Source: Stenotrophomonas sp. VV52
GTDB taxonomy: Bacteria > Pseudomonadota > Gammaproteobacteria > Xanthomonadales > Xanthomonadaceae
NCBI RefSeq assembly: GCF_002893095.1
Contig: NZ_PKQQ01000007.1
Span: forward strand, 186,001-250,000
Direction: 5' to 3'
DNA: 64,000 nt
Shown: positions 1 to 64,000 of the stretch, one piece after another
How positions within the stretch are numbered: position 1 is the stretch's first letter
Layout of the letters: every line of letters begins with the position of its first letter
Notes under the pieces: generated by a model
Told to the model about the DNA's origin: nothing
The model's database searches: none
Seen by the model: only the letters and a program-made list of their open reading frames with translations
Translations under genes and position numbers: made by a program

Positions 1-850
1 CGGCCTGCGCCGGCGGCACGGCGGTGGTGTAGATGTAGGGGCGTGCGGTTTCGGCCAGGTGCTGGATCAGCGCGTCATCGCCGACCACTACTGCACCACT
101 GCCCCCCAGCGCCTTGCCGAGCGTGACCAGCTGCAACGGCACGTCGGCCACGCCCAGCCCGGCCTCGGCTACGCAGCCCCGGCCATGCTCGCCGACCACG
201 CCCACGCCGTGCGCGTCGTCGACATACAGCAGGGCCTGCTGCATGCGCGCCACCAGCGACAGCGAGCGCAGCGGCGCGATATCGCCGTCCATGCTGAAGA
301 CGCCGTCGGTGACCAGCATCGCCGCGCCTTCGGCCGCATGCTTGAGCTGGCGCAGCGCGCCTTCGGTGTCCAGGTGCGGGTAGCGGCGCAGGCGGCAACC
401 GGCCAGCCGCGTGGCGTCGAGCAGGCTGGCGTGGTTGAGCCGGTCCTGCACGCACACGTCATCTTCTTCGGTCAGCAGCGCCTGCTGCACGGCCAGGTTG
501 GCGGCGAAGCCGCTGCCGAACAGCAGCGCGCGCGGGTAGCCGAGCCAGTCGGCCACTTCCTGCTCCAGCGCCTCGTGCAGCGCATGGTGGCCGCAGATCA
601 GGTGCGAGGCGGTGGCGCCGGCGCCTTCGCGCGCGGCAGCGTCCTGCAGCGCACTGACCACGCCGAACTGCTGGGACAGGCCCAGGTAGTCGTTGCTGCA
701 GAAGCCAGTGAGCCACTGGCCATTGAGTTCCAGACGCACGCCATCCCGGCGGGTCACGGTGCGGCGCACGCGGATCCGGCCCTGCGCATCGCGAAGCTTG
801 CGCTGGGACTGAATACGGTCGTGCAGGTCAGGACGGGCCATGGTCGTCAT
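1..850 (-). CDS. bioF: 8-amino-7-oxononanoate synthase, C-terminus cut by window edge
   Basis: PLP-dependent condensation of pimeloyl-ACP (or CoA) with alanine, the first committed step of the biotin ring pathway. About 283 residues are visible and no stop is reached, so roughly the last 100 residues lie left of the window. Visible family motifs are the N-terminal [11 protein letters not shown], then [22 protein letters not shown] and the PLP-lysine segment [10 protein letters not shown]. Two starts are possible, ATG 850 (MTTMARPD) and ATG 841 (MARPD). The gene lies 71 nt downstream of bioB in the same direction, the usual bioBF order. The identification is secure. Confidence 0.97.
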
Positions 851-921
851 GTCTCATGGGCGGGCAGGGGAGCTAGCGTACCCGGTTGCCGGGCGTTGCG
901 CTGCACCGCCCGGGGCGGGGC

Positions 922-1935
922 TCAGGCCGCTTGTCCGCAACCGCCGCCACAGGTGATGTCGGCATGCACGGTGGCATCCACCTGCACCGCCATCGGGCGC
1001 AGTCCCAACCGGCTGAACAGGACCAGGTCGCGCTCGGTGTCCGGGTTGCCGGTGGTCAGCAGCTTCTCCCCGTAGAAGATGGAGTTGGCCCCGGCCAGGA
1101 AGCACAACGCCTGCAGCTCGTCGCTCATCGTCTCGCGCCCGGCCGAGAGCCGCACCATGGCCTTGGGCATGGTGATGCGGGCCACCGCGATCATGCGCAC
1201 GAACTCGAACGGATCCAGCTCGGCGCTGCCGTGCAGCGGCGTGCCCGCGACCTGGACCAGCCGGTTGATCGGCACCGAATCGGGGTGGGCTGGCAGGTTG
1301 GCCAGCGCCAGCAGCAGTCCGGCGCGGTGCGCACGGGTCTCGCCCATGCCGACGATGCCGCCGCAGCAGGTCTTCAGCCCGGCCCGGCGCACGTGTTCCA
1401 GCGTATCCAGCCGGTCCTGGTACTGGCGGGTGTGGATGATCGAGTCGTAGTAGTCCGGCGCGGTGTCCAGGTTGTGGTTGTAGTAGTCCAGCCCGGCCTC
1501 GCGCAGGGCAGCTGCCTGCTGGCCATCGAGCATGCCCAGGGTGGCGCAGGTCTCCAGCCCCAGCGCCTTCACCTCGCGGATCATCGCCGCCACCTTCGGA
1601 ATGTCGCGGTCCTTGGGCGAACGCCAGGCCGCACCCATGCAGAACCGCGACGCGCCCGCCGCCTTGGCCTGCCGGGCCTTGGCGACCACCTCGTCGGTGG
1701 CCATCAGCTTCTGCGCGCTCACCCCGGTGTCATAGCGCTGCGCCTGCGGGCAGTACGCGCAGTCTTCCGGGCAGCCGCCGGTCTTGACCGAGAGCAGGGT
1801 GGACACCTGGACCTCGGCCGGATCGAACGCCTCCCGATGCACGCCCGCGGCCCGGTACAGCAGCTCCGGGAGGGGCAGCTCAAACAGCGCCAGCAGCTCC
1901 TCGGGGTGCCAGTCGTGGCGGATGACAGAAGCCAT
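922..1935 (-). CDS. bioB: Biotin synthase
   Basis: Radical-SAM enzyme that inserts sulfur into dethiobiotin, the last step of biotin synthesis. With the ATG at 1935 (MASVIRHDW) the protein is 337 residues, normal for BioB. The frame stays open further upstream to 2001, but that extension has no family character. The radical-SAM cluster CPEDCAYC is present, followed by the conserved YYNHNLDT segment and the auxiliary-cluster cysteines around TCATLG and KTCCGGI. It leads an operon with bioF. A BirA-like operator dyad lies about 60 nt upstream, consistent with biotin repression. Confidence 0.98.
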
Positions 1936-1995
1936 GGGAGTGTCCTGACAGATTGCGGAAGCGAGGGGCGGCAGTCTGGTGAACGTCATCGTGAC

Positions 1996-2027
1996 TGTCA
2001 ACTTATCGGTATCGATTACGGTTTACA
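1996..2027. promoter_or_regulatory. Candidate BirA (biotin repressor) operator
   Basis: TGTCAACT and GGTTTACA are separated by 16 nt. The right arm matches the known BirA half-site and the left arm is a 6/8 match to its complement TGTAAACC. The spacing equals that of the E. coli bio operator as I recall it. The position just upstream of bioB fits BirA control; that this organism's BirA has a DNA-binding domain is assumed. Confidence 0.55.
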
Positions 2028-2050
2028 TGGGTAGTGCCGCTGTCACCGTT

Positions 2051-2169
2051 AATGTAAGATAAAAACATCATTAATCCATTCTGTGATGATTTAATTCAAC
2101 ATACAAAATGCGTATCCGACTTTTCATGAACAATGTGAGATAAATGCATCACCAAGCCATCCTGTGATG
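2051..2169. promoter_or_regulatory. Two direct operator-like repeats upstream of hipB
   Basis: A sequence of about 38 bp occurs twice, at 2051-2088 and 2132-2169, exactly 81 bp apart. Each copy carries the same layout: AGATAAA, then an inverted pair CATCA...TGATG. In the second copy the pair is CATCAC-N11-GTGATG (2147-2152 and 2164-2169). The second copy overlaps the first possible hipB start codon. The arrangement resembles autoregulatory HipB operators, although the motif is not the E. coli TATCC-N8-GGATA. Confidence 0.6.
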
Positions 2170-2664
2170 GATATATCCGACATGGCAAAGCGAACTCCTC
2201 CTGCAAGACCGCAGCATGCCAAACGCATTGAAGCGATGGGGCAACGCCTTCGTACTGCCCGGTTGGCCCGGGGGATGACCCAGGCCAACCTTGCCGAACG
2301 GGTGGGCGTGGACCGCACCACGATTGGCAAACTTGAGGCAGGCGACCCCAGTACAAGTCTCTCGACAGTGCTCCGCGTGTTGTCCACGCTGGGCCTTGAG
2401 CAGGACATCGACAGGATCGCAGCAGCCGACGAGGTGGGGGCACAGCTCGCTGCCGGGAACCTGCGACGTCCGTCTCCGCAGCGGAGCAAGCCAAGCCGGC
2501 GTGTTGCCGGAACTCAAACCGATCAGGTCAACGAAATGCGAACGCCTGCGGCCAGCAGGGTTGCAGAGCCCGAAGCAGACCGTTATGCACTGCGTGACCG
2601 CCATCGGCCGCCGCCGATCCCGCTTCCTCCAGGTGCGAGAGCCAAACCAACGCGGGGCAGCTAG
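2167..2664 (+). CDS. hipB: HipB-like XRE-family antitoxin
   Basis: Helix-turn-helix antitoxin expected to neutralise HipA and repress the operon. An XRE HTH lies near residues 20-75, with the typical core LRTARLARGMTQANLAERVGVD followed by TTIGKLEAGDPSTSL in separate helices. The Pro/Arg-rich C-terminal 80 residues look disordered. ATG 2167 lies inside the second operator repeat, so ATG 2182 (MAKRTPP) is an alternative start; no strong ribosome-binding site favours either. The stop is 2 nt before hipA, indicating translational coupling. The pair lies between bioB and comF and looks like a later insertion. Confidence 0.85.
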   Translation: MDISDMAKRTPPARPQHAKRIEAMGQRLRTARLARGMTQANLAERVGVDRTTIGKLEAGDPSTSLSTVLRVLSTLGLEQDIDRIAAADEVGAQLAAGNLRRPSPQRSKPSRRVAGTQTDQVNEMRTPAASRVAEPEADRYALRDRHRPPPIPLPPGARAKPTRGS

Positions 2665-2666
2665 GG

Positions 2667-3938
2667 ATGGCAACGTCCGAACAGGTCGATCGGGAAGTCT
2701 GGCTCGACGCGCCAGCGCTATGCAGGCCAGTGCAATTGGGTTGGCTGAGCAAACGTCCGAGCAGGGCAGGGGATATCGTCGCCTTTGCCTATGCCGACCA
2801 GTGGCTGGACGGTGTACAGGGAACGCCATCATTTGCGCTCGACGGAAGCTTGCCGCTGGTCGAGGGTTGGCAGTACGCCCACAGCGGTGCAGCCGGACTG
2901 GCCCCTGCCTTCCATGACTGCTCGCCAGATCGCTGGGGTCGCCTTCTGATGGAACGTCGAGAAGCGGCCCGCGCACGCCGTGACGGCGAAAAGCCAAAGG
3001 GTCTGCGTGCCTGGGACTATCTGATGGGCGTGGACGACTACACCCGGATGGGCGCTCTACGGTTGCGTGACCCGGACAGCGGCGTCTGGATGGCCGACGG
3101 GGAACCTGCAACACCGCCCATCACCGATTTGCGGCGTCTGGAGACCATCGCGGAGAAGGTGGAGTCGGGCGCCAGGATGACTCCGGACGAGGAGGCGCGA
3201 TGGCTGACGCAACTGGTGGCGCCTGGCGCCTCGCTCGGCGGTGCCAGGCCCAAGGCAGGCTACCGTGATCCCGATGGCTCCCTGTGGCTGGCCAAGTTTC
3301 CCGGTCGCGACGACGGCCATGACGTTGGCCTATGGGAATACGTCACCCGCGAGCTTGCTGTCGCAGCAGGCATAGAGATGCCGCCTGCAGTACTTCTGGC
3401 CCTGTCGCCACGCGGGCACACTTTCGCCGTAAGGCGCTTTGATCGAGTCGGAACCGATCGTATCCACTTTGCCTCGGCCCACACGCTTCTCCAAGCCGAA
3501 CACAGCGAAGACCACAGCTATCTCGACCTGGCACGCGTCATTGAAGAGCACGGCGCTGAAGGACAGATCAAGAGCGATCTCGAACAGCTGTTTCGACGGG
3601 TTCTCTTCAATGTGGTCATGGGGAACCGTGACGACCACCTTCGCAATCACGGCTTTCTGCGGCAGCAGACAGGATGGATGCTGTCCCCGGCCTATGACAT
3701 CAACCCCAACACGGCCAGCGACACACACGTGCTCGCACTGGATGCAGGTGACCCGACGCCAGGCACGGCGCATGTTCTGGACACCGCGGGCTACTATCAA
3801 CTCTCCGAAGAACGCGCAGCCAACATTGAACTCGAAGTGCGACGCGCAGCGGAGCGCTGGAAACACGTCGCACGAGCTCACGGAGCGAAAAGGACGGAAA
3901 TTGACCTGATGGAAACCGTCATTGATCCCCATCGCTGA
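2667..3938 (+). CDS. hipA: HipA-family serine/threonine kinase toxin
   Basis: HipA kinases phosphorylate translation factors such as GltX and drive growth arrest or persistence when not bound by HipB. The length of 423 residues is typical. A HipA N-terminal domain covers roughly residues 15-130. The kinase core follows: P-loop-like GASLGGARPK (187-196), ATP lysine in LAKF (K210), catalytic loop NRDDHLRNHGF (320-330) and metal-binding aspartate in PAYDINP (D344). All key residues are present, so the kinase should be active. It is the second gene of a two-gene operon starting 2 nt after hipB. Confidence 0.93.
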   Translation: MATSEQVDREVWLDAPALCRPVQLGWLSKRPSRAGDIVAFAYADQWLDGVQGTPSFALDGSLPLVEGWQYAHSGAAGLAPAFHDCSPDRWGRLLMERREAARARRDGEKPKGLRAWDYLMGVDDYTRMGALRLRDPDSGVWMADGEPATPPITDLRRLETIAEKVESGARMTPDEEARWLTQLVAPGASLGGARPKAGYRDPDGSLWLAKFPGRDDGHDVGLWEYVTRELAVAAGIEMPPAVLLALSPRGHTFAVRRFDRVGTDRIHFASAHTLLQAEHSEDHSYLDLARVIEEHGAEGQIKSDLEQLFRRVLFNVVMGNRDDHLRNHGFLRQQTGWMLSPAYDINPNTASDTHVLALDAGDPTPGTAHVLDTAGYYQLSEERAANIELEVRRAAERWKHVARAHGAKRTEIDLMETVIDPHR

Positions 3939-4044
3939 CTCGCTTCTGGTCCGGTTGGCCACACCCGGAGCGGGCTTTTACTGATATCGCCGAGCGGCTT
4001 CGCGCTCGAAGCTTGTGAGGCCGATTCAACTCTCGCCTTCTGAA

Positions 4045-4743
4045 ATGCTCAGCAGCTTCCGCAACGTGCTTTCGTGGATGGGCCGTCAGGTCCTGCCGCT
4101 GCGTTGCCTGGTCTGCGCCGATCCGGGCCATGAGGGGTTGGACCTGTGCGCCGCGTGCTACGCCGACCTGCCCTGGAACGACCATGCCTGCCCGCTGTGC
4201 GCGCTGCCCCTGCCGCCGGAGGAGCCGGCGGCCATCTGTGGGGCATGTCTGCGTCAGCCGCCACGGCAGATGGGCGCAGCTGCCACCTTCATCTACGCGC
4301 CGCCCATCGACCGTCTGGTCCTGCGTTTCAAGTTCCATCAGGACTTGGCGGCAGGAAGGCTGCTGTCGCAGTTGATGCTGCAGGCTGTCCCGGAGTTCGC
4401 GTTGGACCCGTTGATGCCGATGCCGCTGCACCGGCGGCGGCTGCGCGAGCGCGGTTACGACCAGGCGCGGGAGTTGGCCCGGCCCCTGGCGCGTGAACTG
4501 GGCGTGCCGCTGTGGTCGGGGCTGTGCCGCAGCCGCGCCACGGTGGCGCAGTCGACGCTGGACGCGGAGGCCCGCCGCCAGAACCTGCGCGGGGCCTTCG
4601 CCGTAACGGCCACCCCGCCGTCCCGGCTGACCCTGGTCGATGATGTGATGACCACTGGCGCCACTCTGGACGGCGCCATGCGCGCGCTGAAGCGATCCGG
4701 GATGGAGCAGGCCACGCTGTGGGTATGCGCCCGCGCGCCCTGA
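4045..4743 (+). CDS. comF: ComF family protein (phosphoribosyltransferase-like competence factor)
   Basis: ComF proteins are needed for DNA uptake in natural transformation. The N-terminal part has a Cys4-type zinc finger (CLVCADPG...CAACY, CPLCALPL...CGACL) in about the first 75 residues. The C-terminal part is a type I PRTase fold with the PRPP loop LVDDVMTTGATL. ATG 4045 gives 232 residues; an in-frame GTG at 4015 would add ten. Neither has a clear ribosome-binding site. The gene diverges from bioB, with hipBA wedged between. Confidence 0.9.
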   Translation: MLSSFRNVLSWMGRQVLPLRCLVCADPGHEGLDLCAACYADLPWNDHACPLCALPLPPEEPAAICGACLRQPPRQMGAAATFIYAPPIDRLVLRFKFHQDLAAGRLLSQLMLQAVPEFALDPLMPMPLHRRRLRERGYDQARELARPLARELGVPLWSGLCRSRATVAQSTLDAEARRQNLRGAFAVTATPPSRLTLVDDVMTTGATLDGAMRALKRSGMEQATLWVCARAP

Positions 4744-4807
4744 CACCTTGTCGCGGCGCCCATGCAGGCCTAGCATCGCGCTTGACCTCCTTCACAGGAA
4801 CACCGTC

Positions 4808-5371
4808 ATGAGCCAGGCGTCGGATCTGCGCGGTACCTCGTTGTTGTCGTGGGTGGGCCGCAGCTGGTGGGTACTGCTGCTGTACGGCCTGGTGGCCATC
4901 GGCTTCGGCCTGATCGCGGTGATGCGGCCCCTGTCGGCGGCAGCCGGCCTGGCCTGGGCCATCGGGGTCATGGCCCTGATCGAAGGCCTGATCAGCCTGT
5001 TCGCGGTGTTCGGCGGCAACAGCGGCGCGCCGCGCGGCTGGGCGCTGGTCTACGCGGTGGCGTCCGTCGGCTTCGGTGCACTGGCGGTGATCAATCCACT
5101 GGTGACCGCAAAGGTCCTGGTACTGCTGCTGGCGATCTGGCTGGTCATGGCCGGCGTGTACCGCATCGTCTACGCGATCCGGGTGCGCAAGCAGATCGAA
5201 GGCGAATGGCTGCTCATCGTCAGCGGCCTGCTGGCCATCGTGCTGGGCGGCATGATGTTCGCCAACCCGCTGGGCGGGGTGGCGGTGACCACGCTGTGGA
5301 TCGGCATCGGCAGCCTGCTCTACGGCTTCCTGCAGATCGCAGTGGCATTCCGCCTGCGGAAGCTGCGCTGA
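4808..5371 (+). CDS. HdeD family (DUF308) acid-resistance membrane protein
   Basis: Small integral membrane protein of 187 residues made almost entirely of six hydrophobic segments with short loops, starting at VLLLYGLVAIGFGLIA. HdeD-type proteins are associated with acid or stress tolerance; their biochemical activity is not established. The start at 4808 is supported by AGGAA nine nucleotides upstream. It converges on the sugar permease gene with only 16 nt between stops. Confidence 0.8.
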   Translation: MSQASDLRGTSLLSWVGRSWWVLLLYGLVAIGFGLIAVMRPLSAAAGLAWAIGVMALIEGLISLFAVFGGNSGAPRGWALVYAVASVGFGALAVINPLVTAKVLVLLLAIWLVMAGVYRIVYAIRVRKQIEGEWLLIVSGLLAIVLGGMMFANPLGGVAVTTLWIGIGSLLYGFLQIAVAFRLRKLR

Positions 5372-5387
5372 GGCTTCCGCAGCGCGG

Positions 5388-7196
5388 TCAGCGGAACCGC
5401 GCTTCGATTTCTTCCAGTGTCTTGCCCTTGGTCTCCGGCAGCAGGAACGCGGCCACCAGGAAGTACAGCAACGTGCAGCCGGCCCAGAAGAAGAACATGC
5501 TGGCGTAGCCGTGGTGGCCGACCGTGGGCAGGAAGATCGCGGCGATCACGGTGGACACGAACTGGTTGATCAGCAGTGCGATGCTCATGCCGTTGGAACG
5601 GATGCGGGTAGGCATCAGCTCGGACAACGCCAGCCACACGCAGACGCCGGGGCCCACCGCGAAGAAGGCCACGAACAGCAGGATGCAGCCGGCCACCAGC
5701 CAGCCGTGGGTGGGCGACGGCACCGGGCCGATCACCGCGCGCTCGATGACCAGCGGCGCGCTTGCGGCGGCAGCCGGGTCCGGGAACGGATTGAGGTGGA
5801 GGCGGCGGAAGAACGTGCCGATCACGCTGTCGGCCGAGACCGCATCTTCGCGGCGGATCTGCAGCGTGGTGTCGATCGGGTTGTCGCTGCGCAGCGAGCG
5901 TACGTTGCTGAAGCCGCCATAAGAGTAGGAGACGGTGAGCTGCAGCGGCTGCCCCTCGGCGCTGCCGTCCAGGCGGCGCCACTGCGCGGCATCCATCGGC
6001 AGCGCAAGGGAGTCGCCGACCAGCTGCTGCTGCAGCGTGGCGTGCACGTCCAACCGGCCATGCTCGCTGCGCACGAACAGCAGCGCCGCGCACAGCAACG
6101 CCACGGTGATGCCGCCGGTACCCAGCATCAGCAGGAACTTGCGGCCCTTGCGGTCCACCAGCACCAACGCGACCACGGTCATCAGCGCATTGAGCAGCTT
6201 GATCGAAACGTCGGCCCAGTTGGCCACCGCTCCGGGCAGGCCGGCCTGGTGCAGGATGTTCACCGCATAGGCCAGCACCGAATTGATGCCGGTGGCCTGG
6301 GTGAAGGCCAGCACCAGGCAGGCCAGTATGAATGGCCACACGTAACGGCGGCTCAGGAGCGGGTCGCGCTTTGCGGGCGTGCCGTCGCTGGCGGGGGCGT
6401 CAGGCGCCTGCATGCGGGCCAGGGTGGCTTCCACCTCGGTCGGCGCCACGGTGCGCTGCAGTGCGCGGCGGGCTTTGTCGATGCGACCGCGGCGCACCAG
6501 CCAGCGCGGCGATTCGCTGATCAGCAGCGCGCCGCCGGTGAACACCAGCCCCGGCAGCAGGCAGCTCCAGAAGATGGTGCGCCATGCATGGTCCTTCACC
6601 GCGAACAGCAGGCGCTGCTGCTCTTCGCCGGGCAGGTGCGCCACGGCTGCCGTGGCCACGTCCACGCTGTGGGCGTGGTACAGGCCGATCACCGCCGCCA
6701 ACACGAGGCCGATGGTGAGCAGCAGCTGGAACATTGCCGCACCGCGACCGCGCCGCTCCGGGCTGAGCACTTCAGCCAGGTACAGCGGCACCACCACGCC
6801 GATCAGGCCGCCGCTGATGCCCTGCAACAGCCGCCCCATCAACAGCGGTCCGTAACCCTCCGAGAGCGCCATCACCGGAATGCTGGCGGTGAACAACAGC
6901 CCGGCCAGCACCATCGCCCCGCGCCGCCCGATCAGGTCGGCCACCGCGCCGGCAAACAATGATGAGAGCACGCTGCCCAGCAGTACCGCGGCCACCACGA
7001 AACCCAGCTGCTGGGTGGTGAGCTGCCAGCTGGCCGTAGCGGTGGCCTCGAGATAAGGCAGCGCGCCAGCGATGATGCCGATGTCGATGCCGTAGAGCAG
7101 GCCGCCCATGCCGCCAATGAACAGCAGATAGCGCACCGGCCAACGCGGTGCGTCGGCGACAGCGGGCACGGGCATGGCGGCGGAAGCGTCGTTCAT
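5388..7196 (-). CDS. MFS sugar-porter permease, probable GalNAc uptake (AgaP-like role)
   Basis: Inner-membrane proton-coupled sugar transporter of the MFS sugar-porter family. Diagnostic signatures are GGMGGLLYGIDIGIIAGAL in TM1, GRRG in loop 2-3, SESPRWLVRRGR after TM6, the TM7 segment QATGINSVLAYAV and the C-terminal PETKGKTLEEIE. At 602 residues it is about 120 longer than usual, because a soluble insert of about 120-140 residues, rich in Ser and Asp, lies between TM9 and TM10 (approximately residues 375-505). It is the last gene of the leftward GalNAc operon, 50 nt after agaA. The substrate is inferred from context. Confidence 0.85.
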   Translation of the reverse strand: MNDASAAMPVPAVADAPRWPVRYLLFIGGMGGLLYGIDIGIIAGALPYLEATATASWQLTTQQLGFVVAAVLLGSVLSSLFAGAVADLIGRRGAMVLAGLLFTASIPVMALSEGYGPLLMGRLLQGISGGLIGVVVPLYLAEVLSPERRGRGAAMFQLLLTIGLVLAAVIGLYHAHSVDVATAAVAHLPGEEQQRLLFAVKDHAWRTIFWSCLLPGLVFTGGALLISESPRWLVRRGRIDKARRALQRTVAPTEVEATLARMQAPDAPASDGTPAKRDPLLSRRYVWPFILACLVLAFTQATGINSVLAYAVNILHQAGLPGAVANWADVSIKLLNALMTVVALVLVDRKGRKFLLMLGTGGITVALLCAALLFVRSEHGRLDVHATLQQQLVGDSLALPMDAAQWRRLDGSAEGQPLQLTVSYSYGGFSNVRSLRSDNPIDTTLQIRREDAVSADSVIGTFFRRLHLNPFPDPAAAASAPLVIERAVIGPVPSPTHGWLVAGCILLFVAFFAVGPGVCVWLALSELMPTRIRSNGMSIALLINQFVSTVIAAIFLPTVGHHGYASMFFFWAGCTLLYFLVAAFLLPETKGKTLEEIEARFR

Positions 7197-7246
7197 GGTG
7201 CGGTCCTGTCTACGTTTTGAGCGCGCCGCAGCCGGCGCGGAGTGAC

Positions 7247-8362
7247 TTAGTCGAGCGTGATGCGTTCGCCTTCCACCACGACCTGCTGCACGCGCAGGTC
7301 GCGGTCGAGCACCACCAGGTCCGCCCAGGCGCCAGGTTGCAGGCGACCCCGGTCTTCCAGCCCCAGATAGTCGGCCGGGAAGCGTGAAACACGGTCTGAG
7401 GCGTCATCCAGCGCCAGTCCCAGCGCAACCAGGTTGCGCAGCGCCTGGTCCATGGTCAGTGCGCTGCCGGCCAGCGAACCGCTTTCCAGACGCACGCAGC
7501 CCAGGCACTTGTGCACCCGCTGCACGCCCAGCGCGTACTCGCCATCGGGCATGCCGGTGGCGGCGGTGGCGTCGGTCACGCAGTACAGGCGCGGGATCGC
7601 GCGCAATGCGGTGCGGATCGCGCCGGGGTGGACGTGCTGCAGGTCGGGGATGAGTTCGGCGTACTGCGCATGCGCCAGCGCCGCGGTGGCGATGCCGGGG
7701 TGGTAGTGGTCCACGCCGGTCATGCCGTTGAACAGATGGGTGAAGCCCGCTGCGCCGGCGTCCAGCGCCGCTACGCCCTCTTCATAACTGCCGGCGCTGT
7801 GACCCAGCTGCACGCGGATGCCCAGCGCACTCAAGGCGGGAATCAGCGCCAGGTGCTGGCCGATCTCTGGCGCCATGGTCAGCACCTTGATCGGTGCGAT
7901 GGCGTGCAGCTGGCGCACGTCGTCCAGCGTGGCTTCCACCACCAGCGGCGGCTGCGCGCCCAGCCGTTCGGCGCTGATGAAGGGCCCTTCCAGATGCACG
8001 CCCAGCACGCGGGCGGTGCCCGGCGCGCGCTGCGTGATCGCACCTGCCAACCCCTGCAGCGCCCGCACGATGTCGTCCGCCTCGGCGGTCATGGTGGTGC
8101 CCAGCAACGCGGTGGTGCCATGCCGCGCATGCGCGCGCGCCACGGTCACGGCGGTGTCGCCACCCTGCATGATGTCCACCCCGGCGCCGCCATGCACATG
8201 CAGGTCGACGAAGCCCGGCAGGATGTACGGCACCTCGTCGTCGCCACGCGGGTCGGCGTGCTCGCTGCGGATCGCAACGATGCGCTGGTCGAAGTGGATG
8301 TCGCCACGCACCCACCCGGACGGGGTCAGTACGCGGCCATGCAGGAAGGCGGCAGGGTTCAC
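7247..8362 (-). CDS. agaA: N-acetylgalactosamine-6-phosphate (or GlcNAc-6-P) deacetylase
   Basis: Amidohydrolase of the NagA/AgaA family that removes the acetyl group from the 6-phosphorylated amino sugar. Family motifs are VDLHVHGGAGVD, GVHLEGPFIS, LGHSAGSYEEG, THLFNGMTG and VTDATAATGMPDG. It uses a GTG start that overlaps the agaR stop by four bases (GTGA), a sign of translational coupling. Length is 371 residues. NagA and AgaA cannot be separated by motif alone; the agaS, agaK and gatZ neighbours favour GalNAc-6-P as substrate. Confidence 0.88.
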   Translation of the reverse strand: MNPAAFLHGRVLTPSGWVRGDIHFDQRIVAIRSEHADPRGDDEVPYILPGFVDLHVHGGAGVDIMQGGDTAVTVARAHARHGTTALLGTTMTAEADDIVRALQGLAGAITQRAPGTARVLGVHLEGPFISAERLGAQPPLVVEATLDDVRQLHAIAPIKVLTMAPEIGQHLALIPALSALGIRVQLGHSAGSYEEGVAALDAGAAGFTHLFNGMTGVDHYHPGIATAALAHAQYAELIPDLQHVHPGAIRTALRAIPRLYCVTDATAATGMPDGEYALGVQRVHKCLGCVRLESGSLAGSALTMDQALRNLVALGLALDDASDRVSRFPADYLGLEDRGRLQPGAWADLVVLDRDLRVQQVVVEGERITLD

Positions 8363-9135
8363 GGCGGGGACTCGGCGATGATCACTTCGATGCCCAGCTT
8401 CTGCAGCCCGTCCAGGTAGTCCGGGTCGATGCTGGCGTCGGTGATGATGGTGTGGACCTGGTCGAGGCGGGCGATGCGGTGCAGGCTGACGTGGCCGAAC
8501 TTGGACGCGTCGGTCAGCACCACCACGCGGCGCGCGCGCTCCACCATGCGGTGGTTGAGGCGGGCTTCGGCTTCGTGGTGGGTGGTGAGCCCGAACTGCA
8601 GGTCCAGGCCATCCACGCCCAGGAACAGGGTGTCGAAACTGTAGGTGTTGAGGCTGGCCTCGGCTTGGCTGCCCTGCAGCGACAGCGATTGCTTGCGCAG
8701 CAGGCCGCCGGTGAGCAGCAGTTCCACGCCCGGTGCATTGGCCAGTTCCCAGGCGATGTTGAGCCCGTTGGTCATCACCGTCACGTCCTGGTGTTCGCGC
8801 AGGTGGCGGGCCAGGGTCATGGTGGTGGACCCGGAGTCGATGATGATGTTGTCGCCGGCCCGCACCAGCCGCGCGGCATGCGCGCCGATGCTGTCCTTCA
8901 GCGGCAGGTTCAGCGCGTCCTTCTGGTGGATGTCCTGTTCCAGCGGCGGCTTGCGCACCAGCGTGGCACCGCCGTGGGTGCGCGTGGCCAGGCCCTGCGA
9001 CTCGATGTGGGTCAGGTCGGCACGGATGGTCACGGCCGACACGCCGAAACGGTCCACCAGTTCACTGACCTGCACGTTGCCGTGGTCGACCAGCAACTGC
9101 AGGATCTGCTGGCGGCGCTGCCGTGTGTTTCGCAT
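8359..9135 (-). CDS. agaR: DeoR-family transcriptional regulator, probable AgaR
   Basis: The 258-residue protein has the DeoR layout: an N-terminal winged HTH (RQRRQQILQLLVDHGNVQVSEL, then VSAVTIRADLTHIESQG across residues 5-50) and a C-terminal sugar-phosphate sensor with DSGSTTMTLARHL, MTNGLNIA, LTGGLLR and the terminal TDASKFGH segment. In Aga operons the regulator is of this type and is released by phosphorylated galactosamine. It sits inside the operon it presumably represses, 33 nt after the gatZ-like gene and overlapping agaA. Confidence 0.85.
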   Translation of the reverse strand: MRNTRQRRQQILQLLVDHGNVQVSELVDRFGVSAVTIRADLTHIESQGLATRTHGGATLVRKPPLEQDIHQKDALNLPLKDSIGAHAARLVRAGDNIIIDSGSTTMTLARHLREHQDVTVMTNGLNIAWELANAPGVELLLTGGLLRKQSLSLQGSQAEASLNTYSFDTLFLGVDGLDLQFGLTTHHEAEARLNHRMVERARRVVVLTDASKFGHVSLHRIARLDQVHTIITDASIDPDYLDGLQKLGIEVIIAESPP

Positions 9136-9168
9136 GAAGGCGATTCCGTTCGGAAGGAAAGCCGAAGC

Positions 9169-10476
9169 TTACCGTTCCGAAACCTCCGTGGCAGAAAAAC
9201 TTTCGTTGACGCACGCTCGCGCGTACTCGGCCAGGCGCAGCCCCACCTTGTGGCGGATCAGCGCCAGCGGCTCGACGGCCAGCACGCCGGCCTGCACCGC
9301 ACGGGTCTGCTCCGGCAGGAACTGGCTGAGCAGCATCAGCGGCGGTGGCACCCGGGTCAGGTTGTCGACCAGCGTGGCCAACGCCGCCTGCACTTCCGGC
9401 TCACCCCAGTAGTAGCGGCTGCGGTCGCTCAGCGAGTACGCACGCAGCAGGCGCTGTTCGTGCGCGCTGCCGGTGTAATAGCTGGCCCAGCTGCCGGGCT
9501 TGTCCAGCATGCAGCGCTCCAGCACGTCGATCAGCTGCGAGGCCTCGGCGGCGGGCAGCAGTTCGCGTTCGATCATCGCCAGCGCGAACACCGCTTCGCG
9601 GAACGCATACGTCGCCGCCGGACCGACCTTGAGGATGGCGAAATGGTCGCGCACCAGCGCGTGCAGGCCCGCTTCGGTCTGGTAGTCGGTGGAGTGCGCC
9701 TCGAACACGATGCGCGGCTGGGTTTCCACGAACGCGGAGAGCGCCTGCGCGGCGGCCGGGTCGTAGTAGTGCACGCTGCTGTGGTCAAAATCCACGCCGG
9801 GTTGCACCACCATCGCGATCACCCGTTCCCATGCCGGCAGCAGGTCCGGTGCAGAGAAGGCTTCGCGATGGATCGCCAGCGTGAGCGCGGCGGCCGTCGG
9901 CGTGGTTACCGCCAGCCCGCCTTCCAGCGAGGCCTCGCCGCCCGGCACCGGCACTTCGGTGCCGATCACATACACCGGTGGCGGCAGGCCGTTCTCGGCA
10001 GCGGTACGCTCGGCGATGCGCGCCAGCTCCGCCGAACGCGCCGCGACGATGGCGTCGGGCAGCGGGGTCGGATCGTCGGCGCAGGACATGCTGCAGTCCA
10101 GGTGGATCTTGTGGAAGCCGGCCGCCACGTACGCAGCGATCAGCGTGCGCGCGTTGGCCATCGCCACGTCGGCAGGCCCCTTCTGCCAGGCATTCGGACC
10201 GAGGTGGTCGCCGCCCAGGATGAGCCGCTCCACCGGGAAATCGTGGTTGCGTGCCAGCTGCAGTACGTAGTCGCGGTACTGCGGCGGGGTCATGCCGGTG
10301 TAGCCGCCGAACTGGTCCACCTGGTTGGAGGTGGCTTCGACAAGCAGCACCGTGTCGTACGTACGCGCCACGTCCATGGCCGCCAGCAGCACCTGCTCGT
10401 TGCTGCAGCACACGCTGTACAGGCCAACAGGCTGGCCCTGGCGATGGGCAGCGATCAACGATTGAACGGCAGACAT
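9169..10476 (-). CDS. GatZ/KbaZ-family D-tagatose-1,6-bisphosphate aldolase subunit (AgaZ-like)
   Basis: The 435-residue protein matches the GatZ/KbaZ family, with GLYSVCCSNEQVLLAA, VEATSNQVDQFGGYTGM, GGDHLGPNAWQ, HLDCSMSCADD, VIGTEVPVPGGE and FEAHSTDYQT. These proteins have been described either as a chaperone-like subunit of the class II tagatose-bisphosphate aldolase or as the tagatose-6-phosphate kinase of GalNAc pathways. No catalytic KbaY aldolase or PfkB-type kinase is visible here, so the downstream steps must be encoded elsewhere or by this protein. The start is supported by AGGAG upstream. It lies 37 nt after agaK. Confidence 0.87.
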   Translation of the reverse strand: MSAVQSLIAAHRQGQPVGLYSVCCSNEQVLLAAMDVARTYDTVLLVEATSNQVDQFGGYTGMTPPQYRDYVLQLARNHDFPVERLILGGDHLGPNAWQKGPADVAMANARTLIAAYVAAGFHKIHLDCSMSCADDPTPLPDAIVAARSAELARIAERTAAENGLPPPVYVIGTEVPVPGGEASLEGGLAVTTPTAAALTLAIHREAFSAPDLLPAWERVIAMVVQPGVDFDHSSVHYYDPAAAQALSAFVETQPRIVFEAHSTDYQTEAGLHALVRDHFAILKVGPAATYAFREAVFALAMIERELLPAAEASQLIDVLERCMLDKPGSWASYYTGSAHEQRLLRAYSLSDRSRYYWGEPEVQAALATLVDNLTRVPPPLMLLSQFLPEQTRAVQAGVLAVEPLALIRHKVGLRLAEYARACVNESFSATEVSER

Positions 10477-10513
10477 GGCAGCACTCCTGGCGCAGCAGAA
10501 TGGGGGAAGGGAT

Positions 10514-11461
10514 TCAGGGCGCGCCGTGCAGCTGGCGGGCCAGCAACGCCGCGCCGCGTGCACCGCCGGCATCGCCGAACACCGGCGGCAGGATCGGCGG
10601 CACGCGCACCCCATTGAACAGGTAGGCCGCGATGGCCGCAGGCAGGTCGCGGTACAGCTGTTCCAGCTTGGAAAGGCCGCCGCCCAGCACGATCACGTGC
10701 GGGTCCAGCGCCAGGATCAGGCTGGCGAAGCTGTAGCCGAGCAGGTCGCGATGGATCGCCAGTGCGCGCAGCGCGATCGGGTCGCCGGCGTGCGCCAGTT
10801 CGACCACCGTAGTGGCGTCGCGGGCCTGGCCGCCGTGGCGTTCGTGGATCATGGCCAGGCCGCTGCCGGACACGTAGCGCTCCAGGCAGCCGCGCAGGCC
10901 GCAACCGCAGTCCAGCAGTGGCAGGTCGTGGCGCAGCTGCAGGGTGGCGGGCAGGCTCCAGTGACCCCACTCGCCGGCGATGCCGTTGTTGCCAGCCACC
11001 AGCTGGCCGTGCAGGCAGTAGCCGCCGCCGGCACCGGTGCCCAGGATGACGCCGAACATGCTGGGGTAACCGGCCGCGGCACCGTCATGCGCCTCGGACA
11101 GCGCAAAGCACTGCAGGTCGTTGCCCAGCGCGAGCGGGCGTTGCAGCCGCGCTTCCAGATCGTGCCCGACGGTACGCCCGCTCAGGGCCGGTACGTTGGC
11201 GCTGAGCTGCACACCGCTGTCGCGGTCGCGCACGCCGGGCAGTCCGATGCCCACTGCACTGGCGCGCGTTCCGAGCGCAGCGTCGGCATCGTCCACCAGC
11301 TGGCCGATGGTTTCGACGAACGCGGCGTAGTCGTGGGTGGGGGTGGCCACGCGCTGGCGGTGGTGCACCTTCAGTCCGGCGTCGCAGGCCACCAGTTCGA
11401 TCTTGGTGCCACCGATGTCGATGCCATACCAGCGCTGCAGGGGCATATCGGACTCAGCCAT
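10514..11461 (-). CDS. agaK: ROK-family sugar kinase, probable GalNAc kinase
   Basis: ATP-dependent kinase of 315 residues. It shows the phosphate-binding N-terminus GIDIGGTKIE, the catalytic region GNDLQCFALSEAHDG (an LGNDLQ variant of the usual xNDAN), GVILGTGAGGGY, GEWGHWSL and the ROK zinc signature CGCGLRGCLE. Overlap with agaS is eight bases, so the two are translationally coupled. Since uptake is by an MFS permease rather than a PTS, a cytoplasmic kinase is needed to make GalNAc-6-P, and this is the obvious candidate. Confidence 0.85.
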   Translation of the reverse strand: MAESDMPLQRWYGIDIGGTKIELVACDAGLKVHHRQRVATPTHDYAAFVETIGQLVDDADAALGTRASAVGIGLPGVRDRDSGVQLSANVPALSGRTVGHDLEARLQRPLALGNDLQCFALSEAHDGAAAGYPSMFGVILGTGAGGGYCLHGQLVAGNNGIAGEWGHWSLPATLQLRHDLPLLDCGCGLRGCLERYVSGSGLAMIHERHGGQARDATTVVELAHAGDPIALRALAIHRDLLGYSFASLILALDPHVIVLGGGLSKLEQLYRDLPAAIAAYLFNGVRVPPILPPVFGDAGGARGAALLARQLHGAP

Positions 11462-12611
11462 GGTCGTGGATGGTCACGCCCTGCACCACGCGGTTGACGG
11501 TGCCGTCGGGGAAGGGGTTGTCGGGGGTCAGGCCCAGCGCGGCCGAACGCTGCAGCGCGAAGCACTGCGCCATCACCAGCCAGAGCGGGGCGAGCCAGGT
11601 GTCGGGCAGGGCGGGCACGTCGAGCACGAAGTCGCCTTCGGCGCTGTCCGCGCCGGCCGGGCCGACCGAGATCACCCGTGCGGCGATGCCATCACGGCGC
11701 AGCTCTTCCAGCAGGTCCTGTTCGTAGCGGCGTGCCAGCGGCAGCGCGCTGCGCAGCATCACCACCAGCGTGGTGCCGTTGAGCGTGGATTTGGGGCCGT
11801 GGCGGAAGCCCAGCGGCGTGTTGGCCAGTGCAAGCACGCGGCCGGCGGTGAGCTCCAGTACCTTCAACGCGGCTTCGCGTGCGGTAGCCTCCAGCGGTCC
11901 GCTGCCCAGGTAGATCACCCGCGAGATGTCGCCTTGCGCAAGCGCAGCGACCGGCGCGTCCCAGGCCTGCACGGCCTGTTCGCCACACTCTGCGAGGTTG
12001 CGCAGGCGCGCGGTGCGTTCCGCCCACGGAGCGCGCTCGAACACGCTCAAGGCGGCCAGCAGCATGCAGCTCAGGCTGCTGGTCATGGCGAACGCGCGGT
12101 CGCAGCTGGCCGGCGGCATCAGCAGAGACAGCGTGTCGCTGCGACCCTGACCGCGCTGCGCCAGCGCGCCATCGGCATTGCAGGTGATGTCCAGGAACCG
12201 CGCCTCGTCCACCTGCGCACGCACCAGTTCCACTGCTGCCACGCTCTCCGGGCTGGAACCGCTGCGCCCGAACGACACCAGCAGGGTCGGGCGGTCGCGC
12301 TGCAGGTACAGCATCGGGTGGGTCAGCAGGCTGGTGGTGTGGAGGGCGCGCACGTCGGCCGGCCACTGCGCGTTGATCTGGTCGGCCACCATCTCGGCAA
12401 TGAAGCCCGAGCTGCCGGCACCGGTGAAGATCACCCGCTGGTTGGGATTGTTCAGGGCGTCGCCCAGGAAGGCGTCGATTCGTTCGCGCGCGCCGTCGAT
12501 CACCGCAGCCAGGTTCGACCACAGGGCCGGTTGCTGCGCGATCTCTTCAGCGGTATGCGCGCCACCAAGGCGCTGCCAGGCGGGCAAATCAGGGAGCAGG
12601 GTGACGTCCAT
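11454..12611 (-). CDS. agaS: AgaS-type galactosamine-6-phosphate deaminase/isomerase (SIS domain)
   Basis: Two SIS domains cover the 385-residue protein: VIFTGAGSSGFIAE, SFGRSGSSPES and AFAMTSSLSCM in the first, then IYLGSGPLEATAREAALKVLE and GFRHGPKS in the second. The C-terminal TPDNPFPDGTVNRVVQGVTIH is close to characterised AgaS proteins, which convert galactosamine-6-P to tagatose-6-P and ammonia. The start ATG 12611 has AGGAA at good spacing; an open extension to 12713 runs through the regulatory spacer and is rejected. It is the first gene of the leftward operon. Confidence 0.9.
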   Translation of the reverse strand: MDVTLLPDLPAWQRLGGAHTAEEIAQQPALWSNLAAVIDGARERIDAFLGDALNNPNQRVIFTGAGSSGFIAEMVADQINAQWPADVRALHTTSLLTHPMLYLQRDRPTLLVSFGRSGSSPESVAAVELVRAQVDEARFLDITCNADGALAQRGQGRSDTLSLLMPPASCDRAFAMTSSLSCMLLAALSVFERAPWAERTARLRNLAECGEQAVQAWDAPVAALAQGDISRVIYLGSGPLEATAREAALKVLELTAGRVLALANTPLGFRHGPKSTLNGTTLVVMLRSALPLARRYEQDLLEELRRDGIAARVISVGPAGADSAEGDFVLDVPALPDTWLAPLWLVMAQCFALQRSAALGLTPDNPFPDGTVNRVVQGVTIHDHG

Positions 12612-12635
12612 TCGCGGTTCCTGTTGGGCAGGCAA

Positions 12636-12884
12636 ACAATCTTCGTTTTCTTTCGAAATGTCAAATAACGAAAGATATAAATAAGATTGGTCGGTCACAG
12701 TTTGCAATCGCAATTTTCCCGGCAGCGCAATCGGAATCGTGCGCGCCGTGACAACTCAAGGGAAAATCCGCGCATTCAGGTAACAGAAAGCAAGTGGTGC
12801 TTTGCATCAACTTTCGTTTCAAACAAATTCCTAAGCTTTTTTCTTTGCAATTTATTGACATCTTTCGACAGCCTGCCCCATAGT
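12636..12884. promoter_or_regulatory. Divergent promoters with CTTTCG/CGAAAG operator motifs (candidate AgaR sites)
   Basis: The agaS-GH31 spacer has four CTTTCG-type hexamers at 12650-12655, 12669-12674 (reverse), 12811-12816 and 12862-12867. A rightward promoter has a perfect TTGACA at 12855-12860 and CATAGT at 12879-12884, with one hexamer inside the spacer. A leftward TTGACA (complement of 12659-12664) has a weaker -10 near 12636-12641 and another hexamer in its spacer. CTTTC-type repeats are typical of AgaR-bound sites; assignment to this AgaR is inference. Confidence 0.6.
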
Positions 12885-12933
12885 CGGCCGCACTGGTTTC
12901 GGACACCCGCCAACTGCGGGCTTTGGGGGCGAA

Positions 12934-15900
12934 GTGGTTACCCGTTGTCGACGCACCGTACTGGCCATCGCGCTGCTTTCGTCCCTGTCGCTGGCGGCCC
13001 TGCCTGCGATGGCCGCGCCGCTGGGCAATCTCGCCACGGTGCAGGCTGCGCCTGGCAGCGAGACCACCGCCTGGAACCTCAGCACCGACAATGGCATGAC
13101 CGTGCGCGTGGACCTGCTGCGCACCGATCTGCTGCGCGTGCAGGCCAGCCGCACCGGCACGTTGCAACCGGCGGGCGACAAGGCTGCGCCGATTGTGTTG
13201 CCGCAGCCCGCCGGCGCCGTACCGTTCACGCTTGAAGAAGACGCCGCCGAGGTGCGCATCCGCACCGACGCGCTGGTACTGCACATCCAGCGAAAGCCAC
13301 TGCGGCTTGCACTGGACCGCCGCGAGGGCGGCAAGGACGTGGCGCTGTGGCGCGAACTGCAACCGCTGGACCTGGACACCGCACAGAGCGTGCAGGTGCT
13401 CAGCAGCCAGCCGGACGAGCAGTTCGTCGGCGGCGGCCAGCAGAACGGCCGGTTCGCCTTCAAGGGACGCGAACTGGAGGTGTCCTATTCCGGCGGCTGG
13501 GAAGAGGGCGACCGCCCCAACCCGGCGCCGATGCTGCTCAGCTCGCGTGGCTGGGGCATGCTGCGCAACACCTGGAGCGATGGCAGCTACGACCTGCGCC
13601 AGGCCGACCAGGCCACGCTGCTGCATCGCGAAGACCGCTTCGATGCCTATTACTTCGTCGGCGACGGTCTGCCCGCGCTGCTGGATCGCTACACCGCGCT
13701 GACCGGCCGCGCCGCGTTGCTGCCGCGCTGGGCGTTCTCGTATGGCGATGCCGACTGCTACAACGACGGCGACAACATCAAGAAGCCCGGCAGCGTGCCC
13801 GAAGGCTGGAGCGATGGCCCCACCGGCACCACCCCGGACGTGGTCGACAGCGTGGCGAAGCAGTACCGCGCGCACGACATGCCTGGTGGCTGGATCCTGC
13901 CCAACGACGGCTACGGCTGCGGCTACAAGGGCCTTCCGGAGACGGTGAAGGGCCTGGCCGGCTACGGTTTCAAGACCGGGCTGTGGACCGAGAACGGCGT
14001 GGACAAGATCGCCTGGGAAGTGGGCACCGCCGGTACCCGCGTGCAGAAGCTGGACGTGGCCTGGACCGGCAAGGGCTACCAGTTCGCGATGGACGCAAAC
14101 CAATCCGCGTTCAACGGCATCCTGCACAACTCCGACTCGCGCCCGTTCCTGTGGACGGTGATGGGCTGGGCCGGCATCCAGCGTTACGCGGTGGCCTGGA
14201 CCGGCGACCAGAGCAGCAGCTGGGACTACATCCGCTGGCACATTCCCACCCTGGTCGGTTCCGGGCTGTCAGGCATGGCCTACGCCAGCGGCGACGTGGA
14301 TGCGATTTTCGGCGGCAGCGCCGAAACCTTCACCCGCGACCTGCAGTGGAAGGCGTTCACTCCCGTGCTGATGGGCATGTCCGGCTGGTCGGGCAGTGCG
14401 CGCAAGCACCCGTGGTGGTACGACGAACCCTACCGCAGCATCAACCGCGACTACCTCAAGCTCAAGATGCGCATGACCCCGTACATGTACGGGCTGGCGC
14501 ATGAGGCGGCCACCACCGGCGCGCCGATCCTGCGCGCGCTGATGTGGGACTACCCGCAGGATCCGAATGCGTGGGACGAAACGTTCAAGTACCAGTTCCT
14601 GCTCGGCCGCGATCTGCTGGTGGCGCCGGTGTACCGCAGCCAGGCCGCCAGCCGTGGTTGGCGCCGCGACATCCATCTGCCGCAGGGCCGCTGGATCGAC
14701 TATTGGGACGGTCGCGAACTGCAGGTGGGGGCGGAAGGCCGCACCCTGGATCGTCCGGTGGAACTGGCCACGATTCCCCTGTTCGTGCGCGCCGGTGCGA
14801 TCGTGCCGATGTACCCGGAGATGCTGTTCGACGGCGAAAAGCCGCTCGACGAAGTCACCTTCGACCTGTACCCACAGGGCAGCTCGCAGTACACGCTGTA
14901 CGAAGACGACGGCAACACCCGCCGCTATGAGAAGGGCGAGTCCAGCCAGCAGCAGGTGCGCATGCAGGCACCGGCGCAGGGCAGCGGTCCGGTGCAGGTC
15001 AGCATCGACGGCGTACGCGGCCAGTACCAGGGCCAGCTGGCGCAGCGGCGCTATGCGCTGCGCGTGCTGAGCCGGCAGCGCCCGACGGCGGTGGCCCTCG
15101 ACGGCCTCGCGCTGCCAATGCTGGCCGACGCTGCCGCGTGGAACGGGGCCAGCGAAGGCTGGTACTACGACGCTGCCGAGCGCAAGGGCACCGTGCATGT
15201 GCGCACCGCTGCGGTGGACATCCGCACGCCGCTGGCCTTCCAGCTCGACATCCCGCAGGCCACGGCGCCTGCCGATGACGCCTTCCCCGCCGCGCCGGTG
15301 CTGGGCCGCGCGCTGCCCGCCGACAGCCTGCTGGTGGTCAACCGCCCGGCCGAAGAGCGCGGCTATGAACTGGAGAAAGCCTTCGACGACGACCCGGCCA
15401 CCTGGTTCCGCACCGTGCGCAACCAGGCCGTACGCACCGGCGCCCACGAATGGGTGATCGGGTTCGGCGAACGCCGCCTGGTCGACGGTATCGTGCTGGC
15501 GCCGCGCAACGACCAGCACTGGAAGAGTGGCCAGGTCCGCGACTACGAGATCTACCTGGCCGACACCAATGGCGAGTGGGGCGAACCGATCAAGCGCGGC
15601 CGCCTGGCGCTCAGGCAGGACAAGCAGCAGATCGACTTCCCCGCGCATGCCGGCCGCCTGCTGCGCTTCCGCGTGCTCAGCGTGCAGAACCCGGAAGGCG
15701 ACGGCGCCGCCGCCAGCGATCCGATGGTCACCGCCGCGCAGGGCAGCGTCGCCCGCGCGGTGGACGCCCTGCAGCCGCGCGACGTCGGGCCGATCACGCT
15801 GAGTACGTTCCAGATCCTGGAGCACCAGGTACCCGAGCGTCCGGCGCAGCAGCGCTACCTCTCCGAGCTGGCGCTGCCGGCCGCCGCGACCGCACAGGTG

Positions 15901-16293
15901 CGCGCCGACCTCGCCTTCCAGGGCGGCCAGCCGATGCGCATGAACGGCCTGCTGTTCCGCCGTGGACTGGGCGTGGGTCCGGCCAGCCGCATCGACCTGC
16001 AGTTGCAGGGCCAGTGGCGCCTGCTGCGTGCCGACCTCGGTATCGATGACGCCTGCCGCACCGCTGGTGGCATGCAGTTCCAGGTCTGGGGCGATGGCCG
16101 GCTGCTGTACGACAGTGGCCTGGTCAAGGCGCCGGGCGTGGTCAAACCCGAACTCGACATCCGCGGGCTGCAGACCCTCAGCCTGCGCACCCTGGGCGCA
16201 CAAGGCGCGCAGCCTACCCAGGTATGCGGCAACTGGGCCAACGCCGCACTGATCGGACAGGAGGGCGATACCGCCAGCATCGTATCGCCGTAA
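12934..16293 (+). CDS. Secreted GH31 glycosidase with discoidin-like and NPCBM domains, probable alpha-N-acetylgalactosaminidase
   Basis: The 1119-residue protein has an N-terminal signal peptide ending near residue 27 (LPAMAA). A GH31 N-domain and barrel follow, with the presumed nucleophile in KLDVAW (about D374) and acid/base in WTGDQSSSW (about D425). A region near residues 790-910 resembles an F5/8 type C (discoidin) domain, and the last 115 residues look like an NPCBM/CBM51 module. Multi-domain GH31 enzymes with an NPCBM module include characterised alpha-GalNAc-ases, and GalNAc genes on both sides support that specificity. Start is GTG 12934 after a GGGGGCGAA sequence. Specificity is inferred, not read from the sequence. 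Confidence 0.75.
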   Translation: MVTRCRRTVLAIALLSSLSLAALPAMAAPLGNLATVQAAPGSETTAWNLSTDNGMTVRVDLLRTDLLRVQASRTGTLQPAGDKAAPIVLPQPAGAVPFTLEEDAAEVRIRTDALVLHIQRKPLRLALDRREGGKDVALWRELQPLDLDTAQSVQVLSSQPDEQFVGGGQQNGRFAFKGRELEVSYSGGWEEGDRPNPAPMLLSSRGWGMLRNTWSDGSYDLRQADQATLLHREDRFDAYYFVGDGLPALLDRYTALTGRAALLPRWAFSYGDADCYNDGDNIKKPGSVPEGWSDGPTGTTPDVVDSVAKQYRAHDMPGGWILPNDGYGCGYKGLPETVKGLAGYGFKTGLWTENGVDKIAWEVGTAGTRVQKLDVAWTGKGYQFAMDANQSAFNGILHNSDSRPFLWTVMGWAGIQRYAVAWTGDQSSSWDYIRWHIPTLVGSGLSGMAYASGDVDAIFGGSAETFTRDLQWKAFTPVLMGMSGWSGSARKHPWWYDEPYRSINRDYLKLKMRMTPYMYGLAHEAATTGAPILRALMWDYPQDPNAWDETFKYQFLLGRDLLVAPVYRSQAASRGWRRDIHLPQGRWIDYWDGRELQVGAEGRTLDRPVELATIPLFVRAGAIVPMYPEMLFDGEKPLDEVTFDLYPQGSSQYTLYEDDGNTRRYEKGESSQQQVRMQAPAQGSGPVQVSIDGVRGQYQGQLAQRRYALRVLSRQRPTAVALDGLALPMLADAAAWNGASEGWYYDAAERKGTVHVRTAAVDIRTPLAFQLDIPQATAPADDAFPAAPVLGRALPADSLLVVNRPAEERGYELEKAFDDDPATWFRTVRNQAVRTGAHEWVIGFGERRLVDGIVLAPRNDQHWKSGQVRDYEIYLADTNGEWGEPIKRGRLALRQDKQQIDFPAHAGRLLRFRVLSVQNPEGDGAAASDPMVTAAQGSVARAVDALQPRDVGPITLSTFQILEHQVPERPAQQRYLSELALPAAATAQVRADLAFQGGQPMRMNGLLFRRGLGVGPASRIDLQLQGQWRLLRADLGIDDACRTAGGMQFQVWGDGRLLYDSGLVKAPGVVKPELDIRGLQTLSLRTLGAQGAQPTQVCGNWANAALIGQEGDTASIVSP

Positions 16294-16429
16294 CCCACCG
16301 CACCACGCGTCATACCACCTCACTCCACGGTTTTCCGACTTCGGCCCTCTGGCCGTGGTGCGGGGAACTGTTGCCCGAAACAAACCCACCCTGGCAGCCC
16401 CACGCTGCGGAATGTACAAGGAGCCAACG

Positions 16430-19423
16430 ATGTTGAACGCACGCCATCGCCGCATCCCCGCCACCCCCTTGTCCGTCGCGCTGGGCCTTGCCCTGGCCGT
16501 GAGCGGCCCCGCGTTCGCGCAGGACGACGACACCGCCACCGACGCCAAGTCCAAAGCCAACGCCAACGCCACCGAACTCGCGCGCGTGCAGGTCACCGGC
16601 TCCAACATCCGCCGCAGCGACGTGGAAACGTCCTCGCCGGTGCAGGTGATCAGCAAGCAGGACATCGAGAACATGGGCGCCCGCACCCTGCTGCAGGTGC
16701 TCGACAACCTGCCGGCGGCGCGGCCCGGCCAGCAGGATTCGCGTTCGCTGTTCACCGGCTCCGACGGCGCCTCGCAGGCCAACCTGCGCGGGCTGGGCGC
16801 GCAGGGCACGCTGGTGCTGCTCAACGGTCGCCGCCTCTCGTACTACGGTGCACCGGCCGGGTTCCAGACCCAGTTCGTCAACATCGACGCCATTCCTGCC
16901 GCCGCCATCGAACGCATGGAAGTGCTGACCGACGGCGCCTCTGCCGTATACGGAACCGACGCGGTCGCCGGAGTGATCAACGTGATCACCAAGCAGAGCT
17001 ACCAGGGCGCGGAGGTCAACATCACCGCCGACCGTTCCTCGCGCATCGACTCCTACGGCGAGCAGCAGGGCAGCATCACCGCCGGCTTCGGCGACCTGGA
17101 CGAGGACCGCTACAACATCTACGCCTCGGTCAACCTGTACCGGCGCAATGCAATTCCGCTCAGCGACTTCTACGACAAGCGGCCCAGCCAGTACTACGTC
17201 AACAACCCGAACTACATCACCAACCTGCGCCTGGGCACCGGCAGCAAGCCGGGCGTGTTCAACCCAGGCAGCTACTTTGCGTTCGATCCGGTCACCGGTG
17301 CAAAGGTCCAGGAGGCGGCGCCGGGCTGCAACAACATCCTCACTACCGAAGCAGCGGGTCCCCGCTGCATCTGGGAAACGTGGATGAACAACGAGATCGA
17401 CGCAGGCGCGAAGACCGAGCGCAACACCGTCTACCTCAACGGGCACTTCCTGCTGGGTGAGTCCACCGAGGCATTCGCCGAAGCCACCTACACCGACATC
17501 GACCTGACCGCCAACGGCGGCACGCCGCGCGCCTACAACACCACTACCGGCAACCCCACCAGCTGGTTCTCGCGCAACACCGGTACCACCGTCAACCAGT
17601 TCCTGTACCCGTACCTCGGCCCCAACAACGAGTACAACCTTGCCAGCCCGGAGCTCAAGGCGATGATGGGCGGCGTGGTAGGCCTGCAGTACCTGCTGCA
17701 GGACGTTGGCGCCAACCACTTCGGCCAGCGCAACACCGACCAGAGCTATCGCGTACTGGCCGGCCTGCGTGGCAGCCTGGGCGAAGACTGGAACTGGGAA
17801 ACGGCCTTCGCTACCGCCGGCACCCACTCGGTGACCTACCAGACCACCAACGTGAACCTGGAAGGTTTCGAGCGTGCGTTCGGACCGTACACCGTGGACC
17901 CGGGCACCGGGCGCGTGATCATCTCCGATCATCCGGCGTACCAGTTCGGCGTGATCAACGAGAAGAACGCCCAGCTGATCCGCGAAGCGTTCCCGACCTT
18001 CGACATCCAGTCCTGGACCCGGCTGCACACCCTGGACGGCAAGATCGAGGGCCCGTTGTTCAGCATGCCTGCCGGCGACGTGCGCGCCGCGTTTGGTTTC
18101 AATGCCACCCGCGAAACGTTCTACACGCCTGGCAACCCGGACGCGGCCAATGGCCTGATCACCCAGCAGGGTGGCTCGTGGTTCGATGGCAAGCGCAACA
18201 CCTATGCGCTGTTCGCCGAAGCCGTGGCGCCGCTGACCGACAAGCTTGAACTGGATGCGGCGCTGCGCGTGGACAAGTACCCCAACTTCAGCGCCAACCT
18301 CGCCCCGAAGATCGGCTTGAAGTACCAGGTGCTGCCGCAGCTGCTGCTGCGTGGCACGTACTCCGAAGGCTTCCGTGCCCCCAGCCTGGCTGAGGCAGGT
18401 ACCGGTGGTGTGTTCGCCCAGCTGGGCGGCTTCCGTGACGAGATCCGTTGCGACGAGACCAATGCCATCGCCAACCTGCTGCGCCAGTCCAGCCGCAGCG
18501 GCGACGTGGAGCTGGGCAACTCACTGCTCAACAGCGACTGCAGCCGCACCGTGGCACGCATGACCCAGCCCAACCCGGATCTCAAGCCGGAAAAGGCGAA
18601 GATCTCAACACTGGGTTTCGTCTATGAGCCGGCCAGCTGGATGTCGATCTCCGCCGACTACTGGTTCATCTATCGCCGCAACGAGATTGCTGCGCCCGAC
18701 TACAGCAAGGAAGAAGACATCCAGTCGATGACCCGCTCGCCGATCACCGATGCGGATCGCGCCAACCAGGCGGCGCTGGCGGCCATGTGCGCCGGTCCGG
18801 CCAGCGGCGTGGCTTGCCCGACCACGCTGCCGGGCTACAGCGTCGGCAACGTGTCCAGCGTGGTGGGACAGTACAAGAACCAGGGCCGCACGCTGGTGGA
18901 CGGCTTCGATATCGACGCACGCAGCCGCTTCTCGCTGGGCGACTGGGGCTCGATGAACATCGGCGTGGCGGCGACCATCGCGCGGCGCAAGGAGACCTAC
19001 ACCGACGATGAACTGCGCTGGTACTACGGCAACACCATCGGGTACTACGGCAACCCCCGTCTGCGCGCCACCTTCAACGCGGACTGGAACTACAAGCAGG
19101 TCACCACCAGCTTCTTCATCAACTACGTGGGCACCACCAAGTGGGCCTGGGACCGGATCGATGCGGAAGACAACAACCCGGAAACCTGCACGGCCGGTTA
19201 CCTCCCGGTGAACCCGGCCCAGTGCGACGGCGTGCCGTCGTGGTGGACCGCCAACCTCAGCGTGGGCTGGCGCCCGGACGACCACTGGAGCCTGGGCTTC
19301 ACGGTCAAGAACCTGTTCAACCGTCTGCCGTTCTACGACCCGAACAGCTTCTTGGGTGACTCCAGTGACTATGCCAGCATCTTCGGCCGCAGCTACAGTC
19401 TGCAGGTCGGCTACAAATTCTGA
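16430..19423 (+). CDS. TonB-dependent outer-membrane receptor of the GalNAc locus
   Basis: A 997-residue outer-membrane active transporter. It has a signal peptide (LALAVSGPAFAQ), a plug domain starting at VQVTGSNIRRSDVETSSPVQV, the DGASAVYGTDAVAGVINVI plug signature, and a long beta-barrel ending in LQVGYKF with the terminal aromatic residue. ATG 16430 is preceded by AGGAG at seven bases. It lies between the GH31 and GH109 genes in the same direction, so it probably imports GalNAc-containing oligosaccharides or glycopeptides into the periplasm. Confidence 0.93.
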   Translation: MLNARHRRIPATPLSVALGLALAVSGPAFAQDDDTATDAKSKANANATELARVQVTGSNIRRSDVETSSPVQVISKQDIENMGARTLLQVLDNLPAARPGQQDSRSLFTGSDGASQANLRGLGAQGTLVLLNGRRLSYYGAPAGFQTQFVNIDAIPAAAIERMEVLTDGASAVYGTDAVAGVINVITKQSYQGAEVNITADRSSRIDSYGEQQGSITAGFGDLDEDRYNIYASVNLYRRNAIPLSDFYDKRPSQYYVNNPNYITNLRLGTGSKPGVFNPGSYFAFDPVTGAKVQEAAPGCNNILTTEAAGPRCIWETWMNNEIDAGAKTERNTVYLNGHFLLGESTEAFAEATYTDIDLTANGGTPRAYNTTTGNPTSWFSRNTGTTVNQFLYPYLGPNNEYNLASPELKAMMGGVVGLQYLLQDVGANHFGQRNTDQSYRVLAGLRGSLGEDWNWETAFATAGTHSVTYQTTNVNLEGFERAFGPYTVDPGTGRVIISDHPAYQFGVINEKNAQLIREAFPTFDIQSWTRLHTLDGKIEGPLFSMPAGDVRAAFGFNATRETFYTPGNPDAANGLITQQGGSWFDGKRNTYALFAEAVAPLTDKLELDAALRVDKYPNFSANLAPKIGLKYQVLPQLLLRGTYSEGFRAPSLAEAGTGGVFAQLGGFRDEIRCDETNAIANLLRQSSRSGDVELGNSLLNSDCSRTVARMTQPNPDLKPEKAKISTLGFVYEPASWMSISADYWFIYRRNEIAAPDYSKEEDIQSMTRSPITDADRANQAALAAMCAGPASGVACPTTLPGYSVGNVSSVVGQYKNQGRTLVDGFDIDARSRFSLGDWGSMNIGVAATIARRKETYTDDELRWYYGNTIGYYGNPRLRATFNADWNYKQVTTSFFINYVGTTKWAWDRIDAEDNNPETCTAGYLPVNPAQCDGVPSWWTANLSVGWRPDDHWSLGFTVKNLFNRLPFYDPNSFLGDSSDYASIFGRSYSLQVGYKF

Positions 19424-19447
19424 TTGTTGCAACAGGAGTAACGTTCC

Positions 19448-20803
19448 ATGAAACGTAGGGAATTCATTGCCGCCAGCGCGGCCCTGGCCGCCACCAGCCT
19501 GCTGCCGGAAACCCCGGCCTGGGCCCGCGGGCGCACGCTGCGGCTGGGCCTGATCGGTACCGGCATGCGCGGCCAGGTGCTGCTCAAGGAGCTGGTCCGC
19601 CGCGACGACGTTGAAGTGGTCGCGCTGTGCGACATCGAACCGATCATGCTCAAGAAGGGCATGGACATGGTGGCGAAGACCGGCAAGCCCGCACCCAAGG
19701 CGTACGGCCAGGACGGCGACCGCAACGCCTGGAAGCGCCTGCTCGAGCAGCGCGGCCTGGACGGCGTGATCATCGCCACCCCGTGGGAATACCACGCCCC
19801 GATGGCCATTGCCGCCATGCAGGCCAAGGTGGCCGTGGGCTGCGAAGTGGTGGCCGGCATCACCCTGCAGGACCACTGGGACGTCCTCAAGACCCAGCTT
19901 TCCACCGGCACGCCGTACATGCTGCTGGAGAACGTCTGCTACCGCCGCGACGTGATGGCCGCGCTGCAGATGGTGCGCAAGGGCGTGTTCGGTGAACTGG
20001 TGCACCTGCAGGCCGGTTACCAGCACGACCTGCGCGGGGTGAAGTTCAATTCCGGCGATCCCTCCCAGCCGTACGACAGCGGGGTGGAATTCGGCCCCAA
20101 CGCCTGGTCCGAAGCGCGCTGGCGCACCCAGCACTCGGTGGATCGCAACGGCGAGCTCTACCCCAGCCACGGCATCGGTCCGTGTGCCATGTACACCGGC
20201 ATCAATCGCGGCAACCGCTTCACCCACATCAACGCCTTCGCCAGCAAGTCGCGCGGCCTGCATGAGTACACCGTGGCCAAGAGTGGCGGCACCACCCACC
20301 CCAGCACCAAGGTGACGTTCAAGCTGGGCGACATCGTGACCACCACCCTGGCCTGCGAGAATGGCGAGACCATCCTGCTGCAGCACGACACCTCGCTGCC
20401 GCGTCCGTACTCCATGGGCTTCCGCGTGCAGGGCACCAAGGGCCTGTGGATGGACGTCAACCAGTCCATCCACATCGAAGGCCGCAGCCCGCCGCACAAA
20501 TGGGAAGCCTTCCAGACCTACCAGGACCAGTACGAACACCCGCTGTGGAAGCAGCACGCCGACACCGCCGCCAGCGCCGGCCACGGCGGCATGGACTGGT
20601 TCGTGATTCACGCGTTCGTTGAATCGCTCAAGGCCAAGGCCCCGATGCCGATCGACATCTACGATGCCATCACCTGGAGTGCGATCACGCCGCTGTCCGA
20701 GCAGTCCATCGCCAACAGCTTCCAGACGTTGGAGTTCCCGGACTTCACCGCTGGGTTGTGGAAGCAGCGAAAGCCGATCTTTGCGTTCGACGGGACGTAC
20801 TGA
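19448..20803 (+). CDS. GH109 family (Gfo/Idh/MocA-like, NAD-dependent) alpha-N-acetylgalactosaminidase candidate
   Basis: The 451-residue protein starts with a Tat-type signal (MKRREF followed by a hydrophobic stretch to AWA), suiting export of a folded NAD-bound enzyme. A Rossmann motif LGLIGTGMRGQ and the GH109-like block YPSHGIGPCAMYTGINRGNRF are present, as is EVVAGITLQDHWD. GH109 enzymes release alpha-GalNAc through a transient NAD redox cycle. The gene starts 24 nt after the TonB receptor. A plain periplasmic oxidoreductase is the alternative, but the GalNAc context makes GH109 more likely. Confidence 0.85.
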   Translation: MKRREFIAASAALAATSLLPETPAWARGRTLRLGLIGTGMRGQVLLKELVRRDDVEVVALCDIEPIMLKKGMDMVAKTGKPAPKAYGQDGDRNAWKRLLEQRGLDGVIIATPWEYHAPMAIAAMQAKVAVGCEVVAGITLQDHWDVLKTQLSTGTPYMLLENVCYRRDVMAALQMVRKGVFGELVHLQAGYQHDLRGVKFNSGDPSQPYDSGVEFGPNAWSEARWRTQHSVDRNGELYPSHGIGPCAMYTGINRGNRFTHINAFASKSRGLHEYTVAKSGGTTHPSTKVTFKLGDIVTTTLACENGETILLQHDTSLPRPYSMGFRVQGTKGLWMDVNQSIHIEGRSPPHKWEAFQTYQDQYEHPLWKQHADTAASAGHGGMDWFVIHAFVESLKAKAPMPIDIYDAITWSAITPLSEQSIANSFQTLEFPDFTAGLWKQRKPIFAFDGTY

Positions 20804-20815
20804 TCAATGGACCAG

Positions 20816-20840
20816 CCCGGCGCAACTTCGGTGCGCCGGG
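20816..20840 (+). terminator. Hairpin after the GH109 gene
   Basis: A perfect 9-bp stem (CCCGGCGCA / TGCGCCGGG) with a 7-nt loop lies 12 nt after the GH109 stop. There is no T-run, so it may be an mRNA-end hairpin rather than a classic intrinsic terminator. Confidence 0.4.
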
Positions 20841-20870
20841 TACCCCGCAACCACGGACGAACACAACGCG

Positions 20871-20893
20871 GTAGAGCCACGCCCTGCGTGGCT
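20871..20893 (+). repeat. GTAG-headed REP hairpin (SMAG-like)
   Basis: GTAG is followed by an 8-bp perfect stem AGCCACGC / GCGTGGCT around a 3-nt loop. This is the form of the SMAG repeats scattered in Stenotrophomonas genomes. Confidence 0.6.
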
Positions 20894-20923
20894 GCGCGGT
20901 GAATTCTGCGGAACGGGGAAAGA

Positions 20924-21000
20924 TGGCGCGCCCGGAGGGATTCGAACCCCCGACCAATGGCTTCGGAAGCCACTACTCTATCCGGCTGAGCTACGGGCGC
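20924..21000 (-). tRNA. tRNA-Arg (anticodon CCG)
   Basis: A full cloverleaf reads on the minus strand: acceptor GCGCCCG pairs with CGGGCGC before the genome-encoded CCA, the D-arm contains TAGCTCAGCCGGATAGA, the anticodon arm is GTGGC-TTCCGAA-GCCAT with anticodon CCG (codon CGG), and the T-loop is GTTCGAATC. The total is 77 nt including CCA. Confidence 0.97.
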
Positions 21001-21134
21001 ATCTTGGAACCGCCGCAGCGCCATGAGACGGTGCGGGACGGGCATTCTATCCGTAAACGCGGCGCAGGTCTGCCCCCTTGGGCCAATCGCGTCGCAGCGC
21101 ACCCCGTCGGGGGGCTTGGCGGTATCCTTTACGC

Positions 21135-22028
21135 ATGGCTTACGAACGTTTTGACGCCCCCGCCGGCGCACCGCCGTCGCGTTGGGGCCAGTACTGGAAA
21201 CTGATGCGCGCCGATCGCCCGATCGGCACCCTGCTGCTGCTGTGGCCCACCTGGTGGGCGTTGTGGCTGGCTGCCGGCGGCCTGCCGCCGTTGTGGATCC
21301 TGTTCGTGTTCACTGCCGGGGTCTGGCTGACGCGTTCGGCCGGCTGCGTGATCAACGACTACGCCGACCGCTGGCTGGACCCGCACGTCAAGCGCACCAA
21401 GGACCGCCCGCTGGCCAGTGGCCGCGTCTCCGGGCGCGAGGCGCTGGTGCTGTTTGCCGGGCTGATGCTGGTGGCGTTCGCGCTGGTGCTCACCCTGAAC
21501 GCCCTGACCATCGGCATGAGCTTCATCGGCATCTTCCTGGCCGCCAGCTATCCGTACCTCAAGCGCTATACCCACCTGCCGCAGGTGTACCTGGGCATGG
21601 CGTTCGGCTGGGGCATCCCGATGGCGTTCGCCGCCATCCAGGGCGAAGTGCCGGTGGTGGGCTGGCTGCTGTACGGCGCCAACATCCTCTGGTCCACCGC
21701 CTATGACACCTGGTACGCCATGGTCGACCGCGACGACGACCTGAAGATGGGCTCGCACTCCACCGCCATCCTGTTCGGCGACCTGGACCTGGTCATCCAG
21801 GGCATCCTGTACGCGCTGTTCCTGGGCACCATGGCGATGGTCGGCATGCGCAGCGGGTTGGGGCTCTACTACTGGCTGGGCGTGGCCGTGGCCGCCGGGC
21901 TGATCGCGTACGAATTCTGGATCGCCCGCAAGCGCGAGCGCGACCCCTGCTTCAAGGCCTTCCTGCACAACAACTGGGTGGGTGCGGCGTTGTTCGCCGG
22001 TATTGCTGCTGCGTTGGCGCTGGGCTGA
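21135..22028 (+). CDS. ubiA: 4-hydroxybenzoate polyprenyltransferase
   Basis: Integral membrane prenyltransferase of ubiquinone biosynthesis that attaches the polyprenyl chain to 4-hydroxybenzoate. The 297-residue protein has both Asp-rich prenyl-diphosphate motifs, NDYADRWLD with downstream [14 protein letters not shown], and [12 protein letters not shown]. About eight or nine membrane segments are visible. The start at ATG 21135 (MAYERFD) is chosen because upstream in-frame codons overlap the spacer and show no conserved character. Confidence 0.96.
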
Positions 22029-22032
22029 GGGC

Positions 22033-22056
22033 CACCCGGCTGGGGCCGGGTGCTAC
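22033..22056 (-). repeat. GTAG-headed REP hairpin (SMAG-like), reverse orientation
   Basis: Read on the minus strand: GTAG followed by CACCCGGC, a 4-nt loop and GCCGGGTG. It has the same architecture as the copy at 20871 and lies between ubiA and the atoE-like gene. Confidence 0.6.
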
Positions 22057-22083
22057 CAATTGATGAACCTGGGAGGGTAGGGC

Positions 22084-23514
22084 ATGGCCACTACGGCATC
22101 GGCGGCAACGCAGGACGGCTGGATGGCGCGCGCCGCGCTGCGTTCGGCGGCATGGGCAGAAAAGTGGTTCCCCGACGCGTACGTGTTCGCGGTGCTGGGC
22201 GTGGTGATCGTGGCGCTGGCCGCCATGGGCTTCGGCGCTACCCCGCAGGCCACCGCCAAGGCCTTTGGCGACGGCTTCTGGAGCCTGATTCCCTTCACCA
22301 TGCAGATGGCCTTCGTGGTCATCGGCGGCTATGCCGTGGCCACCGCGCCGGTGGTGGCTCGCTTCATCGAGCTGCTGGCCCGGGTGCCGCGCACCGGCCG
22401 GTGCGCGGTGGTGTACGTGGGCCTGGTCAGCATGCTGGCCTCGCTGCTCAGCTGGGGGTTCTCGCTGGTGTTCGGCGGACTGCTGGTGCGGGCGCTGGCC
22501 CGCCGCGAAGAACTGCACATGGACTACCGCGCTGCCGGTGCCTCGGCGTACCTGGGCCTGGGCGCAGTGTGGGCGATGGGGCTCAGCTCCTCGGCCGCGC
22601 AGCTGCAGGCCAACCCGGCCAGCATGCCGCCCGGCCTGGTGGAGATCACCGGCGTGCTGCCCTTCACTGAAACCATCTTCCTGTGGCAGTCGATCGCGCT
22701 GACGGCCGCGCTGATCCTGGTCTCGCTGCTGATCGCGTGGCTGACCGCCCCGGGCCCGGCAACGGCTCGCACTTCGCGCGATTTTGCCGGCGCGGCCCAG
22801 GCCGAACCGGAGCCGCTGCAGCCGCGCGCGCGTGCCGGTGAATGGCTGGAGTACAGCCCACTGCTCACCGTGCTGCTTTCGCTGCTGGCCTTCGGCTGAT
22901 TGTTCAGCGAGTTCGCCAGCAAGCCGGTGGTCACCGCCATTGCCAACCTCAACACCTACAACTTCCTGTTCATTTCGCTGGGGCTGCTGTTGCACTGGCG
23001 CCCGCGCAGCTTCCTCAACGCGGTGGCCAAGGCCGTCCCCAGCACCACCGGCGTGTTGATCCAGTTCCCGCTGTATGGCGGCATCGCCATGATCCTCACC
23101 CACGCCGTGGGCAGTGGCGGCGAAACCCTCGCGCATCGCCTGTCCACCGTGTTCGTGCATATCGCCACCACCGACACCTTCGCGCTGGTAATGGGCATCT
23201 ACTCGGCAGTGCTTGGGTTCTTCGTACCCTCCGGCGGCGGCAAGTGGATCATCGAAGCCCCGTATGTGATGCAGGCGGCCAATGAGCTGAAAGCCCACCT
23301 CGGCTGGGCGGTGCAGGTCTACAACGCCGCCGAAGCCCTGCCGAACCTGATCAACCCGTTCTGGATGCTGCCGCTGCTCGGCGTGCTGGGCCTCAAGGCC
23401 CGCGACATTGTCGGCTTCACCTTCATACAGCTGCTGGTGCACATCCCGCTGGTGCTGGGGCTGCTGTGGGTGCTCGGAATGACCCTGACCTATGTGCCGC
23501 CGGTAATGCCGTAG
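22084..23514 (+). pseudogene. atoE: AtoE-family short-chain fatty acid transporter interrupted by in-frame TGA
   Basis: The two reading frames 22084-22899 and 22900-23514 are in the same phase and together make one TIGR00366/AtoE-like protein of about 476 residues with many membrane segments. The break is a single TGA at 22897-22899, at a position where the flow LLAFG-x-LFSEFA suggests Trp (TGG). Coding quality is unbroken on both sides and later motifs such as FVPSGGGKWIIEAPYVMQAA are intact. Either a recent nonsense mutation or a sequencing error; a functional split protein is unlikely because no start signal follows the stop. Confidence 0.85.
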
Positions 23515-23533
23515 ACGGAACCGACCGCCGGGC

Positions 23534-26377
23534 TCACCCCGGCGGCCAGTCATGCGCGCGCGACAGGACTGCGTGCAGCACCGCCTGCACCTGAACTTCC
23601 TTCAGGTGTCGGCGCAGCAGGGGTTCCAGCCGGTCGCGCAGGTGCTCGTGGAACAGAATGCGGGGACCGGCGTGCGCTTCGGCTACCACGACGTCGATCA
23701 AAGCGCCCATGGAAATGCGGTCGGCCTGGTGCCTCGTGGGGCCGAACAGGCCTTCCAGCACTGCCAGGCCGCGTGACGGTGCACAGCCGCCGCCCCCACC
23801 GTGCAGCGATACCTGCAGCGTGGCTTCGAATGCCTGCAGTGCGTCCAGTCGCATCGGGCCGACGGGGCTCAGCAGTATCTGGCTCAGGTTGTAGCGAGCC
23901 TGCTCGATCAGATGCGGCTCTTCCCCGGTCTGCCCGAGCTGGTGGCGCAGGCGGGTGTACATCTCGTTGGACTGCTGTCTTCCTGCCGGGTCGCTCTGCT
24001 CGACCGGAGCGAATACCTGGTAGTCCAGCGGCTCCTCGTGCACGGCCGGTGCGCGCTCGCGTGCCCAGTGACGCACGCGCAGATCTTCGGGGTTGAAGCG
24101 GTCCTCTTCCAGCGCCAGCTGGCTGACCGCGTCGCGCAGCACCGAATAGCGATGCAGGGTGCTGCGATAGCGCGCACTTGCTGCGGCCTGGTCACCGGTG
24201 AACGCCGCTTCCGACGCGATGGCCACCTGAAGCCTCTGGCCGAACTCGGTAACGCGCCGATGCAGCAGGTCACGTCGGCGCCGGTTCATGTCGATGTCGT
24301 CGCCATGCGTGCCCAGCGTCCAATCCGGTGCAAGGTGATCGCGGCAGGCGTGGAAGTTCTCCTCTGCACGTTCGGGCAACAACCCCTGCAGGCGCCGATC
24401 ATCACCCGCCAACGCGTCGCGGTTGACCTGCACCGACGCAGGCATCCACTCCTGCCCGGGCGCTTCATTCATCCCGCTGGCATGGAAGTCCACGACCAGT
24501 GCGGCGCGTTTGTCCGGGTAGGGGGCATTGATCAGCCCCACCGCGCGCAGCCGCTCGGGATCCGACAGCGGGCGGTCCACGTACAGCAGGCCCAGCCGCG
24601 CGTCTTGCGACGCTGGGAGATCGCCATGTGCAATCACCAGCTCCACCTGCGGCGAAATGCCTTCCGATGCCCGCTGCGTGGGCAGGCCGCGACTGTCGTA
24701 GCCGGTCAACTGGGTCTGCAGGCGCCCGTCGGCATGGAGGGCACGTTGGTAGTCTTCTGCCTCCTTCGGCGTCTCCACCAGGAGCGTGCCGCGCAGGTTG
24801 CGCTCTGCAACGCGAACAACGCCGTGGAAGTGTTGGCTGATCGCCGTGGCCACCTGCGCTTGGCGCAGCTCTCCAGGGGTGGCCTGGGCATCTGCCGGCA
24901 TATCGCGACTCAGCACCGGGTAGATCGCGCCTCCATCGCGCCATGCCGGCACCACCACGCCGTCGGCCACCGCATGCTCCGGTGGGTAGTGGTACAGCGG
25001 CGCGCCGGGGTCCAGGTCCGCGGCGGGCAGCAGGATCGGCTGCGAACTCAACGTGAGCCAGGTCGAACGCGGCAGGCAGCGACGCAGGCGGCGCAGCAAT
25101 GCCGGCGGGCTTTCCCAGAAGTTGGCATCGACCAGCAGCAGGATCTCGGTGCCGGCTTCCGCTGCAGGCGTCGGCGGGGCGGTCTTGCGTCCCCAACCAC
25201 GAAACACGCGCAGCGGAACCTCGTGTGGCGAACTGGCATGGCCGGCCAGGAACTCGGTGAGCTGGTCGGCCGCCTGCGGGCCCGGCCTGCGCTTGTGGTC
25301 CTGCGGCGCCGGAGTGGGGCGGGCCACTGGCAGCAGTATGCGTAGCCCCTCGAACTCGGGATCCACGCGCAACGCGTGCAGCAGCCAGTAACGTGCGCGC
25401 TGCAGTCCACTGCCGGCGGCAAGACACAGCTGGCCGCCGCCCCGCCTGCCTTCAAAATCACGGGAGCGCAGCGCCTGCAGCGCATGCTGCACGGCGAAGA
25501 ACTGCCCGGGGCGCGCCACGTAGCGTCGTCCATGCGCGCCGGTATGCAGGAAGCCGCGCAGCAACTGCAGGAACCGCGCCGGCCCCAGCACACCCTGCAG
25601 CAGTTCGGCATGGGCGGCCCATGGCGGGTCCAGCGTCACCTGCGCGAAGGGCACAGGACGGTCGCGCAACTGCTCCACCGTCTCGCGGCTCCAGCCATGT
25701 TCCCGCCAGCGCATCCAGCCATGGGCCGGCGTACCCACGCTGGCATAGCAGCCGCCACGCCGGTCCAGGCACAGCAGCAGTTGCGCGTGCAGCGCTGGCC
25801 GATGCGAAGCAAAGGCGGTCTTGCCACGCCACAGGTGGGAAATTCCGGCAGCGACGGTGCCCCAGCGCTTCTCGCGGTCGCGCTCCACGCACGCCAGCAC
25901 GACCAACGGAATGCCATTGACGTATCCGACCAGCTCGCGGATGTCGGGATCGAGCGGATCCGGATACGGCTCCGCATCGGCTATGTCCCAGTGGTTGCGC
26001 TGCACATGTTCCCAGTCGATCAGCGGAACCAGCACCTCGGTGCTGCTTCCACCCGGCAGCTGTTGCACGGTACGCGCGCCCTCCACCAGCAGGCGGTGCA
26101 CGGTCGCGCTGGATGCCTCCCAGTCGAGGCTGTGGCAGCAGGTATCTACTGCGGAAATGATCTCGTGGATGCCTTCCGGCGAAAGCGGCAGCAGCTCGCC
26201 CTGGCGCTCAAACCGGAAGCGCCGCAGCCACGGCAACAGGCGGTTCTCCAGCAGTGTGCTTTCCGGAAGCCCACGAAGCGGACCGAGCTCGCGTGCTTCC
26301 AGGTAGTTCCACCCAAGTCGACGCAACCAGCCCAGCGCCGATTGGCGAACACCGAATCTTCCGTGGTTGACGCTCAT
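23534..26377 (-). CDS. HsdR-like protein with all catalytic motifs degenerate
   Basis: The 947-residue intact reading frame aligns by eye with type I restriction HsdR subunits, but each active-site motif is changed. In the nuclease domain, DIRELVGYVNGIPLVVLACV keeps the Asp, while the E-x-K pair is replaced by A and V (about residues 162-164). Walker A is AAGSGLQRA with Leu in place of Lys (about 325). DEAH is replaced by DANF (417-420), and TGTP by SSQP. The arginine-finger region near YVDRPLSDPERLRAVGLINAPYP lacks the usual arginines. The C-terminal helical domain seems retained. It follows an HsdM-like gene by 217 nt. The enzyme is presumably dead but maintained; its function is unknown. 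Confidence 0.8.
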   Translation of the reverse strand: MSVNHGRFGVRQSALGWLRRLGWNYLEARELGPLRGLPESTLLENRLLPWLRRFRFERQGELLPLSPEGIHEIISAVDTCCHSLDWEASSATVHRLLVEGARTVQQLPGGSSTEVLVPLIDWEHVQRNHWDIADAEPYPDPLDPDIRELVGYVNGIPLVVLACVERDREKRWGTVAAGISHLWRGKTAFASHRPALHAQLLLCLDRRGGCYASVGTPAHGWMRWREHGWSRETVEQLRDRPVPFAQVTLDPPWAAHAELLQGVLGPARFLQLLRGFLHTGAHGRRYVARPGQFFAVQHALQALRSRDFEGRRGGGQLCLAAGSGLQRARYWLLHALRVDPEFEGLRILLPVARPTPAPQDHKRRPGPQAADQLTEFLAGHASSPHEVPLRVFRGWGRKTAPPTPAAEAGTEILLLVDANFWESPPALLRRLRRCLPRSTWLTLSSQPILLPAADLDPGAPLYHYPPEHAVADGVVVPAWRDGGAIYPVLSRDMPADAQATPGELRQAQVATAISQHFHGVVRVAERNLRGTLLVETPKEAEDYQRALHADGRLQTQLTGYDSRGLPTQRASEGISPQVELVIAHGDLPASQDARLGLLYVDRPLSDPERLRAVGLINAPYPDKRAALVVDFHASGMNEAPGQEWMPASVQVNRDALAGDDRRLQGLLPERAEENFHACRDHLAPDWTLGTHGDDIDMNRRRRDLLHRRVTEFGQRLQVAIASEAAFTGDQAAASARYRSTLHRYSVLRDAVSQLALEEDRFNPEDLRVRHWARERAPAVHEEPLDYQVFAPVEQSDPAGRQQSNEMYTRLRHQLGQTGEEPHLIEQARYNLSQILLSPVGPMRLDALQAFEATLQVSLHGGGGGCAPSRGLAVLEGLFGPTRHQADRISMGALIDVVVAEAHAGPRILFHEHLRDRLEPLLRRHLKEVQVQAVLHAVLSRAHDWPPG

Positions 26378-26452
26378 GCACGCACCTCGGGGAGACGGGG
26401 GCGGAGACGAGCGTCCGCGACGACGAAGTTGGGATGGGCGATGTTCATGCTG

Positions 26453-26485
26453 ACAGTGTGTTCGATCACATCCATCTCACACTGT
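26453..26485. promoter_or_regulatory. Inverted repeat in the hsdM-hsdR spacer
   Basis: ACAGTGTG at 26453-26460 and CACACTGT at 26478-26485 form a perfect 8-bp inverted repeat with a 17-nt spacer, about 75 nt upstream of the HsdR-like start. There is no T-run, so an operator is more likely than a terminator. Confidence 0.35.
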
Positions 26486-26594
26486 GTGCATCATTCCGAA
26501 TCATGCGTTCGATGTGCAGAACACGGAACGCGTTATCAATCCATTTTCAAATTCGAATAGAGAACGCCAATCGGTCGCACCTTTACGCGTCGTT

Positions 26595-28094
26595 TCAGGC
26601 CAGTTTCGAGAACTCGCGCTCCAGCGCGTCCAGCTCAGCGTTCAGCTCCTGCTGGATCGCCGCAAACGTCGTTTCCAGCGCTGCACGCCGCGAGCGCAGC
26701 GTGGCCAGGTCGGTAGCAGCCTCAACCGGCACCGGTCGCACGTAACGCGCAATGCTCAGGTTGCCGTGGTTGGCGGTGATCTCGTCGAACCGTGCCAGAT
26801 GCGCCAATCCGGGTTTGCTTGTGCGCTTTGCACACAGGCGCAGCAGCGCTTTCGCTCCCTCCATATCGAGGCGCGGACCACGCTTGCCCGCGGTGGACAG
26901 CCGACGCGCATCGATGAACAGCACCGCCTGGTCCTTCCGCACCCTTCGCAGCACCAGCAGGGCGGTCGCCACCGATGACCCGGCGAACAGGCGGTCCGGC
27001 AGCCCGATCACGGTTTCCACCAGGTTCACGTCCAGCCATGCCTGGCGGATCCGGGCTTCCTCGCCGTCGCGGAACAGCACCCCGTGCGGCACTACTATCA
27101 CCATGCGTCCGCGCTGCGGATCCAGCGTGGCCAGCATGTGCTGGATCAGTGCGGCATGCGCCCACTGGCGGGGCGCGGTGCCGTGCAGGAAGCGCAGGTA
27201 GGGGTCGTGCGCAGCCTGTGCGGACACCCATTTCAGGTGCAGCGGTGGGCAGGCCAGCGCCACGTGGAAGCGCTGCAGGCGACCGTCTTCCAGCAGCGGA
27301 TCCTCCAATGCGTCGCGCGACCGCAGGTGCGGGTTGTCGCTGCCATGCAGCAGCAGGCGCAGGCGAGCCACGGCGCACAGCAGCGGGTCGGCCTCCTGCC
27401 CATACAACGGGTAGCGGTACGCCGGGCTGGCTTCGGCGCCCTGCTTGCGCATCCGGCGCGAAGCGGCCAGCAGCAACGTACCCTGCCGGCAGATGGGGTC
27501 GTACACAGACTCGCGGGCGTCGGGATCGGTAAGCGCCGCCATCAACCAGGCCAACGCACCCGGTACCTGGCCCGCCTCGACCGGGCCGCGCCCGGCCACC
27601 GGGCGCTCCAGCAGACCTTCCACGGCATCGCTGATGCAGACATTGCCAAAGCCGGGCTGTCCACGGAAGTTCAACGCCGGTAGCGCCAGACGTTCCAGCA
27701 GGTGCAGCAGCACCTCGTCACGGCGGGTCTCATCGGAAGGCAGCGCATCGCCGAGTTGCAGCGCCGGGAAGATGCCGCCCAGCTTGCGCGGGTTGGCCAG
27801 CGTGAACACCCGCAGCGCCGTCATCACCCGCAGCCCATTGCCCTGCACGTGGCGTTGCCGGTACAGCGTCTCGAATCGCGCATGGGCCGGAACGCAGAAC
27901 GGCACCGAACGCAACCGGTCGAACGGCGCCTGTGCAGAAGGCGGGGTGCAGGCCTGGTGCGCGTCGCTGGCCAGCTTGAGCAGCAGCAGGGACAGGGTCA
28001 GATGCGTGTCGGCATCGGGACGCCTGACCTCGCCGAGGGCATCACGCGCATGGACCAGGGCGGCGAGAGTTGCCGGGGTTTCGGTTGTCATCAT
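26595..28094 (-). CDS. HsdM-like protein with degenerate SAM and catalytic motifs
   Basis: The 499-residue protein follows type I N6-adenine methyltransferase layout: a helical N-terminal domain, then a methylase fold. The SAM motif is DPICRQGTLL (about residues 199-208) instead of DPxCGSGGF. The catalytic NPPF is CPPL (282-285), losing the essential Asn. Secondary landmarks such as YGQEADPLLCAVARLRLLLHG and VVPHGVLFRDGEEARIR are preserved, so it is a real relative, not noise. The C-terminus is a coiled-coil-like helix that could bind HsdS. It sits between HsdS-like and HsdR-like genes in one direction. DNA methylation activity is unlikely. Confidence 0.8.
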   Translation of the reverse strand: MMTTETPATLAALVHARDALGEVRRPDADTHLTLSLLLLKLASDAHQACTPPSAQAPFDRLRSVPFCVPAHARFETLYRQRHVQGNGLRVMTALRVFTLANPRKLGGIFPALQLGDALPSDETRRDEVLLHLLERLALPALNFRGQPGFGNVCISDAVEGLLERPVAGRGPVEAGQVPGALAWLMAALTDPDARESVYDPICRQGTLLLAASRRMRKQGAEASPAYRYPLYGQEADPLLCAVARLRLLLHGSDNPHLRSRDALEDPLLEDGRLQRFHVALACPPLHLKWVSAQAAHDPYLRFLHGTAPRQWAHAALIQHMLATLDPQRGRMVIVVPHGVLFRDGEEARIRQAWLDVNLVETVIGLPDRLFAGSSVATALLVLRRVRKDQAVLFIDARRLSTAGKRGPRLDMEGAKALLRLCAKRTSKPGLAHLARFDEITANHGNLSIARYVRPVPVEAATDLATLRSRRAALETTFAAIQQELNAELDALEREFSKLA

Positions 28095-28140
28095 CGCGTG
28101 TACGGAGTGATCGGATCGCCGACGCTACACCCGGATTCTC

Positions 28141-28161
28141 AATATCGGAAAACGCGATATT
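28141..28161. promoter_or_regulatory. Inverted repeat upstream of the HsdM-like gene
   Basis: AATATCG-N7-CGATATT (28141-28147 and 28155-28161) lies in an AT-rich 104-nt spacer between the HsdS-like and HsdM-like genes. This suggests an operator and an internal promoter for hsdM-hsdR. Confidence 0.45.
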
Positions 28162-28198
28162 TGCCTATAAATCATGGGCATAACAGTGCATCACTGGG

Positions 28199-28798
28199 TC
28201 AGATGGAGACGCCGCCGAGGAGGTGTGCCGCATAGCGCGAGACCTCTTCATTGCGCGCTGCGATCAACTGCTCGCAGTGGGATCGCTCAAGCAGTGCCGC
28301 TCTGGCGATGGTCACGATCCGCTGCTGTTGGTGCAGCGGCGGCAGCCTCATCGGCAGGTCCTCGACGGATGCCTTCCGAAGGCTCTGCTGACGTGATCCG
28401 GCCGATTGCCTGTGTAAATGCTCCCGGGCGGAGGACTGGTTCAACTGCCAGGCGATGAAGGCAGGCAAAGCCCTGGCCGCATCAGCTACCCGAATCACGT
28501 AAAGGTGAGGGCTGCACACCGTCCTCTCTGGCGGATCGGTGAGCAACGCTGCCATCGGGTGACCACCTCGTGCTGTAAGCACCACGTCCCCATCCTTCAC
28601 CCAGTCCGGCGATTTTCGGTTGCTCAGATGCGTGCGCATCAGGGCATGCACATCGTCCATGCCATTCACACCGACGTTCTTCAACTGAATGACCTGCACC
28701 GATCCATCCACGGCTGCTCTGATCGCTCCGCGAAAAGGATGTCCCTGGCGGATGCTGGCGATGTCTCCCAGCCTGGCGATGGTGTGTGAAGTGTTCAT
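28199..28798 (-). CDS. HsdS-like half specificity subunit (single TRD)
   Basis: About 199 residues from ATG 28798; two in-frame starts upstream (28810, 28852) are possible, 28810 having GGGGTG at usable spacing. The opening ARLGDIASIRQGHPFRG is the typical start of an HsdS target-recognition domain, and GDVVLTARGG, QSAGSRQQSLRKASVEDLPMRLPPLHQQ and the following helix are the standard TRD end and conserved central helix. Full HsdS proteins carry two TRDs in about 400-450 residues; this has one, so it would need to dimerise to bind a bipartite target. It is the first gene of the degenerate type I operon. Confidence 0.82.
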   Translation of the reverse strand: MNTSHTIARLGDIASIRQGHPFRGAIRAAVDGSVQVIQLKNVGVNGMDDVHALMRTHLSNRKSPDWVKDGDVVLTARGGHPMAALLTDPPERTVCSPHLYVIRVADAARALPAFIAWQLNQSSAREHLHRQSAGSRQQSLRKASVEDLPMRLPPLHQQQRIVTIARAALLERSHCEQLIAARNEEVSRYAAHLLGGVSI

Positions 28799-28852
28799 CG
28801 CAGGGACCATGCGCGGCACCCCGAGAGGCGTCAACGTGCGTATCTGCACCAT

Positions 28853-29236
28853 TTCAAATGATGCGAATTCAGGTGCTGGAACTGGAACGTGTTTGGCGCT
28901 TTACTGATAGGGACGGTGAAATTGCTTTCCCCAGTGCCAATGACGGCATCAATCGGACTTCGATAGGTTGCGCAAATCGAATGACACCGAATCCGCGCGC
29001 GGGTGCGCGTTCATGCTGCTGACTGCGGCGGAAAGCGGATAGGGACATGAGCGCATTCCATCGTGGAATAAGCCTTGCCCAAGAGCTCGCCAAAGCCCCT
29101 GGAAACACGGTATCTGAAGCCGAATTCAGGCCCGCGTTTGACGAATTCGTATGCAAATTGCCACATGGTTTTAACCGACCCCTGCACAGCATGGCCATGA
29201 CCGCGGCATCCCGCCCGCGGCTTCCGGAGATCCGAG
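28853..29236. other. Stretch without convincing gene
   Basis: No reading frame here has both a ribosome-binding site and recognisable protein character. It probably holds the promoter of the hsd-like operon on one side and that of the small Q-rich gene on the other. An open plus-strand frame from 29047 runs out of phase across the Q-rich gene and is not called. Confidence 0.4.
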
Positions 29237-29383
29237 ATGGCCCAGCAGCGCAATCAGAGTTCCCAGCAGAACCAGCGTGGTCAGCAGGAGGGGCGCGGAC
29301 GCGACCAGCAGCAGCAACAGCAGCAGGAACAGCAGCAGCGCAACCAGAACCAGCAGCAGGGCTGGAAGGACGAAGAAGAGTGA
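29237..29383 (+). CDS. Glutamine-rich microprotein of 48 residues
   Basis: ATG 29237 is preceded by GGAG at usable spacing, and a strong intrinsic terminator lies 26 nt past the stop. The product starts MAQQRNQSSQQNQRGQQEG, is about half Gln with Arg and Asn, and ends in an acidic GWKDEEE tail. It appears unstructured and soluble, with no signal peptide or membrane segment. The function is unknown. The CAG repeats could be a slippage-prone tract, but signals at both ends support a real gene. Confidence 0.6.
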   Translation: MAQQRNQSSQQNQRGQQEGRGRDQQQQQQQEQQQRNQNQQQGWKDEEE

Positions 29384-29408
29384 CGGCTGGCTGTAGCGCC
29401 GGACGATG

Positions 29409-29435
29409 AGGCCCCGCTTCGGCGGGGCCTTTTTT
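29409..29435 (+). terminator. Intrinsic terminator after the Q-rich gene
   Basis: A perfect 9-bp stem AGGCCCCGC / GCGGGGCCT closes a TTCG tetraloop and is followed by a run of Ts. Confidence 0.92.
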
Positions 29436-29489
29436 GTACTAAGATCGCCCGGACCAGGGAATGCCGGGATCACTCATGAGGGGAACACC

Positions 29490-29939
29490 GTGAGTAAGCG
29501 TAGCCAGTGGATGGGTCTGACCGCAGTGCTTTGCTGCGCATCGAGTGGGTGTAGCGCGTCCCAGGGTTCAGAGCTCAAGCTCGGTCAGATTGACGCCGCT
29601 CAGGAGTTCGCTGCCGGAGTCACCCGAGCGGACATTGAAGCCGCGCGCGTCCGCTTGAATCCTGCCAGGGTTCCCGGGGAGCTGAGGGCGGTGGTGCCAT
29701 TTGCCGAGCGCTGGGGAATCGGTGACGACGCCATTCGCGAAGCGGCACTGGACGCGGCCACCGTCGAGGAAAAATCAAAGTTCGCGGCTTCCGTAAACCC
29801 GTACAACGCTCGAATCACGAAGTGGCTGGACAGCTTTCCCCAAGATTCCGGCATGAGCGACGAAGCGGCGGCCTTCATGTTCATGCAGTCAGCCCTGGAT
29901 GAGCTCGGGCTTTATGAAGAACCCATAGATCAGGGCTGA
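29490..29939 (+). CDS. Secreted or lipid-anchored hypothetical protein
   Basis: A 149-residue protein with GTG start, preceded by AGGGGA. The N-terminus (VSKRSQWMG, then a short hydrophobic run ending ASSGCSAS) looks like a signal with a non-ideal lipobox. The mature part is helical and charged with no family I recognise. Its size and export signal would be compatible with an immunity-type periplasmic protein like those near 34.4 kb, but there is no effector next to it. Confidence 0.65.
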   Translation: MSKRSQWMGLTAVLCCASSGCSASQGSELKLGQIDAAQEFAAGVTRADIEAARVRLNPARVPGELRAVVPFAERWGIGDDAIREAALDAATVEEKSKFAASVNPYNARITKWLDSFPQDSGMSDEAAAFMFMQSALDELGLYEEPIDQG

Positions 29940-30006
29940 GCGGTGAGGAGCCGTGACTTGGGGCTCCGAAAACTGAACAAATGGCAGCATCGGAGCAGCC
30001 TCGACC

Positions 30007-30063
30007 TACCACGGCCATGGTAATTATCATGGCCGTGGTATATAACATGGCCATGGTAAGAGG
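30007..30063. promoter_or_regulatory. Three 18-bp tandem operator repeats
   Basis: Units start at 30010, 30028 and 30046, each CAYGGCCRTGGTA plus an AT-rich tail. The first two also form a 13-bp perfect inverted repeat (TACCACGGCCATG / CATGGCCGTGGTA, 8-nt spacer). The AT tails supply likely -10 boxes (TAATTAT, TATATAA). The array ends at the ribosome-binding site of the next gene, as expected for autorepression by its wHTH product. Confidence 0.75.
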
Positions 30064-30068
30064 TGAGT

Positions 30069-31214
30069 ATGGCCATTCAATCCCCGAAGCGAAGCAGTAG
30101 TGAGGCGCCGGCAGAGCTGGTAGCCGAGCTGTTGCGTACCCACGGCTGGGAGGCCCACGTAGATCATGGCCCAGGTGGGCTTCGGCCAGATCTCGTGGCG
30201 CGTAGCGGATCCAAAAACTACGCCGTGGAAGTGAAGTCCGTCAGCGAAGGGCGCCCCGATCGCGTAATTGCACTGCTTTCCCAAGCCATCCTGCAGGCCT
30301 GCCGGCACGCGGAACGGTCAGGGTTGTCTCCTCTGGCAATCGTGTACGTCGGGAACGCATCGCCCTCGCTTCAGCAGAAGGTCGAGCAGTTCCATCACGA
30401 CTACGCATCGGATGTTGCCGTTGGTCTGGTTACCGGAGAAGGAGGTAGTCACTTCATTGGTCCGGGTCTGGACTCACTCAATGTCGAGGCTCCACGCCGC
30501 TTCGGCAAGCTGAAAGCGGCAAAGCCGCGCAGGGCGAACGACCTGTTCTCCGACCTCAATCAGTGGATGCTCAAGGTGCTGCTGGCACCGGAGCTGCCCG
30601 AGGATCTCCTGAATGCCCCACGAGCCGACTACCGCTCTGTCTCCGCCTTGGCGGGAGCGGCAGACGTCTCCCTGATGAGCGCATCCCGATTCGTGCAACG
30701 TCTTCGGGAAGACGGATTCCTTGACGACTCCGGTGATGCCTTCCGCTTGGTGCGACGTCACGAGTTGTTCAAACTGTGGCAGTCAGCTGCGCTGCGCTCT
30801 TCCCCCGAACTACGCATGAGTTACGTGATCCCCGGTTCTGGAATACGCCAGCTGCAGAAGTCAGCATCACGCCTGAACGCATGCATAGGGTTGTTCGCCG
30901 CGGCAGACCTGCTGAACCTGGGGCATGTAAGTGGCGTCCCCCCGCATCTCTACGTGCGGCGCCTCGCACCTTCAAGCAAGGCGGACTGGCCAGGTCTGGT
31001 TCCTTCCGGTCCAGGCGAGCATCCTCAGATCATCCTGAGGCAGGCCAGCGCTCCCGAGTCCATGTTCCGTGGTGCGGTGAGGGTCGATGACGTACCCGTC
31101 GCAGACGTGCTGCAGATCTGGCTGGATGCCTCCGCCCACCCTGCGCGCGGCGCTGAGCAGGCCGATCTGCTGAGGCGCAAGGTACTTTCCGGTGTCCTCG
31201 GGGATAACGCGTGA
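30069..31214 (+). CDS. PD-(D/E)XK nuclease-like plus winged-helix protein, antitoxin/regulator candidate
   Basis: The 381-residue protein from ATG 30069 (AGAGG just upstream) has an N-terminal restriction-fold domain: RPDLVA (D41), YAVEVKS (E54, K56) and the Gln helix LLSQAILQA (Q72), a full PD-(D/E)XK signature. A winged-helix segment follows near residues 195-235 (SVSALAGAADVSLMSASRF, then QRLREDGFLDDSG). The downstream nucleotidyltransferase overlaps by four bases. AbiE-type type IV toxin-antitoxin pairs have a wHTH antitoxin before the nucleotidyltransferase; a nuclease-like N-terminus on this partner is the unusual part. Confidence 0.75.
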   Translation: MAIQSPKRSSSEAPAELVAELLRTHGWEAHVDHGPGGLRPDLVARSGSKNYAVEVKSVSEGRPDRVIALLSQAILQACRHAERSGLSPLAIVYVGNASPSLQQKVEQFHHDYASDVAVGLVTGEGGSHFIGPGLDSLNVEAPRRFGKLKAAKPRRANDLFSDLNQWMLKVLLAPELPEDLLNAPRADYRSVSALAGAADVSLMSASRFVQRLREDGFLDDSGDAFRLVRRHELFKLWQSAALRSSPELRMSYVIPGSGIRQLQKSASRLNACIGLFAAADLLNLGHVSGVPPHLYVRRLAPSSKADWPGLVPSGPGEHPQIILRQASAPESMFRGAVRVDDVPVADVLQIWLDASAHPARGAEQADLLRRKVLSGVLGDNA

Positions 31215-32017
31215 ACGATCGCGAGTCATTCGCGACGCTCGCACAAACGCTGGCCCCGTGGGCTGATCAACTGGTGTTCGTCGGCGGGTGGGCCCACCGG
31301 CTGTATCGGCTGCACCCGAAGGCAACGCGGCCTGCCTACCAACCTCTGGCAACGCTGGATGCAGACGTTGCGTTTGCCGAGCGCGAGCGGCTGGAGGGCA
31401 GCATCAAACTGGGATTGCAACAGGCCGGGTTCAAGGAACAACTCACGGGAACCCATCGGCCGCCGGTTTCTCAGTACACGTTGGGTGATGAGTCCGGTGG
31501 CTTCTATGCTGAATTTCTGACACCGTTGATCGGGCGGGGCGTCACCCGTGAAGGGACGCCCATAGCTACGCTGTCGAAAGCGGGCATCACGGCACAACGC
31601 CTTCGCTACCTTGAGCTGCTTCTCCATGCTCCGTGGAAGGTGGAACTAAACAGCGAATGGGGCGCTGATGCCCCCGTTGATCTGCGCATTCCCAACCCTG
31701 TGAGCTTCATCATCCAGAAGCTCCTGATCCATGAAGATCGGGCGCGCGACAAGAAAGCGCAGGACATTCTCTACATACACGACACGCTTGAGCTCTTCGG
31801 CGCAGACATCGACGACCTTGCCGTCGTTTGGAGGGACACCGTGCGCGGAGCGATGCACGTGAAGTGGGTGAACAACCTGTTGTCGACCAAAGACGCTCTC
31901 TTTGGGCAAATGAACGATCAGATCCGTGACGCGGCGGTACTGCCGCAGGATCGTCAACTCGAACCGGAGAGAATGCGGGCCATGTGCCACGCAGCGCTTG
32001 GTGAAATTCTGGAGTGA
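31211..32017 (+). CDS. Nucleotidyltransferase-fold protein, AbiEii-like toxin candidate
   Basis: The 268-residue protein starts with GTG 31211, overlapping the previous stop (GTGA). It has the polymerase-beta-like nucleotidyltransferase core: LVFVGGWAHRLYRLHP followed by TLDADVAF, i.e. the GG...DxD metal-binding pattern. The middle part (SFIIQKLLIHEDR, then KKAQDILYIHDTLELFG) resembles the substrate/helical region of DUF1814/AbiEii-type enzymes. Related toxins modify tRNA ends or use GTP. Coupling to the upstream wHTH protein supports a toxin-antitoxin or abortive-infection role. Confidence 0.75.
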   Translation: MNDRESFATLAQTLAPWADQLVFVGGWAHRLYRLHPKATRPAYQPLATLDADVAFAERERLEGSIKLGLQQAGFKEQLTGTHRPPVSQYTLGDESGGFYAEFLTPLIGRGVTREGTPIATLSKAGITAQRLRYLELLLHAPWKVELNSEWGADAPVDLRIPNPVSFIIQKLLIHEDRARDKKAQDILYIHDTLELFGADIDDLAVVWRDTVRGAMHVKWVNNLLSTKDALFGQMNDQIRDAAVLPQDRQLEPERMRAMCHAALGEILE

Positions 32018-32025
32018 CCGGGGAG

Positions 32026-33414
32026 TCAACTCAATGGCTGTCCAGCTCCCGCCATCAACTCATCCTCAACCGCCGAGAACCGCCCCAGGTCGAACGTATC
32101 CAGCCGCATCGCCTGCGCGGCCGTTGAGAACGCCAGCGTAGCCAGCACCCGCTCCGGATGCTGCGCCCACGGCGGCACATAGCGCGGCGGCGCGATCAAC
32201 CCAGAGGCGCGATACGGTGCCAGCGTGACCAGGTCACCCAGGTCGACGCGCCCGCAGAAGAGCAGCCGCAGCGTATCGCCGCGATTCTCATGCAGGGCGC
32301 GCTTGATGAAGGCGGTGACCAGCAGCAGGCCTTCCAGGTAGGCGCCGTCCTTGGTGAAGCACACCCGGCCGCGCACGTCGCCGCCACGGAAGATGCGCGC
32401 AGCGCTTCGGTAGCTGTCTTGCTCGGACTGACCGGCGACCAGGAAGGCCTTGAAGACATCGATGAAGTCCGCGCCTTCCAGCGCTTCCTGCAACCGGACC
32501 ACGCGCAGCGCAAGGCGACGCAACCGGTTGATGTCCATCGATCCGGTGATGATTTCCGAGAATGTGGCCAGGCCCTCCTGCGTACGCGTTGTACGTGGCG
32601 AGCCCGTACCCAGGCAACGCAGCCATGGCTGGTGCTTGCCATTGAGCAGGGTGCCGGCGTGGATGAAGGCTTCGTGCTCCACCAGCTGGTCCAGGTCAAG
32701 CTGCGAGAACAGTGCATCCGCACGCAGGCGGATGACCTTGCTGCCGGCGGCGGCCTTGGAGGCCAGCTCGGTGTCCAGCACCACCTTCACCGGGTCATCG
32801 GTGAAGAAGGGATCGATGCGCTTGCGCAGCATCTCCGAGAAGTCCGGCGCGGGAATGTCGTAGGCAATGCGGGGGACGTACTGGGAACCCAGCAGCTGGT
32901 CGGTGATGGCCAGCATCTGCGCGGCGGACTGCGCCGTGGTGGTGGTCTGCGAGCGGTACTGGGTGCTGGGGTGCCCGTAGAGCAGGGTGGAGCACTCGGT
33001 GAACTGCGGCGTGCCGATGCTGGAGAGCATGCGCGCGGCCACGCGCATGCTCCACGCGGTGCGGTACAGCCAGTCGCCCACCGGGTGGCCGCGATCCAGG
33101 CGCTGCAGGATGTCGTCGAGCGCGGCGATGGTTTCGGCGTGGTCCTGCGGCTGGGTAGGCGGGGCCGGCAGTTCCGGCTTGCCGGCACGCCAGCCTTCCA
33201 GGAAGCGGGTCTCCGTTTCGATGGGCCACGCCAGGCCGGAGAGGATGCGAATCTTTCCCCCGAGCTTGGCCAGCCGCGCATCCACCTCCAGCAGGGGGCC
33301 AAGTGCAGGATCGTCCCGGGTGGGGTCGGAAGCGGGGGCGGAGGTGAGCAGTTCCACGGCGGGCAACCTGGGGTGGGCTGCAGCCACTGTGTTGCCGGCG
33401 CGGGGACCGCGCAA
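32026..33414 (-). CDS. DUF1704 / QEGLA-motif protein (zinc metallopeptidase-like)
   Basis: The 462-residue protein contains HEAFIH (HExxxH-like) and, about 40 residues later, TQEGLATFSE, the defining motif of proteins annotated as flavohemoglobin expression-modulating QEGLA proteins; this domain is related to the MATCAP tyrosine carboxypeptidases. The start is uncertain: TTG 33414 has AGAAGGA at good spacing, while GTG 33387 is an alternative. No signal peptide is visible. It converges on the nucleotidyltransferase gene with 8 nt between stops. Confidence 0.85.
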   Translation of the reverse strand: MRGPRAGNTVAAAHPRLPAVELLTSAPASDPTRDDPALGPLLEVDARLAKLGGKIRILSGLAWPIETETRFLEGWRAGKPELPAPPTQPQDHAETIAALDDILQRLDRGHPVGDWLYRTAWSMRVAARMLSSIGTPQFTECSTLLYGHPSTQYRSQTTTTAQSAAQMLAITDQLLGSQYVPRIAYDIPAPDFSEMLRKRIDPFFTDDPVKVVLDTELASKAAAGSKVIRLRADALFSQLDLDQLVEHEAFIHAGTLLNGKHQPWLRCLGTGSPRTTRTQEGLATFSEIITGSMDINRLRRLALRVVRLQEALEGADFIDVFKAFLVAGQSEQDSYRSAARIFRGGDVRGRVCFTKDGAYLEGLLLVTAFIKRALHENRGDTLRLLFCGRVDLGDLVTLAPYRASGLIAPPRYVPPWAQHPERVLATLAFSTAAQAMRLDTFDLGRFSAVEDELMAGAGQPLS

Positions 33415-33483
33415 CGGTCCTTCTACCCGTCGTGGCTCAGCAAATGTACTGGCCGCGCAGGTGAATGCGCGGAAGCGGCGTGT

Positions 33484-34161
33484 TCAGCCTGCTTGGGGCG
33501 CAGTGACCTGCCAACCTTCGACGTCATCGGCCAGCTCCCCGGCGTCCACATCGCCCAGCGTGACCTCGATTCCGCGTGCATTGGGCAGCACCTTCTGCTC
33601 CGGGAACCAGTGGCGGGTGGCATCCACGACGATCAACAGGCCTTCGTCATCGCCCAGTGCGGCGAAGTGCGGGGTCGGCGGGCTGAGCGGCTGCAGCCCG
33701 AAGGCCGCCTCGGCGTCGGCGGTCAGTGCGCCGACATCGGCAGTAGGCAGGCCCACTTCACTGATGCAGGTGAGCTCGCTGCCGTGGAACGCGCCGGTAC
33801 GCCCGGAGGCAGGCAACCGCCGACGACCAATCAGTTCCAGGATCAAGGCGTCGGGGCCGTCGTAGTAGATCGACTCCGACTCCCAGCGCCCGCCGAAGGT
33901 GAAGTGGGCTTCCCCTTTGGCATTGCGCTGCAACGGCGAGCGTTCCAGCAGCCATGCGGTGGCAGCCTCGAAGCGATCGGCCGGGACGTTGAAGGCCAGA
34001 TGGACGCCACCTACCGGGTCACTGCCCGCGTCGCGCAGCTGCAGCGTGGTTCAGCCGATCTGCACGGTACTGCCCTGTACAGGAAGTTGCATGACCTCGC
34101 CGAACCACGCAGCGACTGCGGATACGTCAGACACCGGAAGCTGGAGAACGTTGATGCGCAT
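33484..34161 (-). pseudogene. VOC (glyoxalase-like) family protein interrupted by in-frame TGA
   Basis: The reading frame from ATG 34161 (MRINVLQLPVSDV) to 33484 encodes about 225 residues of a vicinal-oxygen-chelate protein with two betaalphabetabetabeta repeats, for example GGVHLAFNVPADRF and YYDGPDALILELIGR. It is broken once, by TGA at 34053-34051 in VQIG-x-TTLQL, where relatives usually have Trp. Nothing else in the frame is disturbed. Like atoE, this is a single Trp-codon loss. The enzyme reaction is unknown. Confidence 0.75.
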
Positions 34162-34242
34162 CGAGCCAATCACCAGAAAGCAGGGGCGGGTGTCAAAGGG
34201 CTGACATCGCCAGGGAAGACAATAAAAGCACACGCATTACAG

Positions 34243-34258
34243 TGTGATGAGTTTCACG
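34243..34258. promoter_or_regulatory. CRP/Clp-like binding site
   Basis: TGTGA-N6-TCACG matches the CRP/Clp consensus TGTGA-N6-TCACA at 9 of 10 positions. It lies between the VOC gene and the secretion-effector cluster and could serve either. Confidence 0.45.
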
Positions 34259-34399
34259 TAAATCATGTGCCTCACATCACGCATGGCATGCGCAAGCCGC
34301 GATGTAGCGGATATGTGAACGTCATCGCATTGGCGCGTCGCTATGCTACGCGACCCGGCGTAGTGTGATGTACGCCACGACACGAATCAGGAGGATCCG

Positions 34400-34933
34400 T
34401 TGTCCCATCATCGTCCCATGACCCTGCTCGCCGTTTCGCTGAGCATCCTGCTGGCCGCGTGCAAGCCCGACGCCGCCATCGAGCCCGCAAACGCAAACGC
34501 AGCGCCGCCGTCGACCACAGCATCCACCATCGCGCCTGCAGCCAACGAACACGCCGCACCCGGTGCGGCAAGCGCTGACGCGACCGCCAGCTGCGCCCAC
34601 GCAGATTTCGACGCATTCCTGCCGCAGTTCGGCCGGGAAATCGCCCTGCAGGAAAAGTCCGTGGCCAACCCCCTGATCAGCGAGCGCTACGACACCCAGG
34701 GCGATGAGCCAAAGCTGGTGACCGAGAACGTACCGCTGGATGATGTGACCTGGCCGGTCATGCCCAATCCGTCAGGCTTGAAGGACATGGGGCGGGAAAT
34801 GCAGGTGAGCCGGCAGGACGACGGCAGCATGAAAGTGCTGATCCGTACGCCGGACACCAGCAACCAGCAGTCGTACTACTTCGCCCAGCGCCCGTGCTGG
34901 CAGCTGGTGCGCATGACCGACGAGTCGATCTGA
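34400..34933 (+). CDS. Lipoprotein, candidate immunity protein of the adjacent effector
   Basis: A 177-residue protein with a rare TTG start; AGGAGG at 34389-34394 sits five bases before it, and the later ATG 34418 lacks such a signal. The signal peptide ends in the lipobox LLAAC (SILLAAC-KPD). A Pro/Ala/Thr linker of about 40 residues precedes a compact domain with Cys and FDAFLPQFGREIALQ. No enzymatic motif is seen. Lipoproteins directly upstream of XVIPCD effectors are the usual cognate inhibitors, protecting the periplasm from the neighbour cell's or own effector. Confidence 0.75.
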   Translation: MSHHRPMTLLAVSLSILLAACKPDAAIEPANANAAPPSTTASTIAPAANEHAAPGAASADATASCAHADFDAFLPQFGREIALQEKSVANPLISERYDTQGDEPKLVTENVPLDDVTWPVMPNPSGLKDMGREMQVSRQDDGSMKVLIRTPDTSNQQSYYFAQRPCWQLVRMTDESI

Positions 34934-34983
34934 GTTGCAGGGCCGCGCGTCCGCACGCGGCCCTTTCCACAACGGAGCCTGTG

Positions 34984-35538
34984 ATGTCGAAACTGCGTTT
35001 CGTACCCGCGTTCGCCCTTCTGTTGGCCGCGTGCAGTGCACCCTCCGGAACCCCCGGCGCCGCCGCCACACCCGAGCCTGCCGCCGCAGCGCCGGCCGCT
35101 GCGGCAGCCACCCCTTCACCCACCCAGCAGGAAGAGAAAGGCATGCACAAGGAATGCGCAGGTGCACGGCTGCACCTGACCGCGTTTCCGGCCCATGACG
35201 GGCAGGCGACGCAGACCCGCCTGGAGATCGAGAAGGACGGCCAGCGCCGCACCGTCGATGCCCCGGCGGAAATGAGTGGCTACACCGCCGTTGGCCTGGC
35301 CTGCGTTGAAGACGCGCAGGGAACACCGTATTTCGTGGTGCAGTACGGCGAGCTGCCGTACGGCTGTGCGTTCTGCGAATGGTTCTACCTGTACGACGCC
35401 AATGGCAAGCAGCTCACCCACAGCAACCCGCCGGTGCGCGGCGAAGGCGAGGCGCAGTCGCCCAACAACGACGAGTACTCGCAGCTCATCGCCAAGCTCG
35501 GCATCAAACACCCGGAGGTGGACGACATCGAAGACTGA
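34984..35538 (+). CDS. Second lipoprotein, candidate immunity protein of the adjacent effector
   Basis: A 184-residue protein from ATG 34984 (GGAG upstream). The signal peptide ends in LLLAACSAP, a good lipobox, and is followed by an Ala/Pro-rich linker. The globular part contains a Cys-rich turn YGCAFCEWFYLYDANG and a late acidic end (PEVDDIED). It lies 50 nt after the first lipoprotein and 44 nt before the effector, all in one direction. No family name can be given from motifs. Confidence 0.75.
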   Translation: MSKLRFVPAFALLLAACSAPSGTPGAAATPEPAAAAPAAAAATPSPTQQEEKGMHKECAGARLHLTAFPAHDGQATQTRLEIEKDGQRRTVDAPAEMSGYTAVGLACVEDAQGTPYFVVQYGELPYGCAFCEWFYLYDANGKQLTHSNPPVRGEGEAQSPNNDEYSQLIAKLGIKHPEVDDIED

Positions 35539-35582
35539 AACACTGGAGCAACACCCTTTAAGGAAAGCCCCTTTCTCACAGA

Positions 35583-37304
35583 ATGGATAGCACAGACATG
35601 CCAAACGACATCTACACCAGCATGGTGCAGCCGCCTGGAGCGGCGTACCGCAGCAGCCAGATCGAGCCGTGGAGCCATTACCGCGAGCCGATCGACGAAA
35701 CACGCCCCCTGCATGGGCAGTCGCGCCGCTGGGGCGATGCTTCACCGGAAGTGCAGTCGCGCGTGATCGACTCGCTGATCGAATCCTCGCGCGAGGCCGG
35801 CCTGACGCCACGCGAAACCGCCTACGTACTGGCCATTGCCCGCGTGGAATCCGGCTTCAATCCGGATGCCGCCGCCGGCACCACCTCGGCCTCGGGCCTG
35901 GGCCAGTTCATCGACCGGACCGGCAAGCACTACGGCCTGAACAACGCCAACCGATTCGACGTGGACGCGCAGTCCGACGCGCTGGTGGCGCACTTCGTCG
36001 ACAACCGCAACCTGGCGCGCGATCGCGGCCAGGGCGAAGACTACATCTACAAGTACCACCATGACGGCCCGACCAGGGACTACGGCGGCCTCGGCCTGTC
36101 GCAGCGCAAGGTGGCGCCGCACCTGGATGAGTACGAGCAGTTCGTGAACCAGCGCCTGGGCCAGACGCTGGACCAGGCTCCGACGCAGCAGCAACAGTCG
36201 GCGCCGGTGGGCGCCGCAGCGGCCGTTGGCGCGGCGTCGCAGGTGCGTTCGTACGAACACACCATGCAGGTGATGCTGCCGCCGCAGAACGGCGTGAAGC
36301 CGCACATCACCGGGCACTTCGGTGAGCACCGCGGCGAAAAGGCGCACGGTGGCAGCGACTTCAACTACGTGGGCGGCCAGACCGGCCGCAACCTGCAGCA
36401 CCCGACCATCCACGCGCCGATTGCCGGCACCGTGACCTCGGTGGGCGGGAAGTACGGCACCGTGATGATCCAGGATGCCGATGGCATCTCGCACCAGATC
36501 CTGCACATGCAGAGCACCCAGGTGAAGGTGGGCCAGCACGTGGAACCGGGCGACCCGATCGGCACCATGGGCGGGCGCGGCCCGCAGGGCGCGAACCAGT
36601 ACGCGCAGCACGTGCACTACCAGATGAAGGACGCGTCCGGAAAGCTGATCAACCCGGAAAGCTATTGGAACAAGGGCGTGCAGCAGGCAACAGGCAAGCA
36701 CGACCACGAGCATGCCCCGGCCGGCACGCTGCGCAAGGGCGACCGCAGCGACGAGGTGACCGAGCTGCAGCAGGCGCTGAACCGCCAGGGCGTACGCGAT
36801 GCCAATGGCAATCCGCTGGCCGAGGACGGCAAGTTCGGTGACAGCACCCGCGAAGCGGTGCTGGCCTTCCAGAAGCAGCAGGGCCTGAAGGACGACGGCG
36901 TGGTGGGTCGCGAGACCGCCGCCAAGCTGGCCGCCACACAGGTCCAGGCAGCGGAGACCCGCAGCCCCACTGGCCCGCAGCTCGGCGACAAGGCGCACCC
37001 GGACACGGCGCTGCACAATGCCATCCGCAGCCGTTTGCCCGCGGCGATCTCCAACGAGGTGGCGGCCAATGTCACGCTGCAGGCCAAGCAGGCTGGCATC
37101 GACTCGGCGGAGAAGCTGCAGAGCGTGAGCGTGCAGGACGGCAAGGCCTTCGTGATGGGCACCACGCCGGGCTACCGGGCGGCGGTGGACCTCAGCCAGG
37201 CCCCGCCGCTGGAGCAGACCAACGCCGCACTGCTGGGCAATAACGAGGGCCAGCAGCAGCGCCAGGTGCAGGAAGAGCAGCAGAAGGTGGCGATGGGGCG
37301 GTAA
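35583..37304 (+). CDS. Type IV secretion (X-Tfe type) peptidoglycan-hydrolase effector with XVIPCD domain
   Basis: A 573-residue modular protein without signal peptide. Residues 50-190 form a lysozyme-like lytic transglycosylase domain (ARVESGFNPDA, E89, with SASGLGQF). Residues 240-360 form an M23 zinc endopeptidase (KAHGGSDF with H255/D259, and HVHYQ with H343/H345). Residues 382-455 form a PG_binding_1 domain. The last 110 residues (GDKAHPDTALHNAIRSRLP onward, ending in a Gln-rich tail) match XVIPCD, the VirD4-recruitment signal of Xanthomonadales antibacterial type IV effectors. It would cut both glycan and peptide bonds of a rival's wall. The two lipoproteins upstream are likely immunity proteins. 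Confidence 0.88.
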   Translation: MDSTDMPNDIYTSMVQPPGAAYRSSQIEPWSHYREPIDETRPLHGQSRRWGDASPEVQSRVIDSLIESSREAGLTPRETAYVLAIARVESGFNPDAAAGTTSASGLGQFIDRTGKHYGLNNANRFDVDAQSDALVAHFVDNRNLARDRGQGEDYIYKYHHDGPTRDYGGLGLSQRKVAPHLDEYEQFVNQRLGQTLDQAPTQQQQSAPVGAAAAVGAASQVRSYEHTMQVMLPPQNGVKPHITGHFGEHRGEKAHGGSDFNYVGGQTGRNLQHPTIHAPIAGTVTSVGGKYGTVMIQDADGISHQILHMQSTQVKVGQHVEPGDPIGTMGGRGPQGANQYAQHVHYQMKDASGKLINPESYWNKGVQQATGKHDHEHAPAGTLRKGDRSDEVTELQQALNRQGVRDANGNPLAEDGKFGDSTREAVLAFQKQQGLKDDGVVGRETAAKLAATQVQAAETRSPTGPQLGDKAHPDTALHNAIRSRLPAAISNEVAANVTLQAKQAGIDSAEKLQSVSVQDGKAFVMGTTPGYRAAVDLSQAPPLEQTNAALLGNNEGQQQRQVQEEQQKVAMGR

Positions 37305-37342
37305 ACCCCCGTCGCCTTACGCTTGATGCGTGTGTAGTGATG

Positions 37343-37376
37343 GAGCCAGCCGGGGCAACCCGGCTGGCTCTTTTTG
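37343..37376 (+). terminator. Intrinsic terminator after the effector gene
   Basis: A 12-bp perfect stem GAGCCAGCCGGG / CCCGGCTGGCTC with a GCAA loop is followed by TTTTTG. Confidence 0.95.
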
Positions 37377-37450
37377 TTCCCGTGCCCGGCTGCCTTAAAC
37401 TACGGCGCTGGGCGATGCCCGGGTATCGGTAGTGAACAAGGTTGAACGAA

Positions 37451-38284
37451 ATGGATAGTGGGCAGCGCCCGGCGGCGATTGAACTGGTGGCCATCGACAT
37501 GGATGGCACCCTGCTGGATCCCGCGCATCGCCTTACCCCGCGGGTGAAGCAGGCCATCGCCCGCGCCCGCGAGCAGGGCGTCCGCATCGTGCTGACCAGT
37601 GGCAGGCCTGTTTCGGGCCTGGCGCCGTTCCTGGACGAACTGGGCATCGATGGTGCCGACGATTACTGCATCGCCTGCAACGGTGGCCTGGTTACGCGCG
37701 TTGCCAGCGGCGAGGTGGTGGTGGAGTACCCGCTGAGCTTCGACGACTTCCTGTTCTGCGAGCAGGTCGCCCGCGAGATGGGCGTGCACTTCCAGGCGCT
37801 GGACGGCGAGCGCCTGTACACGCCCAACCGCGACATCAGCATCTACACCGTGGCCGACTCCCACCTTTCCCGCGTGCCGCTCTCGTACCGCAGCGTGGCC
37901 GAGATGGACCCGGAAATGTCCTTCATCAAGCTGATGATGGTGGACGAGCCGCAGGTGCTGGACGCGGTCATTCCGCGCCTGCCTGGCGCATTGACCGAAC
38001 GTTTCGCGGTGCTCAAGAGCGCCGCCTTCTTCCTGGAAGTGTTCGACCACCGCGCAGGCAAGGGCCCCAGCCTGCAGAAGCTGGCCGAACACCTGGGAAT
38101 CGACCGCAGCCAGGTGATGGCCATCGGCGACCAGGAGAACGACCTGACCATGCTGCAGTACGCAGGCACCAGCGTGGCAATGGGCAATGCTGTCGACATC
38201 GTAAAAGCGACAGCGCTGCACCAGACATCAACAAACGCGGAAGACGGCGTCGCCTTGGCACTCGAACAGTTCGTTCTCCGGTAG
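37451..38284 (+). CDS. Cof-type HAD-IIB sugar phosphatase (YidA-like)
   Basis: The 277-residue protein has HAD motif I DMDGTLLDP, motif II LTSGRP, motif III lysine near GKGPSLQKLAEHLG, and motif IV GDQENDLTMLQYAG. This is the complete catalytic set of Cof/YidA phosphatases, which dephosphorylate assorted sugar phosphates in the cytoplasm. ATG 37451 is chosen over TTG 37442. It stands alone between two hairpins. Confidence 0.9.
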   Translation: MDSGQRPAAIELVAIDMDGTLLDPAHRLTPRVKQAIARAREQGVRIVLTSGRPVSGLAPFLDELGIDGADDYCIACNGGLVTRVASGEVVVEYPLSFDDFLFCEQVAREMGVHFQALDGERLYTPNRDISIYTVADSHLSRVPLSYRSVAEMDPEMSFIKLMMVDEPQVLDAVIPRLPGALTERFAVLKSAAFFLEVFDHRAGKGPSLQKLAEHLGIDRSQVMAIGDQENDLTMLQYAGTSVAMGNAVDIVKATALHQTSTNAEDGVALALEQFVLR

Positions 38285-38315
38285 GGGCGGTTCCCAAACG
38301 CCCGCCCGTAACGAT

Positions 38316-38339
38316 GGTCAATGCATCAACGCATTGACC
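38316..38339. terminator. Hairpin between convergent genes
   Basis: A perfect 9-bp stem GGTCAATGC / GCATTGACC with a 6-nt loop lies between the HAD phosphatase and BSP peptidase genes. There is no T-run; it may serve both directions. Confidence 0.4.
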
Positions 38340-38376
38340 TGAGACCGAGCGATGCCTCCGGAGCCATGCCACCGCA

Positions 38377-39084
38377 CTACGCCTGCTTCCCACCCGCCCG
38401 CTGCGCAACATACGCCTCCCACAACGCGGCCAGATCATTCCCGGTGCGCTGCTTCCACAACGCCGGCGTGTAGCTCCCCTTGCGCAACGCCCCATCCAGC
38501 GCTTCCACCAACCCCGGATGTTCCGCCTCGCTCCACTTCAGGAACGCGCCGGTCACCCGGTACCCCGTATCCACCTTGTGTTCGGCCTTGACCTGCGCCG
38601 GCAGCGCCCAGCCGCCGGCGGCATTATCCACGCCGTAGACATCGCGGGCGTAGTCGGCAATGCCCTCCACCAGCCACGAAGGCGCCTGCTCGCTGGCGTA
38701 GCCCGGGTAGCCCTGCACGATGTGCATCGCTTCATGGGTGACCAGGTCGGTGTCGTTGGGATGCTTCTCCAGCCAGCGCGGATTGATGGTGATGGTGGCG
38801 GCCTTCTCCTTCTCGCCGACATAGGCGACACCGTCGTAGGACGGGTCCATCACGATGCGCACGCTGGAGGGCGCGGCCGGGTGGAAGTCGGCGCGTTCGC
38901 GCGGGTAGGCGGAGAAGAAGGTGGCAATGATGCGGTCGCGTACCTCCGCGTTCGTTGAACCGCTCGGGTCCTGGTAGGTCAGCGTGACCCCGTCACGGGT
39001 CTGCGTGATGTCCGCAGCATGTGCGGCGGGGAAGGCGAGGACGGCGGCAACGGCAGGAACGATCAGGCAACGGCGCAAACGCAT
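38377..39084 (-). CDS. Secreted basic secretory protein (BSP) family metallopeptidase
   Basis: A 235-residue protein with a signal peptide (LIVPAVAAVLAFPAAHA). The peptidase core has HEAMH in THEAMHIVQGYPGY, then SWLVEGIADYARDVYG, the arrangement of the plant-like BSP family (PF04450). The start at ATG 39084 has GGAG at eight bases. It is divergent from the second TonB receptor gene. The substrate is unknown. Confidence 0.85.
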   Translation of the reverse strand: MRLRRCLIVPAVAAVLAFPAAHAADITQTRDGVTLTYQDPSGSTNAEVRDRIIATFFSAYPRERADFHPAAPSSVRIVMDPSYDGVAYVGEKEKAATITINPRWLEKHPNDTDLVTHEAMHIVQGYPGYASEQAPSWLVEGIADYARDVYGVDNAAGGWALPAQVKAEHKVDTGYRVTGAFLKWSEAEHPGLVEALDGALRKGSYTPALWKQRTGNDLAALWEAYVAQRAGGKQA

Positions 39085-39201
39085 GGACGGCACTCCGGGA
39101 CGTGACGGAACAAACGCGCTGATCCTGCACCAGCCTCCGGGACCGCCGCAAGTGCCATTTCGTTCGATCTAATCCCGGGAAATTAGTTTCATTACAAATT
39201 A

Positions 39202-39230
39202 TTGACAACCAATTTAGATCGATCTAGAAA
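39202..39230 (+). promoter_or_regulatory. Strong promoter with embedded palindrome for the second TonB receptor
   Basis: TTGACA (39202-39207), a 17-nt spacer and TAGAAA (39225-39230). A perfect 12-bp palindrome TAGATCGATCTA (39215-39226) overlaps the spacer and -10, a repressor-type placement. A related TCGATCTAA lies upstream near 39164. Confidence 0.7.
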
Positions 39231-39321
39231 AGTGGCTCCCCACGCTTCACGGAACCCCCCGCATACCCAACCCTCCTGCGCCGGACCGGCAGCGGGAGAC
39301 CTTGTACTGGAGAGCTGCAGA

Positions 39322-42069
39322 ATGAAGCGCACGTTGCTGTCGTTGCTGGTGTCGTCCGTACTGATGTCCCCCCTTGCCGCCCAGGCACAAACCACCCCGC
39401 CCGAAGAAAAGGGCACCGAGCCGGCCACGCGCCAGCTCGATGCGGTGAATGTCACCGGCTCGCTGATTCCCCGCGCACAGATCGAAGGCCCCTCGCCGGT
39501 GACCACCATCACCGCCGAAGAAATCGAGGCCCAGGGCTTCACCACCGTATTCGACGCGCTGCGCTCGTTGCCTGTTGCCAATGGCTCTGTGCAGGATTCG
39601 CAGGGCACCGGGTTCTATACGCCGGGCGCGAAGACGGTCAGCCTGTTCGGCCTGGACCCGAGCTACACACTCACGCTGCTCAACGGGCGCCCGCTCAACA
39701 GCTACCCGCTGGCCTACAACGGCAACACCAGCATCGTGGACATCGCCAACATTCCGTTGGGCATGGTCGAACGCATCGACGTGCTCACCGGCGGGCAGTC
39801 CTCGGTGTATGGCTCGTCGGCCGTGGCCGGCGTGATCAACATCGTGCTGAAGGACAAGGTGGAGGGCGCGCACTTCCGCTACCGCGCCGGCGGCTACAGC
39901 GACGGGGGCGGCTCCAGCCAGCGCTTCATCTTCAGCAACGGCCACACCTTCGGCAACCTGGACCTCAGTTACGGGCTGGAGTACACCAAACAGAAGCCGA
40001 TCTTCGCCTCTGACCGCAGCTACATCGACAGCGTCAACGACAGCCCGACCGGCCCGCAGGATCCGTCGCGTACCTTCCTGCGCATGCAGATGTCGCCCAA
40101 CGGCTACATCGATCCGGGCCAGGCCACGTGCGAGCCGCTGTCCTATCTGTTCGGTGGCAGCACCAGCTACGCGCACCGCAACGCGGCGGGTACCGGCTAC
40201 TACTGCGGCAGCCCGAACAATGTCGGCACCGCCACGCTCTACAACAAGAGCGAGGACGTGAACGCAACCACGTTCCTGCGCTACCACCTCAGTGAAACCA
40301 CCGAGCTGTACTCGGACATCCTTTTCAGCTACGGCCGGCCGACCTACTCGGGCGGCAGCCCGTTCTGGAACAAGACCTTCTACAACCAGACCAGCGGCAA
40401 CTACGAGCAGTGGCAGCGCATCTATGCGCCTGAAGAAGTGGGCATGGACTCGAAGGACCAGCGCGTCTATACCCGCTCCTGGAACATCACCGCAGGTGCG
40501 CGCGGCGGCCTGGGCGACACCGGCTTCGATTACGACGTGTACGTGAACCGCTCCAGCACCGATGTGACCCGCAAGTCGACCGACTTCCTGGCGGCGGGCG
40601 GTATCGATGACTACTACCTCGGTCCGCTGGTGGGCAAGGTCAATGGCTACGACGCCTATGCGCCGAACCTGGACGTGCTGTACCAGCCGCTGACCCGCGG
40701 GCAGTACGACCAGTTCAGTGGCACCAATCGCGCCGAGTCCAACGCGTCGCGCACCGGCGTGACCGCGCTGGTGACCAACACCTCGCTGTTCGAGCTGCCG
40801 GCCGGCGACGTCGGCTTTGCGATGATCCTGCAGGGCACCCGCGAGAAGTTCTTCAACCAGTCGGCCGACCCCAATGCCGCCACCCTGTTCCGCGGCCAGA
40901 CCGCAGGCACCTCGGCCGAGGGCCAGCGCGACCTGTACGCGGTGGGCGCCGAGCTGCAGGTGCCGATCTTCGACACCTTCAGTGCCAACCTGTCCGGGCG
41001 TTATGACAAGTACTCGCTGCAGGGCGGTGGTGGCAACGGCAAGGCGACCTGGAAGCTGGGCCTGGAGTACCGCCCGATCGAGTCGCTGCTGCTGCGCGGC
41101 AGCTATGCGACCGCCTTCCGCTCGCCGGACATGTTCTACCTGTACTCACGCGAGAGCAGCGGCTACACCACCAACGTGGACACCTTCCTGTGTCGGCAGG
41201 CGGGATTCACCTCCGAGAACTTCGACGAGTGCCCGCAGTCGTCCCTGTCGGTGCTGTCCTCCAGCACCGGCAACCGCGACCTGAAGGACATCACGGCGGA
41301 AACGTTCACCTACGGCTTCGTCTGGTCGGCGCTGGACAATGCGTTGAACCTGTCGGTGGACTACAACTCGGTGAAGATCGAGAACGAGGTGTCCATCCTC
41401 GGTACCGACAGCATCCTCACCTCCGAAGCCAACTGCCGACTGGGTACGTCGGAGAATGGCGACGTGAACTTCGACATCAACTCGCCGACCTGCCGCCAGA
41501 TCCTGGCCCAGGTACAGCGCCTGCCGGCCACCGACCCGATCAATCCCAACGGCGTGTCCAAGGTGTTCTCGTACCCGATCAACCTGGCCAAGCAGCGCCA
41601 GACCGGTATCCAGGCAGCGGCCGACTACAAGTGGAGCGCGGGGCGTGCGGGCGACTTCGGCGTGAACGCGGGCTACTACCGGCCGCTGAAGCACGAACTG
41701 CAGCAGCAGGAAGGCGACCCGGTCTACGACATGCTGTGCTGCGCCAACTCCAACGAGCTGCACTACCGGGCGACGTTCGGTGCGAACTGGAACATCGGCG
41801 CGTTCAGCACCAACGTGTACGGCATCCGCAATGCGCCGACCTGGAATGCGATCGGCGAAGAGCGCAACATCGGCCCGTGGACGACCTGGAATGCCACGGT
41901 CAACTACCGCATCAACAAGCTGGCCAGCGTGATGCTGACGGCCAACAACCTGACCAACGAGCGACCGCCGGTGGACCGCACCAACGGCAACTGGCCGTAC
42001 TACGACCAGGGTGTCTACAACGCGTTTGGCCGCTCGATGTTCGTGGAGCTGTCGCTGGACTTCCAGTAA
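39322..42069 (+). CDS. TonB-dependent outer-membrane receptor
   Basis: A 915-residue outer-membrane transporter with signal peptide (LMSPLAAQAQ), plug start LDAVNVTGSLIPRAQIEGPSPV, the plug signature VYGSSAVAGVINIV, and a barrel ending in FVELSLDFQ. Several paired cysteines in the extracellular part (FLCRQAGF, TCRQIL, LCCANS) suggest surface disulfides. Start ATG 39322 has GGAGAG upstream. No linked enzymes or transporters point to its substrate. Confidence 0.92.
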   Translation: MKRTLLSLLVSSVLMSPLAAQAQTTPPEEKGTEPATRQLDAVNVTGSLIPRAQIEGPSPVTTITAEEIEAQGFTTVFDALRSLPVANGSVQDSQGTGFYTPGAKTVSLFGLDPSYTLTLLNGRPLNSYPLAYNGNTSIVDIANIPLGMVERIDVLTGGQSSVYGSSAVAGVINIVLKDKVEGAHFRYRAGGYSDGGGSSQRFIFSNGHTFGNLDLSYGLEYTKQKPIFASDRSYIDSVNDSPTGPQDPSRTFLRMQMSPNGYIDPGQATCEPLSYLFGGSTSYAHRNAAGTGYYCGSPNNVGTATLYNKSEDVNATTFLRYHLSETTELYSDILFSYGRPTYSGGSPFWNKTFYNQTSGNYEQWQRIYAPEEVGMDSKDQRVYTRSWNITAGARGGLGDTGFDYDVYVNRSSTDVTRKSTDFLAAGGIDDYYLGPLVGKVNGYDAYAPNLDVLYQPLTRGQYDQFSGTNRAESNASRTGVTALVTNTSLFELPAGDVGFAMILQGTREKFFNQSADPNAATLFRGQTAGTSAEGQRDLYAVGAELQVPIFDTFSANLSGRYDKYSLQGGGGNGKATWKLGLEYRPIESLLLRGSYATAFRSPDMFYLYSRESSGYTTNVDTFLCRQAGFTSENFDECPQSSLSVLSSSTGNRDLKDITAETFTYGFVWSALDNALNLSVDYNSVKIENEVSILGTDSILTSEANCRLGTSENGDVNFDINSPTCRQILAQVQRLPATDPINPNGVSKVFSYPINLAKQRQTGIQAAADYKWSAGRAGDFGVNAGYYRPLKHELQQQEGDPVYDMLCCANSNELHYRATFGANWNIGAFSTNVYGIRNAPTWNAIGEERNIGPWTTWNATVNYRINKLASVMLTANNLTNERPPVDRTNGNWPYYDQGVYNAFGRSMFVELSLDFQ

Positions 42070-42075
42070 AGGGCT

Positions 42076-42107
42076 GCCGGGGTGGTCGCTTGTGCGGGCA
42101 CCCCGGC
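42076..42107. terminator. Hairpin between TonB receptor and comM remnant
   Basis: A 9-bp stem GCCGGGGTG / CACCCCGGC with a 14-nt loop lies in the 39-nt convergent spacer. It lacks a clear T-run. Confidence 0.45.
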
Positions 42108-42108
42108 T

Positions 42109-42591
42109 TCATCCTGTGCCGCCCCGATCCACCTGCCTGTACCCGATCGCCTCAGCCAGGTGCTCAGTGGCAATTCGTTCGCTATGCGCCAGATCCGCCA
42201 GTGTTCTAGCCACACGCAGAATGCGATGCATCGAGCGTGCAGAAAGCTGCAGCTGCTCGACCGCTGATTCCAGCAGGTGTTGATCGTCGGGCTCGAGTCG
42301 GCAGTGGAGGTCCAGCTCCGTTGGTAGCAGCTGGGCATTGGGCTTGCTGCTGCGCTCGAGCTGCACATTGCGAGCGGCCACCACGCGTGCGCGGACGGTA
42401 GCGCTGTCTTCTCCACAGGGCGCGTCGCTTCGCAGCTCCCTTGGTTCCAGCCGTGGCACCTGCACATGCAGGTCGATGCGGTCGAGCAGCGGGCCGGACA
42501 CACGGCCGCGATACCGCTGGATGGCTTCACCGCTGCAACGGCATCGGCCACTACGGTCGCCGGCCCAGCCGCAGGGGCAGGGGTTCATGGC
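42109..42591 (-). pseudogene. comM: C-terminal fragment of ComM/YifB (Mg-chelatase-like ATPase), 5' part displaced by island
   Basis: About 160 residues match the ComM end: MNPCPCGWAGDRSGRCRC, RVSGPLLDRIDLHV, then a C-terminal helical domain (LSARSMHRILRVARTLADL). ComM is a branch-migration helicase for natural transformation, normally about 500 residues. Homology stops abruptly at Ala-Met near 42591. The upstream codons (TLIT...) and following 400 bp are unrelated, and the first two thirds including Walker motifs are absent from the window. comM is a known insertion target of resistance islands. Confidence 0.85.
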
Positions 42592-42599
42592 TAGGGTTA

Positions 42600-43006
42600 T
42601 CAACCCCGTTATCTGCAAAAATGATCCCAGTAGCACCTTCCATGCCGGACCCTGCAACCGTCCGGTTCTTCAGTCGTGGCGTTTGACCGCCCATTGGTGT
42701 CCCTCAACCCGCTTTGCGCTTGTCTGGCCGGGCGACGAGAGTCTGGTCGAATTCGTTGACCGCAGACACTCGGTTGGCGCGTCAAAGTCTAGGAAAAGAA
42801 TCAGGTACGACGCCTACTGTGGCCCATACCATCCGCACCCTAGGACGAAGCTAGGACTCACGGCGGCCAGCCCTTATCCACCCTCCCGCCATCCGGTTTG
42901 AGTGAATAGCACCAACTGGGAATCGAGCCGTCGTGGCCATTCAAGAACTGACACGGTGATTTGGCTCAATGAAAGCACGCTTAGCTGACACTGATAGTTT
43001 CTCACT
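42600..43006. other. About 400 bp of gene-free island end
   Basis: No supportable reading frame with start signals is seen. This is the expected place for element-end sequences; apart from the GTTATC direct repeat near its left edge I see no clear structure. Confidence 0.4.
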
Positions 43007-43588
43007 CTACGCTTTCAAAAAGCCGGGATGCTCGTTTCCTCGCTGCGATAGCAGATCGCGCCATCCTCGTTTATCGACTGCACGGATATTCGGCACCTCC
43101 TCAAGCACTTTTAGATAATGGATCAGATGCAGCAACTCATCATCTGACACGTCGCCGAGGAATTCCCGTGCCAGAACTAAATTCCCATAGTTCCGAGCGT
43201 ACTTGCTAGCGGTGTCATCTATTCCGATGATCTGGTCCAGTGTGAACCCATGCTTCTTCAGCTTCGCTATCCGCTTCTGTGTTGAGTAGCCGCCTTCCTC
43301 CCAATCCCTAACTAAGCTGCACCTCTCGGATGACCATACAAATTCTAGGGGACGCTTTGGCATCAACTGTGCGACAAGAGGCTCAGCGTAGAGACGTCCA
43401 GACGATGTCCAAACGCCGACCCTAAACCTTGAGAAGGCGAAGTCCAGAAATGTGTCGAGATGGGGCCGCTTGTAGACGTGATACCCGACGACACTCAGAT
43501 CCGCTGGACGATCCAAGGGGCGCTCAGTTGAGAAGACGAGCGTTTCATCAAGGTCTAGTACCAGAAGCTTCCTTTCTCGGAGACTCAT
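43007..43588 (-). CDS. NLI-interacting-factor-like (FCP1/SCP-type) HAD phosphatase
   Basis: The 193-residue protein has LDLDETLVFS (DxDxT), GVWTSS as motif II, and a lysine/Asp region GIDDTASKYARNYGN as motif III-IV. This is the fold of eukaryotic RNA-polymerase CTD phosphatases and is uncommon in bacteria. Upstream AAGGAG supports ATG 43588. It lies downstream of a CDKN3-type protein phosphatase in the same direction, suggesting a phosphoprotein- or phosphonucleotide-based function. Confidence 0.85.
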   Translation of the reverse strand: MSLRERKLLVLDLDETLVFSTERPLDRPADLSVVGYHVYKRPHLDTFLDFAFSRFRVGVWTSSGRLYAEPLVAQLMPKRPLEFVWSSERCSLVRDWEEGGYSTQKRIAKLKKHGFTLDQIIGIDDTASKYARNYGNLVLAREFLGDVSDDELLHLIHYLKVLEEVPNIRAVDKRGWRDLLSQRGNEHPGFLKA

Positions 43589-43767
43589 GGGCGTTTCTCC
43601 TTATTCTGATGTCGCTGTTTGGCGGATGTCGAGATTCGTTCTGCACCGTGACCCTGCTGGTACGCATGCGGAATCAAGAATTCCTTGATCGAGCTCCGGG
43701 ATCTGAGGAGGACCAAATACACTCGCCGCCCGAAAGTGCTACGGGGTGGTCTGGCAAGGCTCATCAA
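43585..43767 (-). CDS. Possible 60-residue basic protein
   Basis: ATG 43767 to TGA 43585 overlaps the next gene by four bases (ATGA), and a GGAGG lies upstream. The product is Arg/Lys/Ser-rich with a short hydrophobic patch VYLVLLRS. No family is recognised. The overlap makes it plausible as a coupled leader gene, but chance is not excluded. Confidence 0.3.
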   Translation of the reverse strand: MMSLARPPRSTFGRRVYLVLLRSRSSIKEFLIPHAYQQGHGAERISTSAKQRHQNKEKRP

Positions 43768-43871
43768 TCGGCGATGGTCCTCCGCCGGTTCTTTCCTATC
43801 CGATAATCTCGAAAGGACGTCTTTCGATCAGTCAGAGAGTCAATGGCGGAGTCCGAGCCATTTCGCGCCGG

Positions 43872-44435
43872 CTATACTCTGTGCTCTTCAGCCCACTTGT
43901 GGATGAAGCATTCTTGCTCGAGTGTCTCTACAGCTCCGGGACGAACCCTTCGTACCGCGAGGATCGCGCTTTCAGCATCACTGTTCGTCTTAGTGCTCAA
44001 TAGAAGCAGCGAGGCAACTAGTCCTGCACGACCCAACCCTCCCTTGCAATGCACGACTACTCTTCCTCCGTCGAGCAGGGCGCGACTCAGATATGGTCCG
44101 AGCTCCTTCCAACGTGCCAGGAAGCGGTCGTCTGGCGCGCTACCATCCGTGATAGGCAGTCCATGCCAAGCCAAGCCATGCTTAGCAGCATGATCAGGTA
44201 GGGAGGAGATCCTGAGGTCCTCGAACTCCCACGGCTCGATAAGCGTGATCAAAAATCTTGCGCCCCAAGCACGAATCGCCTCCAAGTCCATGTCTAAATC
44301 CCTAGCCCAAGCGCCAGTCATTGCGCTCTCTTGATGCTTTCCGGGAGCAAATGTCACGCCAATTGCCCCATCCTTCGTTCCCACCGGTAACTCGGCAATA
44401 GCCAGTGGATGGGTGAGACTAGTTCGACTTGTCAT
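43872..44435 (-). CDS. CDKN3-like dual-specificity protein phosphatase
   Basis: About 187 residues from ATG 44435 (an upstream TTG extension to 44486 is possible). The P-loop VVHCKGGLGRAGLVAS has the HCx5R active site, with the general-acid Asp probably in LPITDGSAPDD. HPLAIAELPVG and GVTFAPGKHQ are typical of the bacterial CDKN3-domain group. It precedes the NLI-type phosphatase by about 280 nt in the same direction. Confidence 0.85.
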   Translation of the reverse strand: MTSRTSLTHPLAIAELPVGTKDGAIGVTFAPGKHQESAMTGAWARDLDMDLEAIRAWGARFLITLIEPWEFEDLRISSLPDHAAKHGLAWHGLPITDGSAPDDRFLARWKELGPYLSRALLDGGRVVVHCKGGLGRAGLVASLLLLSTKTNSDAESAILAVRRVRPGAVETLEQECFIHKWAEEHRV

Positions 44436-44523
44436 AGTAGTAATGTGCCATCGACATTCTGCGCTCTTGCGCGTCGCTTCGGCCAACCAGAAGGCGGGTG
44501 CAGAGAGAGGTGCGGCAATGGAT

Positions 44524-44844
44524 TCAAGGCCACCGGCCGCGCGAGGCTATGAAGAGATGCATGGCCTGACGGGACTCCATAGCCTGCTCAGGAAGTTCAA
44601 TCTTTCGTTGGTAGCAGATTGAACGGGCATAGGCGATCTGCGCTTTTGTGGGCCTTTTGACATCCCAGTCAAGCATCTCTGGGACCAGTCTAGATAGCTC
44701 GGCGGCAAGGCGTCTGGAGAGGGTTCCGGCGTCTCCGCCCTCCTGAAGCTTTGCGAGTTGGCGCCGCAGATCCTGCTCCGACTGTTGGCTCAATGACAGT
44801 TCTAAGGTGAACTCTGATTCAGCATCTACCAAGAAGAAGCTCAT
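44524..44844 (-). CDS. Hypothetical protein of 106 residues
   Basis: The start ATG 44844 (MSFFLVDAESEF) follows GGCAGGTAGGT; the frame is open to 44988 but the extra part crosses the divergent promoter. The protein is acidic at the N-terminus, helical in the middle (SEQDLRRQLAKLQEGG), and ends with PTKAQIAYARSICYQRKIELP, reminiscent of helical tails that recur in small DUF proteins. No function can be given. It is divergent from an XRE regulator. Confidence 0.6.
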   Translation of the reverse strand: MSFFLVDAESEFTLELSLSQQSEQDLRRQLAKLQEGGDAGTLSRRLAAELSRLVPEMLDWDVKRPTKAQIAYARSICYQRKIELPEQAMESRQAMHLFIASRGRWP

Positions 44845-44928
44845 ACCTACCTGCCAAGGTCCGTAAGCGGCGCAGGCCCCCGAATGGGAGGTGGGGAGGG
44901 GGCGGCCATTGTCAAATATGCTACCGTA

Positions 44929-44950
44929 AGTACTGTAGACCAAAAGTACT
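44929..44950. promoter_or_regulatory. Paired AAGTACT operator-like repeats
   Basis: AGTACT palindromes at 44929-44934 and 44945-44950, 16 bp apart, lie in the divergent spacer just upstream of the XRE gene, as for C-protein-like regulators. Confidence 0.5.
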
Positions 44951-44970
44951 ACGAAACCAAAGCTTAGGGG

Positions 44971-45195
44971 GTGAAAACTTCCAAGCACCAGTTGGCCCTT
45001 GGCGCCGCCGTGAAGGCGAGACGGACGGCGCTGGGCGTCTCTCAGGAAGATTTCGCAGCCCGACTAGGTATGCACCGTACGCAACTTGGGCATATTGAGC
45101 AGGGAAAGAAGGACTGCAGGCTCTCTACCGTTATTAGGCTCGCCGATGCGCTTGGTCTATCGGCGTCAGGCCTGCTCCATACTGCGGACCTCTAG
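44971..45195 (+). CDS. XRE-family transcriptional regulator
   Basis: A 74-residue single-domain HTH protein with GTG start preceded by AGGGG. The sequence KARRTALGVSQEDFAARLGMH followed by TQLGHIEQGKKDCRLSTV covers the whole HTH fold. Its size and arrangement resemble controller (C) proteins. It probably regulates itself and the divergent 106-residue gene through the AGTACT repeats. Confidence 0.88.
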   Translation: MKTSKHQLALGAAVKARRTALGVSQEDFAARLGMHRTQLGHIEQGKKDCRLSTVIRLADALGLSASGLLHTADL

Positions 45196-45316
45196 CGGTT
45201 AGTTTTGAGTGCAGACCCGGTGTTGGTTCCGGGTTTCTTGAAGCGTCTTTGACTATCCTTGCCGGTAGCAGGAAGATCTCTACGTGCTCGGCAAAGGTCA
45301 GCGCTCTCAGGGACCT

Positions 45317-45760
45317 TCACCGTTTCGGGGGCTGAATCCCGCCATGTTTAGCCGGCCCGACTGGCGCCTGCAAAGCGCCGAGGACTCGACACTCGGAAAC
45401 CAGACCACCTGGACAGTGGGAGAGTATGCGAGTTAGCTCTTTGTTCAGTGCCTGGAGGTCTCTTACCTTCTCCTCAATACTGCGAATCTGACTCCGGACC
45501 AACTCATCCACAGCCCCGCACTCCTGGTCGCCATGGGTCTCTAATTCAATGAGATCCCGGATCTGGGCGATGGGGAGTCCAAGCTCTCTGGCACGGCGAA
45601 CGAAGGCAAGCCTGCGCCGATCAACTTCAGTGTAGTGGCGGTAGTTGGCTTGTGAACGGGCCGGAGACGCAAGGAGGCCAATTTTCTCGTAGTAGCGAAT
45701 CGTCTCAGCCTTGGTTCCGGTACGGAGTGAGAGTTGGCCGATCGTGAAGACGGTGGACAT
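45317..45760 (-). CDS. MerR-family metal-responsive regulator
   Basis: A 147-residue protein. The N-terminal MerR HTH (FTIGQLSLRTGTKAETIRYYEKIGLL, in separate helices) is followed by a dimerisation helix and the C-terminal cysteines HGDQECGAV, SHCPGG and SECRVLG. The three Cys positions are those used by Cd/Pb/Zn-type sensors of this family. It is divergent from a CDF cation exporter with a MerR-type promoter between. Confidence 0.88.
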   Translation of the reverse strand: MSTVFTIGQLSLRTGTKAETIRYYEKIGLLASPARSQANYRHYTEVDRRRLAFVRRARELGLPIAQIRDLIELETHGDQECGAVDELVRSQIRSIEEKVRDLQALNKELTRILSHCPGGLVSECRVLGALQAPVGPAKHGGIQPPKR

Positions 45761-45763
45761 AGC

Positions 45764-45796
45764 TTGACCCTCTAGTTGCTACAGGGTTGATAAAGG
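45764..45796 (+). promoter_or_regulatory. MerR-type promoter/operator for the CDF exporter
   Basis: TTGACC -35, then the dyad ACCCT-CTAGTTGCTAC-AGGGT (45767-45787) and an AT-rich -10 at GATAAA/ATAAAG with a 19-20 nt spacer. The over-long spacer and dyad are the hallmark of metal-sensing MerR promoters. Confidence 0.85.
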
Positions 45797-45842
45797 CAGG
45801 ATGAGCTGATTTCAACCCCAGAAGCCTTTTATAGGACTCACG

Positions 45843-46475
45843 ATGGACCACTGCTGCGGTAACAAGCGCCAAGAACTCGAGCGGATGGCACAACAGGGCG
45901 CTCAGCGCCGCGTGCTGCTATGGGTGATGGCTATCAACTTGGTGATGTTTTTCGTCGAGTTTGGCGCCGGCATAGTCGCCAACTCAAGTGCGCTCCAAGC
46001 CGATGCGGTGGACATGCTTGGCGATGCAGCCGTGTACGCGCTCAGTCTCTGGGCCGTGGGGCGTGGTAGTCGGTGGGAGGCAGGCGCGGCCTTGGTAAAG
46101 GGCTTCTTGATCCTTGGATTCTTCGTTTTCATTGTCGTCGAGGTCGTGAACAAGATGATCACCGCGGTTCCACCGGCCAGCGGCATCATGCTCATCTTCG
46201 GATCAATTGCACTTGTGGCGAACCTATCCTGCTTGGCTTTCCTTTGGCGATTCCGCGCCCTAAACATCAACATGAAGAGCACGTTCGAATGCTCACGTAA
46301 TGACGTGGCTGCCAACGTGGGCGTTCTCGTAGCCGCGGGCGGGGTGGCCCTCATCGGCAGCGGGTGGCCGGACATCGCCGCAGGATCAATCATCGCCCTG
46401 CTCTTTCTTCGATCTGCTGTAAGCGTGATCGTTGAGGCGTGGCCCGCATGGCGCTTGGGAGCCGAGCAGCGTTAG
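45843..46475 (+). CDS. CDF-family divalent cation exporter
   Basis: The 210-residue inner-membrane protein has a CCG motif at the N-terminus and about five or six membrane segments. The metal-site motif in the second helix is QADAVDMLGDAAVYALSL (DxxxD variant of HxxxD). A second site is in NDVAANVGVLVAAGG. It lacks the usual C-terminal cytoplasmic domain, so it is a short CDF. MerR control suggests Zn/Cd/Pb export. Confidence 0.87.
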   Translation: MDHCCGNKRQELERMAQQGAQRRVLLWVMAINLVMFFVEFGAGIVANSSALQADAVDMLGDAAVYALSLWAVGRGSRWEAGAALVKGFLILGFFVFIVVEVVNKMITAVPPASGIMLIFGSIALVANLSCLAFLWRFRALNINMKSTFECSRNDVAANVGVLVAAGGVALIGSGWPDIAAGSIIALLFLRSAVSVIVEAWPAWRLGAEQR

Positions 46476-46552
46476 TTGGTACTGCGTCACACCAAGCTAC
46501 CCGAGCCGCATCGGTCCTTTCAAACACCACAAGGCACACTGGAGCTATTTCA

Positions 46553-47194
46553 ATGAAAGCAGCACGCACGATCATAGCGGTGTTGATACTATCTCTCGCC
46601 GCATTTTCCCCCACTTCATTCGCTCGGAGTGCCGAGGGCCCGGCCAATGACCAATCGCCTCAAGCCGGTGTGGTAGTACGGCCTCATTCGCCTGTCATAG
46701 GCCCGGTCAATGCGCCCGTCACCATCATCGAGTTCTTCGATCCAGCTTGTGAGGCCTGCCGGGCCATGCATCCAGAGGTCAAAAGGATCCTGAGAGAAAA
46801 TGCGGATGCTCGGCTGGTGCTTCGCTATACGCCCTTCCACGGGAAGACATCTGTCCTCGGCATAAACATTCTTGAGGCTGCGCGCCAGCAGAACCGGTTT
46901 GCGGCCGTTCTCGAAGCGCTAATGGATGCCCAGCCCGCCTGGGCTTCACACGGGCGGGAAGACTCAGCGATTGCTTGGGAATTTGCGCGAAAAGCTGGCT
47001 TGGACGTGGCTAAAGCCCGCGCATACATCGCTACGGGCGTAGTGGAAAAAGTGATTGCGGTCGATCTCGCCGACGCGAAGGCTGCAAAGATTGGCGGAAC
47101 TCCGTCCTTTTTTGTGAACGGAACTCCGCTCCCGCGACTCGATCCCGCACTGCTCAGCCAGTTAGTCCGTACAGAAGTCAAGGCAAAGCGTTAA
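46553..47194 (+). CDS. Periplasmic DsbA-like thiol oxidoreductase
   Basis: A 213-residue protein with a signal peptide (LILSLAAFSPTSFA). The thioredoxin-fold has IIEFFDPACEACRAMHPE (CxxC = CEAC) and the cis-proline in IGGTPSFFVNG. The insert is helical as in DsbA/DsbG. ATG 46553 is preceded by GGAG. It follows the CDF gene by 77 nt and probably guards exported thiol or metal-binding proteins. The precise role is unknown. Confidence 0.88.
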   Translation: MKAARTIIAVLILSLAAFSPTSFARSAEGPANDQSPQAGVVVRPHSPVIGPVNAPVTIIEFFDPACEACRAMHPEVKRILRENADARLVLRYTPFHGKTSVLGINILEAARQQNRFAAVLEALMDAQPAWASHGREDSAIAWEFARKAGLDVAKARAYIATGVVEKVIAVDLADAKAAKIGGTPSFFVNGTPLPRLDPALLSQLVRTEVKAKR

Positions 47195-47367
47195 TTTGTC
47201 GTCCCGCCCGCATCGCATGTGGTTAGTCCTCAACCCGTTCATTCTTCCGAGCAAGCCGCAGGATGCGACTCATACACGACCGCGCGGTTGATGAACAAGT
47301 GCCGGCTTGCTGATGAGCGCCGTCCACGGTATCTTCTCGACCTCAACCGTATTGGTCAGAGCCGCAC

Positions 47368-47688
47368 GTGACTTCCTTCGTCATCCACGCTAAGCGCTAC
47401 GCTCTGGCACTGCTACTTGCAGTGCTGGTGGTCGTGCCTTTCGTGGATGCGTCGATTTGCTCTTCTGAAGAGCAGGCCCATCAGGACGTAGCAGGGGCAG
47501 GCGACGGCCATTCCGACAAGTCACACCCTGCGTGTGGTCATGGGCACTGCCACCACAGCAGCACCTTCGTCGCGTCCAACGGATTCACCAGTGCCGACGC
47601 TGCACTAAATGAAGACGGGCATACGTTCTACGAACAGCCTGTGACTTCCCACACGCCCGAAAGGCTGATTAGACCTCCCAGGGCTTGA
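47368..47688 (+). CDS. CzcI-like His-rich periplasmic protein, copy 1
   Basis: A 106-residue protein with GTG start. The signal segment ALALLLAVLVVVPFVDAS is followed by a metal-binding cluster CGHGHCHHSS and an ending RPPR. A second copy at 51068 shares the hydrophobic lead, the CGHGHCHHS core and the RPPR end. CzcI-type proteins accompany czcCBA operons as metal-binding modulators. No efflux gene directly follows this copy. Confidence 0.7.
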   Translation: MTSFVIHAKRYALALLLAVLVVVPFVDASICSSEEQAHQDVAGAGDGHSDKSHPACGHGHCHHSSTFVASNGFTSADAALNEDGHTFYEQPVTSHTPERLIRPPRA

Positions 47689-47694
47689 TCGCGA

Positions 47695-48799
47695 CACAGG
47701 CGCAGCGCGTCTGCTCGTACTTCTGCGATCACCTTTAACAGGTCTCTCCATGATCAAACTTTGTTGCTGGGCGCTTGGCGCGCCCGGCCGACGCGTGGCT
47801 GCTGGTGCAGCCGCCGAACGGCATCGTGCCGCCTTCAAAAAGGTGGACTAAATGCCTCTTCCGATTCCCACCTCTAACCGAGTTTCGTACGGTCAATCTG
47901 CCGTGCTGACGACAGCTTCTGTGCTGATCATTCCCGCACGCCCTGGAGACGGTGCTCTATCTCCAGCCGGTGAGGCACGTTTGGCCTCGGTCTTCTCCCC
48001 TGAATTCGTGGATACCGCTACCTGGTTGCCGTGGCACAGGGACGGCCTGGTCGTAGGCAGACCTCCGCTACTGACCGGGATTCAAGCCACGCTGGCGCAA
48101 CTAACCGAAACCTTGCGGACTTCCTTCTTGGGTGCCTCCCGGGTATCAGTCTCTGCGTATGCGTGGATACGTAGTGTCTCAGTGCTTTCAGTCTCACGCG
48201 GTGCGTTGAAGAGGCCTTCCCCGGGCATGAGCGCCGTAGGAGTCGTCCAGGCGCTTGCGAGTTCCAAATGGCACAGCGCTTCAAAGCTATTTCCAGGGAC
48301 TTCCGCGCGAGTAGCCAGACGTACCCGGCCCTCCGCAGCGCATAGACGCTACAAGTGGCTCGGGGAGCATTCGGCTTCGACGCAGTCAGTCGCGACCGGT
48401 TATGGATTCGCGCAAGCCAGTCAGCGGCAGCCTGCACTGGTGATGAACTGTAACCGCCACCGACTGCGCAGGCGTCGACTACTTATCGAGGGATCAGCGC
48501 TCGGCGACTGTCCCGGTGAAGATCCGAAACCTCGCAAGCTCTCTACCCCAACCAATCGCTACTTCAGGACTCTGCCTCTTGGCGGCGATGCGTCTGCTTG
48601 CGCGGACTCAATACAGCGGCCTTATGCATCGCCTCTTGCGAGTGCAGACGCACCTTCTCCCAGACCTGCATCGCATCTCTAAGCGCCCGTTGGAATTAGA
48701 CCCGCGAGCAGGAACGCCCTTCGACGAGTTGGCGCGGTCTGCGAAGTGCCTCCGCATGCGCCATGAGCGCATTTGGCGGTCGATCAAAAGGAAGCAGCT
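47695..48799. other. 1.1 kb region with no confident gene
   Basis: A plus-strand frame 47852-48682 (276 codons, MPLPIPTSNRV) is open but has no recognisable domain, odd composition and no clear ribosome-binding site. A 33-codon frame 47750-47851 abuts it. They could be decayed or orphan genes. The region separates czcI-like copy 1 from eptA and may be recombination scar. Confidence 0.35.
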
Positions 48800-50515
48800 A
48801 TGCGTTACATGAAAAAATACCTGAACCACAGTTGGAAGCTTGGTGGGAATGGCTCAAATCCACTAGGACGGCTCGGCCGGCCTCTTCGTGGGCCTCAGGC
48901 CGGGATCAACACACTAATCGTGATCGTCGCACTCTACTTCACGTTGTTCCTCAACAACGCCTTCTTTGCAGAGGTAGTTGAAAAGAGTGGTGTGGAGGGT
49001 GTGGCGCGAGCGCTGCTTGTCGCGTCTACGGCCGCGCTTCTTACGGCTATGAACGTACTTATTCTTGGGCTTCTGTGCGTCCGATGGACGTTGAAACCGA
49101 TTGTTGCTTTGCTCCTCATTGTGTCAGCAGCGGCGGCATACAACTCCGACAATTACGGCGTGTACTTCGATTCGAGCATGATTCGAAACGTGCTGAAGAC
49201 TGACAGCGCGGAGGCCGGAGAGCTGCTGACCTGGGGATTGTTCCTGTCGGTGCTGGTCAAAGGTCTGCTTCCCGCCGTTGCGGTATGTGCGGTACGAATT
49301 CGACCTCACTGCACCATGGCGCGCGGACTACTTTCCAGAGCTCTCTTGCTGGGCATGGCTATAGTGGTAGTTGTTGGTGCGGCACTGGCCTCATTCGACA
49401 ACCTATCCTCGCTTATGCGCAACCACAAGTCAGTCAGATACCTTGCGACGCCCGGGAACTACCTTGCCTCGATAGGGAAGGTCATCAAAGAGGAGACGCG
49501 CGCAGAGCGTGGACCGATCAAAGTAGTCGGTCCCGACGCCACGATGGATCCTCATCCACCAGGCGCGAAGCCACACTTTCTTGTCATTGTTGTAGGCGAG
49601 ACGGTTCGCGCCCAGAACTGGGGGCTGAACGGATACGCTAGGAACACGACACCGCAACTTGAAGCCCTGGACGTCGTGAACTTCACCGACGTGACGGCCT
49701 GTGGTTCCAATACCGAGGTGTCCGTTCCTTGCATGTTTTCTATGTATGGAAGGCGAGACTACGACCGAGACAAGATCAAAAGATCCGAGTCGCTTCTGCA
49801 CGTATTGGAGCGCGCCGGAATCAAGACCCTGTGGCGCGACAACCAGACGGGATGCAAGGGGGTGTGCTCTGATCTTGCATTTGAGTCTTACCGCGTTCCC
49901 GCCAAAGATAGTCTATGTGACGATCAGGCTTGTCGCGACGAAATCATGCTGCAGGGATTGCATGACTCCATTGACGACAATCCCGGCGACGTCGTCGTGG
50001 TTCTGCATCAGCTTGGTAACCACGGACCTAGCTACTACAAGCGATACCCCGAGAGCCTGAGGAAGTTTACTCCTGACTGCCGCAACGCCGACCTTGGCAA
50101 GTGTACTCGCGCCGAGATAGTCAATGCCTATGACAACGCAGTCTTAGCGACGGATGACTTTCTGGCAAAGACAATCCGTATGCTCGAACAGGACAAGAGC
50201 CACGATACAGGCTTGATCTATGTATCCGACCACGGGGAGTCATTGGGCGAGGCGAACGTCTATCTGCATGGTCTTCCCTACGCCATTGCCCCGGAGACTC
50301 AGATCAAAGTGCCGATGGTGATGTGGATGTCAGAGGGCATGAAGAGCAGCAACAAGCTGGATATTGAATGCGTCCAGGGACGTTCAAGGCTGCCAGCCAC
50401 TCACGACAACCTCTTCCATTCTGTGCTCGGTCTCATGCAGGTGCGGACAAAAGCGTTGGACCAGAGCCTAAATCTGTTCTCCGGCTGCTCCGTTGGCAGT
50501 GTCGCCGCCCCATAA
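48800..50515 (+). CDS. eptA: EptA/MCR-family phosphoethanolamine-lipid A transferase
   Basis: A 571-residue inner-membrane enzyme with about five membrane helices (from INTLIVIVALYFTLFLNN), followed by a periplasmic sulfatase-fold domain. Active-site motifs are VVGETVRAQNWGLNGY, the Thr-nucleophile CGSNTEVSVPCMFSMYGR, HQLGNHGPSYYKRYP and YVSDHGESLGE. It adds phosphoethanolamine to lipid A and can lower polymyxin binding. AGGAAG precedes ATG 48800. A dgkA gene follows, as in many eptA units, to recycle diacylglycerol. Chromosomal EptA versus mobile MCR lineage cannot be decided by eye. Confidence 0.92.
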   Translation: MRYMKKYLNHSWKLGGNGSNPLGRLGRPLRGPQAGINTLIVIVALYFTLFLNNAFFAEVVEKSGVEGVARALLVASTAALLTAMNVLILGLLCVRWTLKPIVALLLIVSAAAAYNSDNYGVYFDSSMIRNVLKTDSAEAGELLTWGLFLSVLVKGLLPAVAVCAVRIRPHCTMARGLLSRALLLGMAIVVVVGAALASFDNLSSLMRNHKSVRYLATPGNYLASIGKVIKEETRAERGPIKVVGPDATMDPHPPGAKPHFLVIVVGETVRAQNWGLNGYARNTTPQLEALDVVNFTDVTACGSNTEVSVPCMFSMYGRRDYDRDKIKRSESLLHVLERAGIKTLWRDNQTGCKGVCSDLAFESYRVPAKDSLCDDQACRDEIMLQGLHDSIDDNPGDVVVVLHQLGNHGPSYYKRYPESLRKFTPDCRNADLGKCTRAEIVNAYDNAVLATDDFLAKTIRMLEQDKSHDTGLIYVSDHGESLGEANVYLHGLPYAIAPETQIKVPMVMWMSEGMKSSNKLDIECVQGRSRLPATHDNLFHSVLGLMQVRTKALDQSLNLFSGCSVGSVAAP

Positions 50516-50531
50516 CCATTTCTCGGGAGCA

Positions 50532-50557
50532 GCGCTGCCGGGAGATCCCGGCAGCGC
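50532..50557 (+). terminator. Strong hairpin between eptA and dgkA
   Basis: An 11-bp perfect stem GCGCTGCCGGG / CCCGGCAGCGC with loop AGAT. No T-run; it may be an attenuator or an mRNA stabiliser. Confidence 0.5.
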
Positions 50558-50587
50558 CTCCTAACGGCAGAAGAAGGAAACATCACA

Positions 50588-50959
50588 ATGGCAGACATGT
50601 ATGGTCATCGTCCACGGAGCATCGCCCGTGTGTTGAAAGCGCTGCGCTGGTCTCTTCAGGGGCTGCGATCGGCCTGGCTGCATGAGTCTTCTTTTAGGCT
50701 AGAGGTCGTCATGGCCCTGGCGGCTCTACCCGCCGCAGTCTGGTTAGGCGACTCAGGGGTAGAGCGAGCCCTCTTGGTAGGGAGTGTGCTGTTGGTGCTT
50801 GCGTTGGAACTACTGAACTCGGCCATCGAAGCAGTTATTGAACGATACGGGCCGGAGATCCATGAGCTCGCTGGTCGTGCCAAAGACATGGGCTCAGCCG
50901 CTGTGTTCGTAGCACTTTGCAATGTCGGACTGACCTGGGCATTCCTCCTCCTAGACTGA
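50588..50959 (+). CDS. dgkA: Diacylglycerol kinase
   Basis: A 123-residue membrane protein with three helices and the DgkA motif ELLNSAIEAVIERYGPE followed by HELAGRAKDMGSAAVF. It phosphorylates the diacylglycerol left when EptA transfers phosphoethanolamine from phosphatidylethanolamine. AAGGAA lies upstream of ATG 50588. It is 72 nt after eptA. Confidence 0.93.
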   Translation: MADMYGHRPRSIARVLKALRWSLQGLRSAWLHESSFRLEVVMALAALPAAVWLGDSGVERALLVGSVLLVLALELLNSAIEAVIERYGPEIHELAGRAKDMGSAAVFVALCNVGLTWAFLLLD

Positions 50960-51067
50960 CCACCTTAGCTCCAAACCTGAACGGAAGCCTAAATCGTGCC
51001 AAAAGCGGTCGCTTCCACCCTTCTATGTAATTGTATCCGTCTCAATCAGGTTGATAGCCTTCCCACC

Positions 51068-51421
51068 ATGCGCCGGTCCCTTCCTGCCATTCGTATGTAC
51101 CTAATGCTGCTGCTTTTGGCGGTATTTGTGGTCGTGCCTGTGGCCGAGTCGTTGGCGTGTGCGCAGGAAGCACCGGCTAGCCAGGGAGATGTTCACGCCC
51201 TGAGCAGTGACTCAGACCTGGAATCGGGCAAGGACAAGAGTAAGCAATCATCCGGCGCCGACTCCTGCGGTCACGGGCATTGCCACCACTCAACCGCTAG
51301 TCTCCCCGCCGCCGGCCACGACGATCTGCTCGCCAATGGTCGAACCTTGCTGCGCAATACCGAGCACGGGGATGTCTACGCACTTCGACTCGACGGGCCC
51401 ATGCGCCCCCCCCGTATCTGA
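51068..51421 (+). CDS. czcI: CzcI-like His-rich periplasmic protein, copy 2
   Basis: A 117-residue protein. Hydrophobic signal (MYLMLLLLAVFVVVPVAES), then CGHGHCHHST as metal ligand cluster and the RPPR end, paralogous with the protein at 47368. A GTG at 50996 would extend it but the added residues look non-coding. It lies 56 nt upstream of czcC, the usual czcI position, so the symbol is assigned by context. Confidence 0.75.
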   Translation: MRRSLPAIRMYLMLLLLAVFVVVPVAESLACAQEAPASQGDVHALSSDSDLESGKDKSKQSSGADSCGHGHCHHSTASLPAAGHDDLLANGRTLLRNTEHGDVYALRLDGPMRPPRI

Positions 51422-51477
51422 TCTCGCTCTGCCCCGCGCTAGCGGGTAGTTCGCTCAGATAATTTACGGGAGTTTTT

Positions 51478-52731
51478 ATGTCGATTTTGACAGGTCGGTC
51501 GCTATCAGCGACCGGGTTGGCTGTTGCTGTTCTGCTGGCATTGGTGCCTGGCGGGGATGTAGGTGCTCAAACTGCACCGTCTTACGAATCGTTGCTTTCT
51601 CGTTTGGACCAGATGCCTGCGTCCGTCCAAGGTGCCGCGCTGGCCGAGGCCGCAGAGGCTCGGGTGCAACAGGCCCGGGCTGTACCCAATCCGACGGTCT
51701 CCATCGACGCAGAGAACGCGTACGGTACTGGTGCCTATCGGGGTTTCTCCAACGCTGACACCATTGTGACGCTTTCCCAGCCGCTCGAAATTTGGGGTCA
51801 GCGGGGCGCGCGAGTGCGCGCTGCGCGTGCAGAGGCAGGCGCAGCGGGCCTGCGGGGCGATCTGATGCGCAGCGATGCGGCTGGTCGTCTGGCAGCCACG
51901 TATGCGGAGGCAGAGGCTGCTCTGCGCCGCTATGAGTTGGCTAGCGAAGCTTTGGCGTTGATTGAACAAGACGCGAAAGCCGTAGGTGCGATGGTTAGCG
52001 AAGGTCGGGAACCCAACTTGCGCGGCGTCCAGGCGCGTAGCGAGGTTGCTAACGCGAAGGCCAGCCTGGATGAGGCCGAGGCCTTCCGGGACGCGGCTCT
52101 AGCGCGGCTAGCCGGGGTGTCTTTGTTGGATGGCCGGCTTACCGAGATCGGTGAAAGCCTTCTGGATCGCGTGCCATCTCACCCGGTCGCAAACGAGGCC
52201 GCCCCGCTCGCTGTTCGAATCGCCCAAGCCGAAGCGGAGGCGTCAGGTCGGCTCATCGATGTCGAGCGTAAGCGCGCTTTGCCACAACTGAGCGCATCTG
52301 TGGCTCAAACGCGCTTCCGCCAAGCAGGCGACGAGGCCTACAACGTTGGCATCAGCCTTTCCATTCCCCTGTTTGACCGCAACCGCGGGGCGATTCGGGC
52401 TGCATATGCCGAGCAACGTGCAGCTGAGGCGGTTCTAGAGGGTCAGAAGCGTGACAGCGAGGCGGCTCGGTTGGGAGCGGTAGCGAGTCTCAAAGCGTCC
52501 AACAGCCGCGCGCGAGCTGCGGATGAGAGCGTACAAGCCGCAGACGAAGCCTATCGGTTGGCCCGCATCGGATTCGAGGCAGGTCGTATATCGCAATTGG
52601 AGCTGCGTAGCACCCGATCAACTTTGATTGCTGCGCGTGGCAGCGCTGTAGATGCCCGCCTTAGCCGGGTGACAGCAGAAATCGACCTCGCTCGCCTTGA
52701 AGGGCGCGCACCGTTTGTGGAGGCAAAATGA
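51478..52731 (+). CDS. czcC: CzcC-type outer-membrane efflux channel
   Basis: A 417-residue TolC-like protein with signal peptide (ALVPGGDVGAQ), two repeats of the long-helix motif (AEAAEARVQQARAVPNPTVS, and GISLSIPLFDRNRGAI) and the typical end LEGRAPF. It forms the outer-membrane exit for the tripartite metal pump. It overlaps czcB by four bases (ATGA). Confidence 0.93.
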   Translation: MSILTGRSLSATGLAVAVLLALVPGGDVGAQTAPSYESLLSRLDQMPASVQGAALAEAAEARVQQARAVPNPTVSIDAENAYGTGAYRGFSNADTIVTLSQPLEIWGQRGARVRAARAEAGAAGLRGDLMRSDAAGRLAATYAEAEAALRRYELASEALALIEQDAKAVGAMVSEGREPNLRGVQARSEVANAKASLDEAEAFRDAALARLAGVSLLDGRLTEIGESLLDRVPSHPVANEAAPLAVRIAQAEAEASGRLIDVERKRALPQLSASVAQTRFRQAGDEAYNVGISLSIPLFDRNRGAIRAAYAEQRAAEAVLEGQKRDSEAARLGAVASLKASNSRARAADESVQAADEAYRLARIGFEAGRISQLELRSTRSTLIAARGSAVDARLSRVTAEIDLARLEGRAPFVEAK

Positions 52732-53981
52732 ATAAGTACGGAAACAAGACGCTCATCGGAGCGACGCTGGTGGCTGCCTTCCTGCTCACCGGGGGGCTTA
52801 CCGCATGCAGTGGCGGTGCGGAGGAAACGGAAAAAGCCGCCGGCACCGAGGCCAAGAGTAAGGGCAGCAAAGAAGAAGGGAAGGGTGGTCACGCAGATGA
52901 GGCCACGCCTGATGGTGCAGAAGCCCACAATGATGGCGACGGCGACGGTGAACACGGCGAGGAGGAGGCTGAGGAGGGGCTAGTCAAGCTGACGTCCGAT
53001 CAGATCAAGGCATCTGGCATCGGCGTGGTTGCAGTAGGGCGGGGCGGTGGCGCTTCAACTAGGCTTGCAGGTCGCGTCGAGCCCGCCATCGGGGGGCGCG
53101 CAGCGATCGCCTCGACGGTCACTGGCCGGGTTGAGCGCGTACTCGTTGCGCCAGGAACAGCGGTCAAAAGCAATCAACCTCTAGTAGTTGTGGTTAGCGG
53201 CGAAGCTGCGACGTTCAAGGCCGCAGCTACTGCGGCGGCGGCAGAGGCAGAAGCTACTCGCTTGGCCTACAGCCGCGATAAATCTCTGGTGGACCAAGGT
53301 GTGGTGGCGCGTCAGGAGCTGGAGGCCTCGCGGGCCCGCTCTTTGGCGGCCGATGCTGCGGCCAGTGCTGCCCGTGCTCAAGTCGCTGCCAGCGGCTCTC
53401 CGGACAGTTCCGGCCGGGTGACCATCACCAGTCCGGTCGCTGGGTTGGTAGGCAACGTCCAGGTAACACCAGGTGGTGTCGTCTCGGCTGGAACCTTGGT
53501 GGCGGAGGTTTCCAATCCCGACATGAATGAACTCGTGTTTACCGCGCCCCCCGCGCTGGCCACCGTCGCCATGCCAGGGATGAAGTTGGAGGTCACGGGC
53601 CCCCGAGGTAGCTTCGAGGCTGAAGTAATTGCTGCGGCTGCGAATGTGATGCAGCAGGGTGGCACCGCCACGATTCGTGCCAAGCCAATCTCCGAGAAAC
53701 TTCCACCGGCCGGCTCCCCCGTTTCGGCACTGATCATTGCCGGTGGTGCCGCCGAAGGTATGAGCGTGCCTGCTGACGCGGTCCAAACCGTTGACGGCAG
53801 AAGCGTTGTCTTCGTGGCCGTCGAGGGCGGCTTCAAAGCAACGCCGGTACTCGCCGGGCGCCGTGCAGGCAATCGAATCGAGATCCTTAACGGTCTGACG
53901 GGCAGTGAGCGCGTCGTAGGCGCCAACGCCTTCCTGCTCAAAGCCGAACTGGCCAAGGGCGAAGCCGAACACGGCCACTAA
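52728..53981 (+). CDS. czcB: CzcB-type membrane-fusion lipoprotein
   Basis: A 417-residue periplasmic adaptor. Lipobox LTGGLTACSGG, then a charged His/Asp/Glu-rich region (DGDGDGEHGEEEAEEG) likely to bind metal, then the HlyD core (IASTVTGRVERVLVAPGTAV, a short hairpin, and TSPVAGLVGNVQVTPGGVV). It bridges CzcA and CzcC. Confidence 0.93.
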   Translation: MNKYGNKTLIGATLVAAFLLTGGLTACSGGAEETEKAAGTEAKSKGSKEEGKGGHADEATPDGAEAHNDGDGDGEHGEEEAEEGLVKLTSDQIKASGIGVVAVGRGGGASTRLAGRVEPAIGGRAAIASTVTGRVERVLVAPGTAVKSNQPLVVVVSGEAATFKAAATAAAAEAEATRLAYSRDKSLVDQGVVARQELEASRARSLAADAAASAARAQVAASGSPDSSGRVTITSPVAGLVGNVQVTPGGVVSAGTLVAEVSNPDMNELVFTAPPALATVAMPGMKLEVTGPRGSFEAEVIAAAANVMQQGGTATIRAKPISEKLPPAGSPVSALIIAGGAAEGMSVPADAVQTVDGRSVVFVAVEGGFKATPVLAGRRAGNRIEILNGLTGSERVVGANAFLLKAELAKGEAEHGH

Positions 53982-53996
53982 GGGAACTCATTCACC

Positions 53997-56900
53997 ATGT
54001 TCAACATCATCATCGAAGCAGCGGTCAGGTTCCGCTGGCTCATGGTGTTTCTGGCCGCATTGATTGCCTGCTTTGGCTTGTTCCAACTAAGCAAGCTACC
54101 AGTCGATGCCGTACCAGATATCACCAACCGCCAGGTCCAGATCAATACCATCGCCCCAGCCCTGACCCCTGAGCAAATCGAGCGTCAGGTTACGTACCCC
54201 TTGGAGACGGCCTTGGCTGGCATCCCGGGGCTGAACACCACCCGTTCGCTATCGCGCAATGGCTTCTCCCAGGTCACTGCAATCTTCACCGACAAGACTG
54301 ACATCTACTTCGCACGCCAGCAGGTCGCTGAGCGCATGCGGGAAGCGGCCGGGGACCTGCCTGACAATGTCTCACCCATGCTTTCGCCCGTTACTACGGG
54401 TTTGGGTGAGGTACTGATGTGGACAGTGGACTTCAGGCCATTCGACCCCAAGAAGCTGGCCAAACCTGGCCAAGCCGGTTGGCACGAGGGCGAGGTCTAC
54501 CTGACCCCGGAAGGCGATCGCCTTGCTACCGCGCAGGAGCGCGCAACGTATCTGCGTACCGTCCAAGATTGGATTATCGCGCCCCAGATGCGCTCAAGCC
54601 CGGGCTTGGCGGGGGTTGATACGGTAGGTGGCTACGTCAAGGAATACGGTATCTACCCCGACAGCGCACGGCTGGCGGCATACCGACTTGGCTTGGCCGA
54701 TCTCGTACAGGCATTGGAGCGTTCCAACGTTCAAGCAGGTGCGGGCTTCGTTCAACGTGCAGGTGAGGGCCTGGTAGTACGGGCCGACGGCCTTGCGTTG
54801 ACGACCGACGACTTGGCCCAATCCCCGGTAGCGACCAAGGACGGCGTGGTTATTCGCGTAGCCGATGTAGCAGAGGTCGGTCTGGGTCGTGCCCCGCGGC
54901 TGGGCGCGGCTAGCCGTAACGGACATGAGGCCGTGCTTGGCACTGCTCTGATGATCGCCGGAGGTAATAGCCGCACCGTGGCACAGGCGGCCGCTGAGCG
55001 TCTGGCGCAGGTCAACGAATCTCTGCCGGCCGATATCTTTGCAGAACCGGTGCTTGACCGAAGCGTGCTGGTCAACTCGACCGTCAAGACGGTCGCCAAG
55101 AACCTGACTGAAGGTGCTCTGCTGGTAGTTGTGGTTCTCTTCCTGCTACTGGGAAACTTCCGTGCAGCAGCCATTACCGCGCTGGTGATTCCGCTCTCGT
55201 TCCTGTTTGCCGTTATCGGCATGAACAAGTTTGGTATCAGCGGCAACCTGATGAGCTTGGGCGCCCTGGATTTCGGCATTCTTGTAGATGGTGCGGTGAT
55301 CGTGATCGAGTCCACCCTGCTGATGCTGGGCAAACGCCGAGCAGAACTTGGCCGGCCTCTGAATGCCATGGAACGGCTCCGCGTGGCGGCAGATTCAGCC
55401 AAGAAGATGGCGCGTCCTGCGGCGTTCGGGCAGATGATTATTCTGCTGGTGTTCGCACCGATCCTCACCTTGGAGGGCGTTGAAGGTAAGACGTTCCAAC
55501 CGATGGCAGCTACTTTCATGCTCGCCCTGATTGGCGCATTTATCTTCTCCTTTACCTTCGTGCCTGCAATGGCTGCGCTCCTTGTGAGAGATCCAAAGCC
55601 TCATGCGAACAAGGACGGCAAGGATTCTCACGACAATGAAGAGCACGAGACTGCAATCATCCGCGTCCTGAGAAGGCGCATTGAGCCAGCAATCCAAGGT
55701 GCCATTCGTAGGCCCAAGGCTGTGCTTGCTGGCGCTCTGATGATGCTTGTGATGGGCGTGGTCGGCTTCACGATGCTGGGTCGGGAGTTCATGCCAACGC
55801 TTGATGAGGGAAACCTTGCCATGCAGGCGCTTCGCGTTCCCTCGACGTCCTTGGAGCAATCGCTGGCTATGCAACTGGCGCTGGAGAGGTCCATCGCGGC
55901 TGAGCCTGAGGTAGTGACCGTCTTCTCAAGAACAGGTACTGCCGAAGCTGCTATCGATCCAATGCCAACCAACATCTCTGACAGCGTGATCGTGCTCAAA
56001 CCGCGCAAGGATTGGCCTGACTCTTCCTTGAGCAAGGAGGATCTAATCGCCAGGTTTGAGAAGATCGCAGCCTCGCAGATAGGTAACAGCTTCGAGTTCA
56101 GTCAGCCCATCGAACTGCGCTTCAACGAGTTGATCTCGGGTGTGCGTACGGATTTGGCTGTCATGATCTACGGCGACAACTTCGAGCAGCTTCAGGCTGT
56201 TGCCGATCAGGTTGCGCTGAAGCTGAGGAACGTGGAGGGCGCTGCGGATGTTCGTGTGGAACAGATCTCTGGTCTGCCCACGCTCAATGTAGCGATCGAC
56301 CACCTTGCAGCAGCACAGTACGGTCTGACGGCTGCAGATGTTAGCGACGCCCTTGCAACGGGCATCGGCGGCGCGGCGGCCGGCAAGATCTTTGAGGGGG
56401 ATCGTCGTTTCGATGTCGTCGTTCGCCTCGGAGACGATGCCCGCAATGATCCCGATCAGCTTGCATCACTGCCAATTGCAACTCCCACCGGCGGGATTGT
56501 GCCCCTCTCATCTGTTGCACGCATCGACATCAGCGAGGGACCTAATCAGATCAGCCGGAACAACGGTAGCCGGCGTGTAGTGGTTCAGGCCAATGTACGC
56601 GGCCGTGACTTGGGCGGGTTCGTAGGTGAAGCCCAAGCTGCAGTGAAGGATGTTCAGTTGCCCCCGGGTGCACACATGACTTGGGGCGGGCAGTTCGAGA
56701 ACCTCCAGCGGGCGGAAAAGCGACTCTTGACCGTCGTGCCGATCGTGTTCCTGCTGATCGGTAGCCTGTTGTTCATGGCACTGGGCAGTGCAAAGGAAGC
56801 GGGCCTCGTGTTCAGCTGCGTTCCGCTAGCACTGGTCGGCGGCATTCTCGCTTTGCTCGTTCGTGGCATGCCGTTCTCGGTGTCTGCTGCAGTCGGATTC

Positions 56901-57233
56901 ATTGCGGTTTCTGGCGTGGCAACGCTGAATGGTCTGGTGCTCATGCAGGCTATTCGAGAGCGCCTGGACGCCGGCGATAGCCCTCTGATTGCTGCGATGA
57001 ATGGCGCCGGCAGCCGAATTCGGGCCGTGGTGACCACCGCGTTGGTCGCCATCGTCGGCTTCATTCCGATGGCTATTGCGAGTGGTTCGGGTGCCGAAGT
57101 GCAGAAGCCTCTGGCTACGGTGGTCATTGGTGGCTTGTTGACTGCAACGGTCTTGACGCTGCTTGTCTTGCCGACCTTCGCGGGGCGACTGGCCAAGTCA
57201 GATCCTAAGGTGGAGCCGGAGACCGCCCACTGA
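53997..57233 (+). CDS. czcA: CzcA-type heavy-metal RND efflux pump
   Basis: A 1078-residue HME-RND inner-membrane pump with twelve helices. The proton-relay motif in TM4 is intact (DFGILVDGAVIVIES). The N-terminal PDITNRQVQINTIAPALTPEQIE and the first periplasmic domain match CzcA/CusA. The last residues (RLAKSDPKVEPETAH) are short. It exports divalent metals such as Co/Zn/Cd. Sixteen nt separate it from czcB. Sequence of the TM4 motif points to the Zn/Co/Cd group rather than the Cu/Ag group. Confidence 0.95.
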   Translation: MFNIIIEAAVRFRWLMVFLAALIACFGLFQLSKLPVDAVPDITNRQVQINTIAPALTPEQIERQVTYPLETALAGIPGLNTTRSLSRNGFSQVTAIFTDKTDIYFARQQVAERMREAAGDLPDNVSPMLSPVTTGLGEVLMWTVDFRPFDPKKLAKPGQAGWHEGEVYLTPEGDRLATAQERATYLRTVQDWIIAPQMRSSPGLAGVDTVGGYVKEYGIYPDSARLAAYRLGLADLVQALERSNVQAGAGFVQRAGEGLVVRADGLALTTDDLAQSPVATKDGVVIRVADVAEVGLGRAPRLGAASRNGHEAVLGTALMIAGGNSRTVAQAAAERLAQVNESLPADIFAEPVLDRSVLVNSTVKTVAKNLTEGALLVVVVLFLLLGNFRAAAITALVIPLSFLFAVIGMNKFGISGNLMSLGALDFGILVDGAVIVIESTLLMLGKRRAELGRPLNAMERLRVAADSAKKMARPAAFGQMIILLVFAPILTLEGVEGKTFQPMAATFMLALIGAFIFSFTFVPAMAALLVRDPKPHANKDGKDSHDNEEHETAIIRVLRRRIEPAIQGAIRRPKAVLAGALMMLVMGVVGFTMLGREFMPTLDEGNLAMQALRVPSTSLEQSLAMQLALERSIAAEPEVVTVFSRTGTAEAAIDPMPTNISDSVIVLKPRKDWPDSSLSKEDLIARFEKIAASQIGNSFEFSQPIELRFNELISGVRTDLAVMIYGDNFEQLQAVADQVALKLRNVEGAADVRVEQISGLPTLNVAIDHLAAAQYGLTAADVSDALATGIGGAAAGKIFEGDRRFDVVVRLGDDARNDPDQLASLPIATPTGGIVPLSSVARIDISEGPNQISRNNGSRRVVVQANVRGRDLGGFVGEAQAAVKDVQLPPGAHMTWGGQFENLQRAEKRLLTVVPIVFLLIGSLLFMALGSAKEAGLVFSCVPLALVGGILALLVRGMPFSVSAAVGFIAVSGVATLNGLVLMQAIRERLDAGDSPLIAAMNGAGSRIRAVVTTALVAIVGFIPMAIASGSGAEVQKPLATVVIGGLLTATVLTLLVLPTFAGRLAKSDPKVEPETAH

Positions 57234-57248
57234 TTGAATGAGTGTTTG

Positions 57249-57277
57249 GGCCCGGCAGCGCATCTGCCTGCCGGGCC
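57249..57277 (+). terminator. Hairpin between czcA and the P-type ATPase
   Basis: A 10-bp perfect stem GGCCCGGCAG / CTGCCGGGCC with a 9-nt loop; no T-run. It probably tunes rather than ends transcription. Confidence 0.45.
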
Positions 57278-57311
57278 TCCCGATCCAATCTCTTGACGTT
57301 GGAGGCAATAC

Positions 57312-59771
57312 GTGAACATGACCACAGAAGTCGAACTGCCGGTCGTACTCCCCGGCGTACCTCAAGAGGACCACTGCGTACAGAGACTGGCCGATGAGCT
57401 GGAGGAAATGGCCGGTATATCACGCGTGCATCTGCGCGGGGTAAGCGCAGGAGCTCCGGAGGCCCTATGCATTCACTATGACCCCGAGCTGATCTCACTT
57501 CAGCGCGTGCGCGAACTAGCGTCGTCTATGGGGATTGGCCTGGGTGAGCGATACGGCCATCTGTCCTTGGAGATGGACTCGTCCGTGCATGCCCGCAAGG
57601 CAAGGACGATCGCGGGGCAGCTACAAGCTATACCCGGTGTCGTTGAAGCGACCACCAGCCCTGCTGGAAGGGTGAACATCGAGTACGACCGGACCCAGAC
57701 AGGAGAAGCTGATCTGAGGGCGAAGCTCGAGGATTTTGGAGTGGGAAGGAGCGGCCCCGCCCCCGACCAAGGCGCGCAAGGTCAGCACGAAGGTCACAAT
57801 CATAAGGATGGGCAGGACCATGCTCATTCCCATGGTGGAATCCTTGGTGCCAACAGTGAGCTACTGTTCTCACTCGCATGTGGCCTGCTCCTCCTGATTG
57901 GCTTTGCACTTGAAAAGCTCGGCTTGCTCGCAAACGACTGGGTCCCTACTTCTCTTTACGTGGCTGCCTACCTGTTCGGAGGTTGGTTCACGCTCCGCGA
58001 AGCTATTGAGAACATCAAGCTAAAGCGCTTTGAGATCGACACGTTGATGCTTGTTGCGGCGGCAGGTGCTGCTGCGCTGGGCGCATGGGCAGAGGGCGCA
58101 CTGCTTCTGTTCCTCTTCAGCCTCGGCCACGCGCTCGAACACTATGCGATGGGCCGCGCAAAGAGAGCGATTGAGGCGCTTGCCAAGTTGGCCCCGGAGA
58201 CAGCCAGGGTTGTCAAAGACGGGAAGGTCACTGAAGTCCAGGTTGAGTCGCTGATACCTGGAGACGTGGTGGTTGTTCGTCCCAATGATCGGATGCCGGC
58301 GGACGGATTCGTTGTTAAAGGAACCAGCAGCGTTGATCAAGCGCCTGTAACCGGTGAGAGCATCCCGGTAGATAAGCTGCCGGTAGGTGATCGTGCGCTG
58401 GCGCGGGTGCGTCCGGACTCCGTTGAGATGCAGTCCCGCGTCTTCGCCGGCACCATTAACGGCTCCGGCGCAATGGAAGTTGAGGTGACCCGCCGATCAG
58501 GGGAGTCGGCCTTGGCCCGCGTCGTCAAGATGGTGAGTGAGGCCGAGACCAGAAAGTCGCCAACTCAACGCTTCACCGACAAATTCGAAAGAGTATTCGT
58601 TCCGGCAGTTCTGATTCTGGCAGTGCTGTTGCTTTTCTCGTGGGTAGTGATCGACGAGCCATTCCGAGATAGCTTCTATCGAGCGATGGCAGTACTGGTC
58701 GCGGCAAGCCCGTGCGCACTGGCTATTGCCACACCAAGTGCCGTTCTGGCCGGTATTGCTAGAGCGGCCCGGGGCGGAGTGCTCATCAAGGGTGGCGCCC
58801 CGCTAGAAGAACTGGGAATGGTTCGCGCCATCGCGTTTGACAAGACTGGAACCCTCACCGAGGGAAAGCCGCGAATCACCGACATTAAGGTGATGCAAGG
58901 CTCTACAGAGCAGGAACTGCTGCAGGTTGCGGTCGCCGTAGAGGCCTTGAGTGATCACCCACTGGCGGCAGCCATTGTTCGAGATGGCAACGCTCGCTTG
59001 GGAGAGGTTCCCGTGCCAGTAGCCACGGATCTCGCTAACTTCACTGGAAGCGGGGTTCAGGCGAGGGTGAATGGCCTAAACGTCTGGATCGGAAAGGCAG
59101 AGATGTTCGGCACCGGCGGCATCAGCACCCTGACTGCGGAGGCGCAGTCGGCCATCGACGAGCTTCGCAACGTTGGACGAACCACGATGGCAGTTCGCCT
59201 AGGTGACCGTGATATCGGTGTCATTGGCCTTATGGATACGCCGCGCCCAGAAGCACGAGAAGCATTGGACAAGCTGCGAAGCTTGGGCATCCAGCGGATG
59301 ATCATGATTTCCGGCGACCATCAGACAGTGGCACAGGCCGTGGCAACGGACGTGGGCCTAGACGATGCTTGGGGCAATCTAATGCCCGATGACAAGGTGA
59401 AGGCCATCCGCCAGCTCAAGGATACGGAGCGAGTGGCGATGGTTGGTGATGGTGTGAACGACGCGCCTGCGATGGCGAGTGCGAGCGTCGGCATCGCGAT
59501 GGGCGCCGCGTCCTCGGACGTTGCTCTGGAGACGGCCGACGTAGCACTCATGTCCGAAGACTTGAGGCAGGTAGCGTTCTCAGTGGCGCTTAGTCGACGC
59601 ACCCGAAGTGTGATCCGCCAGAACGTTTACGTGAGCCTGGGCGTAGTGGCGGTGTTGGTGCCTGCGACAGTCATGGGTCTTGGGATTGGTCCTGCTGTAG
59701 CAGTGCATGAGGGATCGACTCTGTTGGTCGTGTTCAATGCGCTGAGACTCCTCGGCTACCGCCAATCCTGA
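57312..59771 (+). CDS. zntA: P1B-type Zn/Cd/Pb-exporting ATPase
   Basis: An 819-residue ion pump. GTG 57312 has GGAGG at six bases. Two N-terminal HMA-like folds lack CxxC; instead a His-rich linker HEGHNHKDGQDHAHSHGG follows. Catalytic motifs are TGES, the metal-site SPCALAIATPSA, the phosphorylation DKTGTLTEG, SDHPLAAAIV (HP motif) and GDGVNDAPA. The end HEGSTLLVVFNALRLL is typical of the Zn/Cd/Pb (P1B-2) group. Acts with CzcCBA to clear metal from cytoplasm then periplasm. Confidence 0.93.
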   Translation: MNMTTEVELPVVLPGVPQEDHCVQRLADELEEMAGISRVHLRGVSAGAPEALCIHYDPELISLQRVRELASSMGIGLGERYGHLSLEMDSSVHARKARTIAGQLQAIPGVVEATTSPAGRVNIEYDRTQTGEADLRAKLEDFGVGRSGPAPDQGAQGQHEGHNHKDGQDHAHSHGGILGANSELLFSLACGLLLLIGFALEKLGLLANDWVPTSLYVAAYLFGGWFTLREAIENIKLKRFEIDTLMLVAAAGAAALGAWAEGALLLFLFSLGHALEHYAMGRAKRAIEALAKLAPETARVVKDGKVTEVQVESLIPGDVVVVRPNDRMPADGFVVKGTSSVDQAPVTGESIPVDKLPVGDRALARVRPDSVEMQSRVFAGTINGSGAMEVEVTRRSGESALARVVKMVSEAETRKSPTQRFTDKFERVFVPAVLILAVLLLFSWVVIDEPFRDSFYRAMAVLVAASPCALAIATPSAVLAGIARAARGGVLIKGGAPLEELGMVRAIAFDKTGTLTEGKPRITDIKVMQGSTEQELLQVAVAVEALSDHPLAAAIVRDGNARLGEVPVPVATDLANFTGSGVQARVNGLNVWIGKAEMFGTGGISTLTAEAQSAIDELRNVGRTTMAVRLGDRDIGVIGLMDTPRPEAREALDKLRSLGIQRMIMISGDHQTVAQAVATDVGLDDAWGNLMPDDKVKAIRQLKDTERVAMVGDGVNDAPAMASASVGIAMGAASSDVALETADVALMSEDLRQVAFSVALSRRTRSVIRQNVYVSLGVVAVLVPATVMGLGIGPAVAVHEGSTLLVVFNALRLLGYRQS

Positions 59772-59772
59772 C

Positions 59773-60492
59773 ATGCGCATTCTATTGATTGAGCGCGACC
59801 TCAAGGACGCAGCGCAAATTCTGGACTACTTCGAGTCCCGTGGTCATCAGCTTGATGTAGTGGCCGATGGTCTGGCGGGCCTACATCTGGCGGCTACCAA
59901 TCTATACGACGCAGTCGTGCTTGACTGGTTGCTTCCTCGCATGGAAGGACTGGAGGTTCTTAAAAGGATGCGGCTTGACCACGGTGTTCCAGTGCCGGTT
60001 TTGATGCTGACCGCGAAGGACGACCTTTCGGACAAGATCACCGCGTTCCGCTCTGGTGTCGACGACTATGTAACCAAACCTTTTGATCTCACCGAGCTTG
60101 AGGTTCGACTGGAGGCCTTGGTCACTCGCACAGAAGGGCGGGTGACAAGGAGACAACTGGTGGTTGGAGATCTGACGTTAGATCTTAGGACATTGGAAGC
60201 TACAAGGGCTGGAAGGCGACTGCATCTTTATCCAGCTTGCCGGAAGCTCCTTGAGGCGCTGATGCGGGCAAGTCCTGCCGCTGTCACCAGGCAGCAACTG
60301 GAGAGCCGGCTTTGGGGCGATAACCCTCCTGACGACGACCTTCTGCGTTCACAGATGTCCAGCCTTCGCCGAGCTCTTGACGGCCCGTTTGATGAGAAAA
60401 TGATCCAAACGTTGCCGCGCTTTGGTTATCGGCTGATATCAGTATCGGCACCTGTGCACTCGCCCCCTGCTAATGGTGAGGAGCAGCCATGA
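59773..60492 (+). CDS. OmpR-family response regulator, kinase partner missing
   Basis: A 239-residue protein with receiver domain (phospho-Asp in AVVLDWLLPRMEG, TAK switch, K in YVTKPFD) and a C-terminal winged helix (SRLWGDNPPDDDLLRSQMSSLRRALDG). It starts 1 nt after the ATPase stop. Such regulators normally precede a sensor kinase gene. Here a 19-codon frame (60489-60548) overlaps the stop by ATGA and then ends. An unlinked kinase may be its partner. Likely controls czc/znt genes. Confidence 0.9.
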   Translation: MRILLIERDLKDAAQILDYFESRGHQLDVVADGLAGLHLAATNLYDAVVLDWLLPRMEGLEVLKRMRLDHGVPVPVLMLTAKDDLSDKITAFRSGVDDYVTKPFDLTELEVRLEALVTRTEGRVTRRQLVVGDLTLDLRTLEATRAGRRLHLYPACRKLLEALMRASPAAVTRQQLESRLWGDNPPDDDLLRSQMSSLRRALDGPFDEKMIQTLPRFGYRLISVSAPVHSPPANGEEQP

Positions 60493-60548
60493 TCTCGGAA
60501 AGGTCAGTGCAAACGTGGTGCGGCCAACTTCTTGGCTGTGGGCGCTGA
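60489..60548 (+). pseudogene. Possible start of a deleted sensor kinase gene
   Basis: ATGA overlap with the response regulator and then 19 codons (MISERSVQTWCGQLL...) ending in TGA. The overlap is the normal link to a histidine kinase, but no kinase follows; the next gene begins at 60556. Reading it as a remnant is inference. Confidence 0.35.
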
Positions 60549-60555
60549 GCGGCTC

Positions 60556-61272
60556 ATGAGCATGTTGAAGCTCTCGGCTCTTCCGCTTGCTGCGTTCATG
60601 GGCGCAGCAATTTGGGGCGCTGCAGCCATGGTGCCGTTCGCACCAGGGCCGGACGAAGATATGTTCTGGATACCGGTGTCCTTAGCACTTACGAGCGCGG
60701 CGATAGCATCGGTTGCCGCAATCCTGCAAGACATGTTCTTGTTCGGACTGAAGAGATGGAGAGGCTTCAGTAAGGCCTACCCCAGTCTTTGCTCTGAGTT
60801 GGTCCCTTTCGTACTGTTCCCGATCGGTCTCACTCTTTCCGGAGCCGCAGCGTTCGATCCAATATTGCTGAGCTCTGTTCTTCTTTTGATTGGATTGTCA
60901 TTTGGGGAGACGCTAACGTCTGCCGCGTACTACAGAGCTCGGGCAATGCCCACAGCGCTAGTAGTTTTTGTTGAGTGCAGCGCCCTCGTGTTTGCAGCAT
61001 ACATGTACCGGAAGGGCGTGCTAACAAACGTCAGCGTTACTAGCCGATCTTGGTTTGCGACATCTGTTGCATCCATGGGTCTGCTTTCGTTCCTTGTGGG
61101 CCGGTATTGGACAAATCTTCTGCGCGATTCTGAGGTGAAGTTCTCGCCCTTACTCAAGCGGCTCCTGGTAACCTTCATAGCTGAGGGGTCGACAACGGAA
61201 TGGAGTCAATGGAGGCTGAAGCAACGTACGAAGAAGCGGAAACTTCCACAGAATCGGTCGAAATCGGCTTGA
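60556..61272 (+). CDS. Membrane protein of unknown function
   Basis: About 238 residues with roughly six membrane segments, including FMGAAIWGAAAMVPFAPG, FWIPVSLALTSAAIASV, VLFPIGLTLSGAA and LVVFVECSALVFAAYMY, and a strongly basic tail (KQRTKKRKLPQNRSK). No family is recognised. The start is ATG 60556; GTG/TTG codons upstream are possible. It follows the regulator remnant directly. Confidence 0.6.
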   Translation: MSMLKLSALPLAAFMGAAIWGAAAMVPFAPGPDEDMFWIPVSLALTSAAIASVAAILQDMFLFGLKRWRGFSKAYPSLCSELVPFVLFPIGLTLSGAAAFDPILLSSVLLLIGLSFGETLTSAAYYRARAMPTALVVFVECSALVFAAYMYRKGVLTNVSVTSRSWFATSVASMGLLSFLVGRYWTNLLRDSEVKFSPLLKRLLVTFIAEGSTTEWSQWRLKQRTKKRKLPQNRSKSA

Positions 61273-61433
61273 AAATTAGCTCTAGCTCTCCTCTGAGCGG
61301 ACGAGGTAAGCACATATTCCAAACTTTGGGCGGCGGTGAGATGGCCGGATTTGAATCCTCGCTGGAGCGGTACTGGCTCCGGCTAGGCTACGTACCGCGA
61401 TGTACCCACCACCTCGTTTCCCGTTAGAGTCTG

Positions 61434-62444
61434 CTACTGAGTCATGCGTTTTGCGTCAAATCCGCTGACGTCAAATTCGGCCATGACCGAGCCTTGCTGA
61501 TACACATTGAACTCCACTCGGAGGCGCTTGGCTTTACCCAGCTTACTCGTGAGGGTCTTGTATCCCGGGATGAAGACCATCTCGCTGCTGTTGTCGGATG
61601 GCTCAGTTCCGGTGAAGGTTTTGGCGGACTCATCGTCGAATCGGATACGCACGGGGCAGGAGCTGAAGCTATGGCACAGGATCTGCCCCTTCTCGATGCT
61701 GACCATTACATCGTTGCCCCATCGAGGGTGACGCCTGATCGTGAGCTCTGCCTTCTGCCGGCCTGAGTAGGGGAAGTCAAAGTTGAAGCTGTTGGTGCTG
61801 GTTACCCGTGCCGTGCGGACGGGTTTTCCCGACATGTCATCCTGCTGGGTGGAATAGGACCACTGCAGGCCTATCGGGTTAAGCTCGGCGTGGAGTTGAG
61901 CCTCCAGCTTCGGCCGCATTGCATCAGCCTCCTTGGCTTGGGCCGAGCCGGCATGATTCTTGAGGATCAGCGTGAGGTTCGCCAAGCGTTCGGAAGTTGG
62001 CCGGGCCTGGTCCTTTGCGGCAGCCAGAAGTTCGGGCGCAGACACCTCGACCGTTGTTGCCTTCGCAGCGCTCTGGTCCGATGCGTGACCGGAGGCTGCC
62101 CCGCTCTGGCTGGCAGTGCCGCGGCTTGCCGATGGAGTGGCTACTTTCGTCTCGGGCCCCATGCCGTAGCCCAAGACCAACAGGACGAGAAGGCCGACGA
62201 GTCCAAGCATAACGAATGTTCCACAGCCCGACTTCTTCGGTGCTGGGCGCGGTGCCGGAATGGAGGTCGCAACAGGCGCTGCTGGCGCGGCTCGGTTCAG
62301 ATCTGAAGACGGGCCCAGCGGTGGTGGAGTTGGGATGCCAGGAGTCGGGTTGACTCCTGCGGACATCGGGAATCCACAATTCGGACAAGCCGAAGCCTGA
62401 TCACTGATTTGCTTGCCACATTCGCGGCAGTTCACCAAAGCCAT
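61434..62444 (-). CDS. Zinc-ribbon membrane-anchored hypothetical protein
   Basis: A 336-residue protein from ATG 62444. It starts with a zinc ribbon (CRECGKQISDQASACPNCG, CxxC-x12-CxxC), then a Pro-rich linker, one membrane helix (VMLGLVGLLVLLVLGYGM), a Ser/Ala-rich stretch and a C-terminal beta-rich domain with two cysteines (CHSFSSCPVRI). The tail domain is probably periplasmic. Similar N-ribbon proteins are common and mostly uncharacterised. Confidence 0.7.
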   Translation of the reverse strand: MALVNCRECGKQISDQASACPNCGFPMSAGVNPTPGIPTPPPLGPSSDLNRAAPAAPVATSIPAPRPAPKKSGCGTFVMLGLVGLLVLLVLGYGMGPETKVATPSASRGTASQSGAASGHASDQSAAKATTVEVSAPELLAAAKDQARPTSERLANLTLILKNHAGSAQAKEADAMRPKLEAQLHAELNPIGLQWSYSTQQDDMSGKPVRTARVTSTNSFNFDFPYSGRQKAELTIRRHPRWGNDVMVSIEKGQILCHSFSSCPVRIRFDDESAKTFTGTEPSDNSSEMVFIPGYKTLTSKLGKAKRLRVEFNVYQQGSVMAEFDVSGFDAKRMTQ

Positions 62445-62462
62445 GGCACCCCCTGTGCACAC

Positions 62463-62661
62463 TTTGCCGAAGACAACGCTGTTCCAGGCCGAGGTGTTGC
62501 CCTCGGCAGTCCAGCCCTACGCGAATCGTAGCAGCGCATCGGCTGACGCGGCCATAGGACATGACGTACAGAATTTATAAAAAGCGACAATGCACTGCTG
62601 CTGCTGTAGGGAAGGTCACTACATCCCTAAGCGCCTTCGCAGAATGCAGGAAGACGGGTTG
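62463..62661. other. Intergenic stretch, no gene seen
   Basis: About 200 bp between the zinc-ribbon gene and the PIN-like gene. I see no start-supported frame or strong hairpin. Confidence 0.4.
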
Positions 62662-63318
62662 CTACCGGGAAACCGCGGCCACGTAAGGAGATTGATACTT
62701 TCCTGCGGTCCTGTGATGCAGGTCATTTAGGTAGCTTAATAGCCCATCAGAGATGGCTTGTTCGTCAGCCGCCACGGACCTTCCGAAGATGCTGGACAGG
62801 GCGCTGTTGACGTCCGGACGGGATCTTACCTTGGCCGATACATAGGCCAACCCGAAGTGGCCGATGATGATTGCGATGGCGTCCTCCAGGCAGAGGATCT
62901 GAGCCCAGCTGAAACTTCCTTCCACCGTCCCGCCGACCTTGCACAGCGCAACGAGCGATCGCTTGTCGCCGGTGATCAGGCCGGCGCTACTGTCCTCACA
63001 GAGCGCGGCAAACAGGGCCAGCTCTCCGCCATCTATGTCCGGTGTGCCATCCAGCAGGGCGTAGTTCGCCGATTCAACCAGAACCACGACCTCGCTCGCC
63101 TGCGCTACGAGTAGGTTGAGCTGCTCAACCGCCAGCGCGCTCCCCAGTTTGGCAAGCGCCTTGGCGGGATTGGCTGCGTGCAGCTGGAACCGCAGCTGGG
63201 CCAGGATCGAAAAGTCCCGAAGCTCGACCCGCAGGGCGGTGGCCATGTCCTGAAGGAGGCCGTACTGACAAAGCGCTTTGGCGGCGTCACTGTCCAAGAG
63301 GTAGTGCTTGGCGCTCAT
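62662..63318 (-). CDS. PIN-like domain protein coupled to ImmA/IrrE gene
   Basis: A 218-residue protein. The acid residues of a PIN-like nuclease fold are visible: LLDSDAAKA (D9, D11), DIDGGELALFAAL and LITGDKRSL. VapC toxins use this set. Its ATG overlaps the stop of the upstream ImmA-type gene (TGATG). The length is greater than VapC (130) with a helical tail. A toxin or RNase role is inferred. Confidence 0.65.
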   Translation of the reverse strand: MSAKHYLLDSDAAKALCQYGLLQDMATALRVELRDFSILAQLRFQLHAANPAKALAKLGSALAVEQLNLLVAQASEVVVLVESANYALLDGTPDIDGGELALFAALCEDSSAGLITGDKRSLVALCKVGGTVEGSFSWAQILCLEDAIAIIIGHFGLAYVSAKVRSRPDVNSALSSIFGRSVAADEQAISDGLLSYLNDLHHRTAGKYQSPYVAAVSR

Positions 63319-64000
63319 CAGAATCCTTGCATGCTGAGCAGGTAGGCGCGATTGTCGTCCGTGAGCCTGTCAACATCGCAGTTGGCCAGGAAGCGATCCT
63401 TGAGCAGTTCCTTTGCGTTGGCCTGGTCTGGGAAGTAGCCAAGGGCCTGATTAGCCAACAGCCAGTCATCATGATCGCGTGCGTAGCTCAAGATGATGTG
63501 TCCTGGGTCGACACTGAGGCTGTCGCCGAGACTCATGGCCATGTTTACCAGCTGGGCAGCCGACATCGTGCCGTGGTTATCGAGGGGAAGGGTAAGTCGC
63601 CCGTTGCGTAGCATGGCCAGTGCAAACTGATCGGCCTGGCGCTCCTCTGCGTCGCCATGCTGATCCGCCTCACGCTCGATAGCCTCCGTGATGGCGTCCA
63701 TTCCCTCATCGATCAGCACGCCGGTACCGGCGACGTGGCCAAGGCAGATATGGGCCAGTTCGTGGGCTAGCACGAACAGCTGCTTTGCATTCTGGCCAGA
63801 CTGGAAGCCTAGGACGATCACCGGCCTGTCTTCAATCCGCATGGCCATACCGGTAATGCGTTTGCTGCCGCGGGGGAGCTCCTTCAAGAACAGCACGGGG
63901 ATACCGTGCTGCCAGCAGAAATCCAGCAACGACCCGAATCCTATTGCCGCAGCCCCGGTCGAGGTGCGCACCCTCTTGGACAGCTCCTTGGGGTCTGCCG
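63318..64000 (-). CDS. ImmA/IrrE family metallo-endopeptidase, N-terminus beyond window
   Basis: The frame is open to the window edge, so the N-terminal part (probably an XRE HTH) is missing. The visible 227 residues hold the zinc motif HELAHICLGH and a later Glu in READQHGDAEERQADQFALAM, the standard ImmA/IrrE set (HExxH + E). Proteins of this kind cleave repressors or act as antitoxin-proteases. It is coupled to the PIN-like gene. Confidence 0.85.
   Translation of the reverse strand, partial: ADPKELSKRVRTSTGAAAIGFGSLLDFCWQHGIPVLFLKELPRGSKRITGMAMRIEDRPVIVLGFQSGQNAKQLFVLAHELAHICLGHVAGTGVLIDEGMDAITEAIEREADQHGDAEERQADQFALAMLRNGRLTLPLDNHGTMSAAQLVNMAMSLGDSLSVDPGHIILSYARDHDDWLLANQALGYFPDQANAKELLKDRFLANCDVDRLTDDNRAYLLSMQGF

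What the first reader, a model, noticed from the sequence alone, without database searches (positions are those of the whole stretch)
23534..28810. Type I restriction-modification operon with every catalytic motif lost but reading frames intact
HsdS-like (single TRD), HsdM-like and HsdR-like genes lie in order. HsdM has CPPL for NPPF and DPICRQG for DPxCGSG. HsdR has lost the E and K of its nuclease, the Walker A Lys, DEAH, TGTP and the arginine finger. Neutral decay would bring stops and frameshifts; a 947- and a 499-codon frame stay open. This suggests a maintained, DNA-binding but non-cleaving, non-methylating complex, possibly a sensor, roadblock or anti-phage scaffold not yet described.
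Basis: partly seen in the sequence, partly recalled or inferred. Interest (0 to 1): 0.88.

Follow-up and report, generated by a model that had tools for sequence, protein, structure and literature searches.

The report
Dead restriction operon kept by selection
A three-gene bacterial DNA-cutting defence system has lost the key residues it needs to cut or mark DNA, yet related species keep it intact at one chromosomal spot together with a matching DNA signal in its own promoters, which suggests that it now works by binding DNA, perhaps as a gene regulator.

Summary
S-, M- and R-like genes (window 28798-23534, minus strand) occur in 17 of 91 Stenotrophomonas-genus genomes at one chromosomal site, without stops, R 96-38% identical. 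Members examined all lack M motif IV Asn and motif I Gly, and R nuclease E and K, Walker A Lys and DExx Glu; intact relatives outside keep them. dN/dS is well below 1 and the operon tree follows the flanking genes. It is not a decaying copy.

New: the "HsdS" descends from a second, half-length S subunit ("half-S") that precedes hsdM in intact operons, which also carry a full HsdS. A palindrome, GCATCATT-N3-AATGATGC, lies 66-67 bp before S in the family and, less strictly, before R. 14 of 17 intact half-S promoters have it about 64 bp before half-S and over the start codon; three distant ones lack it. Eleven of 18 half-S loci from elsewhere have it too.

Best reading: a non-catalytic half-S/M(/R) complex that binds this operator and regulates its own operon. 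Binding and any wider role are inferred.

The parts
28199..28798 (-). S-like gene: half-S subunit (one target-recognition domain plus one long dimerisation helix), 199 aa from the likely true ATG at 28798 (frame open to 28852)
   Evidence: Methylase_S hit. AlphaFold model pLDDT 87.6, pTM 0.81. Foldseek matches to Esub1 and HsdS subunits. Length 198-199 aa in 17 of 17 family loci, with starts picked by homology.
26595..28094 (-). M-like gene: HsdM pseudoenzyme, 499 aa (DPICRQG, CPPL)
   Evidence: N6_Mtase 1.3e-52. Motif columns in 18 family rows from 17 genomes: motif IV Asn 0 of 18, motif I first Gly 0 of 17. dN/dS.
23534..26377 (-). R-like gene: HsdR pseudoenzyme, 947 aa; nuclease E and K, Walker A Lys and DExx Glu lost
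   Evidence: HSDR_N hit. Foldseek ranks 1-15 are all chains of EcoR124I entries. Motif table. No stops listed in 17 of 17 genomes.
28846..28864 (-). O1: 19-bp palindrome GCATCATTTGAAATGGTGC, 66 bp before the S start
   Evidence: 14 of 16 family loci as a 19-mer at -66/-67, the other 2 (L045, L046) as an 18-bp form
28829..28834 (-). -35-like TTGACG of the S promoter; a weak -10-like CATGGT would be at 28806-28811, so transcription would start close to the ATG
   Evidence: TTGAC within -45..-20 of the S start in 16 of 16 family loci; position; the -10 and start site are inferred
26488..26506 (-). O3: second copy of the palindrome, GCATGATTCGGAATGATGC, between M and R
   Evidence: 10 of 16 family loci with at most 3 mismatches, 6 of 16 weaker (5 mismatches)
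26374..26448 (-). 24-codon leader frame whose stop overlaps the R start codon (ATGA), possible translational coupling
   Evidence: such an overlapping leader in 15 of 16 family loci; its amino acids are not conserved; no chance control was run

Best explanation
The operon is a vertically inherited pseudoenzyme derivative of a half-S type I restriction-modification system. SHOWN by comparison: the key catalytic residues of M and R are gone throughout the family; full-length frames, homology to all three subunits, one chromosomal site and purifying selection remain; the S gene is the orthologue of the half-S that heads intact hsd operons; a palindrome is conserved in the promoters of both dead and intact operons. 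INFERRED: two half-S chains dimerise through their helices and, together with two dead M subunits (S and M are reported to bind DNA only as a complex), clamp GCATCATT-N2-3-AATGATGC. In intact operons this complex acts as the operon's own controller, on a site upstream of the promoter (O1) and a site over the start codon (O2). In the family, cutting, translocation and methylation have been lost while the DNA-binding controller was kept, with sites before S (O1) and before R (O3). The complex is therefore a methylation-blind, sequence-specific DNA-binding regulator of at least its own genes. R, newly conserved at dozens of positions, would be a structural partner or output arm whose target is not known.
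For: Family: 17 of 91 genus genomes carry M- and R-like genes with no stops listed; identity to the window 96% to about 42% for M and 96% to 38% for R. Same site: the flanking transporter follows R directly in 16 of 17, and in G026 lies about 5 kb off on the same contig. The S+M+R tree matches that of the flanking genes inside the carrier clades. Residues: nuclease E 0 of 16, nuclease K 0 of 16, Walker Lys 0 of 16, DExx Glu 0 of 16, motif IV Asn 0 of 18, motif I first Gly 0 of 17, against 15 of 15 (R) and 3 of 3 (M) intact; 17 R and 15 M intact rows, overlapping with those, are normal by eye. dN/dS for S/M/R 0.05-0.51 by NG86 over 16 family pairs. 59 positions of R are near-invariant in the family with residues never seen in 15 intact sequences. 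The window genome has no other Methylase_S, N6_Mtase or HSDR_N match.

Operator: first seen in the family, then tested on intact operons: O1 at -62..-68 in 14 loci, mean 3.6 mismatches to the family-derived pattern against 6.0 in shuffles (lowest shuffle mean 5.2); O2 at exactly -5 in the same 14. Three more distant intact half-S loci lack it, so 14 of 17. Elsewhere: 18 half-S loci, 11 of 18 significant, 8 of 18 with at most 2 mismatches against 0 of 412 control windows. Half-S, M and R are the only hsd genes shared by dead and intact operons, which points to half-S/M as the binder. Literature: S and M bind DNA only together and S homodimers read palindromes (PMC3874165, passages); an engineered half-HsdS with HsdM methylates a palindrome (PMC6158711, passages).
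Against: No binding or expression data. The operator could belong to another regulator. O2, the start-codon site, is not found in the dead family, so autorepression as imagined for intact operons cannot be claimed; O1 sits upstream of the promoter, as an activator site would. O3 is weak in 6 of 16 loci. Three distant intact half-S loci (L061-L063, 28-30% identical to the query half-S) show no site (p 0.1-1.0), and 7 of 18 half-S loci elsewhere lack a significant site, including all three acetic acid bacteria. Locus by locus the test on intact operons is modest: 7 of 14 below p=0.05, two at about 0.3. The 14 intact loci are not independent (several belong to one genus), and most site-bearing loci elsewhere share an M 70-76% identical to that of L048, so shared descent of the operon explains part of the conservation. 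Half-S of the two intact pairs has NG86 dN/dS of 0.31-0.42 (few changes), so it is not strongly constrained there. No clear regulon: the third match in the window genome lies inside a histidine-kinase gene. S/M/R evolve much faster than their neighbours. 74 of 91 genomes lack the genes.
Confidence: 0.56

Rival explanations
1. Maintained dead complex whose job is something other than transcription, for example binding invading or chromosomal DNA, or sensing phage anti-restriction proteins such as Ocr or ArdA. The operator merely controls expression and may be bound by an unrelated regulator.
For: No regulon outside the operon found. R, the largest gene, has no need to exist for half-S/M binding. 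R evolves fast (38-61% identical to the window beyond the three closest relatives, where the transporter is 92% or more identical), as in conflict with phage.
Against: No effector gene in the operon. Only 4 of 17 carriers have another N6_Mtase match against 32 of 74 non-carriers (Fisher p=0.17), so it does not accompany active type I systems. Palindrome and half-S keep company across families.
Confidence: 0.27
2. Slowly decaying remnant: a single inactivation in the ancestor, with frames open only because GC-rich DNA has few stops and too little time has passed.
For: Fast protein evolution relative to neighbours. Absent from 74 of 91 genomes, with tidy empty sites in 7 of 20 non-carriers fetched.
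Against: dN/dS well below 1. Simulated neutral change gives many stops. S is 198-199 aa in 17 of 17. New near-invariant residues. O1 and the ATGA overlap conserved.
Confidence: 0.05
3. The proteins still catalyse with unusual residues (a non-canonical methylase or nuclease).
For: Folds kept. Motif I Asp and second Gly, the first Pro of motif IV, a Walker glycine and the DExx Asp are kept.
Against: The essential Asn of motif IV is Cys or Arg, and the Walker Lys, DExx Glu and nuclease E and K are absent in the 16 R rows examined.
Confidence: 0.05
4. The palindrome is the site of a host transcription factor common in Proteobacteria that happens to control these operons.
For: The site sits beside a -35 box, like an activator site. 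A looser pattern matches several places in each of most of the 14 genomes with intact operons (reversed-pattern control 0-1 per strand).
Against: The tight pattern occurs in only 4 of 74 genus genomes without the operon against 13 of 17 at the operon (pattern built from these loci). The same site follows half-S loci across families, one of them a betaproteobacterium.
Confidence: 0.07

Closest known systems
Type I restriction-modification enzymes (EcoR124I, EcoKI)
   Same: Subunit set S, M, R. R model matches EcoR124I HsdR best (Foldseek E 3.6e-22, TM 0.45-0.49 by query), M matches HsdM structures by sequence, S matches HsdS domains.
   Different: Key catalytic residues for methylation, ATP hydrolysis and cleavage absent; no two-TRD HsdS.
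Intact half-S type I operons (half-S - M - [RhuM] - full S - R - YgjP) in the same taxonomic family and beyond
   Same: Orthologous half-S, M and R; same palindrome before half-S in 14 of 17.
   Different: Intact operons keep all motifs, a full HsdS and, in those 14, a second palindrome over the start codon.
Truncated HsdS (NgoAV, EcoR124I delta-50, EcoDXXI) and 'Type 1 1/2' methylases such as M.AhdI (PMC3874165; section 35 and passages seen)
   Same: Single-TRD S that homodimerises and reads a palindrome with M.
   Different: Those methylate; here M is dead, and a regulatory use is proposed.
Esub1 (PDB 8VSQ/8VSR, seen only as Foldseek rows; no paper found)
   Same: Stand-alone half-S-sized protein, best structural match (E 1.4e-10, TM 0.71-0.76).
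   Different: Function not known to me beyond the PDB titles (one is a complex with Prx); 18-19% identity.
RptR, repressor of type I RM defence islands (PMC12255303; abstract, passages and Discussion read)
   Same: First gene of a type I RM operon, represses its own promoter through palindromes near the start.
   Different: A 9-kDa all-helical protein binding TAGCTA; unrelated to HsdS.
C proteins of type II RM systems (recalled, and mentioned in PMC12255303)
   Same: Operon-encoded controller with paired operators.
   Different: HTH proteins; type II systems.

Membership tests
Functional type I restriction-modification system | HsdM with motif I (DPxCGxG) and motif IV (NPPF/Y) | tested here: not met
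   Motif IV Asn 0 of 18, motif I first Gly 0 of 17 family rows
Functional type I restriction-modification system | HsdR with PD-ExK nuclease and Walker A/B motor motifs | tested here: not met
   E, K, Walker Lys and DExx Glu each 0 of 16
Functional type I restriction-modification system | HsdS with two TRDs | tested here: not met
   S is 198-199 aa with one TRD; no other Methylase_S match in the window genome
Functional type I restriction-modification system | Methylation and ATP-dependent cleavage | not testable with these tools
   needs the bench
HsdR/HsdM/HsdS homologues (descent, not function) | Sequence and fold homology to the three subunits | tested here: met
   (M by sequence only; it was not folded)
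Half-S type I family | Single-TRD S upstream of and adjacent to hsdM, orthologous to half-S of intact operons | tested here: met
   window S 37-46% identical to five intact half-S, same position
Half-S type I family | Homodimeric S giving 2M+2S and a palindromic target | not testable with these tools
   inferred from one TRD plus one long helix (residues 155-195) and the palindrome
Transcriptional autoregulator | Conserved operator-like site in its own promoter | tested here: met
   not in three distant intact loci
Transcriptional autoregulator | The protein binds the operator and changes expression | not testable with these tools
   no binding or expression data
RptR | Small all-helical protein, TAGCTA sites in the promoter | tested here: not met
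   S is a mixed-fold HsdS half; TAGCTA in 0 of 16 S and 0 of 16 R upstream stretches of 200 nt
MADS defence system (mad2, mad5) | MAD proteins scoring above the NCBIfam cut-offs | tested here: not met
   M and S reach only 29.5 of 720 and 20.6 of 400 bits; PADLOC mad2 (3e-20) and mad5 (3e-15) score below its general type I models; other mad genes were not sought

The most novel reading that the evidence does not exclude
Half-S is a widespread controller of type I restriction operons: an HsdS-derived DNA-binding regulator, working with M on a conserved pair of palindromes. In Stenotrophomonas the controller has outlived its enzyme, leaving a complete pseudoenzyme S/M/R complex that serves as a sequence-specific DNA-binding regulator.
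Probability: 0.42. Interest if true: 0.88.

Novelty: new variant of a known kind. Interest (0 to 1): 0.77.

Why it matters
Restriction systems are thought to be kept for cutting foreign DNA or marking their own. Here all three subunits survive long after both activities are gone, at one locus and under selection, so something else they do must be worth keeping. The conserved palindrome gives a concrete, cheap test of what: does half-S with M bind it and control the operon? If so, a subfamily of type I restriction operons in Gammaproteobacteria and at least one betaproteobacterium carries an unrecognised built-in controller made from a specificity subunit, which would explain why an extra half-length S gene precedes hsdM there. 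I saw no report of either in the listings of ten searches of an open-access library or in the parts of six papers that I opened; subscription papers are not covered.

Tried and rejected
Rejected: lone decayed copy (17 genomes share the losses; dN/dS well below 1). Mobile cargo: no phage match; 448 plasmid records match, none over 80% of the query and all under 60% identity, the 5 listed being 21-25% identical over at most 66%; same chromosomal site with empty sites in relatives (20 of the 74 genus genomes lacking the genes were fetched, none shows S/M/R remnants at E 1e-5 over more than 40 aa, 7 of 20 have the two flanking genes about 0.47 kb apart). Partner or decoy of an active type I system: other N6_Mtase matches in 4 of 17 carriers against 32 of 74 non-carriers, p=0.17. 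Wider regulon: the third operator-like match in the window genome lies inside a histidine-kinase gene; one in G028 lies between two annotated-looking frames but in that genome alone. A looser pattern matches too many places to define a regulon. MADS: scores far below cut-off.

Led nowhere: YN00 failed for distant pairs, and dN/dS of the transporter failed for window pairs because of its internal stop. The R profile found no PDB chain by sequence. The operator test on loci elsewhere was first run with a fixed spacer: 5 of 10 plasmid loci and 3 of the 6 class-genome loci scored, of 8, fell below p=0.05. After seeing 18-bp forms I allowed spacers of 2 or 3 and got 11 of 18; that change was made after looking. 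The first tree run failed on a thread setting and was repeated.

Rows dropped: G029's R is split over two contigs, and its fragment (L047) was left out of alignment A1, and the S/M/R tree; G027, also split, was left out of that tree. Of the 22 genomes outside the dead family that one search found, 17 were fetched. Four distant intact R (L061-L064) and L065 (same genome as L050) were left out. The half-S of L061-L063 were left out of the operator counts; checked, they lack the site. L052 and L064 have no half-S on their contigs.


Full report
1. What is there. On the minus strand, three genes stand in order: S-like (28199-28798; frame open to 28852), M-like (26595-28094) and R-like (23534-26377). 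They match Pfam Methylase_S, N6_Mtase and HSDR_N. In the window genome (4.43 Mb, 36 contigs) these are the only matches to those three families at the thresholds used. The genus is Stenotrophomonas: of 9 hits in a pattern-based scan of 84,980 named species genomes, 8 carry that name, and the ninth, labelled Bacillus subtilis, has the contig length of a member of this genus (G072) and is probably mislabelled. The scan is not exhaustive.

2. The losses are real and shared. In alignments of 16 family and 15 intact R sequences, the nuclease Glu and Lys, the Walker A Lys and the DExx Glu are present in 15 of 15 intact and 0 of 16 family sequences. The nuclease Asp remains in 3 of 16 and the arginine finger in 5 of 16. 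The DExx Asp and one Walker A glycine remain in 16 of 16. In M, motif IV Asn is absent in 18 of 18 family rows (8 Cys, 10 Arg; 17 genomes, one in two pieces), and the first Gly of motif I in 17 of 17 rows with a letter there. By eye, 15 intact M rows and 17 intact R rows keep their motifs; these overlap and come from 17 of the 22 genomes outside the dead family found. So homologues with normal motifs exist only as a distant outgroup (the nearest in this genus: M at most 38% and R about 27% identical, not beside the flanking genes), not inside the family.

3. The family. 17 of 91 genus genomes carry M- and R-like genes in tandem with no internal stop listed; R identity to the window runs 96, 95, 76, 61, 58, 58, then 41-38% (two genomes have the genes split over contigs). 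A profile search of 395 genomes drawn from the taxonomic family, two candidates scored per genome, shows a gap from 1350 bits (the lowest of 5 dead members sampled) to 310 bits (HsdR-like frames of 1080-1196 aa), so the dead form was seen only in this genus. The gene after R is the same transporter (TIGR00366 family by profile, below that model's cut-off) in 16 of 17, followed by a ubiA-like gene (name recalled) where fetched. In 7 of 20 fetched non-carriers the two flanking genes lie about 0.47 kb apart without remnants. The S+M+R tree and the tree of the two flanking genes agree in their branching within the two carrier clades; a clade of six non-carriers falls among the carriers with weak support (54-68). 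This is vertical inheritance at a fixed site, with at least one loss likely.

4. Selection. Over 16 pairs within the family, NG86 dN/dS is 0.05-0.23 for S, 0.07-0.31 for M and 0.10-0.51 for R, against 0.00-0.21 for the flanking genes in the pairs where these could be computed (deep pairs are saturated and YN00 failed for several). The window against its two nearest relatives gives 0.07-0.22. The proteins evolve fast (R 38-61% identical where the transporter is 92% or more), but under constraint. Substitution-only neutral simulation of the R gene yields a mean of 3.8 stops at 0.06 and 8.6 at 0.15 substitutions per site. In R, 71 positions are near-invariant in the family and invariant in the 15 intact sequences with the same residue, and 59 are near-invariant in the family (at least 15 of 16) with residues never seen in the intact ones, several of them Trp and Arg. 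This points to renewed constraint, not drift.

5. Anatomy. The R model (pLDDT 74, pTM 0.61) matches EcoR124I HsdR over its length (ranks 1-15 all chains of EcoR124I entries; TM 0.45-0.49 by query length, 12-13% identity). The S model (pLDDT 87.6, pTM 0.81) is one recognition domain plus a 40-residue helix. Its best matches are the stand-alone Esub1 (8VSR, 8VSQ) and then the S subunits of PacII, 1YF2 and EcoKI. M was not folded; it matches HsdM structures by sequence.

6. Where it came from. The nearest intact operon in the genus reads half-S (201 aa) - M - RhuM - HsdS (410 aa) - R - YgjP-like (L048). The family's S is the orthologue of that half-S. The full HsdS, RhuM and YgjP-like genes are missing, with only 80-257 bp between M and R. 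Between intact operons half-S is conserved while the full HsdS can differ: against L048, half-S is 95% (L049) and 94% (L050) identical, the full S 32% and 87%. Half-S orthologues head hsdM in eight annotated plasmid operons (Sphaerotilus, Proteus, Methylobacter twice, Vibrio, Acetobacter, Gluconobacter, Komagataeibacter); a full S follows M directly in six and after a small gene in one, while one Methylobacter operon has a PDDEXK nuclease there. In ten loci without annotation, M follows half-S in nine; the tenth is cut by its contig end.

7. The operator. Aligning the family's intergenic DNA showed a palindrome GCAYCATT-N3-AATGSTGC just before a TTGAC box upstream of S (TTGAC in 16 of 16), and a second copy upstream of R. 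The prediction that intact operons share it was then tested. In 14 intact half-S promoters the best match lies at -62 to -68 (mean 3.6 mismatches; shuffles mean 6.0, lowest of 500 shuffle means 5.2; 7 of 14 individually below p=0.05). A second copy lies at exactly -5, over the start codon, in all 14 (1-3 mismatches); it was noticed and encodes part of the N-terminus. Three more distant intact half-S loci (L061-L063), left out of those counts, have no such site: 14 of 17. The 14 are not independent, several being from one genus. In the family O1 is at -66/-67 as a 19-mer in 14 of 16 and as an 18-bp form in 2 of 16. O2 is not found. O3 before R has at most 3 mismatches in 10 of 16 and 5 in 6 of 16 (p 0.06-0.10 for the latter). 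For wider reach, 18 half-S loci were examined: 8 from a search of 369 class genomes (all 8 hits besides the window's own at E 1e-25) and 10 plasmid loci (9 taken one per genus from the 25 listed rows of 34 records, plus one seen). With spacers of 2 or 3, 11 of 18 have a significant site and 8 of 18 have one with at most 2 mismatches, against 0 of 412 control windows from the same loci; seven show two sites of at most 4 mismatches each, 59-74 bp apart. Seven of 18 do not reach significance, among them the three acetic acid bacteria (half-S 35-37% identical to the query). Eight of the ten unannotated loci have an M 70-76% identical to that of L048 and one, L123, 42% with no site, so the site marks a subfamily of type I operons. 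A tight form of the pattern, with one mismatch allowed, matches 14 of 17 carriers (13 of 17 at the operon) and 4 of 74 non-carriers; the pattern was built from the operon loci, so only its rarity elsewhere is informative.

8. Mechanism proposed. A review states that neither S nor M binds DNA alone while the complex does, and that single-TRD S subunits dimerise and read palindromes (PMC3874165, passages and section 35). An engineered half-HsdS with HsdM methylates the palindrome ACC-N5-GGT, and its authors remark on the likeness of half-HsdS dimers to palindrome-reading transcription factors (PMC6158711, passages). Half-S, M and R are the only hsd genes that dead and intact operons share, and half-S is the only one with a recognition domain. 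I therefore infer that half-S with M binds the palindrome. In intact operons the pair of sites, one upstream of the promoter and one over the start, would let the complex control its own synthesis. In the family the enzyme is gone, and the binder and sites before S and before R remain. This also explains why a dead M is kept: S needs it to bind. Why R is kept is not explained; its new near-invariant residues suggest a partner surface. Since O1 and O3 lie upstream of where their promoters should be and O2 is lost, activation is as possible as repression in the family.

9. Known relatives. RptR (PMC12255303; abstract, passages and Discussion read) is a precedent for a first-gene autorepressor of type I operons, but is an unrelated 9-kDa helical protein, and its TAGCTA site is absent from the 16 S and 16 R upstream stretches. 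The listings of ten searches of the open-access library showed no report of a dead, conserved type I operon or of an HsdS-derived operon controller. Four further papers were opened at passages only (PMC9613975, PMC12707154, PMC7394358, PMC6158711).

10. Verdict. Observation confirmed. Interpretation partly supported: maintained and non-catalytic is well supported; DNA-binding is likely; the regulator reading is the best-supported mechanism but rests on sequence conservation alone.

Noticed in passing
window 22084-23514 (+), stop at 22897-22899: The transporter gene convergent with R carries one in-frame TGA in the window genome; the other matches listed in the genus search show no stop inside.
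   Followed up: partly
window 26374-26448 (-) and 14 other family loci: A short leader frame of 9-35 codons ends by overlapping the R start codon (ATGA) in 15 of 16 family loci although its amino acids are not conserved; no chance control was run.
   Followed up: partly
L033, between S and M (oriented about 5864-6350): In one relative an XRE/HTH-like regulator gene on the opposite strand lies between S and M (family judged by eye).
   Followed up: no
half-S start codons of 14 intact loci among L048-L067: The second palindrome spans the start codon, so the half-S N-terminus (such as MANDA or MNIDA) is partly dictated by the operator.
   Followed up: partly
L092 (JAHREJ010000011.1): A record titled Bacillus subtilis carries a family member on a contig of the same length as one of the Stenotrophomonas-genus genome G072; probably a mislabelled assembly.
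   Followed up: no
window 30063-32017 (+): A gene pair near the operon, one an NTP_transf_8 nucleotidyltransferase and one without a Pfam hit, might be a toxin-antitoxin or defence pair; among the loci compared it was matched in the window only.
   Followed up: no
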